Source: Aeromicrobium sp.
GTDB lineage: Bacteria > Actinomycetota > Actinomycetes > Propionibacteriales > Nocardioidaceae
Length of the DNA: 45,880 nt
Direction of reading: 5' to 3'
Assembly: GCF_025965075.1 (NCBI RefSeq)
Contig: NZ_JAOPXQ010000011.1
Span: forward strand, 1-45,880
Shown here in pieces: positions 1 through 45,880 of this stretch; the stretch's first letter is position 1, and each line of letters opens with the position of its first letter. Position numbers and translations under genes: made by a program. The notes beneath the pieces are model-generated. The model was not told where the DNA came from. It was given only the letters and a program-made list of their open reading frames with translations, and searched no databases.

Positions 1-187
1 ACTTCTCGGTCAGGAGGTCCTTGGCGTCCTGGCTGCCCGTCCCGGGCAGGGCGAGGTCGTTGCTCGTCTGCGCACCGACGGTCGACGCGGCGCCCACGAC
101 GGCGATCAGGACGGCGGCCCAGATGCCGACCACCACCAGGGCACGTCGTGCGCAGAACCCCCCGAGTCGTCGGAGCAGGTTCGCCAT
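1..187 (-). CDS. MMPL/RND-family membrane exporter, N-terminal fragment
   Basis: The reading frame starts at ATG 187 and runs off the left edge, so only the first 62 residues are visible. They show a basic cytoplasmic start (MANLLRRLGGFCARR), one hydrophobic segment at about residues 16-36, and then an outward segment with LPGTGSQDAKDLL. This layout, with TM1 followed by a (L/V)PGT-S-A-LL stretch, is typical of actinobacterial MMPL/RND transporters, which export lipids or drugs using the proton gradient. The gene is divergent from the cls remnant. A hexamer TAGACC lies 7 bases before the ATG, so the mRNA may be leaderless. A TCACCC-N5-GGATGA dyad lies 22 bases upstream of that hexamer. Substrate unknown. 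Confidence 0.8.
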   Translation of the reverse strand, partial: MANLLRRLGGFCARRALVVVGIWAAVLIAVVGAASTVGAQTSNDLALPGTGSQDAKDLLTEK

Positions 188-222
188 GCGCCCCGGTCTA
201 TCGGGCCCCGGAGGGGTCGTCC

Positions 223-239
223 TCACCCCTCGCGGATGA
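223..239 (-). promoter_or_regulatory. TCACCC-N5-GGATGA dyad upstream of the MMPL gene
   Basis: The sequence is TCACCC-CTCGC-GGATGA, one mismatch from the dyad TCACCC-N5-GGGTGA seen at 980, 1030 and 5687. Exactly 22 bases separate it from the hexamer TAGACC (200-195, minus strand), which sits 7 bases before the ATG at 187. The centre would be about -44 if transcription starts at the ATG, a position typical of an activator site. Confidence 0.5.
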
Positions 240-303
240 GGACGCCTGTCACATTCCCGGACGACGATGGGACGGACCGGAACCCACCGTCGAGGAGCCA
301 CCC

Positions 304-439
304 GTGCACAACATCGTCGTCGTGGCAGGAGCGGTGCTGCTGGTCATCGACTACGTCATCACGTTCCTCGCCCTCGATCGACGACGATGTCGCCGTCATC
401 GGCTCGAGCACCATGGACATGCGCTCGTTCGCCCTCAAC
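304..439 (+). pseudogene. Cardiolipin synthase remnant with internal deletion and frameshift
   Basis: A good Shine-Dalgarno (GAGGAG, 292-297) precedes GTG 304, which opens about 24 codons of a hydrophobic N-terminus (VHNIVVVAGAVLLVIDYVIT...). At about 374-376 the similarity jumps to another frame. There the reading SIDDDVAVIGSSTMDMRSF matches the segment after the second HKD motif in the C-terminal half of bacterial cardiolipin synthases. The catalytic HxKxxxxD motifs and several hundred residues are missing, and the similarity stops after ALN at 439. The literal GTG frame ends at about 447 and cannot be functional. Family assignment rests on these two short segments. The deletion could predate the loss of the rest of the gene. 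Confidence 0.65.
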
Positions 440-491
440 TCCAGTAGCGGCTGCCGGGCTCGGGCCCCGGCGCAGCACGGGGTGAGCGCCC

Positions 492-878
492 TCAGGTCAG
501 CACCTTGGTCTTGGCCTGTTCGTACTCGGTCGGCGAGATCGTCCCACGGTCACGCATCTCGGCCAGCTCCTTCAGCTGGCTGGACACGTTGGACCCGCCG
601 GCCGCGTCCTGCACGTACGCCCGCATGTCGGCGTCACGCTCCTGACTTGCCTGCCGGTAGCGCTCGTTCATCGAGCCGCCGCGGACGATGAGGTAGCAGA
701 GCGTCCCGAGCCACGGCAGCAGGACGATGAAGAGGGTCCACAGCGCCTTGACGCCACCGCTCAGCTCGTTGTCGCGGAACAGGTCGCCGAGGATGTGGAT
801 GAGAAGCGTGATCCACGCCAGCAGCAACGTGAACCAGAAGATCGAGACGAACAGGTCCCAGAAGCTGAAGTCTTCCAT
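492..878 (-). CDS. PLDc_N-type membrane protein with C-terminal SHOCT domain
   Basis: 128 residues. Two hydrophobic helices (about residues 8-30 and 44-66) separated by a polar loop with a DLFRDNELSGG stretch resemble the phospholipase D nuclease N-terminal (PLDc_N) domain. The second helix carries the typical W-x-L-F-I-V-L-L-P-W-L-G pattern. Residues 100-128 (LKELAEMRDRGTISPTEYEQAK) fit a SHOCT domain, a short C-terminal oligomerisation module. No catalytic residues are seen, so it is probably a small membrane scaffold or stress protein. Start ATG 878 has GGGAGAG about 9 bases upstream. A TCACCC-N5-GGGTGA dyad at 980-996 and a hexamer CAGGCT (957-952) lie upstream, with a predicted start of transcription near 945. 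Confidence 0.75.
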   Translation of the reverse strand: MEDFSFWDLFVSIFWFTLLLAWITLLIHILGDLFRDNELSGGVKALWTLFIVLLPWLGTLCYLIVRGGSMNERYRQASQERDADMRAYVQDAAGGSNVSSQLKELAEMRDRGTISPTEYEQAKTKVLT

Positions 879-979
879 GAGTGAACTCTCCCTTGGCTTT
901 CGTCACCGAGCTGGCTCTCGTGACGGGACGTGCCTCGCTCGTCCGAAGAACAGCCTGTCGGCTCCGGACGCCGGGGGGC

Positions 980-996
980 TCACCCGTACGGGGTGA
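980..996 (-). promoter_or_regulatory. TCACCC-N5-GGGTGA dyad (copy for the PLDc_N/SHOCT gene)
   Basis: The sequence TCACCC-GTACG-GGGTGA has perfect 6-base arms. On the minus strand, 22 bases separate it from CAGGCT (957-952), a CANNNT-type -10. The same motif and spacing occur at 1030-1046 facing the other way, so this 200-base intergenic region holds one copy per divergent gene. Confidence 0.6.
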
Positions 997-1029
997 ATCC
1001 CGGGCACCGGGCCGATCCCGCGACCGTGC

Positions 1030-1046
1030 TCACCCGCGGGGGGTGA
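1030..1046 (+). promoter_or_regulatory. TCACCC-N5-GGGTGA dyad (copy for the 1081 gene)
   Basis: The sequence TCACCC-GCGGG-GGGTGA has perfect arms. It ends 22 bases before CACGGT (1069-1074), which is itself 6 bases before the ATG at 1081. If the transcript is leaderless, the dyad centre lies at -43. Confidence 0.6.
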
Positions 1047-1080
1047 CGTGGCGTGGGCCCGCCCGCCGCACGGTGGGCGC

Positions 1081-1560
1081 ATGGAACAGCGCACCTCGTC
1101 CCTCGGCGCGTCCGACGCGCTGTACGACGTCCTGCTCGCGAACCGGCCCCCGGAGGAGCTGCTCGAGCGCTTCACGGCCGTGTCGGTGTGGGCGACCCGG
1201 GCTCAGACGTCGCTGACCCGGCGGGGGAGCGGACCCCCGCAGCTGGACGCCCTCCTCGAGTCGCTGTGCTCGGTCGGCGCGCGGCTCCTCGAGGTCCATC
1301 GGGAGCCGACCGGGTGGGACGACCGGCCGACGTACGAGGTGCGGGTCGAGGGCGAGGTGGGGGAGCCGCTGCTGCGATGGCTCAACTGGTCCCACCGGGT
1401 GGTGCCGGGACAGACCCACGTACGGATCGTGGCCTCGGCCGACGAGCTGCACCACTTCCTGCAGGCCTGCACCGCGAGCGGTGCGGGCATCCAGCGCGTC
1501 CACCGGCTCAGCAGAGACCGAGCTGACGTCCCCGGCGCACGGCGTCGACCCGGCGATTGA
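1081..1560 (+). CDS. Conserved-looking hypothetical protein, 159 aa
   Basis: I do not recognise a family. The product is soluble, acidic to neutral and lacks a signal peptide. The N-terminal part is helical (residues 1-75, with SLGASDALYDVLLANRPPEE). A middle region (about 80-140) looks like alternating strands and helices, with YEVRVEGEVGEPLLRWLNW and a final basic tail. The ATG is 6 bases after a CACGGT hexamer, and there is no Shine-Dalgarno, so translation may be leaderless. The dyad at 1030-1046 suggests joint control with the neighbouring PLDc_N gene. The last 53 bases overlap the convergent LuxR gene, so the C-terminal tail is the least certain part. Confidence 0.6.
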   Translation: MEQRTSSLGASDALYDVLLANRPPEELLERFTAVSVWATRAQTSLTRRGSGPPQLDALLESLCSVGARLLEVHREPTGWDDRPTYEVRVEGEVGEPLLRWLNWSHRVVPGQTHVRIVASADELHHFLQACTASGAGIQRVHRLSRDRADVPGARRRPGD

Positions 1561-2872
1561 CGCAGAGCTTGCCGAAGATGCCCTTGAGGTGGGTCTTGAC
1601 GGTGTTGGGCGACACGTAGAGGGCGGCGGCGATCTCGTCGGTCGAGTACATCTGGGCCAGGAGGTCCAGGACCTGTGCCTCCCGCTCGGTCAGGTGCGCG
1701 CCGACGACCGGGTCCGACGGGTCCGGGGGGCCGATGGGGGGTCCGTGGCCGGTGCTGGCCGACCTGACGTCGCGAAGGCTCGCCAGGAAGTCCCGGTGCG
1801 TGCGTCTCAGTCCCGGGTGGCGGTCCACCAGAGGCCGCACCCAGTGCCACTCGTGGCGCACGGGCGTCCGCAGGCCCTCCCACTCGGCCGCGCGCAGCGC
1901 CCGATCGACCAGGCTCCGTCCGCGGCCCGTGCTGCCGCGGTCCTCGGCGATGCGTGCCTCGAGCAGCCAGGCCCGGATCTGCAGAGCGAGGGGGGCGCCG
2001 TCGAGGGCCTCCGTGACCTGGCGCACCGCGGCGTCGGCCCCGCGGACGTCGCCGATCGTGAGTCGCGCCGCCGCGGTCGTCACGCCCGCCTCCACGGCCG
2101 CGCCGGCCGGCAGGGCGGTGAGGGTGCTCAGTGCCCGGTGGGCCTCGCCCGCCGAGAGCATGGCGTCGGCCTTGGCGGCCATCAGCACGCTCGTGGCCCA
2201 GCTCGTTCGGGCGAACCCCGCACCGTCCGTCGTGAGCAGCCGGACGGCCGCGTCGGGGCGACGAGCCTCGACGAGCAGGCGGGCCCGCAGGAGGAGCGCG
2301 GCGGTCGCGGGCCAGGGCTCGGGGTCGGGGTCCGGGTCTCCGGCGAGCAGCATCTCGCGGTCCAGGAGGTCCGCCCCCCGCACCACCTCGGCACGCTCGA
2401 GCCGGATCCAGTCGCGTGCCACGCGAACGGGGGAGCCGTCGCGGCCGTCGGTGACCCCTCGGGCCCCGGCGGCGAGTCCGGCATGGACCTCGGCGCGTCG
2501 GAGGTCGCCCTGGACGGCCTCCACCAGTGCCAGCTGCTCGAGGCAGGTCTGTCGCTGCGGCACCGCGGATGCCGCGCGGGCGCCCTGATGGAACGAGCGG
2601 GCCGCTTCCGGCAGATGTCCCATCGACGCCTGCAGCAGCCCCACGCGAGCCGCCAACGCCGCAGAACGGATCGGCAACGGTCGCGGTGTGGCCATCGCGC
2701 CCGAGGCCCGGACGGCTCCCATTGCTCCGGTCGAGTGCACGACCTCCGCGCGGCCGAGACTGCCGTCAGCCCGGATCTCGAGCACGGCCCAGTCCCGCCC
2801 GGGGTCGTGACGGTCCTGCGTGGGGTCGAGGCTCGCCCGGTCGAGGTCGACCGGAACCGGGGGGATGCTCAT
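1508..2872 (-). CDS. LuxR-family regulator with TPR-like region, no ATPase domain
   Basis: 454 residues from ATG 2872, chosen because AGGA lies 7 bases upstream. A longer in-frame start at 2938 falls inside a palindrome. The C-terminus (about residues 390-454) is a LuxR/FixJ helix-turn-helix: LTEREAQVLDLLAQ, then NTVKTHLKGIFGKL. The middle (about 60-350) is alanine- and leucine-rich paired helices like the TPR-type region of MalT/LAL regulators. The P-loop ATPase module of that family is absent; the N-terminus has no Walker A. It lies downstream of, and in the same direction as, a full-length LAL regulator (2972-5242), 99 bases away. Two perfect palindromes lie in that gap. It may be a split paralogue or partner of its neighbour. 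Ligand and targets are unknown. Confidence 0.85.
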   Translation of the reverse strand: MSIPPVPVDLDRASLDPTQDRHDPGRDWAVLEIRADGSLGRAEVVHSTGAMGAVRASGAMATPRPLPIRSAALAARVGLLQASMGHLPEAARSFHQGARAASAVPQRQTCLEQLALVEAVQGDLRRAEVHAGLAAGARGVTDGRDGSPVRVARDWIRLERAEVVRGADLLDREMLLAGDPDPDPEPWPATAALLLRARLLVEARRPDAAVRLLTTDGAGFARTSWATSVLMAAKADAMLSAGEAHRALSTLTALPAGAAVEAGVTTAAARLTIGDVRGADAAVRQVTEALDGAPLALQIRAWLLEARIAEDRGSTGRGRSLVDRALRAAEWEGLRTPVRHEWHWVRPLVDRHPGLRRTHRDFLASLRDVRSASTGHGPPIGPPDPSDPVVGAHLTEREAQVLDLLAQMYSTDEIAAALYVSPNTVKTHLKGIFGKLCVNRRVDAVRRGRQLGLC

Positions 2873-2921
2873 CGAGAAGTCCTGACGGCGCGGGGCGGAT
2901 ACTCCATTGACGTCCTGGGGG

Positions 2922-2940
2922 AGGTGAGGCCGCCTCACCT
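2922..2940. promoter_or_regulatory. Perfect 9-bp inverted repeat between the two LuxR genes
   Basis: Arms AGGTGAGGC and GCCTCACCT are separated by a single C. It lies upstream of the 2872 start and just downstream of the 2972-5242 gene. It could be an operator or part of a terminator; no T-run follows, which favours an operator. Confidence 0.5.
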
Positions 2941-2947
2941 TCCCCGC

Positions 2948-2967
2948 GATCTCACCCGGGTGAGATC
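2948..2967. promoter_or_regulatory. Perfect 20-bp palindrome GATCTCACCC/GGGTGAGATC
   Basis: Fully self-complementary over 20 bases and ending 5 bases before the stop codon of the full-length LAL gene. It contains TCACCC and GGGTGA half-sites with no spacer, unlike the 5-base-spaced dyads elsewhere in the window. Possible autoregulatory operator or rho-independent stem without a U-tract. Confidence 0.5.
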
Positions 2968-2971
2968 GTCG

Positions 2972-5242
2972 TCAGATCAGGCCCTGCTGTCGTCCCGCCA
3001 CCACGGCCTCCTCCCGGGCGTGTACCCCGAGCTTGCGGTAGATCGCCCGGGCGTGGGTCTTGACGGTGTTGGCGGACAGGTAGAGCTCGTCGGAGATCTC
3101 CTGGAGGCTCATCGACCCCTGCAGGATCCGCAAGACGTCGAGCTCCCGGTCGGTCAGGTCCTGTCCCGCGCCGACGTCGTCGGGCTCGTGGAGGAGGCGC
3201 CGGATGTCGACCACCCGCGCGTCGACGGCCCCGAGCCCGTCGGTGAACCTGGCCAGCTGCGAGTCCAGCTCGTCCAGCAGTCGACGAGCCAGCTCGGTGT
3301 GTCCGGCTTCGGCGGCGACCCGGGCGTGGACGACCAGGTGGTGGACCATGCCCCACGGCCCGTGCGCGGGGCTCTCGCGACGAAGGGAGAGCCCCTTGGC
3401 GAGGACGGCCAGTGCCTGCTCGACGTCGCCGGCAACAGCGAGTGCTCGTCCTCGCGCCGTGAAGGCCAGCGAGGCCTGGGGCACCCCCCGCAGCCCGTGC
3501 GACTCCAGCAGCGCCATGGCGGCGTCGGCACGTTCGCCGGCCCGTGTGGTCTCGCCCAGCTCGTCCTGGACCAACGACTCGATCGCGAGCGCCAGCACCT
3601 GGATGATGACGGGTGCCCGATCGTTGCGCCAGGCGTTGACGAGCGGCGTCAGAGCGCGTTCGAGGTCGCCCTGCACATAGGCCGCATGTCCCATCGCGGC
3701 GTTCGCGACGGCATAGAACGGTGAGTAGCGGTCGGTCTCCAGCGCCACGGCGCGCTCGGCCCCGCGCATCATGTCGTCCGGTCCGTCGTAGCCGAAGAGC
3801 GCAGCGATCATCGCGGTCGCGGACTCGACCGATCTCGACCCGTCCGGCAACGGACCATGCTCCCGGACGGCCTCCAACGACACGAGCGCGGCGTGGAGCG
3901 CCGCCTCGTCGCCCACGAGGGCGGCCAGCCACGCGGCGGTCATGGACGCCGCCGGGCCGGAGGCCTCGTTGAGCGGGCCGATGGCGTCGAGCCAGGCGAG
4001 GACCGTGGCGATGCGGCCGGCGTCGACGTAGTGCAACCAGTGCACCTCCACCAGCAGGGACGCGGTCTCGGTGTCGCCGGCGGCGATCGAGTGCCGGACG
4101 GCCTCGTCGACGTTGCCCCGGCGGCTGAACCACTCGGCAGCGCGGGCCTGCAGGACACGCGCCTCTCCGGGGCGCCGGAGGTCGAGCTCGGTGCGGGCGA
4201 CGGCCGAGAAGAGGCGATGGAACCGGTACCAGTGCCGGGCGTCGTCCAGGGGGACGAGGAACAGGTTGGTGCGCTCGAGCTCGCGCAGGATCGCCCCCGA
4301 CCGGGTCGAGCCGGTGACGTGGTCGCACAGTCCGGCCGAGAAGCGATCGAGCACCGACACGCTCTCGATGAACGTGCGCAGCTCGTCGGAGTGCCGGGCG
4401 AGGACCTCCTCGACGAGGTAGTCGCCGATGAACCGGTTGCCGCCACTGAAGTCCCGCACGAAGGCATCCGGGTCGTCGCGACCGGCCAGGGACAGTCCGG
4501 CCAGGTAGAGCCCCGCGGGCCATCCCTCGGTGCGCCCCATCAGCCGGCGGGTCGAGTCCTCGTCGAGCATCGCGCCCTCGCGGGCCAGCACCGTCTCGGC
4601 CTCGTCGCACGTGAACGCCAGGTCGTCGGCCCGGATCTCCAGCAGGTCGCCGGAGGCGCGCAGGCGGCCCAGACGGAGCCCGGGATCGGCTCGCGTCAGG
4701 ATCACGAGGTGCGCCCGCGGCGGGAGGTGCTCGACGAGGTGCTCGACCTGGGCATGACCCTCGGCTCCGGTGATGACGTGGAAGTCGTCCAGCACCACCA
4801 CGATGTCCTCGTCGGTGACGGCCAGCGAGTCCACGATCGCGGAGAGCGTGGGCCCCGGTGCGGCGGTGTCGTCGATCATGCCTGGGGTGGTCAGCTCGGT
4901 TCCCGGCCCGCTGTCGGCCCGCTCGAGCGCCGCCGCGACATGGGCCCTCAGTCGGCGAGGGTCGTTCTCGTCGGGGTCCAGCGACAGCCAGGCCGCTCGA
5001 GGACGCGTCTCCTCGAGCCACTGCGCCGTCAGGATCGTCTTGCCGTAGCCCACGGGCGCAGCGATGAGGGTCACCGGATGATCGCGCACAGCACGCATGC
5101 GGCTGATGAGTCGCTCACGTCGCATCCAGTCGTCGCGGCTGGGCGGCCGGTGCAGCTTGGCCTCGAGGAAGGAGCCGCGGGATGCCCGGCTCTGCGCTCG
5201 ATCGACCGATCGTGCCGCTTCGCCATCCCTCATGTGCTTCAC
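2972..5242 (-). CDS. MalT/LAL-type LuxR-family ATP-dependent transcriptional regulator
   Basis: 756 residues from GTG 5242, or 753 from ATG 5233. GGAGG lies 3 bases before the GTG and 12 before the ATG, so the start is uncertain. Domain order is as follows. A short N-terminus ends in FLEAKLHRP, the usual entry to LAL proteins. A P-loop follows (Walker A APVGYGKT at about 63-70; Walker B IVVVLDDFHVI at about 146-156). Then come winged-helix and long TPR-like helical repeats, and a LuxR HTH at about 690-756 (LTDRELDVLRIL, NTVKTHARAIYRKL). Such proteins are ATP-dependent activators whose TPR region binds an inducer. It is divergent from nothing close; the nearest upstream gene (5406-5621) is on the same strand 163 bases away. 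A TGTCCC-N5-GGGACA dyad lies between. Confidence 0.92.
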   Translation of the reverse strand: MKHMRDGEAARSVDRAQSRASRGSFLEAKLHRPPSRDDWMRRERLISRMRAVRDHPVTLIAAPVGYGKTILTAQWLEETRPRAAWLSLDPDENDPRRLRAHVAAALERADSGPGTELTTPGMIDDTAAPGPTLSAIVDSLAVTDEDIVVVLDDFHVITGAEGHAQVEHLVEHLPPRAHLVILTRADPGLRLGRLRASGDLLEIRADDLAFTCDEAETVLAREGAMLDEDSTRRLMGRTEGWPAGLYLAGLSLAGRDDPDAFVRDFSGGNRFIGDYLVEEVLARHSDELRTFIESVSVLDRFSAGLCDHVTGSTRSGAILRELERTNLFLVPLDDARHWYRFHRLFSAVARTELDLRRPGEARVLQARAAEWFSRRGNVDEAVRHSIAAGDTETASLLVEVHWLHYVDAGRIATVLAWLDAIGPLNEASGPAASMTAAWLAALVGDEAALHAALVSLEAVREHGPLPDGSRSVESATAMIAALFGYDGPDDMMRGAERAVALETDRYSPFYAVANAAMGHAAYVQGDLERALTPLVNAWRNDRAPVIIQVLALAIESLVQDELGETTRAGERADAAMALLESHGLRGVPQASLAFTARGRALAVAGDVEQALAVLAKGLSLRRESPAHGPWGMVHHLVVHARVAAEAGHTELARRLLDELDSQLARFTDGLGAVDARVVDIRRLLHEPDDVGAGQDLTDRELDVLRILQGSMSLQEISDELYLSANTVKTHARAIYRKLGVHAREEAVVAGRQQGLI

Positions 5243-5357
5243 GCACCTCCGACCGCCGGGGCTGGCCCGGTGGTGCCGGACCCGCCGTTGCGCTCGACCG
5301 TGTCATGACATCTGCGGGAACGTCCACGACATCGTGGGCGCTCCTGCCACCTGGGCC

Positions 5358-5374
5358 TGTCCCGTCCTGGGACA
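5358..5374. promoter_or_regulatory. TGTCCC-N5-GGGACA inverted repeat upstream of the LAL gene
   Basis: Perfect 6-base arms with a 5-base spacer, about 116 bases upstream of the LAL start and downstream of the 5406-5621 gene. Candidate operator for the LAL gene or part of a terminator. Its half-sites are the reverse orientation of the DosR-box-like GGGACC elements. Confidence 0.4.
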
Positions 5375-5405
5375 CCACCATGCTAGCTCCGGAAGCCCGG
5401 CGGAG

Positions 5406-5621
5406 TCACGAGTCGGCATCCGGATCCTTGCGGACGTCGACCAGCGGGAACCCCTCACGCCGCAGGGCGGCCAGTAACCCGTGCAGCTCGGCCTCGTCGG
5501 CCAGCTCGGCGCGGATCAGGCTCCCCATGACGTCCATCGTGACGGTGACTCCGGGGAAGTCCTCGAGGAGGCGGGTCGGCACCGCCCCGACGGCACGGAT
5601 CTCGTAGGCGGCCCTCGCCAT
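5406..5621 (-). CDS. Small hypothetical protein, 71 aa
   Basis: Starts at ATG 5621 with GGGGGG about 5-10 bases upstream; an in-frame GTG at 5627 is a less likely start. The sequence MARAAYEIRAVGAVPTRLL then GVTVTMDVMGSLIRAELAD reads as a compact alpha-beta domain: strand, short helix (LLEDFPG), two strands, helix (EAELHGLLAALRREG), strand. Similar small alpha-beta proteins are common in actinobacteria. I cannot name the family or a function. Upstream is a TCACCC-N5-GGGTGA dyad (5687-5703) followed after 23 bases by CATGGT (5663-5658), so it probably belongs to the same regulon as the genes at 187, 878 and 1081. Confidence 0.7.
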   Translation of the reverse strand: MARAAYEIRAVGAVPTRLLEDFPGVTVTMDVMGSLIRAELADEAELHGLLAALRREGFPLVDVRKDPDADS

Positions 5622-5686
5622 GGGCACCCCCCTTCATCGACAGGCGCGCTGATCGCCACCATGCGTCACGAACGGGACTCGGCGAG

Positions 5687-5703
5687 TCACCCTTCGCGGG
5701 TGA
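5687..5703 (-). promoter_or_regulatory. TCACCC-N5-GGGTGA dyad between the 5621 and 5760 genes
   Basis: TCACCC-TTCGC-GGGTGA with perfect arms. On the minus strand it is 23 bases from CATGGT (5663-5658). On the plus side it ends 7 bases before the DosR-box-like element of the USP gene, so it could act on either or both divergent genes. Confidence 0.55.
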
Positions 5704-5710
5704 CGTTCGC

Positions 5711-5724
5711 AGGACCTTGGACCA
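5711..5724 (+). promoter_or_regulatory. DosR/DevR-box-like site of the first USP operon
   Basis: AGGACCTTGGACCA matches GGGACCTTGGTCCC at 11 of 14 positions. Its centre is 42.5 bases upstream of the ATG of the USP gene, which appears leaderless (-10 TAGCCT at 5748-5753, then 6 bases). A centre near -42 is the usual place for a DosR-type activator overlapping the -35 region. Confidence 0.5.
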
Positions 5725-5747
5725 TTCCGACCGTCGCGGCTCCCTCC

Positions 5748-5753
5748 TAGCCT
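5748..5753 (+). promoter_or_regulatory. -10 hexamer TAGCCT of a leaderless USP promoter
   Basis: TAGCCT is followed by six bases and then ATG 5760, leaving no room for a ribosome binding site. Confidence 0.55.
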
Positions 5754-5759
5754 CCGTGC

Positions 5760-6374
5760 ATGACGATTCGACGAGAGATCACGGCCCACGGCGGGATGCT
5801 CGTCGGTCACGACGGCTCCGAGGTGGCCGACCGCGCGCTCCGCACCGCGGTCAGGAGCGCCGCAGCGCTCCATTCCCGGGTGACGGTCGTCCGGGCCTGG
5901 GACGTGTTCAGCGCCCCCCGGCCCGACACCTGGCGGGCCGGGTTCGTCCCGCCGATGGAGGATTTCGAGGCCTCCGCGCTGCGGGCGCTCGACGAGGACG
6001 TCGAGCCGGTCCGCGCGTCCCACCCCGACGTGGAGATCGAGACTCAGGTCGTCCACGGATATGCCGCCGAGAACCTCATCGCGGCCTCCGAGCACGTCGA
6101 CCTCGTCGTGGTGGGCAGCCGCGGCCACGGCGGCTTCGCCGGCCTGCTGCTGGGATCGGTCAGCGAGCAGGTGGTTCGTCATGCGGGCTGTCCCGTCCTG
6201 GTCGATCGTGGCCGTGGGGACATCGTGACGACGCCGGACGAGCACCGGGCCATGGAGCTGGCCCTGCTGAGCGAGCTCGGCCTCGGCGACCCGAACCCTG
6301 CGCCCCAGGACGATGGTCCCGCGAGCGGGGGCGCTGGACCCTATCTGCACGACGGGCCGCCGGGTGAGCGTTGA
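5760..6374 (+). CDS. Universal stress protein, single UspA domain
   Basis: 204 residues. The Usp fold runs from MLVGHDGSEVADRALR (about 14-29) to CPVLVDRG (about 142-149). The ATP-binding signature G-x2-G-x9-G-S is intact in GSRGHGGFAGLLLGS. An acidic C-terminal tail of about 50 residues (EHRAMELALLSELG...) lies outside the domain. Family members bind ATP and act in stress survival; in mycobacteria many belong to the DosR hypoxia regulon. First gene of a run with an alcohol dehydrogenase 25 bases downstream and a USP-like protein. It has a DosR-box-like site and a leaderless -10. Among the USPs in this window it is the only one with a full ATP motif. Confidence 0.93.
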   Translation: MTIRREITAHGGMLVGHDGSEVADRALRTAVRSAAALHSRVTVVRAWDVFSAPRPDTWRAGFVPPMEDFEASALRALDEDVEPVRASHPDVEIETQVVHGYAAENLIAASEHVDLVVVGSRGHGGFAGLLLGSVSEQVVRHAGCPVLVDRGRGDIVTTPDEHRAMELALLSELGLGDPNPAPQDDGPASGGAGPYLHDGPPGER

Positions 6375-6399
6375 GGGACCGCCGATGCGAGGAGCAGCC

Positions 6400-7410
6400 A
6401 TGAAAGCCGCCGTCATCCACCACCTGGGCCAACCGTTCACCCTGGAGGACCGACCTGTGCCGCAGCCCTCCGCCGACCAGGTGCTGGTCCGGATGGAGGC
6501 CTCCGGGTTGTGCCACACCGACATCCATGCGGCCCGAGGGGACTGGCCGGTGCAGCCGACGCCCCCGTTCGTGCCGGGCCACGAGGGGGTCGGCATCATC
6601 GAACGGGTCGGGGACCACGTCACGACCCACCGGGTCGGCGATCGAGTCGCGATCGCCTGGCTGGGCCGGGCCTGTGGCGACTGCCGATACTGCCTCGACG
6701 GGCGCGAGGCCCTGTGCGAGCACCAGGTCAACAGCGGGTACTCGATCGACGGGGCCCTCGCGGAGTACGCCGTCACCGACGGCCGTTATGCCGTCACCGT
6801 GCCGGCCGGCATCGAGCCGTTCGAGGCGGCACCGCTGACCTGCGCCGGCGTGACGTCCTACAAGTCCGTCAAGGTCGCCCACGTGCAGCCCGGTGAGCTC
6901 GTCGCGGTGTTCGGCATCGGCGGGCTCGGGCACCTCGCGGTGCAGTACGCCCGCCTCGTGGGAGCGCGCGTGGTCGCGATCGACGTCGACGACGACAAGC
7001 TCGAGCTCGCGATGTCCCTCGGCGCCGACCACGTCGTCAACGCGAGCACGACCGACCCCGTCCGGGCCGTCACGGAGCTGGGCGGCGCGGACGTCGCCCT
7101 CGCGTACGCCGTCGCGGTCGCATCGTTCGAGCAGGCCTTCGGATCCCTCAACCGAGGTGGTCGGCTGGTGTGCGTCGCGCTCCCCGCGGACGGCGTCATG
7201 GCGATCCCGATCTTCGACACCGTGCTCAAGGGGATCGAGATCATCGGGTCGATCGTCGGCACCCGCCAGGACCTCCGGGAGGTGTTGGACCTGCACGCGC
7301 GCGGACGGACCCGCGTCGTCGCGGAGCCACGCAAGCTGGACCAGGTCAACCTCGCGGTCGCCGAGCTCCTGCGCGGCGATGTCCCCGCCCGACTGGTCTT
7401 CGAGTTCTGA
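6400..7410 (+). CDS. Zinc-dependent alcohol dehydrogenase (AdhP-like, MDR family)
   Basis: 336 residues from ATG 6400, with AGGAG (6389-6393) 6 bases upstream. Catalytic zinc ligands sit in GLCHTDIH and GHEGVG. The structural zinc cluster is complete (CGDCRYCLDGREALC, four cysteines). The Rossmann motif is GIGGLGHLAVQYA, followed by an acidic strand end (IDVDDDK), which indicates NAD(H). Length and order fit the AdhP/AdhT propanol-preferring alcohol dehydrogenases that interconvert primary alcohols and aldehydes in the cytosol. Being between two USP genes in one run suggests a fermentative or redox-balancing role under the same stress. Substrate cannot be read from sequence. Confidence 0.93.
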   Translation: MKAAVIHHLGQPFTLEDRPVPQPSADQVLVRMEASGLCHTDIHAARGDWPVQPTPPFVPGHEGVGIIERVGDHVTTHRVGDRVAIAWLGRACGDCRYCLDGREALCEHQVNSGYSIDGALAEYAVTDGRYAVTVPAGIEPFEAAPLTCAGVTSYKSVKVAHVQPGELVAVFGIGGLGHLAVQYARLVGARVVAIDVDDDKLELAMSLGADHVVNASTTDPVRAVTELGGADVALAYAVAVASFEQAFGSLNRGGRLVCVALPADGVMAIPIFDTVLKGIEIIGSIVGTRQDLREVLDLHARGRTRVVAEPRKLDQVNLAVAELLRGDVPARLVFEF

Positions 7411-7411
7411 C

Positions 7412-7891
7412 ATGGCCGCCGACGAAGACCCCCAGGACGTCGTGACCGTCCCGTTGCTGCCGTTCACCGGAGCCCACGACGCCGTCCGCTTCGCCGGCGC
7501 GCTGGCCAAGGACCGGGGGTACGCCGTGCGTCTCGTCGCGACGCACCCCCAGATCCGTCCGCGCCGCCCCGACGCCCTCGTCAGGCACGCCGTCCTGCGC
7601 ACCAGGGCCGTGATCGACCTCGAGGCGGCGGCCGACCTCGTGCACGAGATCGCGGGTCCGTACGTCAGCCTGGAGCTGGTGCTCGTCCGCGGATCCTTGG
7701 CTGCGTGCCTGGAGGCGGAGGCCGACGGGTCGAGCCTGATCGCGATCCAGGACACCGACGATCGCCGCCGCCGGGGGGCCCAGCCCTTCGAGCGGATGCT
7801 CCAACGAGTGCCGTGCCCCGTCGTCCGCGTCTGCGCCGACACCTCCCACCGGTCGGACGGGTCGACGCCCCGCCTGCGCGTCTCGTCATGA
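7412..7891 (+). CDS. USP-like protein with degenerate ATP loop
   Basis: 159 residues. The ATG follows the ADH stop codon by one base. Fold cues are an N-terminal strand (VVTVPLLPFTG), a helix with GALAKDRGYAVRLVATHP, and a C-terminal strand after a cysteine-proline step (RVPCPVVRVC), as in Usp domains. The ATP-binding glycine motif is replaced by AIQDTDDRRRRGAQPFERM, so nucleotide binding is doubtful. Likely the third member of the 5760-7891 operon. Its stop overlaps an ATG (ATGA at 7888) that opens only a 46-codon reading frame, which I do not count as a gene. Confidence 0.75.
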   Translation: MAADEDPQDVVTVPLLPFTGAHDAVRFAGALAKDRGYAVRLVATHPQIRPRRPDALVRHAVLRTRAVIDLEAAADLVHEIAGPYVSLELVLVRGSLAACLEAEADGSSLIAIQDTDDRRRRGAQPFERMLQRVPCPVVRVCADTSHRSDGSTPRLRVSS

Positions 7892-8034
7892 CCACCCGGG
7901 AGCGCCATCGGGTGCCCGTGGTCGTGGTCGCGACCACACCCGGGACCGGATCGCTCCCACGCCGTGCCGGCCCTGGGACTGCTGGCGTGGGGCATGCGTC
8001 ACGATCCGGCCGTGGCTCGAGGCGATGAGGGGCC

Positions 8035-8859
8035 GTGACCAGACCGGTCGTGGTCGGGGTCGCCGGGCGGGACGACGCACCGCTGCGGTTCGCGATCGAC
8101 GAGGCCAGGCGGCGCGGGGCGCCCCTGCGCGTCCTGCACTGCGCCGCGATGCCGTTCGAGCAGATGGAGATGTACGTCAGTGAGCTGAGCTGTCGCGAGA
8201 TGCTGGCCGCGGGCCAGCGCGTCCTCGACGAGGCCGCGGGTCTCGTGCGGGAGGAGGCCCCCGACGTGCCCACCGAGTACGAGCTCTCGACCCGCACACC
8301 GGTCGACCTGCTCGTCGAGGAGGGCGCGACGGCGCAGCTGCTCGTGATCGGGATCGAGGACATCCCGTGGTGCGACCGGGTGCTCGGTGGCGCGGTGGCG
8401 GGCCATCTGGCCCGTCTGGCCCCGTGCCCGATGGTCGCGGTACCGCAGGTGCGCGACGACCGTTCGCGGCACGAGGGAGTGGTCGTCGCGCTCGACTGCA
8501 CCCGCGCCTCGGACCAGCTGCTGCGGCTCGCCTTCGACCTGGCCAGGCATCGGCGGTGCCCCGCGCACGCCCTCACGGTCATCCCGGAGGGCTCGACCCC
8601 CGACGACATCGACGACACCCGGGTCGTCCTGGGCGAGGTGCTTGCCGGGTGGCGGGAGGCCTATCCCGAGGTCCGGGTCCAGCAGCACGTCGTCGTCGGG
8701 GCTCCCGACGAGGTGTGCCGGACCGCGACCCAGGGTGCCGAGCTGGTGCTGGTGGGGCGTTCGCGGCACCACGGCTTCCGCCGCCCCCTCGCCGTCAGCG
8801 TCCTGCGGCACGTGGCGTGCCCGGTCGGTGTCGTCCCCTTGGACGAGCGCCGTGCATGA
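8035..8859 (+). CDS. Tandem-domain universal stress protein
   Basis: 274 residues, GTG start with GAGGGG just upstream. Two Usp domains: about 1-140 (VVVGVAGRDDAPLRFA ... CPMVAVPQ) and about 148-274 (VVVALDCTRASDQLLRLA ... CPVGVVPLD). Neither keeps the G-x2-G-x9-G-S/T ATP motif. The first domain has GIEDIPWCDRVLGGAVAGHL instead, a PW signature shared with the tandem USPs at 11094 and 15377. The gene overlaps the next by 4 bases (ATGA), so it is translationally coupled to the PRC/MgtE_N-like protein and the Nramp transporter. 143 bases upstream are non-coding, with only a poor GGGACC element at 7941. Confidence 0.88.
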   Translation: MTRPVVVGVAGRDDAPLRFAIDEARRRGAPLRVLHCAAMPFEQMEMYVSELSCREMLAAGQRVLDEAAGLVREEAPDVPTEYELSTRTPVDLLVEEGATAQLLVIGIEDIPWCDRVLGGAVAGHLARLAPCPMVAVPQVRDDRSRHEGVVVALDCTRASDQLLRLAFDLARHRRCPAHALTVIPEGSTPDDIDDTRVVLGEVLAGWREAYPEVRVQQHVVVGAPDEVCRTATQGAELVLVGRSRHHGFRRPLAVSVLRHVACPVGVVPLDERRA

Positions 8860-9734
8860 CGCGGCCTGAGCCGTCCGGCACCGTGGTGCTGCTGCTGAGC
8901 CGGGTCGTCGGCCTCCCGGTGCTCAGCAGCGACGGGACCCGGGTGGGCCGGGTCGTCGACCTGACCGTGCAGCTCCCGGCGGCGACCCCGGTGGTGCACC
9001 ACGTCGCCGTCGGGGATCACGGCGGGGCGCGCCACCTCGTGCCGTGGAGCGTCGTGGGTCGGGCGACGGACAGGGATCTCCGGCTGGCCATCGCCGGGCC
9101 GGAGGTCGCGGCGCACGAGCTACCCGGCAGCGCCCACCTCCCGGACGTCGTTGCCGACCACGAGCTGCTGCTGGGACGTGACGTCCTGGACTCCCAGGTC
9201 GTCGACCTGACCGGACGACGGTTGACCCGGGTCTCGGAGGTGCTCCTGGCTCCCCGCGGCGACGGGGGGCTCGAGGTGCTGGGCCTGGACCTGGGGCTCG
9301 GCGCCCTGCTCGCCCGGGTGGGACTCGGCATCCTCGGTCGGCGGATGGACGAGGTCGTCGTCCGGTGGAGCGACGTCTATGTGGCCTCGTCACGCGGTCA
9401 CCAGGTCCAGATGTCGGTCCCTGCGGATCATCTGCGACGCCTCGACCCCGGCGACCTCGCCGAGATCGTGGCGCGCCTGCGGACCGAGCACGCGACCGAC
9501 GTGCTCCGGGCGGTCGCCCCGGCGCACGCCGCGACCGCGCTGGCCGCGAGCCACGACCAGCTCCGTCACCGCCTGCTCCGGTCCCTGCCGTCCGCCGACG
9601 CCGCGGCCGTCGTCGAGGCCGGGCCTGAGTGGCTGGCGCGTGATCTTGCGCGGCCGGTGCCGGCCCTGCGGCGGCGCCGGTTCCGGCGGACGTCCGGCTG
9701 GCGCGCCCACCGGCCGGGAGCGGGGGAGCCGTGA
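8856..9734 (+). CDS. PRC-barrel protein with MgtE_N-like helical domain
   Basis: 292 residues. Residues 15-80 (LSRVVGLPVLSSDGTRVGRVVDL) and 105-175 (LLGRDVLDSQVVDLTGRRLTRVSEV) are two PRC-barrel-like beta modules. From about 193 (SVPADHLRRLDPGDLAEIV) the sequence follows the superhelical N-terminal domain of MgtE magnesium channels (RLDPGDLAEIVARL; later LLRSLPSADAAAVVE). There is no membrane segment. In MgtE that domain senses Mg2+ and gates the pore. Overlapping reading frames on both sides (ATGA at 8856; GTGAG at 9731) couple it to a USP and to an Nramp-type transporter. It is probably a cytosolic metal-sensing partner of that transporter. Confidence 0.85.
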   Translation: MTRPEPSGTVVLLLSRVVGLPVLSSDGTRVGRVVDLTVQLPAATPVVHHVAVGDHGGARHLVPWSVVGRATDRDLRLAIAGPEVAAHELPGSAHLPDVVADHELLLGRDVLDSQVVDLTGRRLTRVSEVLLAPRGDGGLEVLGLDLGLGALLARVGLGILGRRMDEVVVRWSDVYVASSRGHQVQMSVPADHLRRLDPGDLAEIVARLRTEHATDVLRAVAPAHAATALAASHDQLRHRLLRSLPSADAAAVVEAGPEWLARDLARPVPALRRRRFRRTSGWRAHRPGAGEP

Positions 9735-11005
9735 GCGAGCTGGCGGATCGTCCCCCGCGCGCCCGGAGCGATCGCGGCCGGTGGCGGATCCGGCTCATGG
9801 CCCTGGCCGCCGTCATCGGTCCGGGTCTCCTGGCCGGGCTCTCGGACGACGACCCCGCGGGCATCACGACGTACTCCGTGGTGGGCACCGACTACGGCTA
9901 CCGGCTGTCGTGGGTGCTGCTGCTCGCGACATTCGTGCTGATCCTGTTCCACTCGCTCGCCGTCCGCATGGGGGTCGTGACCGGGCAGGGCGTGATCGGC
10001 CTGGTCCGTGACCGCCACGGACCGCGGGTCGGCGCGCTCACCCTGCTGGTGCTGGTGGTGGCCAACCTCGGCACGACCTGCGCGGAGCTCGCGGGCGTCG
10101 CGGCCGGCTTCGAGCTGTTCGGGGTCGACCGCCGGGTCTCCGTGCCCCTCGCGGCGGTGGCGGTGTCGCTGCTCGTCCTGAGGGGTGCCTTCCACCGGGT
10201 CGAGCACGTCCTGATGGGTCTCGCGGCCGCCTTCGTCTGCTACATCGTGGCGGGGCTCGAGGCCGGCCCCGACTGGGGGCTCGCGGCCCACGGACTGGTG
10301 ACCCCGTCGATGCCGATGACCCAGCACGCGGCGGTCCTGGTCAGCGCCACGGTCGGGACGACGCTGGCACCGTGGGGCCTGAGCTTCATCCAGTCGTACG
10401 CCGTCGACAAGCGGCTGACCCCGGCCGACCTGCGCTACGAGCGCATCGATGTCGTCCTCGGCTCGGTGCTGACCGGCGTGATCGGCCTGTTCGTCATCGT
10501 GACGTGCGCCGCGACGCTGCACGTCAGGGGCACGTCGATCGAGTCCGCCGCGGACGCCGCCTCGGCACTCGAGCCCCTGGCGGGAGGGCAGGCCCGGCTC
10601 CTGTTCGCGGTCGGGCTCGTCGGCGCCGCGGTGCTGGCGGCCGCGATCCTGCCGCTGTCCACGGCGTACTCGGTGTGCGAGTTCACGGGCCACGAGGGCG
10701 CCCTGGACGACGGGATGCGTCGCGCCCCCGTGTTCTACGGCACCTATCTCGTCGTGATGGGGCTCGCCGCCGGCCTGGTGCTGCTGCCGGGCGTCTCGCT
10801 GATCCCGGTCCTGGTCCTGACGCAGGTCCTCAACGTGGTCCTGCTCCTGCCGTTGATGATCATCATGTGCGGGCTCGGCCGGGATCCCGACGTGATGGCC
10901 GAGCACGTCATCACGGCGTCGTGGTGGCCCGTGCACGTCGCAGCGATCCTCCTGGTCGCCCTGTGCGTCGGCGCGCTCGGCCTGCTGTCCGTCCCGGTCC
11001 CATGA
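9731..11005 (+). CDS. Nramp-family metal transporter with non-canonical metal site
   Basis: 424 residues with about eleven hydrophobic segments. The TM1 signature is SDDDPAGITTYS (D41-P42-A43-G44), where canonical Mn/Fe Nramps have DPGN. In TM6 the usual MPH motif is replaced by TLAPWGLSFIQ (A213-P214-W215). So both the TM1 asparagine and the TM6 methionine, which prefer soft transition metals, are missing. This is known in Nramp relatives thought to move Mg2+ or other substrates. Coupling to an MgtE_N-like protein fits Mg2+ (inference). GTG start overlaps the upstream gene by 4 bases. A DosR-box-like element for the next gene begins 2 bases after the stop. Confidence 0.88.
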   Translation: MSELADRPPRARSDRGRWRIRLMALAAVIGPGLLAGLSDDDPAGITTYSVVGTDYGYRLSWVLLLATFVLILFHSLAVRMGVVTGQGVIGLVRDRHGPRVGALTLLVLVVANLGTTCAELAGVAAGFELFGVDRRVSVPLAAVAVSLLVLRGAFHRVEHVLMGLAAAFVCYIVAGLEAGPDWGLAAHGLVTPSMPMTQHAAVLVSATVGTTLAPWGLSFIQSYAVDKRLTPADLRYERIDVVLGSVLTGVIGLFVIVTCAATLHVRGTSIESAADAASALEPLAGGQARLLFAVGLVGAAVLAAAILPLSTAYSVCEFTGHEGALDDGMRRAPVFYGTYLVVMGLAAGLVLLPGVSLIPVLVLTQVLNVVLLLPLMIIMCGLGRDPDVMAEHVITASWWPVHVAAILLVALCVGALGLLSVPVP

Positions 11006-11006
11006 C

Positions 11007-11020
11007 GGGACCTCGGTCCT
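11007..11020 (+). promoter_or_regulatory. DosR/DevR-box-like site upstream of the 11094 USP gene
   Basis: GGGACCTCGGTCCT matches GGGACCTTGGTCCC at 12 of 14 positions and is itself an imperfect dyad. It lies 74 bases before ATG 11094, leaving room for a promoter and a leader with its GGAG ribosome site. Confidence 0.5.
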
Positions 11021-11093
11021 CCCGCGAGGGGTCGTCGGGCCGGTGCATGCGCGGATCACCGGGCGCACGATGGACGCCACCGAAGGAGTCCGC

Positions 11094-11936
11094 ATGAGCC
11101 ATGACGAGTCCCGCCCTGTCGTGGTCGGCGTGGCCGGGCGTCACGTCGTGGTCCTGCAGTACGCCCGGCAGGAGGCCGAGCGCGCCGGCTGCGCCATCAC
11201 GCTGGTGCACGCCTACACCGTCCCGCCGTCGGCGATGGGCAACCTCTACGGGCTCGACGTCCCCGAGGCGTACAAGGCCGGAGGCCACGAGGTGCTGACC
11301 GAGGCTCGCCACGAGCTGACCGCGATGGCCACGACGAGCCCCGTGCACAGCGTGCTCGTCAGGGGTTTCGCGCCCGCGGTCCTGGAGTCGGAGTCGCGCA
11401 AGGCCCGACTGATGGTGATCGGGCCCGACGAGTCCAAGCCGTGGGTCGCCCGGATCCTGGAGGGGCGGGTCGCCCGGCACCTGGTGGACCACGCCGAGTG
11501 CCCGGTCGCCGTCGTCTCCGACACGTGGGAGCCGTCGCGCGACGCGTCACCCGTCGTCGTCATCATCGACGACGAGCCCCTGGCCCAGGGCGCGCTGGCG
11601 TTCGCGTTCGGGACGGCCGAGCTCCGCCACGTCGAGCTCAGGATCCTGCACGTCGCCGCCAAGATGCAGGACGAGCCCGACGGCGAGTGGTCCTCGATGA
11701 AGTGGATCGTCGATACCTGGCAGGAACGGTTCCCCGACGTCCGGGAGTCCAGCCACATCGTGACGAGGGACGTGCATGCGGAGGCCGTCAGCGCCGGCAA
11801 CGGTGCCGGCCTGCTCGTCGTGGGCAGGAGCCGCTGCCACGGGGCGGGCAGCCTGCTGGGGGACTCGCTGGCGCGGGACATCATCTCGGTGTCCGACTGC
11901 CCCGTCGTGGTCGTCCCGTCGGCGTCTGCGCGGTGA
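11094..11936 (+). CDS. Tandem-domain universal stress protein
   Basis: 280 residues from ATG 11094, chosen for GAAGGAG 6 bases upstream. Two Usp domains: about 8-142 (PVVVGVAGRHVVVLQYA ... CPVAVVSD) and 150-280 (PVVVIIDDEPLAQGALAFA ... CPVVVVPS). The first ends in GPDESKPWVARILEGRVARHL, the same PW signature as at 8035 and 15377. The second has GRSRCHGAGSLLGDS, which resembles the ATP motif but lacks the second glycine. Probably its own transcription unit, preceded by a DosR-box-like site. Convergent with the DUF4389 gene 3 bases away. Confidence 0.88.
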   Translation: MSHDESRPVVVGVAGRHVVVLQYARQEAERAGCAITLVHAYTVPPSAMGNLYGLDVPEAYKAGGHEVLTEARHELTAMATTSPVHSVLVRGFAPAVLESESRKARLMVIGPDESKPWVARILEGRVARHLVDHAECPVAVVSDTWEPSRDASPVVVIIDDEPLAQGALAFAFGTAELRHVELRILHVAAKMQDEPDGEWSSMKWIVDTWQERFPDVRESSHIVTRDVHAEAVSAGNGAGLLVVGRSRCHGAGSLLGDSLARDIISVSDCPVVVVPSASAR

Positions 11937-11939
11937 GCG

Positions 11940-12647
11940 CTACCGGACGTCGCCGGGCGTGCGGGCGGGAGGCGCCTCCGTCCCGCCCTGGTCGAGCCGG
12001 AACGGCGGGTACTGGTCCGTCATGAGCGCCGCGTAGGCCAGGACGCGCATGACCCAGCGCTGCAGACCGACGATCAGGTCGAACAACGTGCGTGGATAGC
12101 GGCCGGTGAACAGGAGGGCCACCACGGCGATCAGCACCAGCACCGTGATCAGGCCGGCACTGAACTGCGCGCCGTATCGGTCGTGCGAGCCGGTGACACC
12201 ACCACCCGCCACGAGCACGCCGACGACCAGGTAGTGCGGGATGGCCAGCAGCCACCACTTGACCAGCACGAGCCCGCGCGAGAGCTCGCCGGGGTGCTCG
12301 ACCTCGAGGTGGGCGGGATAGTCCGGGACGTCGGCCAGGGTGAACGGCGGGTAGCGGTCGGTGGACAGGACCCCGTGCGCATACACCGAGACACGCCAGG
12401 ACCACCGCATCACCCCGACGTTGAAGTCGAAGAGTCCCTTCGGGTAGCGACCCGTGAACAGGATCGCGAAGAAAGCCGCGACGCTCACGAGGAAGAAGGC
12501 GATCCACAGGAAGATCAGGATGATGAAGTGCGGGATCGCGAGGAGCCACTTGACCAGCCACATCCATCGGCTGAGTCCGGGGTCGAGGGACGCATCGACA
12601 CGCAACGGGTACGGCCGGAGCGGGGCGGAGCCATCGGTTTGTGTCAT
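11940..12647 (-). CDS. Two-repeat DUF4389 membrane protein
   Basis: 235 residues made of two homologous halves. Half one has [30 protein letters not shown] and [11 protein letters not shown]. Half two has [30 protein letters not shown] and [12 protein letters not shown]. Each half ends in TD(R/Q)YPPF. These are hallmarks of DUF4389, a family of uncharacterised inner-membrane proteins. Each half has about two transmembrane helices. There is no clear Shine-Dalgarno before ATG 12647. It shares a 165-base regulatory region with the devR-like gene, including a perfect GGTCCCTGC/GCAGGGACC dyad 44 bases upstream of its start. That suggests control by the DevR-like protein (inference). Confidence 0.88.
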
Positions 12648-12690
12648 GCCGTCACGGTCGCGCTCGGGGGCACGGCGTCACAGATGCGAT

Positions 12691-12710
12691 GGTCCCTGCC
12701 TGCAGGGACC
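12691..12710. promoter_or_regulatory. Perfect 9-bp dyad GGTCCCTGC-CT-GCAGGGACC
   Basis: Between the divergent DUF4389 and devR-like genes. The right arm merges with GGGACCTTC, itself half of a DosR-box-like element. A second such element follows at 12737. Could be a DevR site for the DUF4389 gene or an autoregulatory operator. Confidence 0.55.
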
Positions 12711-12736
12711 TTCAGCAACGTCGCCGCACGCGCGGA

Positions 12737-12750
12737 GGGACCTTGGACTC
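12737..12750 (+). promoter_or_regulatory. DosR/DevR-box-like site upstream of the devR-like gene
   Basis: GGGACCTTGGACTC matches GGGACCTTGGTCCC at 12 of 14 positions and shares GGACCTTGGAC exactly with the site at 5711. It lies 62 bases before ATG 12813. Suggests positive autoregulation, as known for M. tuberculosis dosR. Confidence 0.5.
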
Positions 12751-12812
12751 TCGCCCCACGGCGGGTCCTGCCATCACACTGGGGTGCATCGTGCATGGGG
12801 AGGAGGGCCGTC

Positions 12813-13451
12813 ATGACCCGGGTCTTCCTGCTCGACGACCACGAGGTCGTCCGTGCGGGCCTCCGCCAGCTGCTCGAGAGCAGCGGTGGCATCGAGGTGG
12901 TGGGCGACGCGGACACCGCGTCCGCGGCCCTGGCCCGGATCCCGGCGTTGCGGCCCGATGTCGCGGTCCTGGACGCCCGCCTTCCCGACGGCAGCGGCAT
13001 CGAGGTGTGTCGGGCGATCCGTTCGTCGTACCCCGACATCAAGGTCATCATCCTGACGTCGTTCGACGACGACGAGGCGCTGTTCGCCTCGATCATGGCT
13101 GGTGCCGCCGGCTACGTCCTCAAGCAGGTCACCGGTCAGGACCTGATCGCGGCGGTCCACCACGTCGCGGACGGGGGCTCGCTGCTGGACCCCAGCGTGA
13201 CCGCCAAGGTCATGGACCGCCTGCGTGACGGTGCCCCCGGCGAGCCCGAGGAGCTGAAGTCGCTGACGGCACAGGAGCGTCGCATCCTCGAGCTGGTCGC
13301 CGAGGGCCTCACCAACCGGCAGATCGGGGAGCGGCTGTTCCTCGCCGAGAAGACCGTCAAGAACTACATGTCCAACGTCCTCGCGAAGCTGGGTCTCGAG
13401 CGGCGTACACAGGCGGCGGTGTTCGCGTCCCGGTTGCTCGAGGACCACTAG
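12813..13451 (+). CDS. devR: DevR/DosR-like NarL-family response regulator
   Basis: 212 residues, ATG with AGGAGG about 7 bases upstream. The receiver domain (1-120) has the acidic pair in LLDDHEVVR, phospho-acceptor D54 in AVLDARLPDGSG, switch threonine in ILTSFDDDE and lysine in GYVLKQV. The LuxR HTH (about 148-212) reads LTAQERRILELVAEGLTN, then EKTVKNYMSNVLAKLGLERRTQAAVFA. This is almost the DNA-binding helix and tail of M. tuberculosis DosR as I remember it, and D54 has the same number. DosR activates a dormancy regulon rich in USPs, matching this neighbourhood. It is convergent with its likely kinase. The exact orthology is inferred. Confidence 0.88.
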   Translation: MTRVFLLDDHEVVRAGLRQLLESSGGIEVVGDADTASAALARIPALRPDVAVLDARLPDGSGIEVCRAIRSSYPDIKVIILTSFDDDEALFASIMAGAAGYVLKQVTGQDLIAAVHHVADGGSLLDPSVTAKVMDRLRDGAPGEPEELKSLTAQERRILELVAEGLTNRQIGERLFLAEKTVKNYMSNVLAKLGLERRTQAAVFASRLLEDH

Positions 13452-13488
13452 GACGAGGACCACGTCGACGGAGTGTCGGGACTGTCGT

Positions 13489-13535
13489 GGCTCAGACGGG
13501 GACCGTCCACCGCGGCTCAGACGGGGACCGTCCAC
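13489..13535. repeat. Tandem 22-bp duplication, period 25, at a convergent gene junction
   Basis: GGCTCAGACGGGGACCGTCCAC occurs at 13489-13510 and again, unchanged, at 13514-13535. The second copy contains the last codons and stop of the sensor kinase; the first lies beyond it. Looks like a slippage duplication; it may also form part of a transcript end. Confidence 0.8.
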
Positions 13536-15202
13536 TCGACCCGCGTGCCGCCCGATCCCGACTGCCCGATCTCGAACTGTCCGTGGCGCGCTTCCGCGCG
13601 GTCACGCAGGTTGGCCAGACCGCTCAGCCGCGGTGTGTCCCCGGGGCCCGTCCCGTCATCGGTGACCTCGACGCGGATCTGGCCGGACACCGCCGACACG
13701 GTGATCTCGATGCTCCGGGCGTGCGCGTGACGGACCGCGTTGGTCAGCGCCTCGGTCACGACCGCGGAGATGTCGTCGATCAGTGCGGCGTCGGCCATCA
13801 GGTCGACGGGACCGAGGAACGTGACCCGTGGCTTGTCCCGCATGTGTTCGGCTGCGTGGTCGACGATCTCGAGGATGCGGGCCCGGAGGCTGACGTGGGT
13901 GCTGTCGCCGTCCCGCTTGATGCCGAAGATGCTCTGCCGGATCTGGGCGATCGCCGAGTCGATCTCCCGGATCTGGTCCGTGATGCGCTCGGCCAGCGCC
14001 GGATCGGCCGCCGACGCGACGGCCTGCAGGTTGAGCCCCGTGGCGAAGAGCCGCTGGATCACGTGGTCGTGCAGGTCCCGGGCGATGCGACTGCGATCCT
14101 CCAGCAGGGCCACCCGGCGCCGGGCCGTACGCGCCTCGAACCGGTCGAGCAGGACCGTCAGGTGGCCGGCGAACGACACGCCCATGTCGAGGTCCCGGGG
14201 CGCGAACGCCGGCTTGCCCCGTGCCCGCGCGATCATCAGGACGCCCGACGTCTTCTCGCCGGCCCCGAAGGGGACGAGCATCGCATTGCCGAGCAGGGAC
14301 TGCTTGTCGAAGGTCTGACGGCCGTACTCGCCGAGGCTGCTGACGAGGATGGGTTCCCCTGCCCGGATGGCGCCGCCGGCGAGGGTCTCGCTCATCAGGA
14401 ACGACATCCCCAGCAGCTCCTCGGCCCCCGTGCCGACGGCGTGGTTGACCGTGACCTCCTCGTGCTTCGGGTCGATCATCGCGACACTCACCAGGTCCGC
14501 CGCCGCGAGCTCGAGGACCCGGCCGATCAGGGTGTCCACCTCGTCGGAGTCGTCGACCGTCATGAGCCGACGGGAGACGTCGACCAGGGCGGTCGACCAG
14601 CGTGCGCGGTACTCGGAGTCCTCGAACAGCCGGGCGTTCTCGATCACGATGCCGGCGGTGGCCGCCAGCGCCTGGGCCAGCTCCTCGTCGTCGGGGGAGA
14701 ACTCCCCGACCATGCTGTCGGTGAGGTAGAGATTGCCGAAGATCTCGTCGCGGACCCTGATCGGCACGCCGATGAAGCTCTGCATCGGCGGATGGTGCTC
14801 GGGGAAGCCGCTCGACCGGGGGTGCGCCCCGATCGTGCTGAGCCGGACGGGGCGGGGATCGTCGATCAGGACCCCGAGCAGGCCCTTGCCCTCGGGCAGG
14901 TGGTCGATGCGATCGGCGACCTCGGGCTCCATCCCGACGTGGATGAACTGCTCGAGGCGTCGCTCCTCGCCGACGACACCCATCGCTCCGTAGCGCGCCC
15001 GGATGAGCTCGACACCGATCTCGACGATCCGCCGCAGGACGGTGGGGAGGTCGAGGTTGCTGGTCAGCTCGTTGTTGACGCGGATCAGCTCGCGCAGGCG
15101 CGACTGTGAGTCGCGCATCTGCTCGGCGCGCTCGACGAGCTGGGCCAGCAGCACCTCGGACTCGAGCGTCGGACCACCCGTGTCGCCGCTCCCAGGTTCC
15201 AT
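13517..15202 (-). CDS. devS: DevS/DosT-like GAF-GAF sensor histidine kinase
   Basis: 561 residues, ATG 15202 with GGGGAGGG upstream. GAF-A spans about 50-195 and GAF-B about 220-360. HisKA_3 follows with H378 in ARDLHDHVIQRL. The HATPase has the N-box (TEALTNAVRHAHA) and G-box (DDGTGPGD). GAF-A keeps GFPEHHPPMQSF and GNLYLTD. H137 and Y159 are spaced like the haem ligand H149 and distal Y171 of M. tuberculosis DevS, with both shifted by 12. That suggests a haem-based O2/NO/CO or redox sensor. A -10 TATCGT lies at 15241-15236. Expected partner: the convergent devR-like gene. Haem binding is inferred. Confidence 0.88.
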   Translation of the reverse strand: MEPGSGDTGGPTLESEVLLAQLVERAEQMRDSQSRLRELIRVNNELTSNLDLPTVLRRIVEIGVELIRARYGAMGVVGEERRLEQFIHVGMEPEVADRIDHLPEGKGLLGVLIDDPRPVRLSTIGAHPRSSGFPEHHPPMQSFIGVPIRVRDEIFGNLYLTDSMVGEFSPDDEELAQALAATAGIVIENARLFEDSEYRARWSTALVDVSRRLMTVDDSDEVDTLIGRVLELAAADLVSVAMIDPKHEEVTVNHAVGTGAEELLGMSFLMSETLAGGAIRAGEPILVSSLGEYGRQTFDKQSLLGNAMLVPFGAGEKTSGVLMIARARGKPAFAPRDLDMGVSFAGHLTVLLDRFEARTARRRVALLEDRSRIARDLHDHVIQRLFATGLNLQAVASAADPALAERITDQIREIDSAIAQIRQSIFGIKRDGDSTHVSLRARILEIVDHAAEHMRDKPRVTFLGPVDLMADAALIDDISAVVTEALTNAVRHAHARSIEITVSAVSGQIRVEVTDDGTGPGDTPRLSGLANLRDRAEARHGQFEIGQSGSGGTRVEWTVPV

Positions 15203-15235
15203 GTCCCTCCCCGTGCTTGTCGGGGTGATCAGTCC

Positions 15236-15241
15236 ACGATA
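15236..15241 (-). promoter_or_regulatory. -10 hexamer TATCGT of the sensor kinase gene
   Basis: TATCGT reads on the minus strand 33 bases before the ATG, leaving a leader of about 27 bases that holds the GGGGAGGG ribosome site. Confidence 0.4.
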
Positions 15242-15282
15242 CGCCTGCGACGCCGGGCGAAGGCTGCCTGTCGCGCACGCGT

Positions 15283-15296
15283 GTGACCTTGGTCCC
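15283..15296 (+). promoter_or_regulatory. DosR/DevR-box-like site between kinase and USP genes
   Basis: GTGACCTTGGTCCC matches GGGACCTTGGTCCC at 13 of 14 positions, the best copy in the window. It lies 81 bases upstream of the 15377 USP gene and 81 bases upstream of the kinase gene start, so it may serve either. Confidence 0.55.
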
Positions 15297-15376
15297 GCCG
15301 ATCATGGTCACGCGCCCGTGGTCACCCGCTCGGGGATGCCCCACGGTGGAGCGACAGCCCCTGACCAGGAGGTGTC

Positions 15377-16222
15377 ATGACCACCAGCTCCCATCCCGTC
15401 GTCGTCGGCATCGTCGACAAGCAGCCCAGCGTCCTGGGCTTCGCCGTCGGCGAGGCACGCGCCGCCCACAGCTCGCTGTGGGTCGTCCACTCGACCGGCA
15501 GGCCACCCCAGCCCGGCGACTACTACGGCGGCTTCGACCTGCTCGACGAGCTCAGCCGCACCGGACAGGCCGTCCTCGACGATGCCCGGCGGTTCGTCGA
15601 GGAGGAGGCGCCGGAGCTCGAGGTCGAGTACGTCCTGACGAGCGAGGGGCCCAGACATGCCCTCGAGCACGCCGTGCCGAGTGCCCGTCTGCTCGTCGTG
15701 GGGTCCGACGACGTCCCCTGGTTCGACCGACTGATGCGCACCGACGTGGCGGGCCACCTGGCGCTGCACGCCGCGTGCCCCGTGGTGGTGGTGCCCGAGC
15801 AGGCGTACCCCTGGGCCCGGGACGGCGACGTGGTCCTCACCCTCGACGGGGACACCTCCGCGGACGGTCCCCTCCAGCTCGCGTTCGAGGAGGCCGACGC
15901 ACGGGACGCGGTCCTCCACGTCCTGCACGCCACCCCGCCCGGGACGATCGTGTCCGACGCCGAGGAGATCCGGGCCAATCTCGCCGAGGTCGTGGCCGGA
16001 TGGCGTGACACGTTCCCCGACGTCCTCGTCCTGACCGCCATCACGACCGGCGACCCGAAGAAGGCCGTCGCCCATGCCACCGAGAGCGCCGCGCTGGTCG
16101 TCGTCGGCCGGCCGCACGGGCGCGTCATCCCGTTCGCGGTGTCCCGTCCGCTCGCGACCGACGTCCTGCGCCGGGCACACTGCCCGGTGGCCGTCGTCCC
16201 GCCGACGTACCGAGGGGTCTGA
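15377..16222 (+). CDS. Tandem-domain universal stress protein
   Basis: 281 residues, ATG with AGGAGG 5 bases upstream. Domain one spans about 6-140 (PVVVGIVDKQPSVLGFA ... CPVVVVPE) and contains GSDDVPWFDRLMRTDVAGHL, the PW signature shared with the USPs at 8035 and 11094. Domain two spans about 152-281 (VVLTLDGDTSADGPLQLA ... CPVAVVPP) with GRPHGRVIPFAVS in place of the ATP loop. Both ATP sites are therefore degenerate. Followed after one base by a flavodoxin-like gene, so the two are co-transcribed. The upstream region has the best DosR-box-like site of the window. Confidence 0.88.
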   Translation: MTTSSHPVVVGIVDKQPSVLGFAVGEARAAHSSLWVVHSTGRPPQPGDYYGGFDLLDELSRTGQAVLDDARRFVEEEAPELEVEYVLTSEGPRHALEHAVPSARLLVVGSDDVPWFDRLMRTDVAGHLALHAACPVVVVPEQAYPWARDGDVVLTLDGDTSADGPLQLAFEEADARDAVLHVLHATPPGTIVSDAEEIRANLAEVVAGWRDTFPDVLVLTAITTGDPKKAVAHATESAALVVVGRPHGRVIPFAVSRPLATDVLRRAHCPVAVVPPTYRGV

Positions 16223-16223
16223 C

Positions 16224-16748
16224 ATGTCGCGTCCCGCCGCTGTCAGGCGGCTGGTCGTGGCCGCGGCCAGCCGCCACGGCTCGACCCGCGAGATCGCCGA
16301 CCGGATCGCGACGACGCTGGCGGTCGAGCTGCCCGTCCCGTGGTCGGTCGTCCGCGAGGACCTGACGGACCTCCGCGTCCTCGACGACGCGGACGTCGTG
16401 GTGCTCGGCAGCGCGATCTACTACGGCCACTGGATGAGGCAGGGGGCTCGGGCGCTGGAGTTCCTGCGCGACACCGTTCCGCTGCGGCTCTGGCTCTTCA
16501 GCAGCGGCCCGATCTCGGAGGAGGAGACCGAGAACGCGCAGGTCATCTCGGCGGACGCCATGGCCGACCTCGGGGAGGCCGACGGGCACATGGTCTTCGG
16601 CGGCAACCTGCGGACCGCCGACCTGGGCGTCGTCGAGCGCATCGTGGCGAGGGCGCTGCACGTCCTCCCGGGGGATCACCGGGACTGGTCGCAGGTCGAC
16701 GCGTGGGCCGAGCACATTGCCGAGGAGCTGCGCAGCAGGGTCGCATGA
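16224..16748 (+). CDS. Flavodoxin-domain protein, HemG-like
   Basis: 174 residues. The N-terminus (LVVAAASRHGSTREIADRIA, about 10-29) is the FMN phosphate-binding loop of flavodoxins. VVVLGSAIYYGHWM (about 58-71) and LWLFSSGPI (about 88-96) match flavin-contacting segments of menaquinone-dependent protoporphyrinogen oxidase HemG and related flavodoxins, including the G-S-A-I-Y-x-G signature. It could oxidise protoporphyrinogen IX to protoporphyrin with quinone as acceptor, useful without oxygen, but could also be a generic FMN electron carrier. Starts one base after the USP stop in a two-gene operon. Link to haem for the nearby DevS-like kinase is speculative. Confidence 0.82.
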   Translation: MSRPAAVRRLVVAAASRHGSTREIADRIATTLAVELPVPWSVVREDLTDLRVLDDADVVVLGSAIYYGHWMRQGARALEFLRDTVPLRLWLFSSGPISEEETENAQVISADAMADLGEADGHMVFGGNLRTADLGVVERIVARALHVLPGDHRDWSQVDAWAEHIAEELRSRVA

Positions 16749-16759
16749 CGGCGCGCGAC

Positions 16760-16765
16760 TAGTCT
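16760..16765 (+). promoter_or_regulatory. -10 hexamer TAGTCT of the GAF-LuxR gene
   Basis: TAGTCT lies 37 bases before ATG 16803, allowing a leader of about 30 bases that includes AGGAGG. Confidence 0.4.
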
Positions 16766-16802
16766 GGTCCCACCGAGATCCCAGCAGTCCCAGGAGGCGA
16801 CG

Positions 16803-17630
16803 ATGCGACCGGCCGACTCGCGAGGGGCCGCGTGGGACCGCGCACTGCGGACCGTACGCCGGTCGACCCGCGCACCGATCGCCTTCGGCGGCCCCGTCGA
16901 CCAGGGGGTGCTGACCCTGGAGCACTTCTCCGGCACGACGACCGACCTGCTGAAGGGCCTGGCCGTCGAGCACGGCTCGGGCGTCGGCGGACGCGCCGCC
17001 GCGACGGCCCGCATGATCGCGGTCGACGACTACCGCTCGGCGCGCTCGATCAGCCACGAGTACGACCAGCCGGTCCTGACCGAGGGCATCGCGTCGACCG
17101 CGGCGGTCCCGGTGATCGTGGCCGGGCGTCCCCGGGGCGTCCTGTACGTCGCGGTGCGCGAGCGCACGGTGTTCGGCGCCCGGGCGGAGGACGTGCTCGC
17201 CGGTGCGGCGGCCCGGCTGGCCGATGATCTCGCCCGGTGGGACGAGATCGAGCGCCACGCCTCGGTGCTCACGGCCCAGCACCTGGCCGACGACGCCGGA
17301 CGCGTCGCGATCGACCGGATGCGGGAGGCCCAGGCCGAGCTCCGCGTGGTGATGTCGGCGGTGGCCGACCCGCTCCTGCAGGGCCGGCTCCGGACCGTCG
17401 CCGACCTCCTGCAGCCCCGCCCTTCCCGCCCCGACGTCCGCCTGTCCTCGCGGGACGTCGACGTGCTGGCGCTGGTCGCCCTGGGGTGCTCCTATGCCGA
17501 GGTCGGCCGACGGCTGGGCCTCAGCCCGCAGACCGTCAAGACGTACATGCGTGACATCTGCGGCCGCCTGCAGGTCAGTGGTCGGCACGAGGCCGTCGTG
17601 GTCGCGCGCCGGCTCGGCCTGCTGCTCTGA
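16803..17630 (+). CDS. GAF-domain LuxR-family transcriptional regulator
   Basis: 275 residues, ATG preceded by CAGGAGG. The N-terminal two-thirds looks like a GAF-type sensor domain (about 10-150: APIAFGGPVDQGVLTLEHF; later AAVPVIVAGRPRGVLYVAVR, the GAF core strand pair). The C-terminus (about 210-275) is a LuxR HTH: LSSRDVDVLALVALGCS, then QTVKTYMRDICGRLQVSGR. No receiver domain, so it senses a ligand or redox state directly. It lies 100 bases upstream of the acyl-CoA synthetase in the same direction. Such GAF-LuxR plus AMP-ligase pairs are frequent in actinobacteria, so it may regulate the synthetase. It is one candidate reader of the TCACCC dyads (speculation). Confidence 0.85.
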   Translation: MRPADSRGAAWDRALRTVRRSTRAPIAFGGPVDQGVLTLEHFSGTTTDLLKGLAVEHGSGVGGRAAATARMIAVDDYRSARSISHEYDQPVLTEGIASTAAVPVIVAGRPRGVLYVAVRERTVFGARAEDVLAGAAARLADDLARWDEIERHASVLTAQHLADDAGRVAIDRMREAQAELRVVMSAVADPLLQGRLRTVADLLQPRPSRPDVRLSSRDVDVLALVALGCSYAEVGRRLGLSPQTVKTYMRDICGRLQVSGRHEAVVVARRLGLLL

Positions 17631-17657
17631 CGCACCGCCGGCACCGCGGCGACCGCG

Positions 17658-17674
17658 ACACCCCCATCGGGGGA
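17658..17674 (+). promoter_or_regulatory. Variant TCACCC-type dyad upstream of the acyl-CoA synthetase
   Basis: ACACCC-CCATC-GGGGGA differs from TCACCC-N5-GGGTGA at 2 of 12 arm positions. It ends 23 bases before CATCAT (17698-17703), reproducing the spacing of the four better copies. The synthetase ATG follows with GAGGAAG as ribosome site. Confidence 0.35.
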
Positions 17675-17730
17675 TGGTCGGTGCGTGACGGCCGACACAT
17701 CATGGTCCCGACCCGACCGTGAGGAAGATC

Positions 17731-19440
17731 ATGACCCACCCGACTGTTGCGCTCCGCGAGGCTCGCGACCTGCTGCTCCACCTGCGCGCCGAGCACGCGT
17801 CCGCCGTCGACAGGTTCGACTGGCCCGACGTCGGCGACAGCTTCAACTTCGCGCACGACTGGTTCGACGCCTTCGCCCGCGGCAACGCCGCCGACGCCCT
17901 GGTCATCGTCGAGGAGGACGGCACCCGCCGGTCCTACTCGTTCGACGAGCTGGTCGAGCGTTCGGACCGGTTGGCGGTCTGGCTGCAGCTTCAGGGGGTG
18001 CGTCCCGGCGAGAGCGTCATCCTGATGCTGGGCAACCAGGTCGAGCTGTGGGTCTCGATGCTCGCGGTGATGAAGATCGGCGCGGTCCTGATGCCGACCA
18101 CCATGGCCGTCGGCAGCGCCGAGCTGGGCGACCGGCTCGCCCGGGGCGGCGCCAGGCACGTCATCTGCAACGCCGTCGACACCGGCAAGTTCGACGACGT
18201 GCCGGGGGACTACACCCGCATCTCCGTCAACGCCCCCGAGGGCTGGCTCGACCTGGCGGCCGCGGAGGGGCTGGGGGACGTGCGCCCGGAGCACCCGCGC
18301 AACGCCTCGACCGATCGGCTGCTCCTCTACTTCACGTCCGGGACCACCAGTCGGCCCAAGCTCGTCGAGCACACGCACACGTCCTACCCGGTGGGCCACC
18401 TGACCACGATGTACTGGCTCGGGCTGCACCCCGGCGGCGTGCACCTCAACATCTCGTCACCGGGCTGGGCCAAGCACGCGTGGTCCAACTTCTTCGCGCC
18501 ATGGCTCGCCGAGGCGACGATCTTCATCTACAACTACGGCAGGTTCGACGCCGGCGCGCTGCTCGAGCAGCTGCGCGCCGAGCACGTCACGAGCTTCTGC
18601 GCACCACCCACGGTGTGGCGCATGCTGATCAACGCCGACCTCACCGGCGGCCCGGGGTCGCTGCGCGAGGCGATCGCGGCGGGTGAGCCCCTCAATCCCG
18701 AGGTCATCAGCCAGGTCGAGCGGGCCTGGGGCCTGACGATCCGCGACGGGTTCGGGCAGACCGAGATGACCGCGACGATCGCCAACACCCCGGGTCAGCC
18801 GGTCAAGGCCGGCTCGATGGGTCGCGCCCTGCCCGGCGTGCCGGTCGTGCTGGTCGACGTCGCCACGGGCCGACCTGTCGACCCGACCGCGGGCGACGCG
18901 GAGGGGGAGATCTGCCTCGACCTCGCCGACCGGCCGCTGACCCTGATGACGGGCTACCAGGACGACGCGGAGCGCAACGCGGCCGCGATGGAGGGCGGCT
19001 ACTTCCACACCGGGGACGTCGCGTCGATCGACGCCGAGGGCTACATCACCTACATCGGGCGCACCGACGACGTGTTCAAGGCGAGCGACTACAAGATCAG
19101 CCCGTTCGAGCTCGAGAGCGTCCTGATCGAGCACCCCGCGGTGGCCGAGTCCGCCGTCGTGCCGGCACCCGATCCGGTGCGCCTCGCGGTCCCCAAGGCG
19201 TACATCCAGCTGTCCCCGGGGCACGAGCCGACGCGGCAGACGGCCCTGGCGATCCTCGCGCACGCCCGGGCCAACCTGGCGCCGTACCTGCGGGTCCGGC
19301 GGATCGAGTTCTACGACCTGCCCAAGACCATCTCGGGCAAGATCCGCCGCGTCGAGCTGCGGGAGCGGGAGGAAGAGCTGGCGCACGAGGACATCGCCAC
19401 CGAGTGGCGCGTGGACATGTTCCCCGAGCTGACGTCGTAG
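17731..19440 (+). CDS. AMP-binding acyl-CoA synthetase (ACSM/benzoate-ligase-like)
   Basis: 569 residues from ATG 17731, chosen for GAGGAAG 5 bases upstream. The adenylation signature is YFTSGTTSRPKLVEHTH (about 197-213), with later motifs DGFGQTE, GEICLDL, YFHTGDVA and the C-terminal catalytic lysine region KTISGKIRR (about 531-539). Architecture and length match medium-chain or aromatic acyl-CoA synthetases, which activate a carboxylate with ATP to an acyl-AMP and then to the CoA thioester. It follows a GAF-LuxR regulator. In a hypoxia-type island it could recycle fatty acids, but substrate choice cannot be read from sequence. It converges on the App1 gene, 33 bases away. Confidence 0.9.
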   Translation: MTHPTVALREARDLLLHLRAEHASAVDRFDWPDVGDSFNFAHDWFDAFARGNAADALVIVEEDGTRRSYSFDELVERSDRLAVWLQLQGVRPGESVILMLGNQVELWVSMLAVMKIGAVLMPTTMAVGSAELGDRLARGGARHVICNAVDTGKFDDVPGDYTRISVNAPEGWLDLAAAEGLGDVRPEHPRNASTDRLLLYFTSGTTSRPKLVEHTHTSYPVGHLTTMYWLGLHPGGVHLNISSPGWAKHAWSNFFAPWLAEATIFIYNYGRFDAGALLEQLRAEHVTSFCAPPTVWRMLINADLTGGPGSLREAIAAGEPLNPEVISQVERAWGLTIRDGFGQTEMTATIANTPGQPVKAGSMGRALPGVPVVLVDVATGRPVDPTAGDAEGEICLDLADRPLTLMTGYQDDAERNAAAMEGGYFHTGDVASIDAEGYITYIGRTDDVFKASDYKISPFELESVLIEHPAVAESAVVPAPDPVRLAVPKAYIQLSPGHEPTRQTALAILAHARANLAPYLRVRRIEFYDLPKTISGKIRRVELREREEELAHEDIATEWRVDMFPELTS

Positions 19441-19477
19441 CGGCGGCTCAGCGGTCCGGGCGTAGCGGGCGGCTCAG
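19436..19477. repeat. Imperfect tandem duplication, period 25, at a convergent junction
   Basis: CGTAGCGGCGGCTCAG (19436-19451) recurs as CGTAGCGGGCGGCTCAG (19461-19477), one extra G. The first contains the stop of the synthetase, the second the stop of the App1 gene. Period and GGCTCAG core are the same as in the duplication at 13489-13535. Confidence 0.65.
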
Positions 19478-20490
19478 AGCAGGCCCAGCGACTGCGCGTG
19501 CCGCCGCACGACCTGGCTGTCGGCGGCCAGCACGAACGGCACGTCCCGGGCCCAGGTGCTGACGACGTCCTCGACGCGGCCGTCGTCGGGGTCGAGCCGG
19601 ACCTCGCGGATGTAGACCGCGATGACCTGGTCGGGGTGGGTGCGGACGATGTCGGCGTAGATCTCCGGGTCCTTCTCGCCGGAGTCGCCGATCAGGACGA
19701 ATCGGAGCCCCGGGTGCAGGTCGAGGATCTCCCGGATCCGCCCGTGCTTCTGCTCGCGGCCCGCTGCGGTGCCGAGCAGGTCGCGCAGCAGCAGGGGCCC
19801 GCGGGGGAATCCGTGGTGCTCGAGGAAGGCGGTCAGGAACGTGTGGAGGTTCCACGGGCTGGACGAGACATAGAAGACCGGGTTCACCCCGGCGACGAGG
19901 TCCCGGTAGAGCTCGGCGGCCCCCGGGAACGGGGAGCGGGTGAGCTCGGACCGGGTGAGTGTGTGCAGCACCATCTGGCCCACCCGCTGGACGCCGGTCC
20001 TGATCACGGTGTCGTCGAGGTCGGAGATGATCCCGAACGCGGCGGACCCGGCCGGCACCCGGGCCAGCACCGGTGTCGTGTGCGGCGCCGTCAGGCCGCG
20101 GTAGTCGCCCGCGAGCGCGACCGTCCCGGCCGTCCAGGGCGACTCGAGGTCGTCCGTCGCAGGGAGCCGGACCCGGAAGTAGCCCTCCTCGTCCGAGACC
20201 GTGTCGACGTGGGCGCCGGCGAGCTCGACCCGCAGCGGGACACCGGCGAGCTCGCGGGTGAGGAAGGACCGCACGCTGCGACGTACCGTCGCGCCGACGC
20301 CCTCGCCCTCGGCGGCCGTGGTCGGGAGGGTGTTGTCGAGCACCCGTCCGCGGACCACGACGCCCCCCGGGCCACCGTGCCCGCCGTACGAGTCGATCCG
20401 GAAGCGGGTGGGCGTGGAGCCCCTGGCGCTGCGCAGATGCGCCTTCTCCAAGGCCGCCTCGACGTTCGTGATCCAGCGCCCCATGCCCAT
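19474..20490 (-). CDS. App1-type phosphatidate phosphatase (DUF2183)
   Basis: 338 residues. The N-terminal half is beta-rich (VVVRGRVLDNTLP; GVPLRVELAG; YFRVRLPA). The C-terminal half has the HAD-like signature SDLDDTVIRTGV (about 159-170), YVSSSPWNLH, and IGDSGEKDPEIYADI near 276-290. These are diagnostic of DUF2183/App1, whose yeast member dephosphorylates phosphatidic and diacylglycerol-pyrophosphate lipids. The aspartates of DxDxT are present. ATG 20490 is preceded by TACGGT and 7 bases, so the mRNA looks leaderless. Divergent from the AAA+ gene at 20548. No signal peptide. Precise substrate unknown. Confidence 0.88.
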   Translation of the reverse strand: MGMGRWITNVEAALEKAHLRSARGSTPTRFRIDSYGGHGGPGGVVVRGRVLDNTLPTTAAEGEGVGATVRRSVRSFLTRELAGVPLRVELAGAHVDTVSDEEGYFRVRLPATDDLESPWTAGTVALAGDYRGLTAPHTTPVLARVPAGSAAFGIISDLDDTVIRTGVQRVGQMVLHTLTRSELTRSPFPGAAELYRDLVAGVNPVFYVSSSPWNLHTFLTAFLEHHGFPRGPLLLRDLLGTAAGREQKHGRIREILDLHPGLRFVLIGDSGEKDPEIYADIVRTHPDQVIAVYIREVRLDPDDGRVEDVVSTWARDVPFVLAADSQVVRRHAQSLGLL

Positions 20491-20497
20491 GTGGCTC

Positions 20498-20540
20498 ACC
20501 GTAGCGAGGCCCAGCGGGGTGTTGCGTGCCGCAGTAGCGT
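20498..20540. promoter_or_regulatory. Divergent leaderless promoters of App1 and AAA+ genes
   Basis: On the minus strand TACGGT (20503-20498) is followed by 7 bases and ATG 20490. On the plus strand TAGCGT (20535-20540) is followed by 7 bases and GTG 20548. The two -10 hexamers are 31 bases apart, so the promoters overlap. Confidence 0.5.
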
Positions 20541-20547
20541 TGACGAC

Positions 20548-21933
20548 GTGACCTCTCCCACCCTGGCAACCGTCGGCGAGCTCCGATCCTCCGGACACGT
20601 CCAGAAGACGCTGCGCGCCGAGATCCGCGACAACCTGCTCGATGCCCTCCGCGAGGGCCGCGACCCCTGGCCGGGGCTCCACGGCTTCGAGTCGACCGTC
20701 ATCCCGCAGCTCGAGCGCGCCCTCATCGCGGGCCACGACATCGTGCTGCTGGGGGAGCGCGGGCAGGGCAAGACCCGTCTGCTCCGCACGTTGAGCGGGC
20801 TGCTCGACGAGTGGTCCCCGGTCGTCGCGGGGTCCGAGCTCGGCGAGCACCCCTACGAGCCCATCACGACCACGAGCCTGCGTCGCGCGGCCGAGCTCGG
20901 CGACGCGCTGCCGATCGCGTGGCGGCACCGCGACGAGCGGTACGCCGAGAAGCTCGCGACCCCCGACACGAGCGTCGCGGACCTGATCGGCGACGTCGAC
21001 CCCATGAAGGTCGCGGAGGGCCGGAGCCTGGGTGATCCGGAGACGATCCACTTCGGCCTGATCCCGCGCAGCCACCGGGGGATCGTGGCGATCAACGAGC
21101 TGCCCGACCTCGCCGAGCGCATCCAGGTCGCGATGCTCAACGTCATGGAGGAGCGGGACATCCAGATCCGCGGCTACGTCCTGCGGCTCCCGCTCGACGT
21201 CCTCGTCGTGGCGAGCGCCAACCCCGAGGACTACACCAACCGGGGCCGGATCATCACCCCGCTGAAGGATCGCTTCGGCGCCGAGATCCGCACGCACTAC
21301 CCGACCGAGCTGGTCGACGAGGTCGCGGTGATCCGCCAGGAGGCCGAGCTGGTCGCCGAGGTGCCGGACCACCTGGTGGAGATCCTCGCCCGGTTCACCC
21401 GCGCGCTGCGGGAGTCGTCGGCGGTCGACCAGCGCAGCGGCGTCAGCGCCCGTTTCGCGATCGCCGGCGCGGAGACCATCGCCGCCGCGGCGATCCACCG
21501 GGCGACCCGCCAGGGCGAGGACCGGGCCGTCGCGCGCCCGGTCGACCTCGAGACCGCGGTCGACGTGCTGGGCGGCAAGATCGAGTTCGAGTCCGGGGAG
21601 GAGGGCCGCGAGGACCAGATCCTGGACCACCTGCTTCGGACCGCGACGGCCGAGACAGTTCGCGCCCACTTCCGTGGCATCGACTTCGCGGTGCTGGTGG
21701 ACGCGATCGAGGCCGGTGCGATGGTCTCGACGGGGGAGCAGGTCACGGCGCGCGACTTCCTGTCGGGCTTGCCGGTCCTGGGCGAGTCCGAGCTGTACGA
21801 CGAGGTGTGCGACCGGCTCGGGGCCACCAACGACGGACAGCGCGCCGGTGCGATCGAGCTCGCGCTGGAGGGCCTCTACCTGGCCCGCCGGGTCAGCAAG
21901 GACAGCGGGGGCGGCGAGACGATCTATGGCTAG
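20548..21933 (+). CDS. AAA+ ATPase, magnesium-chelatase/MoxR type
   Basis: 461 residues, GTG start, apparently leaderless. An N-terminal helical segment (SSGHVQKTLRAEIRDNLL) precedes the P-loop GERGQGKTRLL (about 71-81). Walker B is IVAINELPDL (about 177-186, with N-E instead of D-E), then sensor 1 VVASANPED and an arginine-bearing TPLKDRFG. This resembles ChlI/BchI-type ATPases. Its 8-base overlap with a large VWA protein gene recalls the ChlI-ChlD partnership; such pairs act as ATP-driven remodelling machines. No chelatase H subunit or tetrapyrrole gene is nearby, so metal chelation is not supported. Probably a chaperone module. Confidence 0.88.
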   Translation: MTSPTLATVGELRSSGHVQKTLRAEIRDNLLDALREGRDPWPGLHGFESTVIPQLERALIAGHDIVLLGERGQGKTRLLRTLSGLLDEWSPVVAGSELGEHPYEPITTTSLRRAAELGDALPIAWRHRDERYAEKLATPDTSVADLIGDVDPMKVAEGRSLGDPETIHFGLIPRSHRGIVAINELPDLAERIQVAMLNVMEERDIQIRGYVLRLPLDVLVVASANPEDYTNRGRIITPLKDRFGAEIRTHYPTELVDEVAVIRQEAELVAEVPDHLVEILARFTRALRESSAVDQRSGVSARFAIAGAETIAAAAIHRATRQGEDRAVARPVDLETAVDVLGGKIEFESGEEGREDQILDHLLRTATAETVRAHFRGIDFAVLVDAIEAGAMVSTGEQVTARDFLSGLPVLGESELYDEVCDRLGATNDGQRAGAIELALEGLYLARRVSKDSGGGETIYG

Positions 21934-23968
21934 GCCCAACCGCCGGCTGACCCACGACGCCCGCTACGGCCGGTACGTCGACGGGCCCGACCCGCTCGCC
22001 CCGCCCGTCGACCTGTCCGAGGCGCTCGACGCGATCGGTGAGGACGTCATGGCCGGATACTCGCCCGAGCGCGCGATGCGCGAGTTCCTCCGCCGTGGCG
22101 GCAGGGACCAGGCCGGCCTCGACGACCTCGCCCGCCGCGTCGCCGAGCGCCGACGGGAGCTCGCGCAGCGGCACAACCTCGACGGCACCCTGCAGGAAGT
22201 CAAGGAGCTGCTCGACCGAGCCGTCCTGGCCGAGCGCAAGCAGCTCGCCCGTGACGTGGAGCTGGACGACGCCGACCGGGCACTGGCCGAGATGCAGCTC
22301 GACAACCTGCCCACATCCCCGGCCGCCGCGGTCAGCGAGCTGGCCGGCTACGACTGGCAGAGCCGGGAGGCCCGCGAGGACTACGAGAAGATCAAGGACC
22401 TGCTGGGCCGGGAGATGCTCGACCAGCGGTTCGCCGGGATCAAGGACGCGCTCGAGAACGCGACCGACGAGGACCGGGCCGCGATCAACCAGATGCTCGA
22501 GGACCTCAACACGCTGCTCGACTCGCACCGCCGCGGCGAGGACACGCAGGAGCAGTTCGACGCGTTCATGGACCAGCACGGGGAGTTCTTCCCCGAACAG
22601 CCGAAGGACATCGACGAGCTGCTCGACGCCCTGGCCCAACGGGCCGCCGCGGCGCAGCGGATGCGCAACTCCATGACGCAGGCACAGCGTGACGAGCTCG
22701 ACGCCCTGGCCCAGCAGGCGTTCGGCTCGCCCGAGCTGATGCAGTCGCTCGCGCAGCTGGACGGCAACCTGCAGGCCCTGCGGCCCGGGGAGGACTGGGG
22801 CGGCTCGGAGCGGATGGACGGCGAGGAGGGGCTCGGCCTCGGCGACGGCACCGGGGTGTTCCAGGACATCGCCGATCTCGACGAGCTGTCCGAGCAGCTC
22901 TCGCAGTCGTACTCGGGCTCCCGCATGGACGACCTGGATCTCGAGAAGCTCACCCGGCAGCTGGGTGACGAGGCCGCCGTCGACGCCCGCACGCTGCAGG
23001 CGCTCGAGAAGGCCCTCCGCGACTCCGGGACGGTCAAGCGGGGCACCGACGGACAGCTCAGGCTCACGCCGAAGGCCATGCGGCAGCTCGGCAAGGCCCT
23101 GCTGCGCGATGTCGCCGACAAGATGTCGGGCCGGCAGGGCAGTCGTGACCTCCGCCAGGCCGGCGCCGCGGGGGAGCGGTCCGGCGCGACCCGCGAGTGG
23201 GAGTTCGGCGACACCGAGCCGTGGGACGTGACCCGCACGATCACCAACGCCGTGACCCGCACGGCCGGCGAGGGCGGCTCGACCGCTGACGGGGTCCGGA
23301 TGAAGATCGGCGACGTCGAGGTCCAGGAGACCGAGGCGCGGACCCAGGCGTGTGTCGCGCTGCTCGTCGACACGTCGTTCTCGATGGCGATGGACGGTCG
23401 GTGGGTGCCGATGAAGCGCACCGCGCTGGCGTTGCACACCCTGATCACGAGCCGGTTCCGGGGCGACGACCTGCAGCTCATCGGCTTCGGTCGGCACGCC
23501 GAGGTCATGGACATCGAGCAGCTCACGGGCCTCGACGCGAGATGGGACAAGGGCACCAACCTGCACCACGCCCTGCTGCTGGCCAACCGGCACTTTCGCA
23601 AGCACCCGACCGCTCAGCCCGTGCTGCTGATCGTGACGGACGGCGAGCCGACGTCTCACCTGGAGTCCAGCGGTGACGTGTTCTTCAGCTATCCACCGCA
23701 CCCCGTGACGGTCGCCCACGCCGTGCGGGAGCTCGACGGCTCCATGCGCCTCGGCGCCCAGACGACGTTCTTCCGCCTCGGTGAGGACCCGGGGCTGGCA
23801 CGGTTCATCGAGTCGATGGCGCGACGGGTCGGGGGCACCGTCGTGGCCCCCGAGCTCGACGACCTCGGGGCCGCCGTCGTCGGGTCCTACCTGGGATCCC
23901 GGCGCGGGTCGAGCGGGGCGGGCGGGGACTACGGAGACGTGTTCGGCGGACGGGGCTTCTGGGGGTGA
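21926..23968 (+). CDS. VWA-domain protein partnered with the AAA+ ATPase
   Basis: 680 residues. The N-terminal 440 residues are highly charged, helical and glutamine/glutamate-rich (EVKELLDRAVLAERKQLARD; many DELxxxLAQ repeats), likely a long alpha-helical platform. The VWA domain is about 465-650: MIDAS LLVDTSFSMAMDG (DxSxS), T in KGTNLHHAL, and D in IVTDGEPTSH. The tail is glycine-rich and ends GGRGFWG. The start overlaps the AAA+ gene by 8 bases, indicating translational coupling. The pair forms an AAA+/VWA module similar in design to RavA-ViaA or ChlI-ChlD. Target unknown. Confidence 0.87.
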   Translation: MARPNRRLTHDARYGRYVDGPDPLAPPVDLSEALDAIGEDVMAGYSPERAMREFLRRGGRDQAGLDDLARRVAERRRELAQRHNLDGTLQEVKELLDRAVLAERKQLARDVELDDADRALAEMQLDNLPTSPAAAVSELAGYDWQSREAREDYEKIKDLLGREMLDQRFAGIKDALENATDEDRAAINQMLEDLNTLLDSHRRGEDTQEQFDAFMDQHGEFFPEQPKDIDELLDALAQRAAAAQRMRNSMTQAQRDELDALAQQAFGSPELMQSLAQLDGNLQALRPGEDWGGSERMDGEEGLGLGDGTGVFQDIADLDELSEQLSQSYSGSRMDDLDLEKLTRQLGDEAAVDARTLQALEKALRDSGTVKRGTDGQLRLTPKAMRQLGKALLRDVADKMSGRQGSRDLRQAGAAGERSGATREWEFGDTEPWDVTRTITNAVTRTAGEGGSTADGVRMKIGDVEVQETEARTQACVALLVDTSFSMAMDGRWVPMKRTALALHTLITSRFRGDDLQLIGFGRHAEVMDIEQLTGLDARWDKGTNLHHALLLANRHFRKHPTAQPVLLIVTDGEPTSHLESSGDVFFSYPPHPVTVAHAVRELDGSMRLGAQTTFFRLGEDPGLARFIESMARRVGGTVVAPELDDLGAAVVGSYLGSRRGSSGAGGDYGDVFGGRGFWG

Positions 23969-24006
23969 CCCCGGCCCGGCGGCCCGGGGGCGGTGCCGCG
24001 GGCAGG

Positions 24007-24012
24007 TATCGT
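24007..24012 (+). promoter_or_regulatory. -10 hexamer TATCGT before rnhA
   Basis: TATCGT lies 49 bases before GTG 24056 in the 87-base gap after the VWA gene, so RNase H may have its own promoter with a leader of about 37 bases. Confidence 0.35.
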
Positions 24013-24055
24013 CGGCCCGCGGCGACGCGCGCCGCACACACCACCGGGAGCACAC

Positions 24056-24583
24056 GTGACACTCGTCAGGAACCACACCGACATCACCGGCCTGCCCGGG
24101 GCCGTCGTGGTCGGCACGGATGGCTCCTGCATCACGAACCCCGGCCCGACCGGGTGGGCGTACGTCGGGGACGACGGCAGCTCGGCGAGCGGCGGCTTCG
24201 TGCAGGGCACCAACAACATCGGCGAGCTCACCGCCGTGCTCGAGGCCCTCCGGGACTTCGCCGACCGCCCCCTCGTGATCCAGGCCGACTCGTCCTACAC
24301 GATCGGGTGCGCGACGACGTGGGCCGCCGGATGGGCCCGCAACGGCTGGAAGAACTCCAAGAAGGAGATCGTGGCCAACGTCGAGATCGTCCAGGCGATC
24401 TACGCCCTGATGCAGGCGCGACGCGACGCGGACGTCCCGGTGCACTTCCAGAAGGTCAAGGCGCACCTCGCCGACGTGTCGGTCTGGCCCCTCAACGTCG
24501 CCGCTGACGAGCTCGCCGGCCGGGCCTCGGCCCGCGCCGCCCGTGGTGACGTCGCCTCGCGGCGGTCCACCCCCGTCGGCTGA
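24056..24583 (+). CDS. rnhA: Ribonuclease HI
   Basis: 175 residues from GTG 24056, with GGGAG 6 bases upstream. The four catalytic carboxylates are recognisable: D in GTDGSCITNPGP, E in NNIGELTAV, D in IQADSSYTIG, and D in NVAADELAG. The nucleic-acid-binding handle region is WAAGWARNGWKNSKK. The enzyme cuts the RNA strand of RNA-DNA hybrids in the cytosol during replication and R-loop removal. Length is normal for the type 1 family. A hairpin spans the stop codon (24577-24594). Confidence 0.93.
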   Translation: MTLVRNHTDITGLPGAVVVGTDGSCITNPGPTGWAYVGDDGSSASGGFVQGTNNIGELTAVLEALRDFADRPLVIQADSSYTIGCATTWAAGWARNGWKNSKKEIVANVEIVQAIYALMQARRDADVPVHFQKVKAHLADVSVWPLNVAADELAGRASARAARGDVASRRSTPVG

Positions 24584-24594
24584 AATGCCAGCCG
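24577..24594 (+). terminator. Short hairpin at the rnhA stop codon
   Basis: Arms CGGCTG and CAGCCG with loop AAATGC. The left arm includes the first two bases of the TGA stop. There is no T-run, so it would be a weak or factor-assisted terminator. Confidence 0.4.
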
Positions 24595-24655
24595 GATGAC
24601 CGACGTCCCGCCACGGCCGGGTCCTCCGGTCGTGCCTCGCCGCACCCCGACGCCG

Positions 24656-24661
24656 TATCGT
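24656..24661 (+). promoter_or_regulatory. -10 hexamer TATCGT of the PAP2/GT39 operon
   Basis: TATCGT about 66 bases before GTG 24727 in an otherwise featureless 143-base gap. A leader of about 55 bases is predicted. Confidence 0.35.
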
Positions 24662-24726
24662 GGTGTCCGGCATCCCGGCCGTTATCCACCGAGCGCCCCG
24701 ACACTGGGCGCCCGACCTGCATCGAG

Positions 24727-25767
24727 GTGACAAACATTCCGTCCCCCCAGGTGTTCGAGCGCGGCCACGATGGGCGTGAGACCGACACCCGCACGACGTA
24801 CGGCTGGGTCGCGGCGACGTGGGCCGTCGTCGCGGTGTTCGCTGTCGTCACGGCGGTGCGCGCCGCCCAGGTCGACCTGCCGTTGAGGGATCCTCGTGGG
24901 TCGATCTTCAGCGGAAGGATCGCTTTGTCGTTCGGCATCGCGGTCGCGCTGATCCTGCTCGATGCAGCGATCCGTACGGGCCGTCGTGGCTGGACGCTAC
25001 GCAAGGCGTCGGGTGTGCTGCGCGCACGCTGGCCGTTGCACCGGCTCGCGCTGCTGGTGACCGGGTTGCTGGCCTACCACGTGGTCTACAGCTGCTACCG
25101 CAACCTCAAGAGCTGGAACGCCTTCCGGGACCAGCACGACGTCGGCCTGCAGCGCGTCGACTCGTGGCTGTTCTTCGGCAACAGCCCCGCCGTGCTGCTG
25201 CACGACATGTTCGGGGAGGACATCGCGCCGCACGTGTTCCGAGCGATCTACGAGTCCTTCTCGATCATGGTGCCGATCTCGTTCGTCGCCGCACTCGTGC
25301 TCGCGACCCGCATCCGCGAGGGCTACGTCTTCCTGACCTCGGCGATGTGGGTGTGGATCCTGGGTGTCGGGTCCTACTACCTGATCCCCGCGATCGGCCC
25401 GTTCCACTCCTTTCCGAGCGACTTCGCCGGTCTCGACCCGACCAGCGTGACCGCGACGCAGGCCAAGTACATGGCCCAGCGCGAGCAGCTGCTCGAGCAT
25501 CCGGCGTGGGGCGACTCGTTCGCCAGCATCGGCGCCTTCGCGAGCCTGCACACCGGCTTCACCTGCATGATCCTGCTGATGCTGCACTACTACGGCTTCA
25601 CCCGGTGGGTGCGGGTCATGACGGTCTATCTCGCGGCGGTCATGGTCTCGACGATCTATCTCGGCTGGCACTTCGTGCTTGACGACATCGCCGGCATCAT
25701 CCTGGCCGTCGCGGCCGTCCAGCTGGGACGGCTCACGGTCTACGGCCGCGCCAGGCGAGCAGCATGA
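24727..25767 (+). CDS. AUR1/PAP2-superfamily membrane phosphatase or phosphotransferase
   Basis: 346 residues with about six membrane helices. PAP2 active-site pieces: SYYLIPAIGPFHSF, then GAFASLHTGFT with the conserved histidine, and GWHFVLDDIAG with the H-x3-D pair near the C-terminus. The set resembles the PAP2_3 branch (yeast AUR1; mycobacterial inositol-lipid phosphotransferases), so it may move a phospho-inositol or phospho-lipid head group or remove a phosphate at the membrane's outer face. Start codon is uncertain: GTG 24727 overlaps the best ribosome site GAGGTG, which is ideally placed for an ATT at 24736. Overlaps the next gene by 4 bases (ATGA). Confidence 0.85.
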   Translation: MTNIPSPQVFERGHDGRETDTRTTYGWVAATWAVVAVFAVVTAVRAAQVDLPLRDPRGSIFSGRIALSFGIAVALILLDAAIRTGRRGWTLRKASGVLRARWPLHRLALLVTGLLAYHVVYSCYRNLKSWNAFRDQHDVGLQRVDSWLFFGNSPAVLLHDMFGEDIAPHVFRAIYESFSIMVPISFVAALVLATRIREGYVFLTSAMWVWILGVGSYYLIPAIGPFHSFPSDFAGLDPTSVTATQAKYMAQREQLLEHPAWGDSFASIGAFASLHTGFTCMILLMLHYYGFTRWVRVMTVYLAAVMVSTIYLGWHFVLDDIAGIILAVAAVQLGRLTVYGRARRAA

Positions 25768-27359
25768 CGCTCCTCGACGACCGCGTCGAGGTGTTCACGA
25801 CCCGCCTGCGGGGTTCCATGGGCCGGTGGTGGCTCCTGTGCGCGACGATCGTGGTCGCGCTCCGGGCGCCCTTCCTCGGCGTCCCGCTCGGCATCGACGA
25901 GGGCGGAGACTCCTTCGTCGCCCGTGCCTGGGGCACGACCGAGGGCTCGATGTACGGCAACTCGTGGCTCGACCGACCGCCGTTGCTGGTCATGGTCTAC
26001 AAGCTGGGGGTGCTCGGCGGTGACCTCGGCGTACGCCTGCTGGGCATGGCCGCCGCGCTCGTCCTGGTGGCGGGCACGATGGCGATCGCCCACCGCATCA
26101 GCGGGCCCCACGCGGCGCGGATCGCCGGGGTCATCACCGCCGTGATGACGTCGTCCGTCGTGCTCGGCGCGGTGTTCACCGACAACGAGCTGCTGGCCAC
26201 GGTGCCGGCGACGCTGTCGATCCTGATGCTCGTCCGCGCCCGTGACGCCGTCGACCCCCGCGCCTGGCTGTTCGCCTCGGGCTTCCTGGCCACGTGCGCG
26301 CTGCTGATCAAGCAGTCGTTCGGCGAGGCGCTGGTCGCCGGCGTGGTGTTCCTCGCCGTGAGCTGGGTGACGCGGGTCGGGTCCGGGTTCCGCAGCCGGT
26401 GGGTCACCTGGTGGGTCGTCGGCACGGCCGCTCCCGTCGCTATCACGTTCGCCTGGTTCGAGGTCTACTCGGTGGGGGCCCAGCGCTTCGTCTACGCCAT
26501 CGCGGGCTTCCGCGTCGACAGCCTCAACCAGCTGCACGCGTCGCCGCACGGCGCCGGCTACATGCTGGTGCACCTCGGCCTGCCGATCGCGATCGCCTCG
26601 GGCTGCCTGTTCCTCGTGCCGTGGTCGGTGTCGTGGCTCCTGCGGCACCGCGCCGACCCACGACTCGTCCTCCCGCTCGCGGCGTGGCTCGCGGTTGGGT
26701 TCGTGGGCGTCGCCGGGGGCGGCAACTACTACCCGCACTACTTCATCCAGCCCCTCGCCGCCCTGGCCGTGCTGACCGGCTGCGCCCTCGCGGTCACGAC
26801 ACGCCGCCGCCTCTTCGCCGCGACCGCCGGTCTCCTGGCCGTCCTCGCGGTGGGCAATGTCGCCGTCGGCGCCACGATGAAGAGCGTCAACCCGCCCCAG
26901 CAGCGCACGCTCGCGGTCGCCGACTACCTGCGCAGCAACGCCGAGACCGATGACAGCCTCTACGTCCTGTACGCCCGGGCCAACCTGCTCTACTACGCCC
27001 GGATGAGGACGCCCTACCCCTACTCGTGGAGCCAGATGGTGCGTACGGTGCCCGACGCGGAGGCACGCCTGCGCACGATGCTGCGGTCGAGCACCGAGCG
27101 GCCCACGTGGATCGTGGAGTGGCAGCCGGCCACGCTGTTCGGCATGGACGCCTCGGGGGAGACTCGGCGGCTGGTCGCACGGCACTACGTGCAGACCGGT
27201 GAGATCTGCGACAAGCCGATCCTCATCCGCAAGGACGAGGCCGACCGCGACCTCGTCCCGGCGCCCGACGTCGAGTGTGCGACGCTCAACCTGCCCAGGA
27301 AGCTGGGCCCCAACAACTCCCGCAGCCCCGAGGACAGCGCCGACTACCTCTGGCAGTAG
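25764..27359 (+). CDS. GT39-like (GT-C fold) polytopic glycosyltransferase
   Basis: 531 residues, 10 or more hydrophobic segments. The first periplasmic loop has GIDEGGDSFVARAW and SWLDRPPLL. The D-E and the DRPPLL motif are typical of GT39/ArnT-like enzymes that use a polyprenyl-phosphate sugar donor. A C-terminal soluble part (about 405-531: AVADYLRSNAETDDSLYVLYAR, WIVEWQP) resembles the extracytoplasmic domain of these enzymes. The start overlaps the AUR1-like PAP2 gene by 4 bases, so both are co-translated. They may act on one lipid-linked envelope glycan. Acceptor unknown. Confidence 0.82.
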   Translation: MTLLDDRVEVFTTRLRGSMGRWWLLCATIVVALRAPFLGVPLGIDEGGDSFVARAWGTTEGSMYGNSWLDRPPLLVMVYKLGVLGGDLGVRLLGMAAALVLVAGTMAIAHRISGPHAARIAGVITAVMTSSVVLGAVFTDNELLATVPATLSILMLVRARDAVDPRAWLFASGFLATCALLIKQSFGEALVAGVVFLAVSWVTRVGSGFRSRWVTWWVVGTAAPVAITFAWFEVYSVGAQRFVYAIAGFRVDSLNQLHASPHGAGYMLVHLGLPIAIASGCLFLVPWSVSWLLRHRADPRLVLPLAAWLAVGFVGVAGGGNYYPHYFIQPLAALAVLTGCALAVTTRRRLFAATAGLLAVLAVGNVAVGATMKSVNPPQQRTLAVADYLRSNAETDDSLYVLYARANLLYYARMRTPYPYSWSQMVRTVPDAEARLRTMLRSSTERPTWIVEWQPATLFGMDASGETRRLVARHYVQTGEICDKPILIRKDEADRDLVPAPDVECATLNLPRKLGPNNSRSPEDSADYLWQ

Positions 27360-27380
27360 CCCGCTGGACGTGCAGACTCG

Positions 27381-27815
27381 TCAGCGGTGGGGACGGAGCT
27401 CGTCGCGGCGGCGCCAGGCCTCGGTCGACCAGAGGGCGAGAGCCACCAGAGCCGGCTGGAACGGCAGGCGCAGCCACCGGGCTCGGTCGGTGTCGAGACC
27501 GAAGGCGTCGATGTGGTTGACGGTCTGGTTGATGTTGCCGGGGAAGATTGCGACGAAGAATGCCGCGACGACCCAGCCCACGGCGACCCGTTGACGGGGT
27601 AGCGCGACCAGGGCGCTGCCCAGCGCGACCTCGACGACACCCGAGGCCAGGACAACGGGATCCTCACCGAGCGGCAGCCAGTCGGGGACCTGAGCCTGGA
27701 ACTCTTGGCGCGCCCACGTCAGGTGGCTCACGCCGGCAAGCACCAGGCCCGCGCCGAGCAGGACGCGACCGGCGGTGCGGGCGACGGGGGAGCGGTGCGT
27801 CTCCATGGGCGACAT
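27381..27815 (-). CDS. DoxX-family membrane protein
   Basis: 144 residues with four hydrophobic helices (about 14-32, 53-73, 77-97, 115-132). The segment LLGAGLVLAGVSHLTWARQEF at the first helix and GVVEVALGSALVALPRQR fit DoxX/YphA-type proteins. The ASGVVEVALG glutamate in helix 2 is conserved in the family. They are small inner-membrane proteins, some tied to thiol stress or sulfur oxidation; a function cannot be assigned. ATG 27815 follows CAGACT and 6 bases, a leaderless pattern with a weaker -10. It converges on the GT39-like gene, 21 bases away. Confidence 0.83.
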   Translation of the reverse strand: MSPMETHRSPVARTAGRVLLGAGLVLAGVSHLTWARQEFQAQVPDWLPLGEDPVVLASGVVEVALGSALVALPRQRVAVGWVVAAFFVAIFPGNINQTVNHIDAFGLDTDRARWLRLPFQPALVALALWSTEAWRRRDELRPHR

Positions 27816-27865
27816 GCCCGCAGTCTGTCAGACGCGCCCCGACTGCGGCGGGCATCGATCCGCGG

Positions 27866-27871
27866 TACGTT
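27866..27871 (+). promoter_or_regulatory. -10 hexamer TACGTT of a leaderless promoter
   Basis: TACGTT, then 7 bases, then ATG 27879. The opposite-facing DoxX gene begins at 27815, 64 bases away. Confidence 0.5.
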
Positions 27872-27878
27872 CCCGGAC

Positions 27879-28601
27879 ATGGGTGACCATCTCAGCGGAC
27901 CCGAGAAGCGCGAGGTCAGTGGCCGGCGGACCGCCCAGGGCGAGCACCGTCTCCCGCCGGCGTCCGCGGTGCTGGTGGCGGTGCTGACGTACGCCCTGCT
28001 GCCCAGCGAGCTCCTGTTCGTGCCCCGGTTCGTCATCCCCGTGATCGAGGTGGCCCTCCTGCTGGCGCTCGTCGCGACCAACCCGCGGCGGATGACCCGG
28101 CAGACGCGCTGGTCGCGCCAGTTGTCGATCGCCGTCGCCACGATCCTGATCGGCACCAACCTGGTCGCGCTGGGCATGCTGGTGGAGGCTCTGACCCACT
28201 CCTCGACCCCGGGCGGACCGCTGCTGGTCGCCGCGATGCAGGTGTGGCTCACGAACGTCATCGGCTTCGGCCTGCTGTTCTGGGAGCTCGACCGCGGTGG
28301 ACCGGTGGCCCGTCACTCCGTGCCGCGCACCAGGATGCAGGCCGCCGACTGGCGCTTCTCCCAGGACGAGAACCACGACACGATCGACGAGGTCGCCATG
28401 ACGTCGAGCAAGGCGGCCGGTTGGGTCCCGACGTTCGTCGACTACCTGTACGTCTCACTGACCAACTCGAGCGCGTTCAGCCCCACCGACACGATGCCGC
28501 TGTCGTCGCGCGCCAAGATCCTGATGGGCGTCGAGGCCACGGCCGCGCTGCTGACCTCGTTGCTGGTCATCGCCCGCGCCGTCGGCTCGCTGACCGGCTG
28601 A
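27879..28601 (+). CDS. Four-helix membrane protein with K+-channel-like C-terminus
   Basis: 240 residues, leaderless start. Hydrophobic segments lie at about 28-45, 48-66, 82-106, 113-133 and 215-236. Between the last two, the reading VDYLYVSLTNSSAFSPTD then MPLSSRAKILMGVEA parallels the pore helix to inner helix layout of two-TM ion channels (YFS-T-T-TGFGD-P type). The selectivity-filter GYG/GFG is not present (SAFSPTD instead). Such DUF1345-like proteins are found in many actinobacteria and are uncharacterised. No operon partner: the MFS gene follows after 122 bases with its own regulatory region. Confidence 0.7.
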   Translation: MGDHLSGPEKREVSGRRTAQGEHRLPPASAVLVAVLTYALLPSELLFVPRFVIPVIEVALLLALVATNPRRMTRQTRWSRQLSIAVATILIGTNLVALGMLVEALTHSSTPGGPLLVAAMQVWLTNVIGFGLLFWELDRGGPVARHSVPRTRMQAADWRFSQDENHDTIDEVAMTSSKAAGWVPTFVDYLYVSLTNSSAFSPTDTMPLSSRAKILMGVEATAALLTSLLVIARAVGSLTG

Positions 28602-28608
28602 CCGACAT

Positions 28609-28628
28609 ATTCTGTCAGTGCGGAATAC
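28609..28628. promoter_or_regulatory. TATTC-N10-GAATA dyad upstream of the MFS exporter
   Basis: In the 122-base gap before ATG 28724. The left arm overlaps a possible -10, TATTCT (28609-28614). Dyads like this are typical TetR/MarR-type operators, but no regulator gene is adjacent. Confidence 0.4.
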
Positions 28629-28723
28629 GAGCATGGTCGGTAGTGCTGACCCCTTCGAGCGGCGCGGACACCCGGTCCGCCTGCAGAGCCGCCACCCGCT
28701 GACCAGTCCTGAGGACGATTCCC

Positions 28724-30241
28724 ATGACCACAGCCCCATCTTCGACTCCAGGCTCCACCACACCCGACCCCCGACGCTGGCTCGCGCTCGGCGTCATCGC
28801 CGTCGCCCAGCTCATGATCGTGCTCGACGCCTCGATCGTGAACATCGCGCTGCCCTCGGCGCAGGAGGACCTCGGCATCAGTGATGCCGACCGCCAATGG
28901 GTCGTGACGGCCTACACGCTCGCCTTCGGTGGCCTGCTCCTGCTGGGCGGCCGCATCGCCGACTTCGCCGGGCGCAAACGGATGTTCATCGTCGGCCTGA
29001 TCGGCTTCGCCGCCGCATCCGCCCTCGGCGGCGTCGCGTCGACCGCCGGCCTGTTGTTCGCAGCCCGCGGTCTCCAGGGCGCGTTCGCAGCCCTCCTGGC
29101 ACCTGCTGCGCTGTCGCTGATCTCGGTGACGTTCACCGAGAGCAAGGAACGCGCCACGGCATTCGGCGTGTTCGGCGCGATCTCGGGCGGCGGTGCCGCG
29201 ATCGGGCTGATCGTCGGCGGTGTGCTGACCGAGTACGCCTCGTGGCGCTGGTGCCTCGGGGTTAACGTGCCGATCGCGCTGCTCGCGGCGGCGGCCGCCG
29301 CCCGGGTGGTCCGGGAGAGCAAGGCCCAGGGCAACACCAAGTACGACATCCCGGGCGCGGTCCTGGTGACGCTGGGCCTGACCTCGCTGGTCTACGGCTT
29401 CACCGAGGCGGCGAAGCTCAAGGATCCCGGCAAGAGCACCGAGGTGCTGGGGTGGACCGACAGCAGCACGCTGACCTTCCTCGGCGTGGCCGTCGTCCTG
29501 CTCATCGCGTTCGTGGTCTGGGAGAGCCGCACCAAGCACCCGCTGCTCCCGCTCCGGGTGGCGCTCGACCGCAACCGCGGCGGCTCCTACCTGGTCTTCC
29601 TGTTCGTCGGTGCCGGGCTGTTCGCGATGTTCCTGTTCCTGACCTTCTACTTCCAGCTGACCCTCGGCTACAGCCCGCTGAAGTCGGGCTTCGCCTTCCT
29701 GCCGTTCAGCATCGGGATCATCCTCGGGGCAGGCGTGGTCTCGCAGCTGTTGCCCAGGATCGGTCCCAAGCCGATCATGGTGCCCGGCCTGGTGAGCGCC
29801 TCGATCGGCATGCTGCTGCTGACCCAGGTCACGGCGGACACGTCCTACTGGACCCACGTGCTGCCGGCGATCGTGCTGATGAGCCTCGGCATGGCCGCGG
29901 TCTTCGTCCCGGCGTCCAGCACGGCCCTGATCGGGGTCGGCTCGCACGATGCCGGCGTCGCCAGCGCCCTGCTCAACACCTCGCAGCAGGTCGGCGGATC
30001 GCTCGGCACCGCGCTGCTCAACACGCTGTACGCCGGTGCCGTCACGGCGTACCTGACCGACAACCTGCGCGGGGGCGCCGATCCGAAGGCGGTCCAGGCG
30101 GATGCCTTCGTCCACGGCTACCACGTGGCGTTCTTCTGGGGCGCGATGCTGCTGATCGCCGCCCTGCTCGCCGCGATCGTGCTGGTCACGGCCAAGAAGG
30201 ACGACGTGCCGAGCGAGCCGGGGGTCGGCGCCGCCGTGTGA
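28724..30241 (+). CDS. MFS drug exporter, DHA2/EmrB-QacA family (14 TMS)
   Basis: 505 residues. Signatures: motif D1 LMIVLDASIVNIALPSA in TM1, and motif A GGRIADFAGRKRMFI in loop 2-3. Motif C lies in TM5 (GAISGGGAAIGLIVGGVLT). Late QVGGSLGTALLNT is typical of 14-helix QacA/EmrB proteins. Proton-coupled efflux of lipophilic drugs or dyes is the usual role; the physiological substrate is unknown. Preceded by an AT-richer 122-base region with a TATTC-N10-GAATA dyad, suggesting repressor control by a regulator encoded elsewhere. Converges on the EEP gene with a 10-base gap. Confidence 0.92.
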   Translation: MTTAPSSTPGSTTPDPRRWLALGVIAVAQLMIVLDASIVNIALPSAQEDLGISDADRQWVVTAYTLAFGGLLLLGGRIADFAGRKRMFIVGLIGFAAASALGGVASTAGLLFAARGLQGAFAALLAPAALSLISVTFTESKERATAFGVFGAISGGGAAIGLIVGGVLTEYASWRWCLGVNVPIALLAAAAAARVVRESKAQGNTKYDIPGAVLVTLGLTSLVYGFTEAAKLKDPGKSTEVLGWTDSSTLTFLGVAVVLLIAFVVWESRTKHPLLPLRVALDRNRGGSYLVFLFVGAGLFAMFLFLTFYFQLTLGYSPLKSGFAFLPFSIGIILGAGVVSQLLPRIGPKPIMVPGLVSASIGMLLLTQVTADTSYWTHVLPAIVLMSLGMAAVFVPASSTALIGVGSHDAGVASALLNTSQQVGGSLGTALLNTLYAGAVTAYLTDNLRGGADPKAVQADAFVHGYHVAFFWGAMLLIAALLAAIVLVTAKKDDVPSEPGVGAAV

Positions 30242-30251
30242 GGACCGCGCC

Positions 30252-31013
30252 TCAGTCGGCTCGGATCGCCACGGTGCAGGCCAGGCCGAGGTGGTCCGAG
30301 CTGTCCGGCTCGGTGATCTGGACGCGGCCCTCGAGGGCACTGGCGCGGGGACCGAGGTAGATCGCGTCGAGGTGCTTGCCGCCCTGGCGCGGCGGCTCCC
30401 CGATGGGTCGGTGCGTGTCGTAGCCGACGTTCTCGACCTCGGTCGCGACCCGCCAGTCGGTGTAGCCGGCGGCCTCGAGGATCCCCCGCGGAGTGTCTTC
30501 GCGGACGACGGTGTTGTTGATGTCCCCGGTCAGGATGTCGATGCCGTGCTCGGCACCGAGCTCGGCGAGGCGGCGGCCCTGCACGGCGCGCGACTCGGCG
30601 GCCTTCTCCGGCGTGGTGTGCACCGACGACGACAGGTGGGTCGTCGCGCCGGTCCACTCGACGCCGGACGCGAGGTGCTCGTAGCGGGCGATCGTGACGT
30701 ACCGCTGCTGGCGGGTCCTCGTCCCCAGCGCGACCTCGGTCCAGTCCACCAGGCGGTGGACCGTCGGGTCGCTGTAGACGTCGTTGCACCCGTGCGGCGA
30801 CCGGGCCACGTCCCAGCCCGGGAGGATCTCCGCGAGGCTGCGGCGCTCGGCGCGTCGATTGACCTCCACGAGGAAGTAGACGCTCGCGAGCATCCCGTCG
30901 GGCCCGTTCATCTCCCGCCCGAGCATGACCGCCCGGCCGGGCCAACGGTGGTGCGTGCGGGTCCAGTTGGACCCCAGGACGTTCTTGAGCCCGATCCGGA
31001 ACGTCGCCACCAT
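30252..31013 (-). CDS. Endonuclease/exonuclease/phosphatase (EEP) family protein
   Basis: 253 residues, cytoplasmic. EEP landmarks are FRIGLKNVLGSN at the N-terminus, TGDINNT (the catalytic D-x-N core, about 163-169) and SDHLGLAC (SDH motif, about 239-246). The usual glutamate in the first strands is less clear, and an unusual early segment WPGRAVMLGREMNG replaces part of the canonical start. Members cleave phosphodiester bonds in nucleic acids or lipids, depending on subfamily. ATG 31013 is preceded by TAGCGT and 7 bases, a leaderless start. Divergent from the CPBP locus across a 7-bp inverted repeat. Confidence 0.78.
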   Translation of the reverse strand: MVATFRIGLKNVLGSNWTRTHHRWPGRAVMLGREMNGPDGMLASVYFLVEVNRRAERRSLAEILPGWDVARSPHGCNDVYSDPTVHRLVDWTEVALGTRTRQQRYVTIARYEHLASGVEWTGATTHLSSSVHTTPEKAAESRAVQGRRLAELGAEHGIDILTGDINNTVVREDTPRGILEAAGYTDWRVATEVENVGYDTHRPIGEPPRQGGKHLDAIYLGPRASALEGRVQITEPDSSDHLGLACTVAIRAD

Positions 31014-31020
31014 GGTCGCG

Positions 31021-31074
31021 ACGCTACCGGACGGACCTCGTCGAGCGGCGGTCTCGCCGCGAGACCAGTAGCGT
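31021..31074. promoter_or_regulatory. Divergent promoters flanking a GGTCTCG-CCG-CGAGACC operator
   Basis: Minus-strand TAGCGT (31026-31021) serves the EEP gene at 31013. Plus-strand TAGCGT (31069-31074) serves the 31083 leader frame. Between them a perfect dyad (31050-31056 and 31060-31066) sits 2 bases upstream of the plus -10 and would block both promoters if bound. Confidence 0.5.
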
Positions 31075-31082
31075 CGTGGGTG

Positions 31083-31136
31083 ATGTCCCTGATCCTGCAG
31101 ACCACCCGTCCCCCTCGGCCCGGAGCCGTCCGATGA
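31083..31136 (+). CDS. Possible 17-aa leader peptide coupled to the CPBP gene
   Basis: ATG 31083 is 8 bases after the -10 TAGCGT. The frame encodes MSLILQTTRPPRPGAVR and ends in TGA at 31134-31136, overlapping ATG 31133 of the CPBP gene as ATGA. This is a leaderless upstream reading frame that would deliver ribosomes to the main start, which has no good ribosome site of its own. A proline/arginine-rich end could allow stalling. Alternatively the CPBP gene starts at GTG 31076 in its own frame, only one base after the -10, which is implausible for a leaderless mRNA. Confidence 0.4.
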   Translation: MSLILQTTRPPRPGAVR

Positions 31137-31912
31137 GGCGCGCCTCCCGGCGCACCGACGCCCTCAGGTCCGAACTCCTCGCCGCCGTGCCGAGGGCGCT
31201 CCGCGACAAGGTCGAGCGCGACCACTGGGAGAGCGATGCCGCGTTCCGCCGTCGGCGCCGCGTGGTCGGCGGCGTCAGCGTCCTCGGCGCCGGCATGCTC
31301 GGCACGTCGCTGTCGACCGAGCCGGGCTCGAAGGCGTTCTACGGGATGACGTTGGGCGTCGCCGGGACGTACACTGCGGGCGCCTTCGCCTCCGGGCCGC
31401 TGCACCTGGGCTGGGAGGAGGGCGAGCAGCACCGACTTCGCCGCCCGCTCCTGACGCCGGTCGCGATGGGTGTCGGGGCGTTCGGCCTGTTCTACGGTGC
31501 CGCGCTCGTCGCCCGCAGGATCCCGGTGCTCAACCGCGCGCTGACCGACATCCTCGCCTACGCCGACCAGGGATCGGCGCCGCTGGTGACGCTCACGACC
31601 TTCGCCAACGGTGCCGCCGAGGAGGTCTTCTTCCGTGGCGCGCTGTACGCCGCGGCCGGGACCAACCAGCCCGTCGCGAAGTCGACCGCGGTCTACGCCC
31701 TGGCGACGACAGCCACCCGCAACCCTGCCCTCGTGCTCGCCAGCGGTGTCATGGGGGCGTTGTTCGGCCTGCAACGCCGAGCCACCGGCGGGATCCAGGC
31801 GCCGATGCTGACCCACCTGACGTGGTCAGGCCTGATGCTGCGGTTCATGCCGCCACTGTTCCGCACCCGCGGCAGCACCGAGGTGCAGCAGGGGATGCCC
31901 CCGCAGACCTGA
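31133..31912 (+). CDS. CPBP-family intramembrane protease-like protein
   Basis: 259 residues from ATG 31133. A basic N-terminus of about 40 residues precedes hydrophobic helices. The CPBP (Abi/Rce1) signature appears as NGAAEEVFFRGALYAAAG (about 160-177, EE-x3-R motif), followed by a later helix with ASGVMGALFGLQRRATGG and AQAPMLTHL-type histidine (MLTHLTWSG). These are the glutamate and histidine residues expected at the active site. Family members are membrane metalloproteases or prenyl-protein peptidases; in bacteria some handle bacteriocin immunity. Substrate unknown. Likely regulated by the dyad at 31050-31066 and by the leader frame. Confidence 0.82.
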   Translation: MRRASRRTDALRSELLAAVPRALRDKVERDHWESDAAFRRRRRVVGGVSVLGAGMLGTSLSTEPGSKAFYGMTLGVAGTYTAGAFASGPLHLGWEEGEQHRLRRPLLTPVAMGVGAFGLFYGAALVARRIPVLNRALTDILAYADQGSAPLVTLTTFANGAAEEVFFRGALYAAAGTNQPVAKSTAVYALATTATRNPALVLASGVMGALFGLQRRATGGIQAPMLTHLTWSGLMLRFMPPLFRTRGSTEVQQGMPPQT

Positions 31913-31920
31913 GGCTTGCG

Positions 31921-31926
31921 TACGGT
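31921..31926 (+). promoter_or_regulatory. -10 hexamer TACGGT of a leaderless promoter
   Basis: TACGGT, then 7 bases, then GTG 31934; it begins 9 bases after the CPBP stop codon. Confidence 0.45.
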
Positions 31927-31933
31927 TCGGTGA

Positions 31934-32806
31934 GTGCCTGTCGGCGGCATCGGACACAATGGTTCGGTGCCGTGGCCGACCTGGGAGCAAGCCTTGTCCG
32001 CCTGTCTCATCAGCATCGCTGCGTGGTTGGTCGTCCGTCTGCTGCCCCACAGCCGGATCGGCGACGCGCTGTTGCCGGCGTTCCACGAGCTGGCCCTCAT
32101 CTCGGGGCTCTACGGCGTGTGGCGGCTCGCCCGGATGCTGCCGGTCACCCACGAGGCGGGCGCGCTCGGCCGGGCTCGGGAGATCAACGACTTCCAACAG
32201 GCGTTGCACCTGCCGAGCGAGATCTCGGTCCAGCACCTCGTGGTCCGGCACGACTGGCTGGCCGAGCTCTGCAACGACTACTACGCGATCCTGCACGTCC
32301 CGGCCCTCCTGGTGTTCCTGGTGTGGGCCTTCGTCCGCCACCGCGATGCCTACCCGCACTGGCGCAACGGGCTCGTGGCGGTGACGGCCGGCTGCCTGGT
32401 CATCCGCTTCATCCGGGTCGCTCCGCCGCGCTTCCTCGGCGAGCTGCACTTCGTCGACCTCTCGCAGCAGTACGGGCTGGGCGTCTACGGCCCCGTCGGC
32501 TCCGGGGTGTCGGACCAGTTCGCGGCGATGCCGTCGATCCACGTGGGGTGGGCAGCCGTCGTCGCCCTCGGCACGTTCGCGATGACGCGGAGCCCGTGGC
32601 GCTGGATCGTCCTGCTGCACCTGCCGGTCACGGTCCTCGTCGTTGCGGCGACAGGTCACCACTGGTGGCTCGACGGTGTCGTCGCGGTGCTGCTCCTGCT
32701 CGGCGGACTGGTCCTGGACGGCCGGCTGCGGCGACGCACGACGGCGGCGTCCGAGGACCGTCAGTTCGGCGAGTACGCCCCGACGCCCTGGTACACGCGG
32801 ACGTAG
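31934..32806 (+). CDS. Second AUR1/PAP2-superfamily membrane protein
   Basis: 290 residues from GTG 31934; another GTG at 31967 is an alternative start. About six membrane helices. PAP2 motifs: IRFIRVAPPRFLG, AAMPSIHVGWAAV (catalytic histidine) and ATGHHWWLDGVVAV (H-x3-D). The spacing again fits the PAP2_3/AUR1-like branch and parallels the enzyme at 24727, though overall similarity is low. Probably a lipid phosphatase or head-group transferase acting at the outer membrane face. The C-terminal tail overlaps the 3' end of the convergent GH16 gene by 46 bases. Confidence 0.83.
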   Translation: MPVGGIGHNGSVPWPTWEQALSACLISIAAWLVVRLLPHSRIGDALLPAFHELALISGLYGVWRLARMLPVTHEAGALGRAREINDFQQALHLPSEISVQHLVVRHDWLAELCNDYYAILHVPALLVFLVWAFVRHRDAYPHWRNGLVAVTAGCLVIRFIRVAPPRFLGELHFVDLSQQYGLGVYGPVGSGVSDQFAAMPSIHVGWAAVVALGTFAMTRSPWRWIVLLHLPVTVLVVAATGHHWWLDGVVAVLLLLGGLVLDGRLRRRTTAASEDRQFGEYAPTPWYTRT

Positions 32807-34260
32807 TCGACCAGGTAGTGGAAGTCCTGGCGGGTGTGCGCGTCGTCGGCCCAGCCCCAGTACTTCGAGCCGATCTGCATGTTGAGCCGGATGTGGAACG
32901 TGTCGTCGAACGACGGGCCGGTGAAGTACGACCGGGTGGCCGGATCGGTGAAGTCGACGAAGCCGACGGTCCTGCCGTCGTACAGGTAGCGCAGGCACGT
33001 CGGCGACCAGTTGACCGCGTATCGGTGCCAGCCCTGCCAGATCTTGTCGGTCCCGACGTCGGCCCGGCCGTGCGTCTGCTGCTTCTCGATGCCGGTCATG
33101 GAGCCCTCGGCGGTGTCGGCCCAGCTGTTCCACTCGTACGAGCTCGACGGGTCGAACGACCGGATCGTCGGTCCGCCGTACGACTCCATGGGGTCGATCT
33201 CGCCGGCCCGGTGGTCCGCGCGCAGCCAGAACGCCGGCCAGATCCCGCGCGACATCGTCGCCTCCGACGGCACCCACGCGCGTACCTCGAAGTATCCGTA
33301 CTTCTGGCCGAACCGGTCTCCGGCGGCGTTGCCGTAGCCGGCCGTGTCGATGCTGTCGACGTATCCGGTCGAGTAGTCACGGATCGTGTTCTCTCCGGGG
33401 TAGAGCGCGTTCGCGTTGCTCCGGTACGCCGCGGGGTCCAGCTTGCGCCCGGCGATGTCCAGGACGCCGTCGGTGCCCTCCTGGGGGTGGACCGAGACGT
33501 TGTCCCTGGAGATCCAAGCCTGGTCCTGGTTGAGGAACGTGTCGTCGCGGACCCGCCACCTGCGCGGGTCGAGGGTGCCGGTGTCGAACTCGTCGGCGAA
33601 CGTCAGCACGCCTTGGTCCGGATCGGAGTAGTCGAGGTCGCGGCACGCGGCCGGGGTGCCGGTCGGCGGGTCGGTCGGTCCGGTTCCGCCCTCGGGCCGG
33701 GTCACGGACACGTCGACCGAGCTGACTCGCAGGAAGTTCTTGCGGCTGACCCGCGTGGCGCTGGCCTCCAGCCGCAGGTGGCTGCCGGGTCGCTGGGTCC
33801 GCATCGTCACCCGGAGGGTCCGCCACGCACGGCTCGACGGCACGACGCTGGCGGACCGGCTCGCCACCGTGCGTCCGTCGTTGACCTCGACGACGCGCAG
33901 CCGGAGCCGGCGGCCGGGCTGCGAGGTCTTGACCCGGGCCGTGACCAGCGCCGTCGAGCCCGCCACCGGCACGCTGATCGCCGAGGAGGCGGAGCGCAGC
34001 GCGATCGACTTGCGACCGCCCGACCGCCGCGGGGTGACCTGACCGGCAAGCTTTCCACCGGTGACCTTCACGGCGCTGACGCGCGCGTTGGCGGAGGGCT
34101 TCCAGGTGTGTGCGGCGGCTTGGAAGACCTCCGGCCCGGGGCCCGCCGTGCTCGGTGCGTCGGAGGCGTCGGCTCCCGAGACGGTCGCGAGGACGACGCA
34201 GCACACCACGAGGCCCACGACGGCTCGGGCGCGGCCCGGCAGGCCCGACGATCTCTTCAC
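32761..34260 (-). CDS. Secreted glycoside hydrolase family 16 enzyme
   Basis: 499 residues from GTG 34260. The signal peptide (KRSSGLPGRARAVVGLVVCC...) ends near residue 31 (GADA). Residues about 40-190 are a beta-rich, lysine/arginine-containing region that looks like a carbohydrate-binding or jelly-roll module. The GH16 domain starts near 215 (LTFADEFDTGTLDPRRW). Its catalytic motif GEIDPMES gives nucleophile E354, D356 and acid/base E359. Typical substrates are beta-1,3- or beta-1,3-1,4-glucans, but this branch (with YGYFEVRAWVPSE and FHIRLNMQIG) also contains enzymes on other polymers. Start is leaderless: TACGGT and 6 bases upstream. An in-frame upstream ATG at 34305 is out of place relative to that promoter. 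Confidence 0.88.
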   Translation of the reverse strand: MKRSSGLPGRARAVVGLVVCCVVLATVSGADASDAPSTAGPGPEVFQAAAHTWKPSANARVSAVKVTGGKLAGQVTPRRSGGRKSIALRSASSAISVPVAGSTALVTARVKTSQPGRRLRLRVVEVNDGRTVASRSASVVPSSRAWRTLRVTMRTQRPGSHLRLEASATRVSRKNFLRVSSVDVSVTRPEGGTGPTDPPTGTPAACRDLDYSDPDQGVLTFADEFDTGTLDPRRWRVRDDTFLNQDQAWISRDNVSVHPQEGTDGVLDIAGRKLDPAAYRSNANALYPGENTIRDYSTGYVDSIDTAGYGNAAGDRFGQKYGYFEVRAWVPSEATMSRGIWPAFWLRADHRAGEIDPMESYGGPTIRSFDPSSSYEWNSWADTAEGSMTGIEKQQTHGRADVGTDKIWQGWHRYAVNWSPTCLRYLYDGRTVGFVDFTDPATRSYFTGPSFDDTFHIRLNMQIGSKYWGWADDAHTRQDFHYLVDYVRVYQGVGAYSPN

Positions 34261-34266
34261 GTGTCC

Positions 34267-34272
34267 ACCGTA
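34267..34272 (-). promoter_or_regulatory. -10 hexamer TACGGT of the GH16 gene
   Basis: Minus-strand TACGGT followed by six bases and GTG 34260. The region 34273-34371 up to the VWA stop is otherwise non-coding, with a short A-rich patch (CACAAAAAATC) that could be an UP-like or terminator tract. Confidence 0.5.
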
Positions 34273-34371
34273 GGGCCAGGAAACCTCTGTCGTCCCACGG
34301 GCCACAAAAAATCATGACAGCGTGTCAAGGCCGGGGACGGTGGCCCGACGCAGCGGTGTGCCGGGGCCGCG

Positions 34372-35784
34372 TCACACCGGGAGGAGCCGGGTGATGAACC
34401 TGGTGAGCTGGTCGACGTTGCAGCACTCATGCATCTCGACGACCTCGGCGTACAGCGGCGCGACCGAGTCGCCCAGGCCCCACCGCATCGACGCCTCGGG
34501 GTTGAGCCAGAACGTCCGCCGGGCGCGCTGGCTGATCTCGTGCAGCGCCGAGAGGTTGGGGTCCTGATTGTTGTTGCGGGCGTCGCCGAGGATCAGGACC
34601 GCGGTGCGCGGACCGATCGCGGACATGTGGTCGGCGTGGAAGTCGGCGAACGCCTCGCCGTAGTCGCTGCTGGTGTGCCACTTCGTGATGTGGGCGTCCC
34701 TCGCGATGCGGGCGGCCAGGTCGTCACTGTCCTCCTTGACCATGTCGGTCACCTCGTCCATCGCGTTGACGAAGGCGAAGACACGCACCTTGCTGAACTG
34801 GCTGCTGAGCGCCTGCACCAGGTGCATCGTGAAGCTCGAGAACCCCGAGACCGATCCCGACACGTCGCACAGCAGGACGAGCTCGGGCCGCGACGGGTGG
34901 GGCTTGGCGAGGACGGGGTGCATCGGGACCCCGCCGGTGGACATCGAGCGCCGCAGCGTGCGGCGGATGTCGATGCGTCCACGGCTCGCCTTGCGTCGTC
35001 GGGCCGCGAGCCGCGTCGCGAGCTTGCGCGACAGGGGCTTGACGGTGCGGGCCAGCTCCTCGAGCTGCTGCTTGCTGGCGCTCAGGAAGTCGATCCGGTC
35101 GCTGCCGGTGCGGACCGCGTGCCGGGTCACGACGTCACGGCCGCGGATCTCGGCGGTCCGGCGTCTCGCCTCGCTCGCGACCATCGCCCGGAACCGTTCG
35201 ACGTTCTGCCGGATCTCGTCGCGCTCGAGACGATCGGTGAACTCGCCACCGGAGCCCTGGCCGAAGCCCTGGCCCTGGCCACCGCCGCCCTGGCCCCGTT
35301 GCTCCAGGGCCTGCACGACCAGTGTCTGCGGGCGCAGGCGCTCCAGCGTCTGGTAGGCGGAGAACGCGCCCGACGCCGTGGCCGGCGTGCCGACCTGGCC
35401 GAGCAGGTCGACCGCGATCTCGGCGACCTGGTCGAGCGTGCGCAGGTCGTTCTCGGCCAGCGCCATGGCAAGCAGGTCTCGCAGATCCTCGAGATCGAAG
35501 TCCTCGTCGGTCTCCAGCGCCGACTGGGGCGTGCCGATCCCCGCGGGGAAGTAGATGTCGAACGTCATGTCGAAGACGTCGCGCTGACCCCCTCGACGTA
35601 CCAGCGCCGCGGCCAGGCCCTCCCGCAGCTGCGCGCGGTCGCTCAGCCCGAGGACCTCGATCACCGCCGCCGCGTCCACGGTCTCGCTGGTGCCGGCGGG
35701 GATGCCCTTGCTGCGCAGTGCCGTGACCAGCTCGACGAGCCGCCCGGCGAGATCCTGCCCCTGTGGCGCGGGTCCTGGGCTCAT
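34372..35784 (-). CDS. CoxE-like VWA-domain protein
   Basis: 470 residues. The N-terminal 200 residues are helical (RLVELVTALRSKGIPAGTSE is the usual CoxE entry), with a glycine/glutamine-rich linker (EQRGQGGGGQGQGFGQGSGG) near 165-184. The C-terminal VWA domain has MIDAS LLCDVSGSVSGF (about 310-321), a T in HTSSDYGEAF and D in LILGDARNNN. CoxE-type proteins work with a MoxR-type AAA+ ATPase to insert or activate a metalloenzyme, classically CO dehydrogenase, although none is encoded here. The ATPase gene lies 7 bases upstream. An 11-base tandem repeat (GTCATGAGCCC) spans the ATPase stop and this start. Confidence 0.88.
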   Translation of the reverse strand: MSPGPAPQGQDLAGRLVELVTALRSKGIPAGTSETVDAAAVIEVLGLSDRAQLREGLAAALVRRGGQRDVFDMTFDIYFPAGIGTPQSALETDEDFDLEDLRDLLAMALAENDLRTLDQVAEIAVDLLGQVGTPATASGAFSAYQTLERLRPQTLVVQALEQRGQGGGGQGQGFGQGSGGEFTDRLERDEIRQNVERFRAMVASEARRRTAEIRGRDVVTRHAVRTGSDRIDFLSASKQQLEELARTVKPLSRKLATRLAARRRKASRGRIDIRRTLRRSMSTGGVPMHPVLAKPHPSRPELVLLCDVSGSVSGFSSFTMHLVQALSSQFSKVRVFAFVNAMDEVTDMVKEDSDDLAARIARDAHITKWHTSSDYGEAFADFHADHMSAIGPRTAVLILGDARNNNQDPNLSALHEISQRARRTFWLNPEASMRWGLGDSVAPLYAEVVEMHECCNVDQLTRFITRLLPV

Positions 35785-35791
35785 GACGGGC

Positions 35792-36673
35792 TCATGACTG
35801 GCTCAGGACCTCGTCCAGGTCGAGCCGGGTGCGAGCCTTCTCCAGGTCGTCCTGGTGCTTGAGGATCACGCCGAGGCTCTCCTTGACGACGTCGTCGTCC
35901 AGGATGTCGGCGCCCAGCGCCACGAGCGTCCGGGCCCAGTCGATCGTCTCGGAGACGGATGGGGCCTTGCGCAGCGGCATGGCCCGCAGCGCGTTGATGA
36001 CCCGCACGAGGGACTCACCCAGTGTCGCGTCGAGCTCGGGGACCTTGAGCCGGACGATCTCCTGCTCGAGCTCGGCCTCGGGGAAGTCGACGTGGAGGAA
36101 CAGGCACCGGCGTCGCAGGGCCTCCGACAGCTCGCGCGTCGCGTTGGAGGTGAGGACGACGAACGGGCGGTGCCGCGCCGTGATCGTGCCGAGCTCGGGG
36201 ACCGTCACCTGGAACTCGCCGAGGACCTCGAGCAGGAGACCCTCGATCTCGACGTCGGCCTTGTCGGTCTCGTCGACCAGCAGCACCGTCGGGACCTCGC
36301 TGCGGATCGCCGTGAGGAGCGGGCGGGGGAGCAGGAACTCCTCCGAGAAGATGTCATTGCGCGCCTCGTCCCACGACTCGCCCTGGCCGGCCGTGATCCG
36401 CAGGAGCTGCTTGGCGTGGTTCCACTCGTACAGGGCCCGCGCCTCGTCGACGCCCTCGTAGCACTGCAGGCGGATCAGCTCGGCGCCGCACGACTCCGCG
36501 ACGGCGCTCGACAGGGCGGTCTTGCCGACGCCCGCCGGGCCCTCCACGAGCAGGGGCTTGCCGAGCTCGCTGGCGAGGAAGACGGTGGTCGCGATCGCGT
36601 CCGACGCGAGGTAGCCCGCGGAGGCGAGCTTGATCTTGACGTCGTGGATCGAGTCGAACGGCATGGTGCGCAT
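35792..36673 (-). CDS. MoxR-type AAA+ ATPase
   Basis: 293 residues from ATG 36673; ATG 36664 is the alternative. Walker A is LVEGPAGVGKTAL (about 42-54), Walker B LLVDETDKAD (about 113-122), sensor 1 VVLTSNATRELS and arginine-finger region RRRCLFLHVDFPEAE. The C-terminal lid is helical (SVSETIDWARTLVALG). All are standard for MoxR-family ATPases. Paired with the CoxE-like VWA gene 7 bases downstream as a chaperone/maturation module. CATCAT plus 7 bases precedes the ATG, suggesting a leaderless mRNA. Divergent from the SRPBCC gene with only 15 bases between starts, so the promoters overlap. Confidence 0.9.
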   Translation of the reverse strand: MRTMPFDSIHDVKIKLASAGYLASDAIATTVFLASELGKPLLVEGPAGVGKTALSSAVAESCGAELIRLQCYEGVDEARALYEWNHAKQLLRITAGQGESWDEARNDIFSEEFLLPRPLLTAIRSEVPTVLLVDETDKADVEIEGLLLEVLGEFQVTVPELGTITARHRPFVVLTSNATRELSEALRRRCLFLHVDFPEAELEQEIVRLKVPELDATLGESLVRVINALRAMPLRKAPSVSETIDWARTLVALGADILDDDVVKESLGVILKHQDDLEKARTRLDLDEVLSQS

Positions 36674-36676
36674 GCC

Positions 36677-36682
36677 TACGAT
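36677..36682 (+). promoter_or_regulatory. -10 hexamer TACGAT of the SRPBCC gene
   Basis: TACGAT, six bases, then GTG 36689. It overlaps the start region of the opposite MoxR gene, whose own -10-like CATCAT is at 36686-36681. Confidence 0.5.
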
Positions 36683-36688
36683 GATGCC

Positions 36689-37084
36689 GTGGCCCTGATC
36701 GAGATCGTCCGCGAGGTACGTCTGACCCCCGCCGAGTCCTGGCGCCGCCTGACCGCCTGGGACCAGCACGGACGTTTCGTGCCGCTGACCCGGATCACGG
36801 TCACGCCGACCGGCTTCGACGCGTTCACCGGGATCGGACGGCTCGGCTTCCACGACCCGATGGAGATCGTCCGGTGGGACGACGAGTCGTTCTGCCGCCT
36901 GGAGAAGCGGGGCCGGGTCGTCACCGGGTGGGCCGAGCTCCAGGTCGAGCCGATCCCGAGCGGCAGCCGCGTGACGTGGCGCGAGGACATCCACGTCCGG
37001 GGCACCCCCCGCCTCGCCGACGGCCTCACCCGGGCCTCCAGCCGGGCCCTGTTCTCCCGCGTCATCGACGGGCTGCTGGCCTGA
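36689..37084 (+). CDS. SRPBCC/polyketide-cyclase-like small-ligand-binding protein
   Basis: 131 residues, leaderless GTG start. IEIVREVRLTPAESWRRLTAW at the N-terminus is the first strand and helix of the START/SRPBCC fold. The rest is a run of strands (FTGIGRLGF, MEIVRWDDESFCRLEKRGRVVTGWAELQVEPIPSGSRVTWREDI in pieces) and a final long helix. Members bind hydrophobic ligands in a cavity; the ligand is unknown. The gene lies between a MoxR ATPase gene (divergent) and a peptidase with its own promoter. SRPBCC proteins sit near CoxE/MoxR gene pairs in CO-dehydrogenase clusters (CoxG), so a link to that module is possible. Confidence 0.8.
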   Translation: MALIEIVREVRLTPAESWRRLTAWDQHGRFVPLTRITVTPTGFDAFTGIGRLGFHDPMEIVRWDDESFCRLEKRGRVVTGWAELQVEPIPSGSRVTWREDIHVRGTPRLADGLTRASSRALFSRVIDGLLA

Positions 37085-37095
37085 CGACCGGCACG

Positions 37096-37101
37096 TATGC
37101 T
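37096..37101 (+). promoter_or_regulatory. -10 hexamer TATGCT of the M20 peptidase gene
   Basis: TATGCT, six bases, ATG 37108. Only 23 bases separate the ATG from the SRPBCC stop codon, so this promoter is compact. Confidence 0.5.
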
Positions 37102-37107
37102 CGCCCC

Positions 37108-38400
37108 ATGGGCTACGCACCGGAGACCGAAGCACTCGAGATCTGCCGCGACCTGATCCGGATCGACACCAGCAACTTCGGTGACGCCTCGGGGCCGGGG
37201 GAGCGCAAGGCCGCCGAGCACGTCGCCGGTCTGCTCGCCGAGGTCGGCATCGAGTCGCAGATCCTGGAGTCCGAGCCCGGCCGGGCCAGCGTCGTGGCCC
37301 GCTGGGGCAACCAGGACTCTCCCCGCCCGGGACTGCTGATCCACGGCCACCTCGACGTCGTGCCCGCACAAGCCGCGGACTGGCGGGTCGACCCCTTCGC
37401 CGCCGAGGTCGTCGACGGCTACCTGATCGGCCGGGGTGCTGTCGACATGAAGGACTTCGACGGCATGCTGCTGTCGGTCGTCCGGGCCCGGCAGCGCGCC
37501 GGCTCGATCCCCGATCGCCCGATCACGCTGGTCTTCACCGCGGACGAGGAAGCCGGGGGAGTCCTCGGTGCCCACTGGCTCGTCGAGCACCACCCCGACC
37601 TGCTCGAGGGGTGCACCGAGGCGATCGGCGAGGTCGGTGGCTTCTCGACCGAGGTCGGCGGGCAGCGGCTCTACCTCATCGAGACCGGCGAGAAGGGCAT
37701 CTCGTGGATGCGGCTCCGGGCCCGCGGCACGGCGGGCCACGGATCGATGGGCAACAAGGACAACGCGCTGACGCACCTCGCCGGCGGGCTCCTGGCGCTG
37801 GGTGAGCACGAGTGGCCCGCCGAGCCGGGACCGTCGATGCAGCTCCTGCTGGCCAAGGTCCGCGAGCTGACCGGGTCCGACGGCACCCCCGACGAGGTGC
37901 TGGCCCACTTCGGTCCCGCGATCCGGATGATCGGCGCCGGCATGCGCAACACGACCAACGCGACGATGCTGCAGGCCGGCTACAAGCACAACGTCATCCC
38001 CGGCGAGGCGATCGCGTACGTCGACGGCCGCTTCCTGCCGGGCCACACCGACACGTTCACCCCGGCCGTCCAGGACATCGTCGGCGACCGGATCGCGGTC
38101 GAGCCCTACATGAGCCAGACCGCGCTGGAGTACGGCTTCGAGGGCGACCTCGTCGACGCCATGACGGTCGCCCTGCACAGCCAGGACCCCGACGCCCATA
38201 TCGCCCCGTTCCTGATGTCAGGCGGCACCGACGCCAAGGCCTGGAGCAAGCTGGGCATCACGTCCTACGGCTTCGTCCCGCTCCGGCTGCCCGCCGACCT
38301 GGACTTCACGGCGCTGTTCCACGGCGTCGACGAGCGCGTCCCGGTCGAGTCCCTCGAGTTCGGCGCCCGGGTCTTCGACGAGTTCCTCAACCTCGCCTGA
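37108..38400 (+). CDS. M20/M25/M40-family metallopeptidase
   Basis: 430 residues, leaderless ATG. Metal ligands of the di-zinc centre: H in LLIHGHLDVVP (about 77-87), D in GRGAVDMKDFDG, E-E in FTADEEAGG (general base and ligand), D/E in the IGEVGG region and H near the C-terminus (LFHGVDERVP). The lid domain lies in the middle (GTAGHGSMGNKDNALTHL). This fits the ArgE/DapE/CPG2-type aminoacylase or dipeptidase group that cleaves N-acyl amino acids or small peptides in the cytosol. Substrate unresolved. Followed by the palindromic repeat at 38414 and the convergent DUF5703 gene. Confidence 0.9.
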   Translation: MGYAPETEALEICRDLIRIDTSNFGDASGPGERKAAEHVAGLLAEVGIESQILESEPGRASVVARWGNQDSPRPGLLIHGHLDVVPAQAADWRVDPFAAEVVDGYLIGRGAVDMKDFDGMLLSVVRARQRAGSIPDRPITLVFTADEEAGGVLGAHWLVEHHPDLLEGCTEAIGEVGGFSTEVGGQRLYLIETGEKGISWMRLRARGTAGHGSMGNKDNALTHLAGGLLALGEHEWPAEPGPSMQLLLAKVRELTGSDGTPDEVLAHFGPAIRMIGAGMRNTTNATMLQAGYKHNVIPGEAIAYVDGRFLPGHTDTFTPAVQDIVGDRIAVEPYMSQTALEYGFEGDLVDAMTVALHSQDPDAHIAPFLMSGGTDAKAWSKLGITSYGFVPLRLPADLDFTALFHGVDERVPVESLEFGARVFDEFLNLA

Positions 38401-38413
38401 GCCCCCCACCCGG

Positions 38414-38493
38414 TGACGCGTGGGTTGCGCCCCGTGACGCGCGGGTTGTGCCCGGTCGTAACCCACTCGTCAGCGGGTGCAACCCACGCGTCA
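38414..38493. repeat. Four-copy palindromic repeat (two direct, two inverted units)
   Basis: Units: TGACGCGTGGGTTGC (38414-38428), TGACGCGCGGGTTGT (38435-38449), then inverted GTAACCCACTCGTCA (38458-38472) and GCAACCCACGCGTCA (38479-38493). Outer units are exact reverse complements over 15 bases; inner ones diverge. Unit spacing is 21 bases on each side, so the whole is a symmetric BIME-like element. It fills the 107-base gap between convergent genes and would form a long hairpin in RNA, so it may end transcripts from both sides. Confidence 0.8.
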
Positions 38494-38507
38494 GCGTTGG
38501 GGTGGGG

Positions 38508-38693
38508 TCAGAGGGTGCTGCGCATGCGGATGATCTTGCGGCGCAGGGTCACGGTGCGCTGACCCGTCCCGTCCTTGCGCAGGCGGTCGAGCTCCCAGCC
38601 CTGGTACTCGGCGGCGTCGGTCAGCATGCGGCACACGGCCGAGCGGGACTTGGTCCGGTCGATCGTGAGGTTCCAGAACTCGTACTCCAACAT
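38508..38693 (-). CDS. DUF5703 small protein
   Basis: 61 residues from ATG 38693, with AAAGGTGAG about 5 bases upstream. An in-frame ATG at 38726 would overlap the preceding gene and is less likely. The pattern MLEYEFWNLTIDRTKSRSAV, then WELDRLRKDGTGQRTVTLRR and a basic end KIIRMR matches DUF5703, a family of short actinobacterial proteins of unknown function. The middle helix LTDAAEYQGWEL and two C-terminal strands are typical. It follows the aldo/keto reductase stop by 19 bases and is probably co-transcribed with it. Confidence 0.82.
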   Translation of the reverse strand: MLEYEFWNLTIDRTKSRSAVCRMLTDAAEYQGWELDRLRKDGTGQRTVTLRRKIIRMRSTL

Positions 38694-38712
38694 CGGACTC
38701 ACCTTTCCCTGA

Positions 38713-39669
38713 CTAGCGCGCTGCATCCGACACGTCGTCGAGCGCCTGGACGATCTCGGCCGGCAGCTCGACGTCCTCCGCGGCCAGATTCTCCTGCAGC
38801 TGGGCGGTCGTGCGTGCCCCGATGATCGCTGCGGAGAGCTGGGGGCGGCCGAGCAGCCACGACAGGGCGACGTGGGCGATCGTCACGCCGAGCCCCTCCG
38901 ACGCCCGCGCGAGCGCCTCGACGACACCCGCCTTGGCGGGGGTGAGGTACTCACCGACGAAGCCGTCCCATCCCGGCGTCGCGGCGCGCGACCCGGTCGG
39001 CACGCCACCGCCGCGGTACTTGCCCGACAGCACGCCGCGGCCCAGCGGCGACCAGGCGAGGACGCCCATGCCCAGGTGGGCGGCGGCCGGGACGACCTCG
39101 GCCTCGGGGTCGCGGTTGACCAACGAGTACTCGACCTGCGTGCTGACCAGCGGCACCGCCTCGGCGCGGGCCGCGAGCCACGTCTGGGCGATGCCGGTCT
39201 GCCAGCCGGTGAAGTTGGACAGGCCGACGTAGCGGGTCCGGCCCGTACGCACGGCGTGCTCGAGGGCTGCCAGCGTCTCCTCGAGGGGCACGTCGGGGTC
39301 CGGCGTGTGGATCTGCCACAGGTCGAGGTGATCGGTGCCGAGCTGACGCAGCGACACGTCGAGCTGGTCGAGGAGGGCGCGGCGCGAGCCGTCCCGGACG
39401 ACGTGGCCGCCACGACGACCGAAGCCGGCCTTGCCGGCCAGCACGATCCGGTCGCGGACCCCGGCCTTGGCGACCAGCGTCCCGAGCAGCTCCTCGCACG
39501 CCCCGTCGCCATAGATCGGCGCGGTGTCGACGAGCGTCCCGCCGGCGTCGAGGAAGGTCGCGAGCTGCTCCTCGGCGTCGTAGGAGTCCACGGCACTGCC
39601 CCAGGTCATGGTGCCGAGCGCCAACCTGGAGACCTCGAGCCCTGAGCGACCGACCCGGCGATACTGCAT
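38713..39669 (-). CDS. Aldo/keto reductase
   Basis: 318 residues, ATG 39669. Catalytic tetrad: D in LVDTAPIYGDG (about 47), Y53 in the same segment, K in LAGKAGFG (about 80), H in LWQIHTPDP (about 121). NADPH-binding signatures appear in the C-terminal part (WSPLGRGVLSGKY and IIGARTTAQLQENL). Length and motifs match the AKR family that reduces aldehydes and ketones with NADPH; substrate is not predictable. TAGCCT and 6 bases precede the ATG, a leaderless start. Divergent from uppP with 48 bases between start codons. Downstream is DUF5703, likely co-transcribed. Confidence 0.9.
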   Translation of the reverse strand: MQYRRVGRSGLEVSRLALGTMTWGSAVDSYDAEEQLATFLDAGGTLVDTAPIYGDGACEELLGTLVAKAGVRDRIVLAGKAGFGRRGGHVVRDGSRRALLDQLDVSLRQLGTDHLDLWQIHTPDPDVPLEETLAALEHAVRTGRTRYVGLSNFTGWQTGIAQTWLAARAEAVPLVSTQVEYSLVNRDPEAEVVPAAAHLGMGVLAWSPLGRGVLSGKYRGGGVPTGSRAATPGWDGFVGEYLTPAKAGVVEALARASEGLGVTIAHVALSWLLGRPQLSAAIIGARTTAQLQENLAAEDVELPAEIVQALDDVSDAAR

Positions 39670-39675
39670 GCGGCA

Positions 39676-39711
39676 AGGCTAGTCGGGCGGGGGAAGTCCG
39701 CCCGGTAGGCT
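39676..39711. promoter_or_regulatory. Divergent leaderless promoters of AKR and uppP
   Basis: Minus-strand TAGCCT (39681-39676) then 6 bases to ATG 39669. Plus-strand TAGGCT (39706-39711) then 6 bases to GTG 39718. Confidence 0.55.
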
Positions 39712-39717
39712 CGCACG

Positions 39718-40554
39718 GTGGATTTCTTCCGAGCTGTCGTCCTTGGAGTGATCCAGGGCCTGACTGAGTTCCTTCCCATCTCCAGCAGCGCACACCTCGC
39801 GATCTTCCCGCGGTTCTTCGGCTGGGACGATCCCGGCGCGTCGTTCACCGCGGTGATCCAGATCGGCACGGAGCTCGCGGTCCTGATCTACTTCTGGCGG
39901 GACATCGTCACGATCGCCTCGGGCTGGCTCCGCGGGCTCGTCAGCGCCGACGCCCGGACGGCGCTCGAGTGGCGCATGGGCTGGTTCGTCATCATCGGAT
40001 CGGTGCCGATCGTGATCCTCGGGCTGCTGTTCCAGGACACCATCAAGCACGAGTTCCGCCGGGTCGCCCTCATCGCGGTCGCGCTGATCGTGTTCGGCCT
40101 GGTCCTCGGTCTCGCCGAGCGGGTCGGCCGCAAGACGCGCGCGATCGAGGAGCTGACGCTGCGTCACGCGGTCCTGTTCGGCCTCGCCCAGGCCTGCGCC
40201 CTGTTCCCGGGCGTGTCACGCTCCGGCGGCACGATCAGCATGGGCCTGTTCCTGGGCTACGAGCGCCGCGCCGCGACGCGCTACGCCTTCCTGCTCGCGA
40301 TCCCGGCCGTGCTGGGCGCCGGCATCTTCAACCTCAAGGACATCCCCGGCGGGGAGAACGCCTACGGCACCGGCCCGACGATCGTCGCGACGGTCGTGTC
40401 GTTCATCGTCGGACTCGCGATCATCCACTGGCTGCTGGAGTACGTCAGCAAGAAGTCGTACGCGCCGTTCGTGATCTACCGCGTGGCGCTGGGCGTGCTC
40501 GTGCTGGTCCTGGTCGGCACCGGGGCGCTCACGTCCACTGTCGCCGTCAGCTGA
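39718..40554 (+). CDS. uppP: Undecaprenyl-diphosphatase (UppP/BacA)
   Basis: 278 residues, eight or so hydrophobic helices. Diagnostic motifs: GLTEFLPISSSAHL (about 15-28), catalytic glutamates and serine, and PGVSRSGGTISMG (about 163-175). It removes the pyrophosphate from undecaprenyl pyrophosphate to recycle the lipid carrier of peptidoglycan synthesis and causes bacitracin resistance when overproduced. Length is normal. Leaderless GTG start. Converges on corA with a single base between stop codons. Confidence 0.95.
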   Translation: MDFFRAVVLGVIQGLTEFLPISSSAHLAIFPRFFGWDDPGASFTAVIQIGTELAVLIYFWRDIVTIASGWLRGLVSADARTALEWRMGWFVIIGSVPIVILGLLFQDTIKHEFRRVALIAVALIVFGLVLGLAERVGRKTRAIEELTLRHAVLFGLAQACALFPGVSRSGGTISMGLFLGYERRAATRYAFLLAIPAVLGAGIFNLKDIPGGENAYGTGPTIVATVVSFIVGLAIIHWLLEYVSKKSYAPFVIYRVALGVLVLVLVGTGALTSTVAVS

Positions 40555-40555
40555 C

Positions 40556-41515
40556 TCAGAGCCAGCCGGAGCGCTTGAACCGCCAGTAGATGTAGAGGCA
40601 CAGGCCGCCGATGACCGCGAGACAGGCCGGATAGCCGTACGTCCAGGACAGCTCCGGCATGTGGTCGAAGTTCATGCCGTAGATCCCGGCGATCGCCGTC
40701 GGCACCGCGAAGATCGTGGCGCCGGCGGTCAGCTTCCGCATGTCCTCGTTCTGCTGCACGCTGAGCTGCGCCAGGTGCGCCTGCAGGGCGTTGTCGAGCA
40801 GGTGATCGATCGAGTCGATCGCCTCCGCGGCACGGGAGAGGTGGTCGGCGATGTCGCGGAAGTACGGTCGGGCGTCCTCGGGCTGGGCCGACGTCGCCAG
40901 CCGGGTGACGGGCTCGCGCAGCGGCAGCACGGCCCGACGGAACTCGAGCGTCTCCCGCTTGAGCCGGTAGATGCGGCTCGAGTCGTTCGAGCGCTCGGCC
41001 GAGAACACCGAGGTCTCGACCTCCTGGACGTCGACCTCGAGCTCCGCGGCGACGTCCTCGTAGTGGTCCACGATCGAGTCGACCACGGCGTACAGCGCCG
41101 CGGTGGGGCCGTGCGACAGCGGCTCGATCATGCGCTCGGCGGCCTTGCGGGCCCCCGTGAGGGTCGGTCCGCCGTGACGCACCGTCAGGAGGTAGTTCTC
41201 GCCCAGGAAGATGTTGATCTCGTGGGTCGTGATGTCGTCGTCGTCATATGTCACCGTGCGGATCGAGATGAACGTGTGGTCGCGGTAGCGCTCGACCTTG
41301 GGCCGCTGGTGGGCCTCCAGGGCGTCCTCGACCGCCAACGGGTGCAGGTGCAGCGAGTCCGCGACCCGGTGCAGCTCGTCCGCCGTGGGGTTGCCGATGC
41401 CGATCCACAGGAAGTCGGCGTCGCCGAGCCCCGCCAGCGCGGCCTCGATCGAGGAGGTGTCGTGCTCGGTCGTCTCGCGGACGCCGTCGCGATAGACGGC
41501 GCAGTCGATGATCAC
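40556..41515 (-). CDS. corA: CorA-family magnesium/cobalt channel
   Basis: 319 residues from GTG 41515, preceded by CAGAAT and 6 bases. Two out-of-frame ATGs (41523, 41517) precede it. The GMN signature is present in IAGIYGMNFDHMPELSWTYG (about 272-291), following TM1 (LTAGATIFAVPTAIAG) and preceding TM2 (YPACLAVIGGLCLYIYW). The N-terminal cytosolic domain is typical, with the long helix (LEVDVQEVETSVFSAERSND) and the middle RVADSLHLHPLAVED segment. CorA channels take up Mg2+ down the electrochemical gradient. Probably an independent transcription unit. Confidence 0.93.
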   Translation of the reverse strand: MIIDCAVYRDGVRETTEHDTSSIEAALAGLGDADFLWIGIGNPTADELHRVADSLHLHPLAVEDALEAHQRPKVERYRDHTFISIRTVTYDDDDITTHEINIFLGENYLLTVRHGGPTLTGARKAAERMIEPLSHGPTAALYAVVDSIVDHYEDVAAELEVDVQEVETSVFSAERSNDSSRIYRLKRETLEFRRAVLPLREPVTRLATSAQPEDARPYFRDIADHLSRAAEAIDSIDHLLDNALQAHLAQLSVQQNEDMRKLTAGATIFAVPTAIAGIYGMNFDHMPELSWTYGYPACLAVIGGLCLYIYWRFKRSGWL

Positions 41516-41577
41516 ATCGACATTCTGCCTCCCCCTGACGAACCCCGGCCGTCGACAGGCCGCAACCGGCCAGCAGA

Positions 41578-41583
41578 TACGCT
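41578..41583 (+). promoter_or_regulatory. -10 hexamer TACGCT of mshC
   Basis: TACGCT, six bases, ATG 41590. The corA start is 63 bases away on the other strand, so this is a divergent pair. Confidence 0.5.
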
Positions 41584-41589
41584 CGAGCC

Positions 41590-42816
41590 ATGCGCAGCTG
41601 GTCCGGTCCCGAGATCCCGTCACTCGGCGAGCTGGGGCTCGGCAACGGGCCCGCCGTCACGGTCCACGACACGTCCGCCGGGGCGGTGCGCACGGTCGAC
41701 CCGGAGGGCCAGGCCCGCCTGTACGTCTGCGGGATCACGCCGTACGACGCGACGCACATGGGGCACGCCGCGACGTACCTCGCCTTCGACCTGCTGCAGC
41801 GCGCCTGGCGCGACCGTGGGCTCGACGTGACCTACACGCAGAACGTGACCGATGTCGACGACCCGCTGCTCGAGCGGGCGCTCGCGACCGGCATGGACTG
41901 GGTCGAGCTGGCCGAGCGGGAGACCGAGCTGTTCCGCCAGGACATGACGGCGCTGCGCATCATCCCGCCGGCGCACTACGTCGGGGCGGTCGAGTCGATC
42001 GACCTGGTGGTCGACCTGGTCGAGAAGCTCCAGCGGGCCGGCGCGGTCTACCTGGTCGACGACGACCTCTACTTCGACGTCCACGCCGACGCGGGCTTCG
42101 GTCTCGTGTCCGGCCTGGACGAGGACGTCATGCTCACGATCTTCCCGGAGCGCGGGGGAGACCCCGACCGGCCGGGCAAGAAGCACCCGCTCGACTGCCT
42201 GCTGTGGCAGGCCGAGCGGCCGGACGACCCGTCCTGGGAGACCCGGCTCGGCAGTGGGCGTCCCGGCTGGCACGTCGAGTGTGCCGCGATCGCGCTGCAC
42301 CACCTCGGCACGGCGTTCGACGTGCAGGGCGGCGGCTCGGACCTGGTCTTCCCGCACCACGAGATGTCCGCCTCGGAGGCGACCGTCGCGACGCACCAGC
42401 CGTTCGCCCGGTCCTACGTGCACGCCGGCATGGTCGGCTACCAGGGCGAGAAGATGTCCAAGTCCAAGGGCAACCTCGTGCTGGTCTCCCGCCTGCGCGC
42501 GGACGGGCACGATCCCATGGCGATCCGGCTGGCGCTGCTGGCCCACCACTACCGCAGCGACTGGGAGTGGACGCACGACGACATCACGACCGCCGAAGCC
42601 AGGCTCGCCCGGTGGCGCGACGCCCTGACCCGCACGATCGCCCCGTCCGGCGATGCCGTGCTGGAGCGGATCCGCGCCGCCATGGCCGACGACCTGGACG
42701 CACCGGCCGCCCTCGCGGCGGTCGACGCCTGGGCCGCCGACGACTCCGGTGAGGACCCGCAGGCCAACCGGACGATCCACAGCGCGCTGGACGCGCTGCT
42801 CGGCATCGCCCTGTAG
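41590..42816 (+). CDS. mshC: Mycothiol biosynthesis cysteine:GlcN-Ins ligase (MshC)
   Basis: 408 residues. It is a paralogue of cysteinyl-tRNA synthetase: zinc site cysteine and HIGH-like [15 protein letters not shown] (about 49-63), zinc/cysteine ligands in [24 protein letters not shown], and KMSKSKGN from about 288. The N-terminus [13 protein letters not shown] (instead of a tRNA-synthetase start) and the lack of an anticodon-binding domain are typical of MshC. It ligates cysteine to 1-D-myo-inosityl-glucosaminide using ATP to make Cys-GlcN-Ins, the third step of mycothiol synthesis. Mycothiol is restricted to Actinobacteria, which dates the window's lineage. Confidence 0.95.
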
Positions 42817-42853
42817 GAGTTCACCGCGGCCACTGGGTCCGCGAGCGCAGGGG

Positions 42854-43705
42854 CTACTCCGGGTCGACGTTGCGGCGGCGCAGGTAGCGCTCGAACTCCC
42901 GGGCGATCGCGTCACCGCTGGCCTCGGGGAGCTCGCTGGTGTCCCGCTCGTTCTCGAGCGCCTCGACGTACTCGGCGATCTCGTCGTCGCGGGACGTGAG
43001 GTCCTCGGCGCCGCGCTGCCACGCGTCGGTCATCTCGGCCAGGACGCCCTGGGGGAGCGGCATGCCCATGGCGTCCTCGAGCGCGTGGAGCAGGGCCAGC
43101 GTCGCCTTGGGGCATGGCGGCTCGGCGAGGTAGTGCGGCACGGCGGCCCACAGCGAGGCCGCGGCGATGCCCTCCTGCACGGCGATCTCGTTGAGCACCG
43201 AGGTGATCCCGATGGGGCCGTGGTAGCGCGACGGCTGCAGCGACATGCGCTCCATCAGCGCCGCATCGTTGGTCGACCCGGTGACCGGCACGGGGCGGGT
43301 GTGGGGCGAGTCGGCCAGCAGCGCGCCGAGCGTCACCAGCTCGGTGACCCCGGCCAGCTTCGCGACGCCGATGACGGTCGAGCAGAAGGCCTTCCAGCGG
43401 AAGTTGGGCTCGGGCGCGCGCAGCAGCAACACGTCGCGATCACCGCGGGGCGGACGGGCGTGGAAGACCTGCGGCGCGGGCCACGTGATGAGTCGCTCGC
43501 CGTCGTCGCCCGCGAGCACGTGCGGACGGTGCATCTGGAAGTCGTAGTACTCCTCCGGGTCGAGCTCGATCAGCAGCTCGGCGTCCCACTCCTCGATGAG
43601 GTGGTCGACCGTCCCCGACGCCGCGTCGGCGGCATCGTTCCAGCCCTCGAACGCGGCCACCATCCATGGGTCGCGGAGCTGCGGGATCTCAGAAGAAGCT
43701 GTCAC
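42854..43705 (-). CDS. PAC2-family protein
   Basis: 283 residues, GTG 43705. PAC2 landmarks: DPWMVAAFEGWNDAADAAS at the N-terminus, FQMHRPHVLAGDDGERLITWP, then LVTLGALLADSPHTRPVPV and the later LNEIAVQEGIAAASLWAAVPHYLAE. A carboxy tail (DEIAEYVEALENERDTSELP) is charged. These proteins are archaeal/eukaryal proteasome-assembly-chaperone relatives. In actinobacteria, which often have proteasomes, their role is unproven. TAGGCT and 6 bases precede the start, so a leaderless mRNA is likely. It converges on mshC (37-base gap). Confidence 0.88.
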   Translation of the reverse strand: MTASSEIPQLRDPWMVAAFEGWNDAADAASGTVDHLIEEWDAELLIELDPEEYYDFQMHRPHVLAGDDGERLITWPAPQVFHARPPRGDRDVLLLRAPEPNFRWKAFCSTVIGVAKLAGVTELVTLGALLADSPHTRPVPVTGSTNDAALMERMSLQPSRYHGPIGITSVLNEIAVQEGIAAASLWAAVPHYLAEPPCPKATLALLHALEDAMGMPLPQGVLAEMTDAWQRGAEDLTSRDDEIAEYVEALENERDTSELPEASGDAIAREFERYLRRRNVDPE

Positions 43706-43711
43706 TCCACC

Positions 43712-43717
43712 AGCCTA
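43712..43717 (-). promoter_or_regulatory. -10 hexamer TAGGCT of the PAC2 gene
   Basis: Minus-strand TAGGCT followed by six bases and GTG 43705. Confidence 0.5.
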
Positions 43718-43814
43718 TAGCCGCAACGCTCCAGACCCACGTGAGCACGCGAACGTGACCATGCGCGAGCGGAGCGAGCGAGGCCGGCCCGGTGCGAGCG
43801 CCAGCTGGGGGCAC

Positions 43815-43841
43815 CTCCCGCCTGCGGGGGAGTAGCGGGAG
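43815..43841 (-). terminator. Hairpin downstream of metH
   Basis: CTCCCGC (43815-43821) pairs with GCGGGAG (43835-43841) across 13 bases. It lies 30 bases beyond the metH stop (43871-43873) in the 165-base gap before the PAC2 start; a U-tract is not seen. The surrounding GCCAGCTGGGGGCACCTCCCG resembles a dispersed hairpin I recall from Streptomyces intergenic DNA, but I cannot confirm this. Confidence 0.4.
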
Positions 43842-43870
43842 TGAGCGGCGACGAAGGAACCGCGTCCGGC

Positions 43871-45880
<2,010 letters not shown>

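Follow-up and report, generated by a model that had tools for sequence, protein, structure and literature searches.

A leaderless-type mini-frame overlapping the start of a CPBP protease gene in Aeromicrobium as a candidate ribosome donor

In mycobacteria, small leaderless frames coupled to the next gene by an RTGA overlap are supported by transcription start site mapping and by ribosome profiling (Shell et al. 2015, PMC4633059). In the sections of that report devoted to this class, 23 of 220 leaderless small frames were RTGA-coupled, compared with 32 of 1000 random ones, and an example is given in which the peptide has diverged but the RTGA linkage persists. Termination-reinitiation at ATGA overlaps is described in passages of two further papers (PMC12548453, PMC6728339), where the systems usually join two full genes. 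The first of these also includes an account of how mycobacterial interspersed repetitive units are inserted at start codons, bringing in a short upstream frame that keeps the gene coupled. In E. coli, according to a part of PMC4965119, there are mRNAs that carry a 5′-terminal AUG together with a gene start of the Shine-Dalgarno type.

Here we describe a related arrangement in a draft Aeromicrobium genome (labelled G000), found in a stretch of 45,880 nucleotides that was analysed as a whole and is called the window below. A predicted mini-frame ahead of a CPBP protease gene appears to belong to the known kind of Shell et al. (2015), with an evolutionary background that makes it of interest. It shares with the mycobacterial class, as far as the sections cited above define it, a predicted 5′-terminal RTG, a short frame (5–50 aa) and a TGA that overlaps a downstream RTG. 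It differs from that class in that eight relatives use its start position to begin CPBP itself. The likeness to the termination-reinitiation systems presented in those passages lies in the ATGA overlap and in a Shine-Dalgarno-like site inside the upstream frame. The donor here has 17 codons, unlike the full genes usually joined; for this CPBP family, the full-gene form is found outside the genus. A short upstream frame would keep the gene coupled, as in the described case of the interspersed repetitive units. Unlike in the case of those units, no repeat was found for the Aeromicrobium stretch: a search of its own genome gave no good second match (next best E 0.11). The same search led us to reject the idea that the stretch had been copied in from another site of the genome. 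The E. coli mRNAs, as presented in the part cited, come from another phylum and are alike in having an AUG upstream of a normally led gene. Among the literature matches listed, we found no account of leaderless genes in Aeromicrobium or of the CPBP arrangement, and the one listed paper with both "Aeromicrobium" and "leaderless" is, by title and abstract, a review on Streptomyces.

The locus consists of two genes, EEP-like and CPBP, transcribed apart from a common intergenic region. Its features are the following:

30252–31013, minus strand: EEP-like gene, an open reading frame of 253 aa with a leaderless-type start at 31013 and a predicted DNase I/TDP2-type fold
31021–31026 (read 31026–31021), minus strand: TAGCGT, putative −10 hexamer of the EEP promoter, 7 nt ahead of the EEP ATG (31013)
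31050–31066, no strand: perfect dyad GGTCTCGC-C-GCGAGACC, flanked by the two promoters and unlikely to be a conserved operator
31069–31074, plus strand: TAGCGT, putative −10 hexamer of the CPBP promoter, inside GTAGCGTCG (31068–31076)
31080–31136, plus strand: predicted leaderless-type mini-frame, (GTG)ATG SLILQTTRPPRPGAVR, with its stop TGA at 31134–31136
31122–31125, plus strand: GGAG, Shine-Dalgarno-like, 7 nt ahead of the CPBP ATG and within the mini-frame; at the same place in the sister genome G037
31133–31912, plus strand: gene for a CPBP (Rce1-like) intramembrane protease of 259 aa (PF02517, E 2.4e-11)

The match of the CPBP protein to PF02517 (44.2 bits) is above the gathering score of 22.4.

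An earlier note on this DNA had proposed two TAGCGT promoters that face apart, and both hexamers are indeed located where such promoters would have them. A TANNNT lies 6–7 nt ahead of the EEP ATG in 10/10 loci, and GTAGCGTCG is invariant across the same number of Aeromicrobium loci. From the plus TAGCGT it is 8 nt to ATG 31083 and 5 nt to the in-frame GTG 31080. This layout of a hexamer followed by an ATG is well above chance. The pattern TAGSSTCG-N3-6-ATG has 41 sites in the window genome, compared with 2 for the backward control. Across 49 genomes of the genus it has 2182 sites versus 295, with more hits than control in 47 of them. We read this enrichment as the mark of many leaderless genes in Aeromicrobium. 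Three small drafts of the genus (G028, G029 and G043; 1.5–2.2 Mb) showed little or no enrichment, with 9 versus 9, 8 versus 11 and 14 versus 7 sites, respectively. A scan for the sigma-70 consensus gave no match. Actinobacterial promoters have poor −35 boxes, hence such a miss is expected. The plus promoter is most likely an ordinary leaderless-type promoter of the genus, at which transcription would start close to the first codon and initiation would be leaderless. This agrees with the leaderless frame suggested in the note, for which both the distance of 8 nt and the genus-wide motif speak.

The ATG at 31083–31085 opens a frame of 17 codons, MSLILQTTRPPRPGAVR (18 codons if counted from GTG 31080), in a frame different from that of CPBP and within the class of short frames of 5–50 codons. 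Its TGA overlaps the CPBP ATG (31133–31135) to form ATGA at 31133–31136; direct reading thus bears out the geometry that the note had given for a 17-aa leader. The overlap is weaker evidence than it appears, RTGA being frequent by chance in the phase of the mini-frame. When frames in the same phase relative to five coding sequences of the window were walked to their first stop, 59% of 1467 walks ended in RTGA (26% in ATGA; stops are shared among walks).

More can be learned from the same position in relatives. CPBP was matched in 19 of the 49 genus genomes, with no CPBP match in the other 30. Ten loci, the window included, have EEP and CPBP and a visible 5′ side of CPBP, and in all ten the pair is divergent. 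Outside this set are eight remote CPBP paralogs (L013–L020; 43–51% identity), a locus from Propionibacteriaceae (L028) and the locus of G030 (L012/L027), whose contig ends inside CPBP. In G030 (L027), EEP is convergent with CPBP rather than divergent.

In eight of the ten genomes (G008, G044, G048, G002, G047, G035, G021 and G006), CPBP itself begins at the ATG or GTG located 6–8 nt behind TAGCGT; GTG serves as this direct start in G021. The same start position is out of frame with CPBP in G000 and G037 only, and these are also the only two loci of ten with the ATGA overlap. The earlier note, supported on the divergent promoters and the ATGA and unsupported, as set out below, on the operator and stalling, overlooked that its "leader" start is CPBP's own start in most relatives and that outside the genus CPBP is mostly joined to another gene by RTGA. 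G000 and G037 differ by about 8.5–15% over the adjoining genes, which argues that the mini-frame state is not one sequencing error. The N-termini of the direct-start proteins place about 24 or 11 residues ahead of a conserved RDH core.

A different form of coupling was observed in other genera. The family search gave a match in 243 of 341 genomes, and RTGA was examined in 20 new loci (L029–L048), chosen by best score and belonging to seven genera. These are not 20 independent cases because 10 come from one genus and L046–L048 are near-copies. All 20 fetched CPBP orthologs are immediately preceded, on their own strand, by an NmrA/NAD-binding epimerase-like gene (by tblastn for the 20, by Pfam for one). 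In 17 of them its stop shares RTGA with the CPBP start. The remaining three comprise one TGATG, one start located 4 nt after the stop begins and one locus (L031) in which no start was found. Coupling at 17 of 20 loci suggests that the CPBP protease and the NmrA/epimerase-like protein may act together.

We also compared the distance from the CPBP start to a conserved RRRR motif. It amounts to 38 residues in both G000 and G037 and to 39, 37 and 39 in L029, L030 and L032, three loci that branch outside the other 17 in the CPBP tree. As these distances agree, ATG 31133 would sit about where the RTGA start of the family sits. The start position discriminates little, since the long direct starts of Aeromicrobium (35–36 residues; the short ones have 22–23) are only 2–3 residues away and fall within the range of 23–41 seen over the 19 outgroup loci in which a start was identified.

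In the ten EEP-CPBP genomes, three of which are drafts of 87–95% completeness, the best epimerase-like match is at 43–47% and lies elsewhere in the genome; no match above 47% was found there. Epimerase-like genes at 58–62% were present in G031, G033, G040 and G042 only. In these four genomes a remote CPBP (43–47%) adjoins the epimerase-like gene in convergent orientation (L017–L020, L049–L052), and the CPBP-epimerase operon seems to have been rearranged. The mini-frame was also considered as a relic of an epimerase 3′ end and rejected, its similarity to such ends not going beyond that of shuffles (p 0.19 and 0.34).

Taken at face value, the promoter motif, the homology of the start position, the frame relation, the RTGA of the outgroup and the lack of conservation of peptide and dyad point to one explanation, to which we give a probability of roughly 0.55: the leaderless mini-frame delivers ribosomes to CPBP by termination-reinitiation. 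The transcript would begin at or within a few bases of GTG/ATG 31080/31083. Ribosomes would load at the 5′ end of the mRNA, translate 17 (or 18) codons, terminate at TGA 31134 and begin anew at the ATG 31133 that overlaps it, aided by the GGAG 7 nt upstream. Transcription start, leaderless initiation and reinitiation, as well as the direction of change discussed below, are what we infer from the comparison of sequences. RTGA being the rule in other genera, the mini-frame would stand where the 3′ end of the partner gene stands and would occupy the place of that NmrA/epimerase-like gene as ribosome donor. The presence of the coupled state in two species only counts against this explanation.

The peptide itself hardly seems to matter. 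Between G000 and G037, 5 of the 17 codons are changed, and all five changes are nonsynonymous. This ratio of 5 replacing to 0 silent changes differs from the 13:46 of the CPBP body (Fisher p 0.001) and from that of the N-terminal part of CPBP (p 0.026). The codon changes therefore suggest an unconstrained peptide. Most likely the mini-frame encodes no selected sequence, and its job would be the delivery of ribosomes. Coupling mediated by RNA structure was considered too: the predicted folds of the two genomes disagree, yet in both the GGAG has its first two bases largely paired.

The same lack of visible constraint fits the leading rival, which we hold to be about half as probable as ribosome delivery: CPBP may start alone at ATG 31133, through the GGAG on an mRNA with a short leader, the mini-frame being an incidental relic of the former start that is translated as a by-product. 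The GGAG at a distance of 7 nt in both species is what an independent start would use. The absence of purifying selection on most newly found M. tuberculosis frames, as stated in a portion of PMC9094748, also speaks for this rival. Against it, stop and start overlap exactly, CPBP mostly begins at an RTGA in the other genera sampled (17/20), and ribosomes loaded by a leaderless start would be present just upstream anyway.

An N-terminal extension of CPBP in its own frame, starting at GTG 31076 and giving 278 aa with the mini-frame never used, is improbable, even though some of the substitutions would suit it. The frame is open, and four of the six substitutions in 31083–31132 fall at third positions of the CPBP frame. 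Read in this frame, the mini-frame stretch has 3 replacing and 4 silent changes, indistinguishable from the 13:46 of the CPBP body (p 0.35). Composition tells otherwise. GC3 is 0.96 over 31133–31207 and 0.93 over the whole CPBP gene; just upstream of 31133 it is 0.69 in the CPBP frame and 0.76 in the mini-frame. The changed codons in 31133–31207 are 8 silent and 3 replacing, and this contrast, together with that of GC3, places the beginning of the CPBP coding signature at 31133. Additionally, GTG 31076, the sole start available, begins 2 nt beyond the end of TAGCGT, ahead of every RNA that this hexamer could initiate, and the extended protein would have 57 residues to RRRR, compared with at most 41 in orthologs. 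On these grounds the extension is disfavoured and the start of CPBP is placed at ATG 31133, the substitutions alone not deciding.

The earlier note had gone further and viewed the region as a compact switch, with a repressor on the dyad that co-controls EEP and CPBP and a Pro/Arg-rich nascent peptide that stalls ribosomes. The dyad it described, GGTCTCG-CCG-CGAGACC, is present between the promoters, and it is best described by 8-nt arms around 1 nt (31050–31057 and 31059–31066). Arms of at least 8 nt were obtained in about 1.8% of 2000 shuffles of the 61-nt intergenic region and in about 2.4% of 752 61-mers of the window, which makes the dyad unusual but hardly striking. In the genome the perfect GGTCTCG-N3-CGAGACC has a single site, and 29 sites fall within 2 mismatches, compared with 20 for the backward control. 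Across the ten loci it is perfect in the window only: one base breaks the copy of G037, and no dyad of this kind is found in the other eight orthologous intergenic regions, where the best dyads have arms of 3–6 nt and a different sequence. Additionally, the gap between the two −10 hexamers varies: five genomes have 42 nt, G047 has 39, G008 27, G021 and G006 12 each and G035 7. An operator common to EEP and CPBP is unlikely for these reasons, and the dyad was rejected as one after pattern scans of the window and the genome and the search for dyads in orthologs gave no support.

Nor did the stalling peptide withstand comparison with the sister genome. The tail reads PPRPGAVR in the window and PPQRGAGR in G037, and since every changed codon of the mini-frame replaces a residue, a stalling or attenuator peptide was rejected. 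In favour of the switch there are the perfect arms of the dyad, the divergent pair kept in ten genomes and an intergenic region that, up to the plus −10, is better kept between G000 and G037 than either EEP or CPBP. With the divergent pair upheld, and the operator and the stalling peptide left unsupported, we consider the switch as a whole very improbable.

At each of the gaps given above, two polymerases could hardly occupy both promoters at once, so mutual hindrance of EEP and CPBP transcription is plausible. Between G000 and G037 the intergenic region (31014–31074) has 1 change in 61 nt, compared with 72 in 762 for EEP (p 0.03, uncorrected for several comparisons), and some constraint beyond the −10 hexamers is possible.

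Least probable of all is that ribosomes begin at 31083 and shift frame to give CPBP a fused N-terminus: a CCCCC run stands at the same place in both species, but a shift of −1 (or +2) would be required, in the phase of the mini-frame the CCCCC does not have the form of a standard −1 heptamer, and a complete start with GGAG is available at 31133.

The product of the divergent neighbour was studied as well. The EEP-like protein of the window has no Pfam match up to E 10 and no match in NCBIfam or among PDB sequences, and the alignment of its orthologs found no PDB sequence up to E 0.1. Among 11 orthologs scanned, Exo_endo_phos was found in one (E 0.3) and DUF6087 in two (best E 0.0026). A low-confidence structural model (pLDDT 58) gave 41 PDB fold matches at E ≤ 0.001, all of them TDP2 or PDE12, the best being TDP2 (E 2.8e-6). 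The alignment of 11 genomes (A1) has a mean column identity of 83%. According to the model, the EEP-like protein may represent a conserved, undescribed branch of the DNase I fold.

To place the mini-frame state in time, we turned to trees of CPBP, EEP and leuS. The CPBP tree was built with over-extended N-termini for L034 and L035, whose starts are corrected in the comparison of distances to RRRR. leuS took the place of rpoB, which was unmatched in 4 of 15 genomes and fragmentary in G037. All three trees join G000 and G037, without settling whether these two form the sister group of the other eight. In the leuS tree the ten genomes group together (99/99), again with an unsettled basal order. 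A leuS from outside the genus, that of genome G337 (L098), is nested within Aeromicrobium, which hints at transfer; leuS is for this reason not a clean species marker.

Two routes lead to the observed distribution: either the coupled state is old and was deleted in the others, or the coupling was re-created by an inserted stretch of about 59 nt, as judged from an alignment. Where CPBP starts, together with the RTGA overlaps of the outgroup, speaks slightly for the old coupled state. The number of changes needed favours the insertion, unless the pair of G000 and G037 is sister to the rest. As a tentative scenario, somewhat less probable than not, CPBP kept its RTGA start through the loss of the partner gene, with the mini-frame as the new donor, and sister lineages then deleted the stretch in different ways to arrive at a direct leaderless start. 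If true, a series from operon coupling through mini-frame coupling to a leaderless start would be visible within this family.

In general, the locus suggests two origins for coupled small frames: the loss of the upstream partner of a coupled gene, or an indel by which a leaderless start and its gene come to lie in different frames. Relatives in a single genus, sharing one conserved promoter motif, offer a natural comparison between a direct leaderless start and a coupled mini-frame start of the same gene. Whether such mini-frames serve for more than ribosome delivery can thus be tested directly with orthologous 5′ regions.
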